From Mesostigma viride (lineage: Eukaryota > Streptophyta > Mesostigmatophyceae > Mesostigmatales > Mesostigmataceae), in the NCBI GenBank assembly GCA_009746045.1, contig RPFO01000090.1:1228025-1292024 (forward strand): DNA of 64,000 bases. Reading direction: 5' to 3'. Positions 1 through 64,000 of this stretch are shown one piece after another. Within the stretch, counting starts at the first letter, position 1. Each line of letters opens with the position of its first letter. A program made the position numbers and the translations under genes. The notes below the pieces were generated by a model that made no database searches, was not told where the DNA came from, and saw only the letters and a list, made by a program, of their open reading frames with translations.

Positions 1-477
1 GCTCCTGTTAACTAGTCAATACTGTGCACCTACTAAATAGTTAGTATTGATCCTGCCAGGCCATAACATCTACTGACCAATCATGCATGAATAACGAAAC
101 CCTCTTGGCGACGTCAGCTCCCATGTACCAGGCACTTTATCAATCCTCCTATCTCCGCGTGCCTGAGACTGCCCCACCTCCCAAAGCCCGGCCCCCTCAC
201 GAACCACACAATTCTGAAACCTGAATGCTTCCCCCCAACTGGCATGCTCCCCAACCACCTGCCTGTGGACCTGGCTCCACCAAACCCACCCGTCTATTAT
301 GCTTGCCCCTGTCATCACTCCTCCCCTAGTAGGTGAACCTGAGCCGCATCGTCCCCTCTCATAAACCACACACATGAACCCTTTTAACTCTCCCCCCACC
401 TTCATGCAACCCCCCACCACGTGTGCCTACCCCCCCTCTTCCCCCCCCGGGCTTCCTCCTGTGTTGCACCGGTCCAG
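1..477. other. PI-PLC intron sequence with a decayed copy of the next exon boundary
   Basis: No complete exon was recognised here. The stretch is C-rich and probably belongs to the intron before the first visible PLC exon. At 331-350 there is a 20-base near-copy (one mismatch) of the acceptor and exon start at 476-495, without the rest of the exon. Open frames on either strand here have no recognisable domain. Confidence 0.5.
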
Positions 478-3400
478 GTGAACCTCAGCCGCATCTTTCC
501 GGCGGGCGCGCGCGTCGACTCCGGTAAGTGTGTACACATGCCCACCATGTCACTACGATATCTTATTAGTATCAGTTTCTTATCAGTATTAGGTACACCC
601 TGTTTACAATACTCTATACATGTAGCTTGCGTCGGTCCTATTGACTTCAAAATTATGTGTGGAAGTTAACGTTACTCTTTTGGTCTTCATGCATTCGACA
701 GGCAGTGCTCCGCCCCCCCCGGATGTTGGCGAATTTTTTTAAAGAAAAATAAAAACCCAATAGGATTTCTTAGACAGTTATATAATTTATCCTAAACTGT
801 GAAGCCTTGCCCTAGTGGGCTGCTTGTGCCCTGATTCACATAACCTTGGCATACGCAGGGCTCCCTAATAAAACATCCGAAAATGATAACTTAGCATGCA
901 TACAAGCATGCCTAGTCACAATAGGAGGTTACAAAACATAGTACGCAGCACTCGTAGGCTGTGTAGCTCACATTAGCTCACCCATACATTATTGGCGTGA
1001 CCTCACACGATGCCGCCTTTGGGTTTGCATGCACCCTACACCCATAGGCCGTTGGAAGTTGGTAAAGCTAGTATACCTAGGGAGACCCGGGTTCCTCTGT
1101 AAAACTGAGGACCAGGTTCTTCGTCACCGCTAGCTAGTGCCATCTTGGCTTTCGTCGGGCATGGATTTCAGGCTGGGCGTGCGCTGAGCCACCTGCATCG
1201 CCCTCCTCTACGGCACCCTCATCCCCATTCCTCCTTATCAGTGTCGTCCCCTTCTAACTCGTTGCCTGCCTGCGCCTGGTGTGTAACGACCGTGCCCAAA
1301 GCCCGCCGACCTCTCGTATTGCCGGCCAAGGCTAAAACGCCACCACCTCATGTGAAATGGTCCTTGAATTTGTAGCCCAGGGGAATCGGGGGCTCTTTCT
1401 TCTTCGTTGTGATTCGCTTCTCTAGCGCACTATTGAAAAATGTAGGATTAGAAAACACACAAAACGAAGTCAGCTGGCACGACTGCGGTGAACTTCATGC
1501 AACGTTTTGTGGCTCAGCACCTTCGTGTTGCGTACCTACTGCAGGTCTGCAGCGCATTTGTTACCCGCTCAAGTCTACGCATTTGACAGACTGGACTTTC
1601 CGGCTGCCCAGTGCTGACCCCATTCGTTGTACAGGGTCAGAGCTGCACCGCGCCACGCCTTTTGCTACTAGGGTACAGAACATCGATTTACTCACAAGTT
1701 GAAGTTGAAACTTTGGCCCCTCCTCTACAGTTGCAGTTAGCACGTCCAACAGCAGTCTAGTACACCAAATCTCTGCTGCCCATTGCGGCGTGGCAACAAC
1801 AACAACAACGACAACAACAACAAGATTTGTGCTGGTCAAGCTCACACCGGTATTCAAGTGGGCAACAACGACAACCGAGTCGCGAGGGAGCTATGATTGT
1901 GCAAAATCGCCTAGCCTTGACGAGCCGTTGCCCATGATTATTTTTTAATTACTGCGTCTGAGGGTCACGCACTACTACTTTAACCTCATCAGCAAGGTAT
2001 GTTGTAGCTACGATAGGACCGTCGCGAGATTCCATGCCCTGGCGCACTGGTTCTCGTCGGGCATTCAGCAGGGCTCTGCTGTGTCGGCATTTAAACTCGG
2101 TGGAGGTGTTAGCATGGCAGCAATCTGCAAACTATTTGTAAGTGCCGGGAATAGTAACATATACTAATCGAAATTGATATTTTGTAATAGTCAGTATATA
2201 AGTACCGGGTCTGTCTGACGGGGAAACCGGGGAACCCCGGCCGGCATTTAAACTAGCATGGCTTACCGGTCGAACGGGGGGGGGGGGTTCCTGCCCTGAA
2301 CCCAGCATACCGGTCGGCCGGGGGGGGTTTCTTGCTTGGCATATAGCATACCGGTCGGCCGGGGGGGGGTTCCTGCTTGGCATATAGCACACCGGTCGGC
2401 CGGGGGGGGCTTACCGGTCGGCCGGGGGGGCACCGGTAATTACCGGAGAATTACCGGAACCGGTGCGTTAGCAGAAAGACTGTTGACAGGGCCACGGAAC
2501 GTACCTCTTTTGTCACATTCTCAGGTTCTCAACACAGACCACAACTACTTGCTTTCTTTCATGTGTAAGGGCTCTCTTTCCCCAGTTTTATTATCACTTC
2601 CACGCGGACCCTGCGGCGTTGGTACATGACCTCCCCTAGGGTGTTAACATATTCCTTCTTCATGGGGTCCAAATGTCTTGTATTGTTTTACCATTTCTCG
2701 TTTCATCATTCAGCATCTCATAATGTATTTTCAATTGCTTTGCTGTCACTTGTTTCATTCTCTCTCGCCTCAACGCCCCCCCCCCTGCCAGGCAACTACG
2801 ACCCAATCGCTGCCTGGAACGTTGGCTGCCAGATCGTCGCCCTCAACTACCAGACGCCGGGCGCGCCCATGCACCTCAACCACGGCCGCTTCCTGGACAA
2901 CGGAGGGAGCGGGTATGTGCTCAAGCCGCCCTTCCTGCGGGGTCCCTCGGGGCCCGACAGCCGCCCCCTGCAGGGCCCCGTGCCCTGCACCGTCATCCTG
3001 TCCGTCCTCTCAGCGACCAACCTCCCGCCGCCTGGGTCCGGCCGCAGTAAAGGGGAGACGATCGATCCGTTTGTCAAGGTGTCGGTGCGCGGCGCCCCCG
3101 AGGACGAGGCGGAGTTTGAGACCAAGATGGTCGAGAACAACGGGTTTGACCCCGTGTTCAACGCGGCCCCGCACGTGTTCCAGCTGGCGAAGCCCGAGCT
3201 GGCGATGCTCTACCTACGGGTGAGTGGTCAATTTAGGCTTCAAATAATAGTGCTAATCTATATTATTATTACTACTATTATTGTTATTTTCGAGAAAAAT
3301 AGTGATTCGTTGAGGACGATGAAAGGCATGGTTGACAAACGCCAAGCAAACCTGAGCTGGCGCCTGGCGATGATGTACTGGCAGGTGACTTGTTTAGTTT

Positions 3401-3676
3401 CATGTCAATCAGTTGCATTATCAAAACAGCTCACCGGATGCTTGTTGAGGACATGCCTGACCCTGTGATTATCTTTATTCGCCCACTGGCCCTAACACCC
3501 CCACATCGTTTTGTGGCCATGGCTGGGTTACTTGAACCGCGCCTTGGGGGCATGTGTTAGGTAATCGTGGTTCTCTGAACATAGTTTCTTGATTAGTGAA
3601 TGGAAAGATAGCTGCTACAGGTGAGCTGGCACTGGCCATGGACGCATCGTGGTATGCCTTCAGTGCATATCCACTT

Positions 3677-3770
<94 letters not shown>

Positions 3771-4478
3771 CACTTACTTACTCACTCACTCACTCACTCA
3801 CTCACTCACTCACTCACTCACTCACTCACTCACTCACTCACTCACTCACCCACCCACCCACCCACCCACCCACCCACCCACCCACCCACCCACCCACCCA
3901 CCCACCCACCCACCCACCCACCCACCCACCCACCCACCCACCCACCCACCCACCCACCCACCCACCCACCACCCACCCACCCACCCACCCACCCACCCAC
4001 CCACCCACCCACCCACCCACCCACCCACCCACCCACCCACCCACCCACCCACCCACCCACCCACTCACTCACTCACTCACTCACACACTCACTCACTCAC
4101 TCACTACTCACTCACTCACTCACTCACTCACTCACTCACTTACTTACTTACTTACTAACTTACTTACTTACTTACTTACTAACTTACTTACTTACTTACT
4201 AACTTACTTACAGACACATATAACCAACAATTACACCACATTTAATAACCCCTTTCACGACATGTCGCCCTGCAACCCCCCCCCAACACACACACCACCA
4301 CCACCACCACCAGGTCAAGGACCGCGACACGATGAGTGACGACTTTGTCGGCTATGGCATCGTCCCTGTGCCGTGCCTGCGCACGGGCTTCCGCCGCATC
4401 CAGCTCTACTCCAACTACGGGACCATGCCTGCTGCGTTCCAGCTTGCCAGCCTGTTGTGCTACATCTACGTCAAGTGA
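478..4478 (+). CDS. Phosphoinositide-specific phospholipase C, C-terminal part (end of Y domain plus C2)
   Basis: PI-PLC hydrolyses PIP2 at the membrane to inositol trisphosphate and diacylglycerol. Three exons are visible: 478-523, 2792-3219 and 4314-4478. They join in phase to 212 residues ending at TGA 4476-4478. The first reads LSRIFPAGARVDSG and continues as NYDPIAAWNVGCQ, ALNYQT and NGGSGYVLKP, the hallmark end of the PLC Y barrel. A C2 domain follows: SVLSATNLPPPG, then DPFVKVSV, and in the last exon DRDTMSDDFVGYG and GFRRIQL. The X domain, the catalytic histidines and any EF-hand lie left of the window, so this is a partial gene. Intron 523/2792 is 2.3 kb and intron 3219/4314 is 1.1 kb, both filled with satellites. 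The donors are GTAAGT and GTGAGT and the acceptors are CAG. Family assignment is firm; subtype is not resolvable. Confidence 0.93.
2256..2440. repeat. G-rich minisatellite in PLC intron
   Basis: Four to five imperfect copies of a roughly 36-base unit containing ACCGGTCGGCCGGGGGG followed by TTCCTGCTTGGCATATAGC. The G-runs vary in length between copies. No gene function. Confidence 0.85.
3677..4210. repeat. Symmetric compound tetranucleotide array (ACTT-ACTC-ACCC-ACTC-ACTT)
   Basis: This tetranucleotide array lies in the last PLC intron. The order is ACTT (about 3677-3780), ACTC (3781-3848), ACCC (3848-4062), ACTC (4063-4140) and ACTT (4139-4210). Each step inward changes one T to C, and the two halves mirror each other in order. 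It ends about 100 bases before the acceptor at 4313. The frames through it give PTHP- or LLTY-type peptides that are not genes. Confidence 0.97.
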
Positions 4479-4580
4479 GGGCCGGCTGTGCTACATCTAC
4501 GTCAATAGAGGGCCTGCTGTGCTACATCCACATCAAGTGAGGGCCTGCGGTGCGGTTGACATCTGCATCAACCGAGGCTG
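4451..4580 (+). repeat. Tandem echoes of the PLC stop-codon region
   Basis: The last coding bases plus stop (GTGCTACATCTACGTCAAG, TGA) are followed at about 32-base spacing by two clear and one weak further copy (about 4485, 4516 and 4550). The second copy lacks the TGA. The first copy carries the functional stop. Confidence 0.85.
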
Positions 4581-5715
4581 GCCATGGTCTATGCATTGAA
4601 CACTAGGGCGATTGGGGTGCCATTACGTGAGGGCTGGTTTGCACGTTTTGGATGGGTGTTTGTTGGATGCAGCGTGGAGAATACTGACTGAGACCATATG
4701 GGTGGGGTGTAGCCGTGGGCCATGAATTAATTAATTCAGAACATAGCTGCGTTGGGAGTATACGTAACACATGTGGGCCATGTCCAATTCGTTTGGCGGC
4801 CTGGTGCCGGGACAAGTGGATACCAACGAAACAACCAGATGATACACTTGAACGACATGGTGCCTCTACTTGTGACCTGTGATCGTCGTACCGTTGCACC
4901 CATGCTGGGAAGGTGTGATATGTCTCATTTTTTACCACTGCAGCGTGTGCACACTCTCTCCATGCAGCCAAAGAGCCCAAATAGGAATCCGATGGCACAT
5001 GGACTAATGCTTGGTTTTTATAGGTTTTAGAGATATCTAGCTGTTGTGCTAGAAGGATGATCTAACAATCCCATGTTGGTTCACTTTGCCGGCACTGAAT
5101 GTTCAGCTTGTAAAACTTGCAGTCAGATAGCTGTTTCCATAGCACGTATGGCATTGAACGTGCAGTCCGCATCTGAAGAGAATATTTGTTAGATCTCAAG
5201 CTCCCAAGAAGACCGGCATTTAATTAATATAATTAGTTGAGCCCTGCCACAGATGCAGCAGCCAACAGTGGCCTTAAGGTTTCTCAAGAGTAGTGCGAAT
5301 GCAAGGTTTGACAAGCCACGAGCCACGAGGTAGCCATGGCTGACGGCGGAGCTCATAACTTTCCCGTTTAGGCACCAAATTCGGCCGTGACTACTAAAAT
5401 CGCTTCGTCTTTCTACAACGCACACGCTGATATATATTTTCGTGAAGCTATCACACAATATCCCTCCTTGTCCTGGGCATTTTGTTCCCACATGGCATGC
5501 CCCGGACCGAGCGCGGCCGGGGCGCCACCCGTGGACCTTCTGGGATTATCAAGACTCTTGTTGAACTCTTGCTTCGTTTGTTGGTCAAAGACTACATGAC
5601 TGAGACCTTATGCTCCGTCAAGTTCGGTGCTTTTTGCAACGTCACCCACACTTATCGATCGGTGCTGCCCCTTGGCACAAGCTCTACAAACAGGTCGTGG
5701 ACCGGCTGGATCGCG
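4581..5715. other. Intergenic, with old retroelement scraps
   Basis: No gene was recognised. About 4728-4800 (minus-strand sense) resembles the 3' end of the non-autonomous element at 6240-6599: CTCCCAACG hairpin bases, then GCTATGTT, then an AATT tail. About 5497-5535 resembles a short piece of the LINE C-terminal coding region (gene-sense plus). The rest is unassigned. Confidence 0.5.
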
Positions 5716-7200
5716 TAATTAATTAATTAATTAACTAACTAATTAATCAATTAATAGACACGTGACTGCGTCATGTGAGCATAAGTCCTCAGTGGGAGGG
5801 GAACATGGGATGGAATGGATCGATGGTGTAAGCTATCTAGGTCCTAGTTACAGGGTTGTGGGCACCGCGGCCCGAATCGCTATGAAATGCCATACGCGGT
5901 CACACGCGGAGCCCCCACAGACTTGGGGGTGGTCTCCTTCATCACTACTTGCCATCTATCCTTGCGTACCATCTGCCTCGATCCATATTACAGCCAAACC
6001 AGGAGGCTGCCCGGGTGTGAGCCCGTCACGTCTAGTGTATAGCATGTGCATGTCCATGCCGAGTCTATCACGAAAAGCCCACGGGTGGTGGCCCTGCCGC
6101 GCGCGGCCTGGGGCACGCGCCAGGTGAGGATCGCCCAGGTTGGGCGGGCTTTGTGCCAGCTAGTCTATCTGATGTGTTGACCTGATCTGTGCGCCGGGGC
6201 CAGGTGCCCGGCTAGGCCCACGTGCCTGTGCCTAATAATTGAATTGAATTGAATTGAATTGTAACATAACTCCGTTGGGAGTATATGTAGCACATAGCCC
6301 AGAGAAGGGGCATATGGCCTATCATACATTCTAAGCTACTTCCTGCAAGGGTGGGAATGTAAACAACACTTGCTCTAGGTGCACTAGGGCACCTGCACCA
6401 CCCAGAGTTTCAGGCAACACCCAGCGAAGGGGAGCCTGTCATAGGTGGGGAAGATCATCATGGCTATACAAGAGCTAGGACATGGCTTCTCTACAGAGAG
6501 CATCTCTCTGCATGGCATAGCATGGCGAAATTCTTAATGCAACATCCATGGGGGTCCCGTTATAGGCAGGGCTTGGCTAAATTCTGTAGACAACATCCAG
6601 TGCCTAATAATGTGGGAAACATAGGGCAAATCAGCGCACAAATCCTCATTACTTATGTGCAAACCAAAGAGGATGTTATGGGGCCTTGAGCAGCATCTTG
6701 GTGACGTTGCCATTGAGTCGTTGCTCTGGACAGCTCCTGCGTCAGTTGCATGTCCAGGTCTCGGCGCCGTAGGTCAGGATCGTCAGAATGACGACCTTGA
6801 AGAGGTCACGCTTGACGATCCGGCGTATAGGGCGGGGTTGCTCCACCAGCGGCGGTGGTAATGGAGTTGCGCCCACGCCATGCCTAGCCGGGTCGTCAGG
6901 TCGTCCTCGCAGTCAGGAAGCCAACTGCCGAGCAGCCAGCTTGAAGCGGCCTGAATTAGGGTAGTTGACCTCGGTGTTGTCTAAGAGGCGGAGTGGGGGC
7001 GGGGACCCGGCCATATTGCCGAGAGCCAGGGCCTCCGTTTTGGGGCTGATTTCTAGACCAACAGCCCGAGCCTCGAGCGCCAGGCAGTCCAGCCAAAGTT
7101 GGGCAGACGCCGGCTTCGCGATGAGCGTGATGTCGTCGGCATAAGTGAGTTCAGTGAGTAAATTCTGCCTGTTGGACGGCCCCCCTGAAGTCCCCAAGCT
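5716..7200 (-). mobile_element. 5'-truncated APE-type LINE, interrupted by a second insertion
   Basis: Read on the minus strand, about 7197-6913 encodes a reverse-transcriptase piece with TYADDITLIAKPA and WLDCLALEARAVGLEIS, closely matching the fuller LINE at 7629-11459. About 6860-6610 encodes the following YGAETWT and HISNEDL region with a stop inside. About 6230-5760 holds the C-terminal GHLA, QVDT and TWR region and the 3' UTR. The 3' end is an (AATT)n tail at 5716-5755, preceded by CACGTGACTGCGTCATGTG. Stops and frame breaks make it a dead copy. It is split at 6240-6599 by a separate element. It is almost an inverted twin of the 54545-55140 copy. Confidence 0.88.
6240..6599 (-). mobile_element. 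Non-autonomous retrotransposon (SINE-like) nested in a LINE
   Basis: A 360-base insertion lies inside the LINE above. The 12-base sequence GTGCCTAATAAT is present on both sides (6228-6239 and 6600-6611) as a target-site duplication. On the minus strand the element starts TGGATGTTGTCTACAG and ends with a CTCCCAACGGAG hairpin, GTTATGTTAC and an AATTC repeat tail. It has no coding capacity. Its 3' end resembles those of nearby LINEs, suggesting mobilisation by the same machinery. Related ends occur near 4730 and 54520-54545. I see no clear tRNA-like head. Confidence 0.85.
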
Positions 7201-7628
7201 CGTTCGTGATCACTAGGCCAGGGGCTCAGCCAGCAATGCTAGCAAAGCAGGGTAGTCATGGATAAAATGAGCATAGCTCACTAAATAGTGCAACCATAGA
7301 TAGATAATGTATATAGCTACTAGGCGCTCTACACGTAAGCCAGCCATAATTTCAATGCACATGCAAGGCTACACATTTCCATCACCATTCATATTCATCA
7401 TCCTGAACGACTCGAACACGCGGACAAGATAACGGCAGGCTCGAGCTACCATGGTCCGGACTCTCCCCCTCGAGCTACCATGGTCCGGATTCTCCCGATT
7501 TCTGGCCTGCGCTGGTTGTCTCCTTGATATAGCTACTGGTCGCAAATTCGGACAACCGGGTACAGCTATCTGTAGGCGCTCATTAACAAGCATGCATCCT
7601 TCAATCCATCCATCATTTACACAAAGCC
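7201..7628. other. Intergenic spacer upstream of the full LINE
   Basis: No gene was recognised. A 31-base tandem duplication containing CGAGCTACCATGGTCCGGA lies at about 7439-7500. The left target-site copy of the LINE, ATTTACACAAAGCC, is at 7615-7628. Confidence 0.6.
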
Positions 7629-7731
7629 GTACCAGGCCCGCCCCAGCTGCGTCATCATCGTCTACGCACGTCCCGGGTATGGATGGCGCCCGGTAAGGGC
7701 ACACCCTCGCGGCCTCGCGGTACAATAGGCT

Positions 7732-8109
7732 TTGGGCACAGCCTTTATAAACAAGCCCCTTTCCATCCTCATGTCGCACCGTGCGAGCATGATCAGGATG
7801 CAAGGTCGCCAGGCACGCCACGGTCAACCTTCCCGCCAATTTACCAGCCTTACACGCCTCCTAGCCCGCCTTGAGCGGGATGAGGCCCAGTCGACACGCC
7901 GGCGACCCCAGCCAGGACGGAGACGACGCATATCCGTCCTGAAAGAAAGCCTCCATGCGTTGACAAGCATTAACCCCAATCGCCACCCTCCCCCTCCCCC
8001 CCCCCCCACCCCCACCCCCACCTCCAGCACTACCCTTCTCCACCCCCACCCCCACCCCCACCCCCCCGCTAATAGGGCAACGGCCCATTCTTGGTATTGC
8101 AAGTTTTAA
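7732..8109 (+). CDS. LINE 5' open frame, arginine-rich then proline-rich (possible ORF1 or N-terminal part)
   Basis: This 125-residue frame starts at ATG 7732. Residues about 20-65 are arginine-rich (TRRRPQPGRRRR), and a Pro/Thr/His run follows from a (CCCCCA)n tract. It ends with TAA at the point where the endonuclease frame, one base over, reads ASFNVRTL. An indel in the C-run at 7990-8060 could have separated one original reading frame into two. It could equally be a short ORF1 or non-coding 5' UTR. Confidence 0.45.
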   Translation: MGTAFINKPLSILMSHRASMIRMQGRQARHGQPSRQFTSLTRLLARLERDEAQSTRRRPQPGRRRRISVLKESLHALTSINPNRHPPPPPPPTPTPTSSTTLLHPHPHPHPPANRATAHSWYCKF

Positions 8110-11100
8110 CGTGCGCACCCTCCCTGCAGATCCTTCTACGAGCGGCGGCACCCCAGCACGCCAACGCGTCGACGAGCTGATCGCCCTGTGCGCCGACAAC
8201 AAGATCGCTGTTCTTGGAGTCCAGGAGCACCGACGCACCGTTGACCCTCAGCACGCGGTCAACGGTCTGCTGGTCGACGACCTGCGTGCAGGCTGGCGGT
8301 TCCACTATGGTGGCGGCGACGCGCCGGGCCAAGGTGGTGTGGGCCTCTTGTGCTCGCCGGCAGCATCAGAGCAGCTCCAGTCCATCGTGCTGCGGTCCCC
8401 GCGTGTGCTAGTGGCCACTTTTTCGGCCACTGAGGGCCATTCACACCACACGCTAACCGTTATCGTGGGATATGCACCACATGCGGGTCGAGCTCAGGCG
8501 GAACGTGAGGCCTTCTTCGACGCCCTCAAGGAGGAGGAGGCCAACATCCCAGCTCGGCACTTCCTGGTTATGCTGCTCGACGCCAACGCCACGCTGCCAG
8601 TTGGCACTGGGGGCGCTCAGTATTCCCCAACCAACACGACAGCCAACGGTAACACGCCTTTATTTGCGAATCTGCTGGCAGAATCTGCGCTGGTTGCATG
8701 CAATGCTTCTTTCGCACGCCCCGCTGAGCAGCTGGCCACCTTTTTTGGGCCGTCGGATCGGGTGGTGTGCCTTGATTATGTCTGCGTACGTCGGGCTCAG
8801 CGCCCCTCAGTTGTCGATGCTCGCGTCCTGCAAGATTCTGTCAGCACGGTGGAATCTGATCATCGTCTCGTGCTCGCTCGCATCAGATTGCGGTTTCCTG
8901 GGGTGAAACCGTCGCGACAGCTGGCACCTCAGCCAGATCTGAAAGTGCTCCGGATTGTGCTGAAGGATGCCGACAAGATGTCAGCAGCAGAGCAGGCCGC
9001 TATGTCGCACAGGGATGATTTCCTGGCCGTATTCGACGCCGGGGGCAGCCGACAGCAGTTACACGCCATTCCGCCGCCGGGGGATATTTCAGTGATCCTC
9101 CGTGGTGTCGCCGCCAAGTATCGCCTGGCTGCCCGCACCCTCCCCACCTTGCCTCCGCGTCGGCAGCTTGCTGTCCACCGTCACGCACCGACAGTGGTCG
9201 CCGCCAGGCAGATGCTCCGCCGCAACAGAGATCCGATCGCCAAACCTGGGCTGCAAGCAGCTCTGAGGGCCGCCTACGAGCAGGCTGAGAAGGCAGATGC
9301 TCAGCAGATGGTCAAGGACCTGCGCAGCTGCCAGCAGAAGCACGACGGCAAGGGGGCCTGGTTCTGGTACAAGCGCCTCGGGCACCCGGACGGCCTCGGC
9401 CGGCCCCACCGCCACGACGTCCCCGGCGCCCCAGCCAAGCGGCTTCGTACCTGGGCCACGGCCACGGCCGAGGTCGTGGGGACAGCTGCGCCGCCCCCAC
9501 CCCTGCTCCCAGCCGCCGCCGCCCGCCCGGCCGCCCTGGCCGGCCCCGCTGGGCCCCCTGCCCCGCCTAGGTCAGCGGCGGACTACCTAGTCCCCCCGCT
9601 GGTCGGCCCACTTGGCGACCCGTCTGACATGCCTCCTTTCACCTCTCGCGAGGTCACGGAGGCGGTCCAGCGCCTGCGTTATGACGCAGCCACCGGCTCT
9701 GACGAGATTCCGGCCGCAGTTGTAAAACTTGCAGCCGAATTCGAGGACACAGGTGTTATGCTGCTCTTCCGGGACATCTGCAACCGCCTTCTGCTGTCGT
9801 CGCAACCACCTCCAGCGGCCTGGCAACACAGTTTTCGCACGATGCTGTACAAGAACAAGGGGTCGCCTGCCGACCCCGGCAACTACAGAGGGGTGTGCAT
9901 TCAAAGTGCCCCCCTCAAGCTTCTTATGCGGCTCATCCTGAACCGCCTGCGCACGGCCCTGGACGGTCACCTCAGCGAGACTCAGCACGGCTTCCGTTCA
10001 GGTCGCAACACAGTACAGGCGCTCTTCGCTACTCGCCGACTGGTGGAGGAACTGCAACGCCTTCAGCCTGGTGAGTCCCCTTTGCACCTTGTGCTGGTGG
10101 ACTTCATCAAAGCCTTCGATTCGGTTTTCTGGCCTGCGCTTTGGGACATCCTCGAGTTGTTCCGGATCCCCCGCCCCCTGATTGCTGTCATCCGCAACCT
10201 GTATGAAGGGTCCACCACTTCGGTGCGCACTTCTTACGGGACCACGCCCCCATGCCCTTTACAGAAGGGTGTGTGGCAGGGCTGCGTGCTGTCGCCCTAC
10301 CTGTTCATTATTGTTGTCGAATACGTAATGATTCAGGCGCGCAAGCGATTTGCCCGCATCGTGGGCAGGGAACCAGGAGTGCAGGTTGCTAACAAATTCT
10401 GGCATGGCGGTGCGGACACGGAGATTCGGCTAGCAGACATCATTTACGCAGACGACACCACCCTCTTCGAGGACACTGAGCACGTGCAGACATGGCTTGA
10501 CTGCCTGGCTCTCGAGGCCCGTGCAGTGGGGCTTGAGGTCAGCAAGAAGACAGAGGCCCTGGCGGTTGGGCTCACCAACTCACCGCCGCCCCTCTATCTC
10601 CTAGACGGCTCTCGAGTCCTGTATCGGGACCGCGTTAAGCTGCTGGGCAGCCTGCTCCCCAGCTGCGAGGTTGATGTGGACCATCGCATCTCCCTCGCCT
10701 GGCACGCTTTACGTCAGTACCGGGCCCTGTGGCGCAAGCCCCTGGGCAAGATCGAGAAACAGGACCTGTTCAAGGTCCTCGTCCTTCCTGTTCTCACGTA
10801 TGGCGCCGAGACGTGGACCCTCACCGCCGACCTGGCCCGCAAGCTGGACGGCGCGGTCACCAGCATGCTGCGTTCCATTTTCAGAGTAGGATATGCTGCT
10901 CATGTCCGCAATGAGGACCTGTACCAGGGCATGCCCTATATCACCAGCACCATTAAGCAACGCCGCCTGCAGCTTGTAGGGCACCTAGCTCGCACCAACC
11001 AGGTAGACACCTCACGTGGCCCCCCCGCAGGACTGCGACCAGCCCAGCCTGGCCGGCACCTCCTGACGTGGGCTGGGCCTAGTGATGTTAGACGCCGCAA

Positions 11101-11272
11101 GGCCCGCACCTTCAAGGAACAGCTAGTAGAGGATATGGGGGGCCTCGGCCTCTCCGTGATTTGGAAGAAGATGATGGACAAGGGCAAGTGGGCCCAGGTC
11201 ATAGAGGACAATGAGCCCCCCCTAGTGGGGAAGCGCCCGCGTGTGCAGCCCCGCGGGAGGCACGCCAGATAG
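7964..11272 (+). CDS. LINE endonuclease-reverse transcriptase polyprotein
   Basis: This protein nicks target DNA and primes reverse transcription from the nick. The frame is open from 7964 (after TGA 7961) but has no in-frame ATG before the endonuclease, so the true start is lost or supplied by a frame change from the 7732 frame. The AP-endonuclease signature runs in order: ASFNVRTL, GVQEHR, VIVGYAPHAG, LDANATL and SDHRLV. A Pro/Ala-rich linker follows, then reverse transcriptase: NYRGVCIQS, HGFRSGRN, DFIKAFDSVFW, GVWQGCVLSPYLF and IIYADDTTLF, with the catalytic YADD intact. The C-terminus carries YGAETWT, LVGHLARTNQVDTS and TWAG segments, as in RTE-like clades. No CCHC zinc knuckle was seen. 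The stop is TAG at 11270-11272. The copy looks intact apart from its start. Confidence 0.92.
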   Translation, partial: QALTPIATLPLPPPPPPPPPPALPFSTPTPTPTPPLIGQRPILGIASFNVRTLPADPSTSGGTPARQRVDELIALCADNKIAVLGVQEHRRTVDPQHAVNGLLVDDLRAGWRFHYGGGDAPGQGGVGLLCSPAASEQLQSIVLRSPRVLVATFSATEGHSHHTLTVIVGYAPHAGRAQAEREAFFDALKEEEANIPARHFLVMLLDANATLPVGTGGAQYSPTNTTANGNTPLFANLLAESALVACNASFARPAEQLATFFGPSDRVVCLDYVCVRRAQRPSVVDARVLQDSVSTVESDHRLVLARIRLRFPGVKPSRQLAPQPDLKVLRIVLKDADKMSAAEQAAMSHRDDFLAVFDAGGSRQQLHAIPPPGDISVILRGVAAKYRLAARTLPTLPPRRQLAVHRHAPTVVAARQMLRRNRDPIAKPGLQAALRAAYEQAEKADAQQMVKDLRSCQQKHDGKGAWFWYKRLGHPDGLGRPHRHDVPGAPAKRLRTWATATAEVVGTAAPPPPLLPAAAARPAALAGPAGPPAPPRSAADYLVPPLVGPLGDPSDMPPFTSREVTEAVQRLRYDAATGSDEIPAAVVKLAAEFEDTGVMLLFRDICNRLLLSSQPPPAAWQHSFRTMLYKNKGSPADPGNYRGVCIQSAPLKLLMRLILNRLRTALDGHLSETQHGFRSGRNTVQALFATRRLVEELQRLQPGESPLHLVLVDFIKAFDSVFWPALWDILELFRIPRPLIAVIRNLYEGSTTSVRTSYGTTPPCPLQKGVWQGCVLSPYLFIIVVEYVMIQARKRFARIVGREPGVQVANKFWHGGADTEIRLADIIYADDTTLFEDTEHVQTWLDCLALEARAVGLEVSKKTEALAVGLTNSPPPLYLLDGSRVLYRDRVKLLGSLLPSCEVDVDHRISLAWHALRQYRALWRKPLGKIEKQDLFKVLVLPVLTYGAETWTLTADLARKLDGAVTSMLRSIFRVGYAAHVRNEDLYQGMPYITSTIKQRRLQLVGHLARTNQVDTSRGPPAGLRPAQPGRHLLTWAGPSDVRRRKARTFKEQLVEDMGGLGLSVIWKKMMDKGKWAQVIEDNEPPLVGKRPRVQPRGRHAR

Positions 11273-11473
11273 CTCCCCCTCGGGCAGCGTGCGGCTGCCT
11301 AGATAGATGTTGTAGTTAGAATGCTGTTAGGTAGATGTAGTAGGTAGCCAATATAGATAGATTAGACCGGTAGGAATGTTGCACCCACCCATCCATCCAT
11401 CGGGGTTAATGCTCCGTGACTCCCCAACGGGAGCACGAGTCTAATTAATTAATTAATTAATTTACACAAGGCC

Positions 11474-12859
11474 AACATGCATGCACATCGATCGACATCA
11501 ATATCCGCGCCTCCACAAATCCGTTCCACGTACAAAGCAAAACGTAATGCGGGCAGTACACAAGCAGGAGCCCTTGGTTCAAACCCACATGGTTCAAGTC
11601 CTATGCACAATCTTCAGCTAGTGTTCGGCACATAACATGAAAATTGCGCAGCAGTGTTTCCAATAATACAAAATCCCACAATACCAAGGTAACACAAAGA
11701 CAGCAAGCAAGCATCAAAATTGAACCCCACAACGGACTGTGCCAGACTAGGGGAAACCAGCGAGTATCTAAGACGCAATGCCAGGTCTTGCAAGGCTGGC
11801 CATTCTTTGATGTGTCAGTGGAGCATTTCACGTTCGCATAGTCCCGGCAACTGTTTAGCATAACAATATGGATTAGGTGTCGCCTTTCAAGTTTCTGTGT
11901 GAAGTCCCAGCATTTCAGCATCTGCAGCCATGTTGCTCATGACTTCCGAGCCCTTGGAGCCATTCCACCGGTGGCGGCTCTGCGTCGTTTTGCCTGGCGC
12001 GCGCATTCAAAAAGCAGCAAAGTGCACAAGCCAAACTTGCAGGAAATTTTGGCATAAGCCGCATAAAACCATATCAAGGAGGGCAGGCCTGAAATTGCGT
12101 GCTGGAATTATGAAGGGTGGGACCGCTGGTAAACAAACGGAAGCCGTGAAACAAAGCCTGCTTCGCTACACTCTCCCTGATGTATCCCGCGACAGGTTGG
12201 TCATCCCTGCTTACCAAACATGCCTCGGCCAGCTGCAAGTCCATTTTCTGGCAAGGCGACATACCTCCATCCAAAGGCACCTAAAAGACAATGCCTAGTA
12301 TCGAAACCCATTGATCCTCCAAATGGTTCATACCTCGGTGCTTGTGTCATGCCTGCTACCACACAGAGCAACGATCCCATGTGTGTACATGCGCCACCCC
12401 CTTGCTCAGATTTCCACACACCATACACATAACTCATGCTATGAACAAGGCAATACTAAGCACTGCACTGGTTGTCTCATTTTGAAGTGTTAAGAGTTGT
12501 GACACGATCATAAAGTTCCAGTATCTGTGCCAGCTTGCTCCTAGACATGGTAATTACCAGAGACACCACCCAGTTGTTTTAGCCTTGCTATACAAGACCA
12601 CACATTTTGTAACTCCTGCATCCCTGAAGCACTTAATCACTTTGCAGCTGCATCCCCCTCCCCTTGAATACAGTGGTTCCAAACACCCCCACGGGTACTA
12701 CTTTTAGAAGCTCTTCATTGACCTTGGCACTTACATAAACACTTCAACTGCCCCTTCGGACATTACCCTGGTGGCATCACATGAAACCACATGGCCACGC
12801 CCAATAAAACCAGACTGAACACCACCACCGGGATCCCAAATTCACATCCAATTTGCCTC
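11474..12859. other. Intergenic between LINE and nibrin 3' end
   Basis: I see no recognisable gene, RNA or repeat array. The nibrin 3' UTR should lie in the right-hand part, read on the minus strand. Open frames of up to about 120 codons here show no motif I know. Confidence 0.5.
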
Positions 12860-15800
12860 TTATATATGGACTTGGCATTTAAGCCCTGTGTTGGCTACTC
12901 CCCAGCCTACCTGGTCCTGCCCCGCGGCTTGGAACATGTCCTCTGCCTCCTCCTCTTCTGCCGCCATCTGCATCTCTCGCCGCCGCGTGGCTGCGTACTC
13001 ATCCTCCAGCGTGCGGTCCCTGCGGGTGGCCGTAACGATACAGAAACACATGTTAATATTTTAAGTACCTTAGCCTAGAGAGAAAAAAAATGTCTAGGCC
13101 CAAACAAATGCGCGTAACCTGACGTCAATGGTAAGAGTCAGGTTATGAAAGAAGGGGAACAACTTGACTCCTCTCAGCCATCCCTACGGCTCCTGCAGGA
13201 GCAGTTGCTCCAGCTCCTGCGGGCGTCTCCTTGCCAGGGTTGATGCGCAGAATATCGTGACGGCCCTTCCTGGAAACCACACTGGCATGCCACCCTCCGC
13301 ATTAGAAAGCACAAAGGAGACAACTTCCAAGCTCCAAACCGCCCACTACCGGGCCCTGATGATGGCCCCCAGTGACAACAGCGACATTAACGCCCACGTT
13401 GACCACCACATTTTAACACACGCATTGACAGCCACACTAGCAACCACATTAATCAATGACCGGTCACACTGCCCACATTAGGGAACAGCCCCATGCGACG
13501 GAATAGGATACTCACTTGTACGTGTCGTCCTCAAACGGGATCATGATGGAGAAATCATTGCCGGGGCCGGCGACCGGCTGGACCTGCACGCACAACACAC
13601 AGGACATTCACAGCAGGGGGGTGGCAGTCGCCAAACAATAAAGCTTCAACCATTGGGTCCAATGAGCAGGCTGTACACTTGAGCAGGTTGTCTACTTGGT
13701 ACACATGGTGAGATTATAGTGTGCATAGTTCTTGACGGGCAGCGCAAAGACTGTACCCACAGAGTACAGCACTCCACAGATGGCTACAAGAAACCAGCAG
13801 AAGTTCCATGACCCACTCAGGAATGTCCCCAGGCGCCCCTTTGCACCTTGGTATGAACAGACACTGGCAGACATCCCTACGCTCTCCTTGACGGCTGTTC
13901 CACGCTTCGAGAAGTTGAACTACCCATGCTTAAAGCTACCTTGGAAAAGGCCTTGAAGTTGCAGCCCACTTCGGGGTTCCCGTCATCTGCCGGAATGACC
14001 CCGCCACCCCCCGCGCCGCTGCCCCCGCTCCCCTCGCTCATATCCCTCGCCACCAGCTGCTCGTACACCACTGTGACGCCGCCCTCCACCTCCACCTCGT
14101 CCGCAAGCTCGCCGCCGCGCGTGCTCCCTGCGCCCCCCTGGGGGCTGGCGCTCCGTGCCAGCGGCAGCTTGTGTCGTCCGGAGCCATCTGCCGTCGCCAC
14201 CTGCCCGTCGTTCAGCTCATGTGACACCTTGGCCCAGCCCTCCTCGACCCCTTTCATGGCGAGGCGACTCCGGTCCAGTGGGTCCGCAGGCAAACCATTA
14301 TTACGGCTGCCATACGGCAATAACTGCTTCTTGGCCTGCCGCCGCGCATCCTCGGAATCCTCATGAGACCCTGCAGAGTGCGGCGAGACCGCAGCCACGG
14401 CGTCTCCCCCACTGTGCGGGGAGGCATCGGCAGAGCCCGCACTCAAATGCCCAACCTGGGCAGCCTCCCCCTCCCTGGGCCGCTTGAGGCTGCGGGAAAC
14501 GGGAGACAAGTTGCGTGACAGAAGCAGCAAGAGTTGAGGCGGACATGCCATGAGGGAGGCAGCAAGAGACATAGCCATGGAAACTGCAGGGGACGGCGGT
14601 GGAGACAGCAAGGGCAGCATACATTATTCATACACGTAGTCCCGTTGCTACAAATGGTCTTATTGCCGCTATATCTAAAGGGGTTGACTTGCAAAGCAGT
14701 AGTATGCAGCAGGGGTCTCTTGACTGCAGTAAACCAAGGGAAACGGCTATTCAGCCTGGAAGTGCAACACATGCTTGCAATGCAGCAACCTAGTTGGTGT
14801 GTGTAAAAACACCTTTATCCCTCGATTCTTATTGCATATATGTCAATTTCTTATGTATGTCCAATTCACCCCCCCCCCCCCTCTTCCCCCCCCAGTCCCC
14901 TACCGCCCCGCGTCACAGGGTCGCTCGAGACATCTCAAATCCCAAGCAGGCGCTCGCATAAGAGAATCTATGCATGCCCAAAACAACACCGTGAAACGGC
15001 AGCTGCATCACCAAAATAACACCATACCAGCTGCACGGCACCAAAATAACACCATACCTGCTGGATGGCTTGGGCGCGGCCGCCTGGCCCGTCACAGGAC
15101 TCTCATGGGTGCCCGCATCCTCACCCTCCGCCCCCACAGCCTTGCCCACACCACCGCCCCGGCTACCCCGGTGGTCGCGACCCGCGTCTGCCCCCTCCTC
15201 CATGCCCCCCTCGACGGGGCTGCGGTCACTAGCGAGCTCCGCGCCCCGTGCGCCAGCATTACCACCACGGCCAGCGCCGCTGCCTTGGTCACCACCAGGA
15301 CCCTCAACCCCCTTGCTGATCCCTGACGCGGGGTCCATGTCCATGCGGGGCGGCGTGACCGCCCATGGTGCCGTTCTCCGGCTCTTGGCGGAGGACTCGA
15401 GGGCCCCTGCGCCACTGACGACGGATGTGCGGCGGTCGGGGGCGCGCTCATCGCTGACCTCAGCGCTCTGGCCTGACACAAGCGAGGACGCACCAGCTGT
15501 CGCCGTGAGCGCCACGCTGTGCGTGTTGTTGTTGGCCGTCGTGGTCGTCGTGGTGGGCAGCGATGCGGGCGTGGTTTTCTTCTTGCACCCATCACCCACG
15601 TCCTGGGGGGTCACAGGGTGCTCTGGTGGTGGTGGTGGTGGTGGTGGTGGTGGTGGTGGTGGTGGTGGTGGTGGTGGTGGTGGTGGTGGTGGTGGTGGTG
15701 GTGGTGGTGCGGGGGGCAAGGGGGGGGAGGACACCGGGACGGCCGCGGGGCCACAGTATGTGACACAAACATGAGGACTGGAGTAGGGACAGAGAGCCAA

Positions 15801-18800
15801 GGTCTGCGACAGTTAAACATTTCACTCAGCTAGTCATATCGATGCTTCACCTAACCGCATGCAAACTTGTGGGTACACACATCACCAGGGGGTCTAAGTA
15901 ACCGCGTGAGCATGGGAGACTCGGGCAAGTGAGGGGAACAATGGAAGACACAGGGCATGGATGCACAACCATATCCCACTAGTCATGGAACAGAGGCACG
16001 CGTTACTATATACGACACGGCGGCATCCTCCCATGCCCCACTGCTTGCACTCACGTCGCGGCGGCACCTCGATGTCCTCGATGCGCCCGCTCACGACCGC
16101 CGCCACGATGCTGCGGTGGTCGGCCCAGCGCAGCGTGCGCACAAAGTCCCAGCTGGACGAGGGAAGCGCCGCGTCGGCCGCACCGCCCTGGTCCAGGAAC
16201 ACCAGCCGGCGCAGCGACGCGGGCGTCTCAATCGAGCTCTGAAGAGGCAGGTGATGGAGGGGCGGGTGACAGAAGAGGCGCAGGTGAGGGAAGAGGGGCG
16301 GGTGAGGGAAGAGGGCAGGTGAGGGAAGAGGGCAGGTAATGGAAGAGGGGCAGGTAATGGAAGAGGGGCAGGCGAGGGAAGAGGGGCAGGCGAGGGAAGA
16401 GGGGCAGGTAATGGAAGAGGGGCAGGTAACGGAAGAGGGGCAGGCGAGGGAAGAGGGGCAGGTAATGGAAGAGGGGCAGGTAATGGAAGAGGGGCAGGTA
16501 ATGGAAGAGGGGCAGGCGAGGGAAGAGGGGCAGGTAATGGAAGAGGGGCAGGCGAGGGAAGAGGGGCAGGTAATGGAAGAGGGGCAGGTAATGGAAGAGG
16601 GGCAGGTAATGGAAGAGGGGGCAGGTGAGCAAAGAGGGGCAGGTGATGGCAGAGGGACGGATAATGGAAGAGGGGCAGGTGAAGGAAGCGGCCAAGGGGG
16701 GCATCCATGGCTAGATGTGTGTGGGTTAGGTACGTGACCTTGGGACGTAGGCAAGGAAGTAGGGGGTTACGAATGCAAGTGGCACATTGTGGGGAGGGGG
16801 GAGGGTTGAGAGGGGAGGGGGGGCGCAGCAAGTGAGGGGCGGGGTATAATGGGTGGGTGGGTGCAAGAACGGGGGGGGGTCTAGCATGGGGCTACCACGA
16901 GATGGGGCAAAGTGCCACTGAAAGCATCACAACGATCACAAAGACAGGTCGGTGCGTGAGCATCACAATAAAAATCAAACTGCGTCACAACGGCATTCGA
17001 AACCACCCCATTGCACCAGCCAGCACGACACCCCGTGCTCACCCTCCTGCGGTTGGCCACCGTGTCCATGCTGCCGCCGCCCAGCTTGATGAAAGAGGCC
17101 AAGTCCGACTTGAACTGCGCGAAAACACAGCCACGTGATCGCATATGCGCGCACATAGGAATGCACAGGAACACATAGGAACACATGTAGACACAGAGCC
17201 GAGGAAAACAATTTCACAGGATGTGAGTTGATCAAGTTGAACCAGAGACGCAGGCAAACGGCCAGAGAGTTGCCACAAAGAAACTAAAAACCATGAGAAT
17301 AATGGAAAGGCGTGTAATATGGAAAACGACATCGGCAGCCCAGCTCCCCCTGGGGAATAAATGAGCACACAAAGAGCTTCATGCCACTCCCCATTGTGGA
17401 GGGAAAACAACTGGCTCACGATTCTTCGCTCACGAAAGAAACGGCCAAGACTTGAAGTGGCAAATGCCTGTTGAACAAGTGCCAGAGCATACCAATGACG
17501 GTCGATACCGCCAAAAGGAACTCCACCTCACTGCAGCGCCCGTGACCTTACCAGTGCATCGTCCGCACAGAGGAAGATAAGGTTCTTGAACAGCATGCGG
17601 CGCGCATCGGTCTTGCCCAGGTGCACGATGCCGCTGCCGAGGATGCTGGGCAGGCGCAGCGGGGGAAGAAAGCTGCGCACAGAGCACGAGTGCGGGTGGA
17701 GGGGGGGGATGCGCGTGCATAAGTGTGTGTGTGTGTGTGTGTGTGTTGTGAGAGGGGGAGGGGGGAGGGGGGAGGGGGCAGGGGGGGGGGGGGGGGGGGA
17801 GGGAGGGAGGGAGGGAGGGAGGGAGGGAGGGAGGGAGGGAGGGAGGGAGGGAGGGAGGGAGGGAGGGAGGAGGGAGGGAGGGAGGGAGGGAGGGAGGGAG
17901 GGAGGGAGGGAGGGAGGGAGGGAGGGAGGGAGGGAGGAGGGAGGGAGGAGGGAGGGAGGGAGGGAGGGAGGGAGGGAGGGGGGGAGGGAGGGAGGGGGGT
18001 GGGAGAGCAGGGTAGGGGTAGGGGGGGGGGGCTTTTTTTCATGCGTCTGATAGGATGCAAGCATGCGGACATACAAATATGATTGTAAAGGCAAATTGAA
18101 CAATTACCTTTTTACTAACACATAGGGTAAAACAGAGAAACATCATACATTGGCCTCATCCTGGCACAAGCGATCCACTGTGGGCCACGTTAAACATCTC
18201 GCACGGGCTGCACAAGGGTGGGCGTATAACAGCTGGCACGAACACAGTACAACACCAACAAAAGGGCACACAACCAATCACTTACTCGTCAACCGATGGA
18301 GGCGGAGCAAACGTGCTGCGTGCCCGCAGCGCCTGTTGGGACGGCAAAGAAGAGAGCATGAAACCAGCAGGCAGACCCATGAACGCACGGACAGGCAGGC
18401 AGCACACCGGCTTAGTTTAGGGTTTAGGGTTTGCCGCACTCAATACCGGACCGTCGCGGCAGGAGAAAGACCCTGCTCATGCTGCGACTGTAGAACAGAG
18501 CAAAGCAACGGCAAAGGAACTTAAGGGTGGGGTATAACCACAACAAGATTGTACTACGCTTAACGCCCCATTCCCCTTCCCTCCGATTCCATCTGCCCAT
18601 CTGCCCATTCGCCCAACGCCCTGTCTCCCTCAGCCCCCCGCACCCCCATGCCCCATCGCCCTGTCACCCCTGTCATCCCCCCCCCCCCCCCCCCCCTTCC
18701 CCCCCTCCCCCCATCCCTTCACCCCCCCATGCGGTGCCCGCACCTCCTTCCCTCTCCCCACGCACCTCGAGCCATGCGGTGCTGAGCAGCGGTGTACCGG

Positions 18801-21800
18801 TGGCCAGCGCGCACAGCATCTCGTGCGTGAGCTCCATGGTGGGCCGCGCAAACATGTGGGTCACCCGCGGCTGCCACTCGGAGATGACATGGAAGCCTGG
18901 GACAAGCGTGCGCACGAGCACGCGCGTAGTAGTAAGAGGGGGAGAAAAAAATCACGTGAGTTTGTGAAGGCAGTGATAAGCTTGCGCAAAGGTGAGCCAA
19001 GCCGCCAAGCCAAGGAAAATACATGCACCAAGGAAGAAAGGAGCCCATATGCATGCACAATTTACATCGAGGCCCATGCAGCCTGGAAGTAAAGCAAGGC
19101 TGAAGGCACGCCAGCCGCAAAATATGCAACACAAAAACATACCTGTACAGGGGGGACCATGTTGACACCTCAGGGGTATGATAGCATTGGTATTTGTACC
19201 ACCGAACTAGGGAGCAAACTATATTTTTCAAACACACACACAACACTATATCTTTCAAACATGAAAGTTAGTCCATACAGGACCCACCACCACCCCACCC
19301 AACCTCAGCACCTGCATGGCTACGGAAGCTATAACCACCCCATCCTGCATGCCCAGCCCACCCAGCCTCGCCTCATGCTTAAGAACCTCACACCTCCCCG
19401 CTGACTCCACCCCCCAGTACACGGTCCACCCCCAAGCACACGGCAGTGCCAAGGTTGCAAAGGGGCTGCCTACATGCGGTCATGCATAATGTTGGATTAC
19501 CTGTCTCACTTACCATAAGTTGCCCAACTCTTAAGGCACTTGGTGAGCACCAAGACCATCCACGTCGGCACAACGTGGGAGAGGGGGACGGATACAGCGA
19601 GCGCAGACGTGGCTCGCGTGAAATATCATACAACAAAGCGTGCCACCCAGCAAAGTACTTGTTGTAACACCGACAAGCAACATCAGATTAAATATCTGGG
19701 GGCACCCGCAGTATCGCAACAAGAATCACAACATTGCCACACACAAAAAAAACCATTGTCCTCTCATGTTAAGGACAGGTAGAGGCACACCGTGGCATCT
19801 TCAGCTTTAAAAACTCCTATTTTTTAAAGGAGTTCTCACGGTAACAACCAGTTTTGCCAGCTAGAATTAGGTTTGCAACTTTTTTTGGTCCTCCTGGAAA
19901 GTTGCGAAGTGCGATTCTTGTTGCGATACTGCGGGTGCCGCCTGTAAGCATTTACCAAGTACATGTGGGAAGCATTCTCAATTGTAGAATGCAAAAGAAA
20001 AAACAGAGTGAAACAGGAGTATTAAGTTGGCGGGAACATAGCAAAATGGGAAAGAGGGGGGGGGGAGGTGGCGAGTATGGGGTGGGGACTGATAGCGAGT
20101 GTGCACTATCACGAGCATGGACTGTCACAAACCTTGGGACAGAGCAGTGTCAACTGCCTTTTCTTTTTCTTCCTTGATTAGGCCCGCCACACACAGGACC
20201 ATGGGCTCATACAGCACGCTGTGGCAGGCAACAACAAGGTACAGCAGACCAAGGCGATGGCATACACGATTGACTTAGAAGGCATCAACATACAAGAGAA
20301 TGAAGGCAAGCTGCCATTAAGAAAAACAGAAACCATCTCTGCCCTCCCCATTTCCTAAGGGAGACTAACTGCTGCGTGATTTCACTGCAGCATCTGCAAA
20401 GCGTGTGTGAGACTAAGCCATCTCCAAATCTTCTCTCCCCTCATGACCAAGTAAGTGCTGCAAACCAACGTCGTCTTCAACAGGCACGATTTGAACATCT
20501 TCGCTAATGGCTGGCGACTTATACCTAAAATTTAAAAATGCCCCTTGCAGTTGAGCAATCGCTATGGGTTTCGAAAAAGTACCCATGCAATGCATTGCAT
20601 AACCCACAAGTATGCATGCCAACAGCTTTAGTTTGGTCCACGAAGAGGGACTAATAAAAAGTTGGCAAAAAGGCCCAGCCTTGGGGATAGCAACACCCAG
20701 CTCTTAAAAGTTTATGCTTCATACTGGACTATATATCTACCCACAAAATATATGTATATAGTTTGACTATCACTTAATTTGGCTGTTTGCCAAGCCATTG
20801 GCTAACTCAGTCCTTCTATGCACTGTCCCAAACATACATAGCCTATCATTGATGCTCAACATACATCAATATGCACAGAAAATATTTGCCCAACCGTCAA
20901 ACTGCTTCCAGCAATGTCAAGGAAACAAACCAATCCCTGCCGCTCCGAACAGATGCAAAATGCAAGAGAATTCCCTTGATGACCAAAACACATGCTTCTC
21001 TTCTGATTGTTACTCATTTGACTAATGCCTTGCGTAGCAGTAATGAACCAACTATTCCAGGGTCTGCCTCTCAGACCCATAAGCTGATTGTGATTGCGAA
21101 TCCTGAACAAAAACACGAGGAATCAGATCAACTCGAAATTTTCCTGGTGCTGGCTAGGCGGCTATGTGCTTCAAGCCTGCCGTTTTAGTAGGTTCATGAC
21201 ATAAAAAAATTCAACCAAACCTGCCGTTTTAGTAGGTTCATGACCAAAAAAATTCAACCAAAACGGCATATACAAGAAAACAACCTTCACGACTGAGACT
21301 TACTTGATCATTTTTTTTTTCAATGACCTTCAAAACTATCATTAGACATGTATGTGGCAGTGCATTGAATATCCTGCATAGACAATATCCCAACACTTGC
21401 AGCATTATGCCGGCAACGAACCTGTATTCTGTGTTGCTGATGCCGAATGTGATCGTGTCGCCGTTTTGCAACTCCGTCACACTGCCTTGCTGAGAAACAA
21501 TGACCCCATTCCGCTTCACAAATGTCCCAAATTTGGAAAGATCTTTGATGCAGATAGAAACAATCGCAGAAGGGTCGCCAACTTGTTCAGGCGTCAGGCT
21601 TCCCACCCGGATCTCTGCGTGCTTCCTTGACACTGAACGGTCTGCATGAATCTCGATGTCGCAATCTGAGGAGACACACACAAAATAGAAACAAATTAAA
21701 GCGCGGCGCCTTTATCACTGCCCGAAACGAGTGCCATGAACAACTTCCATGCAACGCTATTGAAATGCAAAACGGCATGATGACGACGAACTGCGAGAAC

Positions 21801-22037
21801 ATATTATCGTACCTTTTCGTCCTAGAAGAAGCTGTTTCCCCGTGGTTGAATCCAGGTACCATAGCGCTGCAAACACACAAAAAAATAAAATTGCGATAAG
21901 ATTTATATATATATATATATTCATAAACACCAAAAACACAAAAAATAATGTCATAGGTACAGGAGCCTACAACTTTCCTGCAACTTACTTTGCCCTCTGG
22001 TCGGCCCGACACTTCCCACAGTCGTAAGCGTCCACAT
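12860..22037 (-). CDS. NBN: Nibrin / NBS1 homologue (MRN complex subunit), 13 exons, 776 aa
   Basis: NBS1 is the regulatory subunit of the MRE11-RAD50-NBS1 double-strand-break sensor in the nucleus; it docks phosphoproteins and recruits ATM. Exons in order: 22037-21989, 21866-21813, 21665-21422, 20218-20133, 18896-18766, 18332-18286, 17672-17552, 17114-17043, 16238-16055, 15622-15058, 14489-13940, 13583-13516 and 13019-12860. All phases agree and the total is 2331 bases, close to the usual family length. It begins MWTLTTVG. The FHA domain (about 18-115) has LLLGRKDCDIEIH and [15 protein letters not shown]1 (about 117-200) contains [19 protein letters not shown] and [12 protein letters not shown]2 starts [14 protein letters not shown] and includes FKNLIFL. 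The middle is low-complexity (about 330-680). NFKAFSK (695-701) fits the MRE11-binding segment, and acidic EEEEAEDMF (745-753) the ATM-binding tail. The last exon could have a further splice at GTAGGC after 12905. Confidence 0.92.
15624..15709. repeat. (TGG)n array abutting the nibrin exon 10 acceptor
   Basis: About 28 copies of TGG on the plus strand, so CCA on the gene strand. The array ends in CCACCAG, which is itself the acceptor at 15623. The repeat therefore occupies the place of the normal polypyrimidine tract. If it were exonic it would encode polyproline, but the upstream phase fits splicing after the array. Confidence 0.85.
16250..16690. repeat. 18-base minisatellite in nibrin intron 8
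   Basis: About 24 copies of GCAGGTAATGGAAGAGGG and variants (GCGAGG or GTGAGG for GTAATG). On the gene strand it reads as repeated CCTCTTCC-type pyrimidine blocks running into the real acceptor CCTCTTCAG at 16239, so it looks like an amplified polypyrimidine tract. Confidence 0.93.
17780..18000. repeat. (GGGA)n array in nibrin intron 6
   Basis: Some 50 copies of GGGA with a few GGA slips, flanked by a (GT)n run at 17724-17746. On the gene strand it is a (TCCC)n pyrimidine tract upstream of the exon 7 acceptor at 17673. Confidence 0.95.
18415..18433 (+). repeat. Short interstitial telomere-like TTTAGGG repeat
   Basis: Two and a half tandem TTTAGGG units lie within nibrin intron 5. This matches the plant/green-algal telomere heptamer; the length is too short to be a chromosome end. 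Confidence 0.7.
21174..21262. repeat. 44-base direct duplication in nibrin intron 3
   Basis: The segment CCTGCCGTTTTAGTAGGTTC plus the following ATGAC and A-rich bases occurs twice in tandem with two to three differences. It is a local duplication without coding content. Confidence 0.9.
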
Positions 22038-23259
22038 GGCAGCCACCACAGCCTGTTTTGCGAAGTAAACAAACTCTAGTTTACTATAATAATCTCTGGC
22101 GATGTCCTGCTGGAAGGGGGTCGAAATTGCCCCCCAAAGCAAAGCGAGCTTTTCGATAAATTCAGGTGCGGAGCCCGGTAAATCATAACCGTTGCAGAAG
22201 GTCCTCAACAAACGCACCTACGCATGAGGAAATCAGCTTAATCCCAAGCTTTCCAGTGAAAAAAATTCTGTTTCCTGCCTGCTGTCAGTACGTTCAACGT
22301 TGTGGGCCTAGTCCTGCCAACAGTGCAAAGCCCTCGCTGCCACCAAATTATGGTGATGGCGCCCGTTGCTAGGTCATCGGGGAAATAGGTTAAATGCGGT
22401 GGATTGCGCCTTACCGCAGCTCCTAACTGGCATGAGGTATGTCCGTATGTGGCCAGTGGCATATCCCCCGGACGCTGCTCAGTCCTTCGAACTGCGAGCG
22501 GTCTTCGAGGTCGTTCGGAACCCGCCCTGTATGCCCTCGACCAACCAAATACTAGGCGGCTGCCTTCTTTCAAACTGTGGACTGACGGCACGTGGCCCGT
22601 AGGACCTCCAAGGCTCCAACACATAGGCTTGAAAATGCCTGACTGTGACAGTGTGAACAGTGTGACTCCACTGTTGACAACTTCAAAGCATGAAAGCAAA
22701 GTTGAAGTTTGCAGGCGAAGGCTTGAAAAGGGACACGTCATGCATGCATCTGAGTGGTCAGCCGCTGGGCGCTGCCGCGGTATGTACAGTACTAGATGTA
22801 CATTGTACAGCGCGCCGCGCCGCGCGGCGTGTCCTATTCGCGGGAGACGCTGAGCTGGCTGGCTCCAGCTCAGCCAGGCGCCAGGCCGCGACGCGACGCC
22901 TTGCCGCTCTGTTGTTGTTGTTGTTGTTGTTGGCTTGTTGTTGTTTGTTGTTGTTGCTCACGCCGGGTCCGACCAAGTAGCGCCGTTACCGAGCACGACG
23001 GAACCCTAACGGTTAGTGGTCTTGGTCAATGGCAATACCAGTCCTAACTGCGGGATCCTAGACTGGGCGAGATATGGCAGTGTGATAATGATTACACAAG
23101 CATATTCGGGCAGACTTGCTGTTGGTTTTCTCTCCGTTCGGGGCCCCACGCTCCCCCTCGCTAGGCCTCACGTCATGGTTCACATGGCGAAGGAGATTTA
23201 GCTCCGCATTAACTAATCGTTTAACGGAGGTTTGTATACACTTTTTAAACCCATCCACA
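22038..23259. promoter_or_regulatory. Shared divergent upstream region of nibrin and the LysM-M23 gene
   Basis: The two genes start back to back here, so their promoters must lie in this 1.2 kb. It contains a GC-rich patch around 22800-22830 (GCGCGCCGCGCCGCGCGGCG) and a (TTG)n tract at 22911-22960. I could not identify a TATA box or a transcription start with confidence. Frames of up to 167 codons lack recognisable domains. Confidence 0.45.
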
Positions 23260-31530
<8,271 letters not shown>

Positions 31531-32694
31531 GGGGGACTAAATAAGTAAACATGCAGTCCTGGTGCTTTTATCGGACATGTAAACCGTTTGCGGCTTTACA
31601 AGGAACTCCTCCCAGTGCTTGTACTTACCCTCCGGGTTGGAGAGGTGGTGATTTTTCAGAGGAGGCTGCTTAGATTCTGTACGCAAATGCTTGGATTTGT
31701 ACATGCATCTTGCTGTTTGCCGGTTGGTGCATAACGAAGACGTTTGTTGCAAGGTGTTCTGGGTCATCTCCAACCCCCAGCGTTGTATTGTAGACGCTAG
31801 TGAGTATCAAGTAAGAGAACCAATACACTAACTTGAGTAAATGTTAATACGTGGACATATGTATGAAGTGAGACAACTATGCCTGGACTGTCATGACTAT
31901 GCTGGGGACTGTCATGGAGTCAGTTTGATGCCAGTACTAGTTAGGAAGTGGAGCAGGCAGCTGTGTATCATAACCCATTCCTAAGACCTCAAGTTATAAA
32001 GTAGATCACCCCCTTGCGACATGTACGTTGTCACAAATTATTAGTTACTTACTGTCTCTGTCACAACAACAACAAAAACAACAACTGTCTCTGTCACAGT
32101 CCTCTCTTGGGAGTTGGGAAGGCACACGGCACATGTGATTTGCATGCATGGCTTTCAGACAGGTAAGCATGGTCGCAATTATACAGATGTCTCATTGATA
32201 CAGTCATGTATAAGCTAGACGTGATATTTGTATTTGCATGCTCTGTGTGCAGTCTTTCTGGACGCTTGGAAGCATATGGCATGGCCAACGTAATGCACAC
32301 TGACATGACCTAATTGATAGTAGCTCCATTGAGGGGAGTTCGTAATTCCTCGTGTTCAATGGAGGGTACTTAGATCCTCAAAGTCAGGGTACTTACCGGT
32401 CTGTTGAGGATGATTCGATCCTCATACAACTGGCGGGAGAGCGATCAGACGCTAGTGCTTACAACTGGACATACACTCCTGGCCGCTAGGAACAAACACA
32501 ATCATCACGCGAGTTTGTAAACCGTCTAGGTCCCGCTCTAAACTATAGCCAGCCATTTCCACCTCAATCCATGATGCAATTCCCACTTGCACAAAAGAGG
32601 GTTGTTGGCACACATGTACAGCGTCCACTGTCCAGGGTCCTCAGCCTTCGTGGTTGCAAGCATTGGTTGCCTCATGAACAACCACTGGGTGCGT
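31531..32694. other. Convergent intergenic region
   Basis: This lies between the stop of the LysM-M23 gene and the minus-strand stop at 32695, and should hold both 3' UTRs. Features seen are a (CAACAA) patch at 32066-32085 and short duplicated GGATC-containing pieces at 32340-32425. No gene was recognised. Confidence 0.5.
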
Positions 32695-33555
32695 TCACCA
32701 TTTCAGAATCCCGGAGGACGGGTCCTGTGCCCGCCTCATCGCATCCTTGACAAACCAGTCGACCACCTTTCCGGAGTTGAGCTCCGCAAGGGGTACGCCC
32801 TCTTCCTTGGATATGACCTTTAGCAGATTGAGTGATGATATCTGCTCAGAGAACGAGTTGAGGGCAACATGGACAGAAGGAAAAGAATCTTGGGAGTCAG
32901 ATGGTGCGCAAGTGCGTAAAGAAACCTATTCCACAGTTTCTTTGGCAAAAAAGCGAGCACTATCCTTAATCCTGGCCGAAACCTAATTGCTTGACTCGTA
33001 CGAATCCAGCTTCCTTACCGTCAGCCTCGCCAGAAACTTCTCATGCATATCGAGTGGCGCCAGGTCTACGATGCCTGCTTCCGCGGTGGTAAGGAAAGTA
33101 TCAGGGCCACCGCCTCTGACTTCACCGAAGTCGATGCTGCCCAATGGATCCAACATGGGGGATTCATCATCCATCGGCGCAAACGGATCAAACGTTTCAT
33201 CCTTCGCCGCGCGAGCACAGAATCGTGATGAACCTGCATGGGTCATTCGTGAAAATTGTGGATACATGTTTACAATCAATTCCACAGCCAATTCTCGTAA
33301 ACTGCTGCAAGTAGGCACGCGCACTGCAAACCATTAAGACCATTCTGACTGCGCCTAATATGCTTGCACCTATTACCATATCTTTTTGGCTGTCTCAAGT
33401 GAACCCGACCAGCTGCTGGGCCTTTCCTCGCGTTGAAGACATGAGTTGTTCGAAAAACCGTGCAACTTGGTGAAATCTTGATCGGATGTGAAAAATTCGA
33501 TTGCACACTGGCACGAAGAGACATTGTAGGCATCGAGCAAATAGCCTCCATGTTC
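32695..33555 (-). CDS. Unidentified spliced gene, 3' part
   Basis: Three exons fit GT-AG rules and share one phase: 33555-33410, 33304-33019 and 32841-32695, giving 192 residues and a TGA at 32697-32695. The translation looks protein-like, unlike the satellite frames. It contains GGYLLDAYNVSSCQC, then SLRELAVELIVNMYPQF, an acidic proline-containing stretch DPFAPMDDESPMLDPLGSID, and a charged C-terminus with VISKEEGVPLAELNSGK and VVDWFVKDAMRRAQD ending GILKW. I do not recognise the family. Earlier exons probably lie between 33.6 and 34.2 kb, divergent from HDAC. The splice evidence is moderate and the function unknown. Confidence 0.45.
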
Positions 33556-34337
33556 CTGGCACAGAAATGAAAGGCTACCCGAGGTTAGAAAGCAGCCGTA
33601 AATATCAATAGACGCTGTTTGAAAAATGCGGTTTAAAAATTTGCCAAATCAGGCCTTGCCAACGTCCGCCAGCTGCAGGTATTTACCTTGCCTATGTGGA
33701 AGAAAGCCTACTTCATCGTTACGTTTGGCAGGACGTGTTGTAGGTTATCCGACCATAGCTGAGGTTGCCACGTGGCTGCTGCTGCTCGGTTGCAGCAAGA
33801 AAGATGACTGAGCGCCACGGGTGGCAGCCGATAGCAGAATGCACAAGCAGCCCTGACGCAGCATAATAATTTTTATTAGGTAGTCCAGCCTGACGCTTGT
33901 CAGAACTCACAAGCCACCAGGAGCCAATTCCTAATCGTTTGCTCCAATGGTCCTCTACTGTGATTAGGGAACTGATTTCAGGCCTTTACAACAGGCATGC
34001 TCTGCACTCAGCAGTAGTAGTGGGCGCTCCGCGCGCATAAGAGGACACCACGTGACCCAGGCATGGCGAAATAATATGCGCCCTCGATTACGTACACCAC
34101 GAAGTACCGTAAAAGCGCGAGAATTTCCGACTGCGATCATGGCCGCTTTTTTTTTACAAAGGAAATGAAGGGGTCTACGTGAGGTGTAATTAGTCGTCGC
34201 TCAGTCTTACACACCTCAGTTGACCACGTCCATGTTTCACGGACTTCGCTCGATGCTTCCGATTACAGCCGGTGCCAACATGCTTGGGACTGGCGTATAG
34301 AGCGAGGCTGAATTAAAGTGTACCATCAAAGTATACC
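33556..34337. other. Presumed divergent upstream region of HDAC and the unidentified gene
   Basis: No exon is convincingly called. It should contain the HDAC 5' UTR and promoter near the right end, and possibly first exons of the minus-strand gene. Confidence 0.4.
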
Positions 34338-53443
<19,106 letters not shown>

Positions 53444-53477
53444 TCGATATGAGCACTCTTCTTTTCCATTTGAAAGT

Positions 53478-53515
53478 GGATCAGGACCACGATGACGTGG
53501 ATGTTTCTTGATACG
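53478..53515 (+). repeat. Echo of the HDAC terminal exon
   Basis: GATCAGGACCACGATGACGT and then GGATGTTTCTTGAT repeats the last codons and stop region of HDAC (53411-53444), about 68 bases downstream in the 3' UTR. Confidence 0.9.
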
Positions 53516-54544
53516 CCCTTCATTTCCGCTTGAGGACTCCCTTGAGGATGCTTGCTCTGTGGCGCAGTCATGAGATCTAATCAGGCAGCACATGCCTTGG
53601 GTTGCTCCGCTCCTCTTGGATGCTAATGCTCTCAAAGATCGAGATAAACGACACGTGTGCAGAGGGTAGGGGGGCACAGGGGGTGGGGTGGGGGTTGATG
53701 GTCGTTGTGGGAGGTTGATGTCCTGAGGCTTAACCTTTGGGCGCCTAGCACACGAATGCAGCATGCTTGGCTGCATGGTTTTTCACAATAACTTTGATTT
53801 CGAAGTGGAAGATGGCATTTCTTGCAGTAAGCGCAACTTTATTTTCTTTATTTATAACAATTACCTGACAACGTATTTTCTGGGAATGGTCCGATTGATT
53901 GAAATTGTGAATTCAATATGTAGAATACATGAATGCATATCCGCAAATGGCCGCTCGATCAGCCTGCAGTGTTGCCCTGATATCATATTGGATCGAGGTC
54001 GTGCACCTGGCTAGGTATGCAGCCCGCACAGCTGCCAGGGCGCGCTTCATCCTCACATGGCGAGCCCCTGGCCGCGCACGGTAATTTTAAGCGGTATATG
54101 TGACCAACACTGGACTTGATTCGTGATAGGGTGGGGCTGGACACGAACTACTTACCGCCTCGTCTGCCATTGCAGTAGAGGACAGCTCGATCGGATGAGG
54201 ATAAAAGCTGCTGAATCTGGCGCTGCTGCTGTTCTCAAGCGACAAGATGCTGCAATCTGCAAACGCAATATCGTGGTGTGGAACTAGTCCCGAATTAAGG
54301 CTCAGTCGCTCTCTCTCGCAAGGGGCCGTTGAGACTGATGCACCACTCCTGGACAGCATCAAGGGCCCTGCATTCTTGGGCAAGCTGGGCTCGAGCACGT
54401 ACTTCGTCCGTGTTGAGCGCGCAGCTCGCGTCGGTGGTCCCACTGGGCCTGTCGTGGTGACCACGGCTGATCTGAACGGGAAGCTGGCTGTCTTGAGGGC
54501 CCACAAGGAGCTGCATTAAATTAAATTAAATTAAATTATAACAT
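53516..54544. other. HDAC 3' flank with retroelement scraps
   Basis: No gene was recognised. About 54007-54085 resembles a short LINE C-terminal piece (plus sense, FILTWRAPGRAR). About 54517-54545 looks like the 3' end of a minus-sense element: an (AAATT)n tail next to ATAACATGCCTCCGTGG, resembling the ends at 6240 and 55140. Confidence 0.5.
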
Positions 54545-55140
54545 GCCTCCGTGGACTCGACGGCGCCGTCACCAAGATGCTGCGATGTTAACATCCCCTT
54601 TGGTTTGCACATTAGTAATGAGGATTTGTACGCTGATTTGCCCTATGTTTCCCACATTATTAGGCACAGGCGCCTGGGCCTAGCCGGGCACCTGGCCCGC
54701 ACAGATCAGGTAGATACCTCAGATAGCCTAGCTGGCACCAAGCCCGCCCAGCCTGGGCGATATGTCCTCACCTGGCGTGCCCCCGGCCGCGCGCGGCAGG
54801 GCCGCCACCCGTGGACTTTTCGTGATAGACTCGGCATGGACATGTGCTACACTAGACGTGACGGGCTCACACCCGGGCAGCCTCCTGGTTTGTCTGTAAT
54901 ATGGAGGCAGATGGTGCGCAAGGATAGATGGCAAGTAGTGATGAAGGAGACCACCCCCAAGCCTGTGGGGGCTCCGTGTGTGACCAAGTATGGCATTCAT
55001 AGCGATTCGGGCCGCGGTGCCCACACCCCTGTAACTAGGACCTAGATAGCTTATACCATCCATTCCATCCCATGTTCCCCTCCCACTGAGGACTTATGCT
55101 CACGTGACGCAGTCACGTGTCTATTAATTAATTAATTAAT
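54545..55140 (+). mobile_element. LINE 3' fragment (plus strand)
   Basis: The translation carries the LINE C-terminal region: GLHISNEDLYADLPYVS, LAGHLARTDQVDTSDS, KPAQPGRYVLTWR and WRQMVRKDRWQVV. The 3' UTR contains a palindrome CACGTGACGCAGTCACGTG (55101-55119) immediately before an (ATTA)n tail (55121-55140). It is 5'-truncated; the inverted sister is at 5716-7200. Confidence 0.88.
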
Positions 55141-55800
55141 GCCTCCGTGGGGAGATCATGTAGCACATATTCCTTGATGGATGGGTGGGGTGGAAGGAGC
55201 CGCGTAATCGAACTAACCTAACTCTAGGCTATCTAGTCTAGAAAATCCTAACTACACTACTCATCAAAACGCCTCCTCCGCTTGGGGGGAGGTGGCTTGC
55301 CCACAGGGGCTGGCGTGTGAGCCTTGACAATCTTTTGCCACCGCGTCTTGTTCTGCATGGCAGTCCAAAGAAGGGAGAGAGAGTGGATGCGGTGTTCAAA
55401 CTGGGCTGGGTCCACTATAGGTCGTCCAGCAACATCTGGATGTAGTTCGTGACCGATGTTTCCCTACCCTTTTGGGAATGTCCTTGGGGCCAGGCCAGGT
55501 CAGCATATGCCGCCCTGGCTGGCCAAGCCGCTGGGGGCCTGCCAGACCAAGGGCGGTGTCGACCTGGCTGGTGCGAGCAAGGTGTCCTACAAATGCTATC
55601 CTACGCTGCCTAATCTCGTCCGAAATACGAGGCATACCCTGATACAAAGACTCTAATGACGGGCGCTTGGAAAACCCTACGTTCAGGACCTTTCGGAGCA
55701 TCCTGTAAACCGTGCCGTCGAGCTTAGCTGCCAGTGTGGGTGTGATTGTCCACGCCTCGGCGCCATACGTGAGCACCCTGAGTTGAATGCCCTTCACCGC
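55121..55800 (-). mobile_element. LINE 3' fragment (minus strand), tail to tail with the previous one
   Basis: Minus-strand translation of about 55797-55396 gives LTYGAEAWTITPTLAAKLDG, NVGFSKRPSLESLYQGMP and FVGHLARTSQVDTALGL, a different subfamily from the neighbouring copy. Its 3' UTR ends CTCCCCACGGAGGC and shares the (ATTA)n run at 55121-55140 with the plus-strand LINE. The 5' end, near 55800, is truncated. Confidence 0.87.
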
Positions 55801-56577
55801 TGGCTAGCACGCCGGCGATGGAGACGGGATTTTTGTTGTTTGGGGAACCGATTGTGGGAGGCTGAGCCCGCAGCCGCCACTGATTGCTATTGAACCCTTG
55901 CAGCTGGCCAGGCCGCAAGGAGCTCAGCCGCCGGCGCGGCGCTAACCGATAAGGCATGCTCGAGCCTCTACCCCGAGACTACCGGTAGGCTATACCCGAT
56001 AGTGCATGCTCGAGCCTCTAACCCGAGACTACCGGCACTCAGCGGATCTGTGCTACCGAGGGCGACGGTTCTCTGACCGTCCCGGCGCGCACTGGCTTCC
56101 GTACCTTGCTTAGGCACTGACTAGCATCTAGACATCAATCTTTGATGCCCACCTGACTAGGCGCCCAGGCCGGCGACTACCGGCCAGCGGATAGATGCCA
56201 CTCGGGAGCACAACTCCCATCACTTTCTTTTTAAATAATTATCATAAATTATTTAAAGCGAGGGGCAATAGGGTACTAGCACTGACCCTATATACGTACG
56301 GTCAAGTAGAGAAACACGTAACGGCACACTGGCCGTCCCCAAATCCTAAACCCCAAGGAGGGTGCCCTACGCTGGGATCTGAGCACGCCAAAAACACCCG
56401 GGCTTTGCTCCCGGCCTCCTTTTCTACTTGGGTGCAACTGCACCACATGCATCATTAGTATAGGCACATGCACTGGCCGCCTGTCAGGTCTAGGGAAATG
56501 TATTCATGGATGAAAGAAGCGCCCATTCCCATGCAAAAGACGATGTCAGGTCACACTGTAAAAAAAAACTCATGTCC
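55801..56577. other. Spacer with a two-copy direct repeat
   Basis: Two copies of GCATGCTCGAGCCTCTA(C/A)CC followed by CGAGACTACCGG lie at about 55955-55991 and 56003-56035. No gene was recognised. Confidence 0.55.
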
Positions 56578-57918
56578 TCATGAGCTGCCGCAGCAGCTTG
56601 TATACTGAGGCCCCGACAGCATCGCTGGCTTGGTCAAGGCATCGGCAATATTCTCGCTCTCGGGGATCCACCGCCGCTCATCCAACACCGTGGCGGACTC
56701 GGCCAACACAAGGTAATCTAGTTTGGTGGTGGAGGCGAGCGGGTTATTCAGAAACTCCATTATTGACTTGCTATCTGTGCACAGCCGCATGCGGAGCGAC
56801 AGCGCCACGCGGGCCTTATCCGCAAGCCATTGCAAAAGTCTGACGCTGCATGCACATAACACGCATGGTCGACAGAGGAAATGAACGCGCGACACTCCGC
56901 GCGGTTGCTGTCTACCACTACCGGCTGATGGATGCGGCTATACCAGTCGACAAGAGTGGGCTGCCCATGCAGTGGGGCTATCAAGAAAAAAGGTGGCCGC
57001 CTCCCGCGCGCGCAGCTGCGTGATGGTACGCGACTCCAGGTTCGCGTCAGAGTAAATGGTCATTGCCACCGGGCGGGTGATATCAACCCCCCACACGCGC
57101 AGGCCCGGCATGATCGACGCCAAGACTTGCGTCCGAAGATGCTGCGCTCCCATGCCCGCAATTAAGCACGGCGTCGGGCGCAGGCGCGTATAGATGGACA
57201 GGTCGGGTCGCACCGTGCCCGCGAGCCACCCCAGGTCCCCAGCTGGCCGCGCAATTGCGGTCCCGCGGACGCATCCAGCCGCTCAGGCAGCGATTGCGCG
57301 AGCTTGTCCGCGTATTCCTGCTTGCATGGCCGCCATGTCAATGCACCAGCCAACCGGTGTGCGGTGCAAAGTGTAGGTTAGGCCACAGAAAGGGACGGGG
57401 GTGTCGGGGTCCAGCCACAACGTGCGGCTAGTGGGCAAAAGCTTGGCCACAGCGGTTACGAACTGCCGGACCCACGCCCGGGGTCCAATAAGCCGCCAGT
57501 CATCCCCCTGCCATAATTGCATGAACGCGGGCTCGTGTGGGTTGGGTGTGTGGATGTGAAAGAGGTTGCTATCGATGCGAGAAAACACCGCCCCCATGCT
57601 AGCAAAGATGCGTTCAGCCGTCTTGCGAAAGATGATGGGGCTAGACTGCAGGCCCTCCACACCAAGGAGAAGCCGCAAGTACACACACCGCAGCTCCCCC
57701 TGCCATGCACACCAAAGGGACCTTGACCACATACTGTCACCGTGCCAAGCCACACTTCCTCGGCCACTGCATGCCGGGTCGCTATATGGAGAAAGTCCCG
57801 CTGAAAATCTGAGCAGGCCATGGCATAGTCCAAACCCCGATCCAACAGCCCCAAGAACACCGATGTTAACACCCGGCTAGTGGTCTGCGACAGCCCGGGC
57901 GTAAACAATTCCTCCTCC
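56578..57918 (-). pseudogene. Decayed Ty1/copia-like reverse transcriptase-RNase H fragment
   Basis: Minus-strand frames, broken by shifts, show a copia-type order. About 57890-57770 has LDYAMACSDFQRDFLHIA (the RT D-x-x-x-AFL region). About 57640-57560 has SPIIFRKTAERIFASMG and RIDSNLF. About 57515 has LWQGDDWRL in the YxDD position. About 57210-56950 has RPDLSIYTRL and TIYSDANLESRTI (RNase H D). About 56915 has NRAECRAF. About 56800-56650 has TDSKSIMEFLNN and RRWIPESENIADALTKP, the classic copia RNase H end. Several frameshifts are present and no gag or integrase was seen. It is certainly dead. Confidence 0.75.
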
Positions 57919-58065
57919 GACAACTGTCGCGTCTGCGTACCACAATCTCCGGCGCCACCATGGCGGCTGGCCATGCTCAGCTTTGGTAAAACCCAAATGA
58001 GCTGAGCTGACGTGCCTGCCTTAACTGCATGCCTGGTGGGGTGGGCGAGGACCTGTCCCATGATT
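57919..58065 (-). repeat. LTR-like direct repeat, left copy
   Basis: This 147-base segment is repeated at 59227-59373 with about two mismatches in the same orientation. On the minus strand its inner 136 bases (58060-57925) start TGGGACAGG and end CGCGACA, so TG...CA. Confidence 0.85.
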
Positions 58066-59226
58066 AAAGAAAGGAGGGCTCTCAGCCGAGGACAAGGAAC
58101 TGTCCCTCGTGCCTGATGACCACCTTATTGCCTCCCCTGCTGTAGAATACTGCTTTCACAACACACACTTTGCACAGTCTGATGATGAAGCCGCACATGC
58201 GGAATTTATTGAGAAAGTTAATACAATTACAACACGTTGATAGTCTCAATATCGATGCACTCCATGCTCACGAGCCCGCAGTTAGGCAGCGCTCCATGAC
58301 ATGCTACCGGCCTTGCTCCCAAGGAAAGGGAGAAACACGAAGGCCACTAACGAGAGACTCGAAGAGACTACACGCTACGTGAGAGTCCTCTTCGACTATG
58401 AACCAAACCATTCGTCATGCCACACGCATGACACACGCCACACTTGTCAGTCCAGCCAGGAATGCCCAAACTATCTTGCTGCCTGAACCATGCAAATAGA
58501 AACTGCATTCCAGTTGCCGTCCTGGCTTTCTACCACACATGCCAACAAAAGCAGGAAGGCATCCCGACAAATCTAAATTGCTACCCTGTTGCCGATCTCA
58601 TCTCCTAGAGGCTCCGGCATTTCTGTCCCTGGGAATGTCCGGCATTGAGTCACGACCACCAAGGTCGAAGCATAATATCCTTCAAACAATCTGCACGCTC
58701 ACACCTTGCGTGTGAGTGGCCCAGCAAACATTGCTTCTAATCTTTCCTTTCTAGAAGAAATCCCTTTGTAGGGCTGCCAGCGATTTCGCATTCATTCCAG
58801 CGATCTGGCTCCGCACCGCAAATTGTCCTTTTCCATTTTCTGTCCAGTCCTCATAACGTTGACCCGCTATTCTACACCACAAAGACACCTGGCCTGTCAA
58901 TAGCCTCGGCGCTGTTGAAGTCCAGCAGTCCAGCTCCAGCTCCAGCTCCAGCTCCAGCTCCAGCTCCAGCTGTCCACTAACTCGCGTATGATCCTCTCGA
59001 CGCTGCGCACTTGTGCTGCCGTCCGCTCAAGTACGTCAGTGCTGCGCGCCCAGCCGTGCCTGGCCCGGCGCGCGCGCACGTGCACTTTCGTCCGCTCTTA
59101 TGCTGCAAGTGCTAGTGTCCCCCCCCGGTCACTAGCCTTTGTCGAAAATGCGCAGAAAACAAATTCCTTGCGCACGTCACCGGTCTTGTGCATAGTGGGC
59201 GCCCGGATGACATAGCTCGCGTCCGT
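58066..59226. other. Spacer between the two LTR-like repeats, with a CCAGCT microsatellite
   Basis: No gene was recognised. A (CCAGCT)n tract lies at about 58920-58972. The stretch might be LTR or unrelated insertion sequence between the copia-like remnant and the Ty3-like element. Confidence 0.5.
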
Positions 59227-59373
59227 GACAGCTGTCGCGTCTGCGTACCACAATCTCCGGCGCCACCATGGCGGCTGGCCATGCTCAGCTTTGGTAAAAC
59301 CCAAATGAGCTGAGCTGACGTGCCTGCCTTAACTGCATGCCCGGTGGGGTGGGCGAGGACCTGTCCCATGATT
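59227..59373 (-). repeat. LTR-like direct repeat, right copy, beside a polypurine tract
   Basis: This is the second copy of the 147-base segment. On the minus strand it directly follows GCGAGGGGGGAATCA (about 59383-59369), which looks like the polypurine tract priming plus-strand synthesis. It begins TGGGACAGG at 59368, downstream of the Ty3-type pol. It is therefore a good candidate for the start of the 3' LTR of that element. Confidence 0.65.
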
Positions 59374-59399
59374 CCCCCCTCGCTGGCTCTCATGGCTCC

Positions 59400-60290
59400 T
59401 CACATGGCCAGCGACCGTGCCAACACCACAGCAGCTAAGGAAATGGTGACGCTACTGGTTGCGAAACGGGCAGCGACACAAACTGGGCAAAACCACTGGC
59501 CCGCTGGCACGGTGGTGAGCGCTGGCTGCAAGCAGTGCATGTGCCACCCACAATTACAGTGATCACACAGCAACATGGTATCCCCCTGGTCTACGCGATG
59601 GCAAACCTGACACTGTGCGTCCTTGACCCGCCTGGCCGTGTGCGGGGCGAGGTCAGGCAATAAGTTGGGCAACGAACACGGACTGAGGTTGCTTACGTTA
59701 TCGGTGGTGCGACTGCCGTCGACGCCCTCCAAAATGGCGACCCCAGATGGCTTGATGGCGACGATCCGCAAGATGGTCGGCCCCGCAGTCACGTCAAGAG
59801 TGTCGGTCAGCTGCGTGCGGAGAAATACGAACTGCCCCGGACGAAAATGCAGCTGACGGGCCATGTAAGCGCCCCCCCGGCGCTGAGCGTAGCGCAGGGT
59901 ATCTCGGTGCTGGGCGATGAACAAGTTGTTCATGGCGATGGGCATAACCTTGCGGAAAGTAGCCGCCCGTGCGGTCACCTCAGCCAGAAACTGACTGGCG
60001 TTGTCAAACGCCATAGGGGTGGGGTGTGCACTCTGCGCCTCCGTGGGGAGCAAGGGTGCGCGCCCAAACAACAGGAAATACGGGGAGAAACAGGCGAGCG
60101 ACTCCTGGGGTGACATTCGGTAACCCATGGCTATCCACGCCAGTTCACGATCCCACATAGTGAATGATGCTGACTGCAGGCTCCACTTGCGCAAAGCCTG
60201 CTTGACAGTCTGCACCAATCTCTCAGCCAAACCATTGGCCTGAGGATGCTCCGAGAAGTGCGACGGTGATCAATGAGACATGCATCCAAC
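59400..60290 (-). CDS. Integrase C-terminal part with PHD finger
   Basis: The frame continues from the integrase catalytic core. EHPQANGLAERLVQTVKQAL holds the third catalytic acidic residue (E of AER); then come SPYFLLFGRAPLLP and FRPGQFVFLRTQL, the usual GPY-like C-terminal segment. It ends with a C4HC3 PHD finger of about 45 residues: CQVC, then LLCDHCNCGWHMHCL, then PAGQWFCPVC. PHD fingers typically read methylated or unmodified histone H3 tails, so this one may direct integration to certain chromatin. The stop is TGA near 59400. The 5' part from 60290 to 60230 lacks an ATG because the frame enters by a shift. This copy cannot make intact integrase without frame correction. Confidence 0.87.
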
Positions 60291-60927
60291 AATTCCTGAA
60301 ATTCCCCCGAAACTCCCCGCCCTGGTCGGTGACCACCTCCGCGGGGGCGCCAAACCTGGCGATGATGTCGGCGAAGTGCTTGGCGGTGGTGGCGGCCTGC
60401 TTGTCAGCAATGGGGATGAGCTCGACCCACTTGCTAAAACTTTCGACACACACCATGACATACTTGTGGCCATCTGCACTTTCATCAAAGGGCCCACACA
60501 GGTCTACGTGCCAGCGGTAGAAGAGCCCTCTGATGGGTAGGCTCATCAATTCTTTCGCATCGTGGTCCACATTGAACCGGGCCTTCACCCGGGCACACTG
60601 CGCGCAGCGAGCGACGACCTGCGCGACTGTGGCACGCATGCCGTTCCACCAATAAGAGGCGCGCACTAGCGCCAAAGTGCGGTTACCACCCAGGTGGCCA
60701 TACCGCTCATGGGCTTGCTGGACGATGGCGACCCGCTTGTGAGGCGGCGGCACCACCACTTTGCGCTTGCCGATCATTTTGTGGAGGACCCCGGCATCCC
60801 ACGAGTAGGTGACCGCCCTATGTTGCACCCTATTCAACTCAGCGTCACGCTGGGCTGAGGACCAATCAACCGGGGTGGGGTGAGAGCTATCCCTTGGACC
60901 TGCTCCAACACACGCCCATCGAGCCAC
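60223..60927 (-). CDS. Integrase N-terminal part (zinc-binding and catalytic core)
   Basis: It reads WSSAQRDAELNRVQHRAV (the linker after RNase H). Then comes the integrase zinc module, HERYGHLGGNRTLALV with YWWNGMRATVAQ and CAQC, giving H, H, C, C. The catalytic core follows with DLCGPFDESADGHKYV (first Asp) and VVTDQGGEF (second Asp). It overlaps the end of the upstream pol frame by about 90 bases, one frame apart, with the join near a GGG run at 60891-60893. After GGEF the frame is lost near 60306 and sense resumes in other frames (QELLDACLIDHRR, then the downstream frame). Confidence 0.88.
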   Translation of the reverse strand: MARWACVGAGPRDSSHPTPVDWSSAQRDAELNRVQHRAVTYSWDAGVLHKMIGKRKVVVPPPHKRVAIVQQAHERYGHLGGNRTLALVRASYWWNGMRATVAQVVARCAQCARVKARFNVDHDAKELMSLPIRGLFYRWHVDLCGPFDESADGHKYVMVCVESFSKWVELIPIADKQAATTAKHFADIIARFGAPAEVVTDQGGEFRGNFRNCWMHVSLITVALLGASSGQWFG

Positions 60928-63900
60928 ACATCACCCATGTTGCATTCCACTGTGAGATGGCCAACCAACACCACCTGGAGTGCTAGGTATCGTGCCAAGG
61001 TATTGTCAATGTCAAAGGACGGAGAATTACCTTCCTCCAACGCGAGGAGGCCAGCGGCAGGGGTGAAGGGAGAAGGGTGAACTGCATTGCAGCTTGCCGC
61101 AAAGTCTGCGACTGTATACTCGACTGCGCGCCAGTCTGCCTCGGCGTCGGCGTCAGCGAAGCCTGCAGCATTAACAAAAACCACAGACCCAGGCGAGCTC
61201 TCGGCCCCTAGGGCCCGCGCACCAGTGTTGTCAACAGTGGTTGGTAGAGCATACCTGGACAGGACGTCCGCGTTGGAGTGATCCACACCTGGCCGATGGA
61301 CGATTGTCAGGTGGTACTCCTGAATGATCATTGCCCACCGGGCCAGCTTACCCGTGAGTTTGTCGCTGGTCATCAACCACAATAAGGGCTGGTGATCAGT
61401 GACAAGTGTGAACACCCGCCCAAAGAGATATGGCCTGAAGTGCTTGATGGCCCACACAACGGCTAACGCTTCCCCCTCGTAGGAAGAGTACCGACTCTCG
61501 GCAGAGTTGTTACTCCGACTAGCGTACGCGATAACATGCTCGCGCCCCGCATCGTCCTTTTGTGCTAGCACAGCCCCTAGGCCTACCTTGGACCAATCGG
61601 TGTAAAGAATGAAGGGCAGAGCATAGTCGGGGGCGCGTAGGATAGGAGCGGCAGTCAGTTCCTGTTTGATGGTATCGATGGCTCGCTGCTGAGCCGGACC
61701 CCACGCCCAGACATTGCCCTTCTTCAACAACTCAGTCAGGGGTTTGACTTTGGTGCTGAAATTCTGAATATATCCTCGATAATAGCCAGCTAGCCCGAGA
61801 TACGCGCGCACCCCCGAGATGTCGATGGGCACTGCGGCGTTGCTGATGGCTTCCACTTTGGCTGCCTCAGGGGTCCGGCCACCTGGTACAATCTGATGAC
61901 CAAGAAACCCTATGGTCTGTTGGGCGAACTTGCACTTTTCAGGGTGCAGCCGCAGGTTGGCCTTATCTAGGGCGATCCGAACCTGATCGAGGTGAGCTAA
62001 GTGCTGGTCAAATGTCTCGCTAAAGACAATGACATCGTCTATGTAGCAGGCTGCAAATGGCAACCCTGCCAGCACCTGGTCCATGGCACGTTGGAACACC
62101 GCACTAGCGTTGCGATGTCCGAATGGCATGCGAACCCACTCGTACAGACGGGTCCCACCCCAAAAGGCCAGCTTGCGCTGATCTGCCTCTACGACCTTGA
62201 TCTGATGGAAGCCGCTACGCAAATCTAGCGACGACACATACTTGACCTGGGGAGATATTTTATCCAAAACATCATCGACCCGAGGCATGGGGTACCTATC
62301 AACAGGAGTGTGCGCGTTCAGCTGACGCAGGTCAGTGGCCATGCGCATACCTGTCCACTCGCCTGTGATGGTATCCTTCTTGGGTGCGACCACCGTGGCA
62401 GCTGCATAACTGGAGGATGAAGCGCGGATGATCCCAGCTGCCTCTAGCTCTCGACAGTTAGCATCTACGAATTCCAGCTCAGCCAAGCTCAGCCTATGCT
62501 GCCGCCTGAATAAGGGCTGATCCGTATCTAGTGGGACCCCCATGCAGCCCCCGTTGTAGCACCCTAGTTCTTCACTGCTGAAAGCGAAAACTGAGCGTGC
62601 AGAATGCAACCAGTGCTCCATAGCCTTGCGTTGCGTGGCGGTGAGGTGCTCACCTATGGCCCATATGTGAGAGGCAGCAGGATCTGCGACTGCGGCACTC
62701 CTACTGTCGAGACAAGGCCCCCGGACAGCGGCATCGTGGAAAAGGGAAAATGCGGCTACACCGGGTGTGACGCTCACCTGCTGAATGGCACGGACTGCGC
62801 GACCGACCGATTGCTGCAGGGTGGGCGCTCCAGCGAACACCGTGCTGGACAACAAGGACGTCATGAGGATAACGCTCCATAGTTGAAGCAGCCGCGATCT
62901 CCATGGCGACCCAGTGCCGCCGGACGCTGTTGGCCGGACACCAGCCGCGTGGGCACTGACAGGCGGTGGCGGTGTGGGGATATCTCCCCCACCCTGGCGC
63001 ACTTGCATTGCGGCCCGCAGAACATACCCAACCTGGAAGGCTGACATGGCTTGCCCAACGAGAGACCACCTAGTGGCCTCTAAAACCCCCTCAGCGGCGG
63101 ACGCCCCCACATGGAACCCCATGCTCACCTCCCGAAACTCAGCGGGCGGCTGCACCAACAAACCCGTACCGGTGTCCCATACCAAACCCTTGCCCCGGTC
63201 CCTGTAGGCCGATGACCCCTGGTAACTAACCAAGGTGGGAAGAGCGCACATAGGCTTACCTACGTGATTGACGGGCGCGTAAGGGTGCCGATCGGCGACG
63301 TCTACCCGCTGCGTGACCAAATGTGGTGGCAGCGCCACCTCCGCGGGCATGCCGTCGTGCTGTCGTGTGATCGCATCTACCACTGCCTGGATGGTGGTGG
63401 TGAGTGCAAGGTTGGTCCAGAATGCGCGGTACCTGTGGGTGAGCCCGCCCAATCCTGCATTGTCGCACGTGACTGGTGCCCCTAAGATGTCCACGATCTG
63501 GGCCCAGTCCTTCCTCACTACCTCGTGAGGGCTGTCGTCGGCCACCACGTTCTCAAAAAGATACGCTAGTGGCTGGTCCTGCAGCTGCTGCAAGAGTCCA
63601 ACGACTCGAAGCAGATCCCAAAACAACCCGCTCCTAGGATCCGCAAGCCCGCGTCCTACGCCGGCCTGACTCAACCCTTGACATTCCCAGCCCGCGAGGA
63701 CGAGGTCTATCCTCTTGTGCCGCCTCAAAAGGCCTCGCACATGAACCTCCCCAATGGCACGGATATCCTGAGGGCACTCCCCAAAGGGATCTGTCCACGC
63801 AGACGGAGGAAACTGAGATGGATACAGGGCAGACAGCTGGGCACAGTGATGCCTATACACTGCCCGAGCGGTAGGAGACGGCTCTACGGCGATCAACGTG

Positions 63901-64000
63901 TGGCACGTACCGCCTGCAGCGAGAAAGCCAGCCAGCCCCCCTCCCATCCCAGCAAACAATTCTAGCAATACAACCCCTTCGGACAAGACCCGCGACTCTG
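60834..64000 (-). CDS. DNA methyltransferase-reverse transcriptase-RNase H polyprotein (open at its N-terminus)
   Basis: The frame is still open at the window edge, so the protein is N-terminally partial. Numbering is from base 63986. The methyltransferase (about 8-330) has motif I LELFAGMGGGLAGF, the catalytic Cys102 in GWECQGLSQAG (ECQ where PCQ/PCN is usual), LFENVVA (E145), HRYRAFWTNL (motif VIII) and a C-terminal FREVSMGF plus RWSLVGQAMS (motif X-like). LFENVV and HR.R.FW.NL recall the DNMT3 group. A linker with a hydrophobic run at about 366-386 follows. Reverse transcriptase (about 490-720) has RMATDLRQLN, SSLDLRSGFHQIKV (D588), RMPFGHRNASAVFQ and CYIDDVIVF (D650, D651). RNase H has LYTDWSKVGLGAVLAQ (D797), SSYEGEALAVVWAIKHF and LVTDHQPLLW, ending VDHSNADVLSR. 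The catalytic residues are all present. No protease or gag knuckle was recognised. Confidence 0.93.
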   Translation of the reverse strand, partial: ESRVLSEGVVLLELFAGMGGGLAGFLAAGGTCHTLIAVEPSPTARAVYRHHCAQLSALYPSQFPPSAWTDPFGECPQDIRAIGEVHVRGLLRRHKRIDLVLAGWECQGLSQAGVGRGLADPRSGLFWDLLRVVGLLQQLQDQPLAYLFENVVADDSPHEVVRKDWAQIVDILGAPVTCDNAGLGGLTHRYRAFWTNLALTTTIQAVVDAITRQHDGMPAEVALPPHLVTQRVDVADRHPYAPVNHVGKPMCALPTLVSYQGSSAYRDRGKGLVWDTGTGLLVQPPAEFREVSMGFHVGASAAEGVLEATRWSLVGQAMSAFQVGYVLRAAMQVRQGGGDIPTPPPPVSAHAAGVRPTASGGTGSPWRSRLLQLWSVILMTSLLSSTVFAGAPTLQQSVGRAVRAIQQVSVTPGVAAFSLFHDAAVRGPCLDSRSAAVADPAASHIWAIGEHLTATQRKAMEHWLHSARSVFAFSSEELGCYNGGCMGVPLDTDQPLFRRQHRLSLAELEFVDANCRELEAAGIIRASSSSYAAATVVAPKKDTITGEWTGMRMATDLRQLNAHTPVDRYPMPRVDDVLDKISPQVKYVSSLDLRSGFHQIKVVEADQRKLAFWGGTRLYEWVRMPFGHRNASAVFQRAMDQVLAGLPFAACYIDDVIVFSETFDQHLAHLDQVRIALDKANLRLHPEKCKFAQQTIGFLGHQIVPGGRTPEAAKVEAISNAAVPIDISGVRAYLGLAGYYRGYIQNFSTKVKPLTELLKKGNVWAWGPAQQRAIDTIKQELTAAPILRAPDYALPFILYTDWSKVGLGAVLAQKDDAGREHVIAYASRSNNSAESRYSSYEGEALAVVWAIKHFRPYLFGRVFTLVTDHQPLLWLMTSDKLTGKLARWAMIIQEYHLTIVHRPGVDHSNADVLSRYALPTTVDNTGARALGAESSPGSVVFVNAAGFADADAEADWRAVEYTVADFAASCNAVHPSPFTPAAGLLALEEGNSPSFDIDNTLARYLALQVVLVGHLTVECNMGDVWLDGRVLEQVQGIALTPPRLIGPQPSVTLS

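Follow-up and report, generated by a model that had tools for sequence, protein, structure and literature searches.

What use might a retrotransposon make of a DNA methyltransferase of its own? Retrotransposons are usually on the receiving end of DNA methylation, and a lineage that carries and conserves a methylation writer reverses this usual relation. The question is raised by a 64,000-nucleotide stretch of the Mesostigma viride genome (the window), at whose edge a single frame of 1054 codons (60834-63998; all features given here lie on the minus strand) runs with zero stops and is still open where the window ends. A preliminary description of these letters had read the frame as an unbroken methyltransferase, reverse transcriptase (RT) and RNase H, and this is borne out by the list of open reading frames and by Pfam, which matches DNA_methylase at residues 12-151 (1.8e-10), RVT_1 at residues 539-703 (9.4e-28; RT core, 61890-62384) and RT_RNaseH at residues 791-895 (2.4e-38; 61314-61628), the latter two coordinate pairs being converted from residues. 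The cytosine-C5 DNA methyltransferase (DNMT) domain as a whole covers residues 1-338 (62985-63998), and the frame closes with the very start of the integrase region. Below 60834, integrase and a PHD finger run on in tblastn segments that lie in minus frames 2, 0, 1 and 2, i.e., with three frame changes in this copy: the H2C2 zinc finger and the beginning of the DDE core occupy 60223-60930, in a frame that differs from that of pol, and the remaining integrase with its C-terminal PHD finger, two further frame changes on, occupies 59400-60269. Pfam identifies the Integrase_H2C2 and rve domains of a DDE integrase, as well as the PHD finger (PF00628) at residues 220-264 of its frame (59478-59612). 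The Mesostigma pol thus has the Ty3/gypsy domain order of RT, RNase H and DDE integrase. A chromodomain, as in chromoviruses, was not found by Pfam at E values up to 0.01 (window) and 0.1 (locus L021), and an Rfam search of the window gave no match.

The coding part is followed by a purine-rich tract, GCGAGGGGGG (59374-59383), a possible plus-strand primer that lies directly before repeat B1 (59233-59373), a 147-nt repeat trimmed to its ...GCGACA end. Next come repeat A2 (58066-59230), which starts with TGTCACGG and contains an AATAAA at 58210, and repeat B2 (57925-58065), the 3' end of the element, which also ends in ...GCGACA and shows 2/147 differences from B1. That the 147-nt repeat stems from a small nested element was considered and ruled out, since B1-A2-B2 recurs in complete copies, which have A1, the partner of A2, at their 5' end. 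Such complete copies, all of a sister subfamily (see below), carry split direct repeats in the order A-coding-B-A-B; the window copy has B1-A2-B2 only. Beyond the window edge it aligns with other copies for about 950 more bases, within which one more frame change occurs, and then the match stops. The window copy is therefore 5'-truncated just past the edge, without gag and without repeat A1, and is probably dead.

At least 44 places in the assembly, on many contigs, show a match that starts within or ahead of the DNMT and extends into RT, a lower bound since these 44 were scored among 3919 candidates. Hence the join between DNMT and RT is not a chance fusion: this explanation, or a misassembly in the window, has nothing in its favor except the frame changes of the window copy and is refuted, to near certainty, by these places together with the same fusion in several green-lineage genera. 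The claim that a Ty3/gypsy element carries a C5 methyltransferase within pol is supported accordingly, as further copies carry it, and a lack of other methyltransferase-bearing copies did not materialize, though one relative (P0060) is without the domain. The matches form two subfamilies, of 17 (subfamily 1, that of the window) and 27 (subfamily 2). In subfamily 1, five matches start at residues 1-5 and the other 12/17 at residues 62-239, and the DNMT lies in one frame in 3/8 copies read and is broken or partial in 5/8, with further parts of pol broken as well in the broken copies; this subfamily is decaying. Subfamily 2 is young and recently inserted: the DNMT is whole in 11/11 copies read, a 2074-aa frame is found in 13/27, and three complete copies have 1-3 differences between A1 and A2 over 1135 sites. 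The preliminary description had called for full-length relatives, and it is here that they were found. The complete element, of about 10.7 kb, has the order A1 - gag - pol - B1 - A2 - B2 and is bounded by TGTC...GACA, ends of the TG...CA type seen in LTR retrotransposons; its pol consists of zinc knuckle, protease region, DNMT, RT, RNase H, DDE integrase and PHD finger. A 4-bp target-site duplication flanks 3/4 insertions checked, all four of subfamily 2, the one without being C998:1.166M.

Is the domain maintained, or was it caught by chance and left to drift as a decaying passenger? Between the subfamilies, second codon positions of the DNMT are 84% identical and third positions 42%. The constraint is read mainly from this codon-position identity because dS is saturated (maximum-likelihood values of 4-13, left unused). 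The nonsynonymous rate of the DNMT is about twice that of RT (dN 0.21 vs about 0.11-0.12), which, like the broken domains of subfamily 1 and the absence of the DNMT from P0060, is what a drifting passenger would show. However, the DNMT is intact throughout the subfamily-2 copies read, broken copies have other parts of pol broken too, and distances between DNMTs are correlated with those between RTs (Mantel r 0.56, with 0/9999 permutations equally high). The DNMT is thus under purifying selection between subfamilies, more weakly than RT, and the outcome that would have spoken against the preliminary description, dN/dS near 1 in the methyltransferase beside a constrained RT, did not occur in that form. 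Drift is very improbable overall: constraint contradicts it for the family, and it may hold at present for the window's subfamily.

Published elements of this kind date back to 2018 and come from a single charophyte and from dinoflagellates; what use they serve was left unclear. KnitGypsy-Dnmt3 of Klebsormidium nitens (de Mendoza et al., PMC5890265) shares with the Mesostigma element the Gypsy domain set, a DNMT3-type domain within pol, DIRS-like split repeats and purifying selection on the DNMT. The K. nitens protein P0066 (KFL_009030040), presumably KnitGypsy-Dnmt3 itself, has its DNMT before RT and after a protease-like stretch, the same order as in Mesostigma. The two differ in motif IV (ECQ in Mesostigma, PCQ in Klebsormidium), in that the Mesostigma integrase ends in a PHD finger, a word absent from the main text of PMC5890265, and in that the Mesostigma element branches off separately and deep within the RT clade common to both. 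SymbioDIRS-Dnmt3 of Symbiodinium likewise has a DNMT3-type domain in its Pol frame and split repeats, and its CG methylation was demonstrated in yeast (PMC5890265); it has a tyrosine recombinase, however, whereas the Mesostigma element has a DDE integrase, TG...CA ends and 4-bp target duplications, so that where the DIRS order would have its recombinase, Integrase_H2C2 and rve were found instead. SymbioLINE-Dnmt of Symbiodinium is also a retrotransposon with a cytosine DNMT, but as a LINE it belongs to another element class, and its orphan DNMT is encoded by an ORF that precedes the one for RT (PMC5890265).

By best profile match and by predicted fold, the element methyltransferase is DNMT3-type, DNMT3 scoring above DNMT1, DNMT2 and bacterial enzymes. 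In NCBIfam, 9/9 members match the broad dcm superfamily (the window with 44.7 bits, below the cut-off of 100.65), and two further families are matched weakly by one member each. Motif IV in its usual form is PCQ. The preliminary description held that every catalytic motif is retained; the motifs that it quoted are all present, and the catalytic Cys is kept, but motif IV of the window (GWECQGLS, 63669-63692) has Glu for the usual Pro and reads ECQ, as in both Mesostigma subfamilies. This substitution, found in 20/53 sequences having that column and requiring at least five changes on the tree, could mean that the chemistry was lost or altered and that the domain now serves to bind DNA or RNA, or to methylate RNA. 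The Klebsormidium domain gave no methylation in yeast, a result its authors call inconclusive (PMC5890265), though P0066 itself has PCQ. Against altered chemistry, which we consider rather unlikely, stands the conservation of the catalytic Cys (52/53), the motif VI Glu (51/54) and the motif VIII arginines (52/53 each), beyond the needs of mere binding, counts that are biased upwards because the rows were selected by similarity. The RT motif [YF]xDD is present in 19/24 DNMT-bearing proteins; P0007, P0058, P0071, P0085 and P0142 are without it or without that part.

All 27 DNMT-bearing proteins with enough RT fall in one RT clade (68 rows, support 100) that contains the window element together with proteins of Klebsormidium, Marchantia, Closterium and Haematococcus. 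The fusion of DNMT and RT is found in proteins of these four genera and in many metagenome proteins; the preliminary description had called captured methyltransferases rare and reported in a few protist and algal lineages, which understates their spread. The authors of the 2018 report call the K. nitens acquisition independent (PMC5890265); the RT tree, by placing that element within a wider DNMT-bearing clade, argues, as far as RT goes, against independence there. The Mesostigma element suggests a greater age and a wider spread of the family than could be gathered from that report. Across the clade, the DNMT occupies two different places in pol. In architecture B (metagenome proteins, e.g., P0003, P0006 and P0099) the order is RT - RNase H - DNMT - integrase - PHD, so that these elements share with that of Mesostigma the RT clade, a homologous DNMT and the same PHD finger but carry the DNMT between RNase H and integrase rather than before RT. 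Architecture B forms one subclade, 14/14 of its rows lying within 20 rows (support 99; in another tree, 12 rows at 100/99). P0060 has no DNMT, so transposition as such can do without the domain. The RT tree of 78 rows left out 35/113 usable RT rows (DNMT-less, of low rank); the presence of an upstream DNMT was judged in those of its rows with more than 450 residues ahead of RT in the ORF, a length that 45 rows (39/68 in the clade) do not exceed. The first DNMT tree left out rows with fewer than 200 profile positions (including P0013 and P0022) as well as P0062, P0079 and P0122; the DNMT/RT comparison trees omit P0062 and P0122, and that of the DNMT also P0079. Deep branches of the DNMT tree are weak, and DNMT3A, included as outgroup only in a tree that contains no algal host DNMT3, proves no descent. 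Two scans of viral contigs gave no match and one locus (L001, 25% identity), respectively, and a viral origin was dropped; among prokaryote genomes, 0/115 pattern matches encode a relative.

What, then, could the enzyme do? We lean towards a Ty3/gypsy family whose DNMT3-type domain, placed between protease region and RT, pre-methylates the element's own cDNA. The DNMT would be produced as part of Gag-Pol and packaged into the particle along with RT and integrase; if catalytically active there on the double-stranded cDNA, it would let each new copy arrive pre-methylated, probably at CG, and the integrase-linked PHD finger may help to select the chromatin entered. Among clade proteins whose integrase is complete and whose tail has at least 30 residues, 36/38 carry the PHD finger (the exceptions being P0021 and P0049), compared with 0/4 other proteins, and the closest PDB entries to that of the window are the PHD fingers of BAZ2B, WSTF, CHD4, Lid and BAZ2A. 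Several are readers of unmodified H3K4, which the ADD domain of host DNMT3 also recognizes. These two observations would suit a DNMT that acts in trans, guided by the PHD finger, on the host chromatin into or near which the element inserts, silencing the target rather than marking the cDNA; this seems unlikely, as the DNMT lies away from the PHD finger in pol and processing of the polyprotein presumably separates the two. Building on methylation of the cDNA, a bolder and quite tentative scheme would have a split-repeat, PHD-bearing Gypsy lineage capture a DNMT3 once, before green algae and plants radiated or early in that radiation, with one move within pol and some losses; DNMT and integrase-PHD would write and place, sending pre-methylated copies into chromatin without H3K4 methylation, and ECQ would be a functional variant of PCQ, an otherwise almost universal active site.

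The single RT clade, the two places of the DNMT, at least one DNMT-less member and an integrase that mostly ends in a PHD finger are new with respect to the 2018 elements. Because the young Mesostigma subfamily has near-identical complete copies, methylation of its own cDNA is directly testable, and the wider clade offers natural comparisons: two DNMT places in pol, DNMT absence, and ECQ vs PCQ. The excess of CpG transitions between copies (summed ratios of 2.8 in subfamily 1 and 3.1 in subfamily 2) is drawn from pairs that are not independent, with no host sequence as control, and is too weak to claim as a sign of methylation, and CpG depletion in pol (0.80) is no stronger than in the window (0.77). 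A third type of Mesostigma DNMT is represented by P0154 and P0160.

The Mesostigma viride element, a Ty3/gypsy retrotransposon with a DNMT3-type cytosine-C5 DNA methyltransferase (DNMT) inside pol, belongs to an already known kind of element. De Mendoza et al. (PMC5890265) describe KnitGypsy-Dnmt3 as an element with a DNMT3 in Pol, Gypsy domains and DIRS-like repeats, the DNMT3 having been acquired independently in the K. nitens lineage. According to PMC12344493, some DNMT3 of streptophytes and dinoflagellates sit within LTR Copia and DIRS retrotransposons; in PMC9998398, the green algae of MMETSP yielded no DNMT3. Among the matches listed from the open-licence literature, no title or abstract mentions such elements in Mesostigma, Marchantia, Closterium or Haematococcus, or a PHD finger paired with a Gypsy integrase. 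Added here are the breadth of the clade, two DNMT places in pol, DNMT loss and the PHD pairing.

The complete organization, read among 25 stretches of the assembly, is that of subfamily 2, the sister of the window copy's subfamily 1: A1 - gag-like ORF - ORF2 - B1 - A2 - B2, where A1/A2 and B1/B2 are split direct repeats. The element ends TGTC...GACA, and the C998 copy is ~10.7 kb long by tile coordinates. The gag-like ORF (615 aa) has no match in Pfam, and ORF2 (2074 aa) comprises a zinc knuckle, scoring slightly below its cut-off, DNMT, RT, RNase H, integrase and PHD. The top-identity DNMTs in protein searches are three M. viride gene models (P0001, 74%; P0154, 67%; P0160, 62%), and P0001 is 99.2% identical to the subfamily-2 ORF2 of the assembly over 725 residues. 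Weak Pfam matches in P0001 and the motifs LDSGA and LLGVD, which are retropepsin marks, suggest a protease in ORF2; Pfam reported none in the reference copy L021. The repeats of three subfamily-2 copies indicate very recent insertion: over 1135 aligned sites, A1 departs from A2 at 1, 3 and 2 positions (with 2 gap columns per copy), and B1-B2 differences number 0/143. Target duplications (CCCA, CATG, GGTT) were found at 3 of the 4 subfamily-2 insertions checked and none at the fourth (C998:1.166M). One copy, L022, has A1 and B1-A2-B2 with no gag ORF of at least 200 aa between them.

The window copy retains part of this structure. Its pol frame, 1054 codons on the minus strand (60834-63998) in a single frame open at the window edge, has Pfam matches to the C5 DNA methylase domain (residues 12-151), reverse transcriptase (539-703) and RNase H (791-895). 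Pfam places the integrase zinc finger and core (60223-60930, minus strand) in a frame differing from pol, and the remaining integrase and PHD finger at 59400-60269 (minus strand); with relatives as tblastn queries, the integrase segments fall in minus frames 2, 0, 1 and 2, i.e., three frame changes, a pattern equal to that of the C269 copy (L012). Downstream of the pol stop come a purine tract and two units of a 147-nt direct repeat (59227-59373 and 57919-58065), which lie ~1.16 kb apart with 2 differences. Sequence is shared with four other copies as far as window coordinate ~64947 and no further; the following 7 kb, up to C1857:1300000, yielded no gag and no A1. Being 5'-truncated and broken in its integrase, the window copy is probably dead. 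Within its A2, a 6-nt unit is repeated perfectly in tandem for 7.2 copies (58929-58971). Of two minus-strand frames without a Pfam match, one of 222 aa (57456-58124) spans B2, reaching from the end of A2 to the 3' flank, and one of 197 aa (57283-57876) lies outside the element.

In the 440-Mb assembly, where the window starts at 1228025 on contig C1857, the pol frame is matched at at least 44 places, a lower bound because 44 of 3919 candidates were scored. Subfamily 1 accounts for 17 (99-100% identity to the window's pol frame) and subfamily 2 for 27 (76%); 40/44 lack an internal stop, and the 13 with a frame of exactly 2074 aa all belong to subfamily 2. Matches start at residue 6 in 27/27 subfamily-2 copies; in subfamily 1 they start at residues 1-5 in 5/17 and 62-239 in 12/17. 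Among the copies read, the DNMT occupies a single frame in 11/11 of subfamily 2 (99.7-100% identity to L021) and, unbroken over its 343 residues, in 3/8 of subfamily 1 (L010, L012, L013), being broken in L014-L017 and present only from residue 135 in L018. Thus, the window's subfamily is decaying, and the window copy's DNMT frame is among its better-kept ones. L014-L018, ~99% alike, have differing DNMT frame breaks, reflecting either rapid decay or assembly indel errors.

Between the window copy and L021, identity at codon positions 1/2/3 is 0.76/0.84/0.42 for the DNMT, 0.84/0.91/0.48 for RT-RNase H, and 0.71/0.69/0.34 and 0.72/0.75/0.35 for two linkers. NG86 dN between subfamilies is 0.21 for the DNMT and 0.11-0.12 for RT-RNase H; L018 vs L021 gives 0.12 in the integrase and 0.15 in the PHD. 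dS is saturated (1.2-4.1 or not computable), so the omega values (0.04-0.12) are rough. On these alignments the DNMT is constrained, more weakly than RT and more strongly than the linkers.

Protein searches returned 13 proteins when DNMT-directed, 46 with a DNMT profile and 1011 when RT-directed, 120 of the last listed. By profiles built for the analysis, the DNMT precedes RT in 15 proteins including the window's (architecture A, its named hosts being Klebsormidium, P0066; Marchantia, P0058 and P0064; and Closterium, P0007, P0085, P0122 and P0142), and follows RNase H, before the integrase where present, in 14 (architecture B). Haematococcus has a DNMT fragment after RNase H in P0062 and a DNMT after a protease in P0008. 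Among the 78 rows of an RT tree, 27/27 DNMT-bearing rows fall within one 68-row clade (support 100), where all but 39 rows were judged for a DNMT upstream of RT, and 14/14 B rows within a 20-row subclade (support 99). In paired trees, B forms one side of a branch for the DNMT (97/97, 22 rows) and for RT (100/99, 23 rows plus 2 outgroup rows), and DNMT and RT distances correlate overall (Mantel r 0.56) and within architecture A alone (r 0.76), each with 0/9999 permutations as high. The shared branch and correlated distances suggest that the DNMT has travelled mostly with RT. P0060 (protease, RT, integrase, PHD), nested inside the B subclade, has no DNMT, the 545 residues before RT included, and represents a loss; P0111 and P0070 have no DNMT at the B place. 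At the proline position of motif IV (PCQ; window 63684-63686), Glu replaces Pro in 20/53 retrotransposon DNMTs, a distribution for which the tree needs at least 5 changes; even two close sisters are unlike, P0099 having Pro and P0124 having Glu. P0009, P0010 and P0134-P0141 (without P0138) are metagenome proteins that group in a tight clade; in several of them the ORF stops right behind the DNMT, so that RT would be in the next ORF; the contigs of P0010, P0137 and P0140 span 72-124 kb. P0144 (Closterium NIES-54), with a DNMT of the family described here, is annotated PF14223, a Copia-type gag domain. It may be the Copia case mentioned in PMC12344493.

The PHD finger occurs in 36/38 RT-clade proteins with complete integrase and tail and in 0/4 others. 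The closest PDB structures to the window's PHD are BAZ2B, WSTF, CHD4, Lid and BAZ2A, several of whose PHDs bind unmodified H3K4. Behind its PHD, P0004 has an extra C-terminal stretch with DPWSGSG and FSAW motifs and no Pfam match, which might be a second methyltransferase-like domain.

As the best reading, we propose that Gag-Pol would carry the DNMT into the particle, where an active enzyme would methylate the element's own cDNA. In PMC5890265, cDNA methylation was suggested for DIRS elements, and in a yeast assay SymbioDIRS-Dnmt3 produced de novo CG methylation and KnitGypsy-Dnmt3 was negative, a result deemed inconclusive. The observed/expected ratio of CpG is 0.80 for pol and, over the window, 0.77; CpG transitions between copies show a threefold excess, a figure without a control.

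Elsewhere on the window's plus strand lie an open LINE-like ORF of 1102 aa with endonuclease and reverse transcriptase domains (7964-11272) and pieces of two likely host genes, a phosphoinositide phospholipase C (Y and C2 domains, 2569-3468) and a LysM-domain protein (26105-26710).
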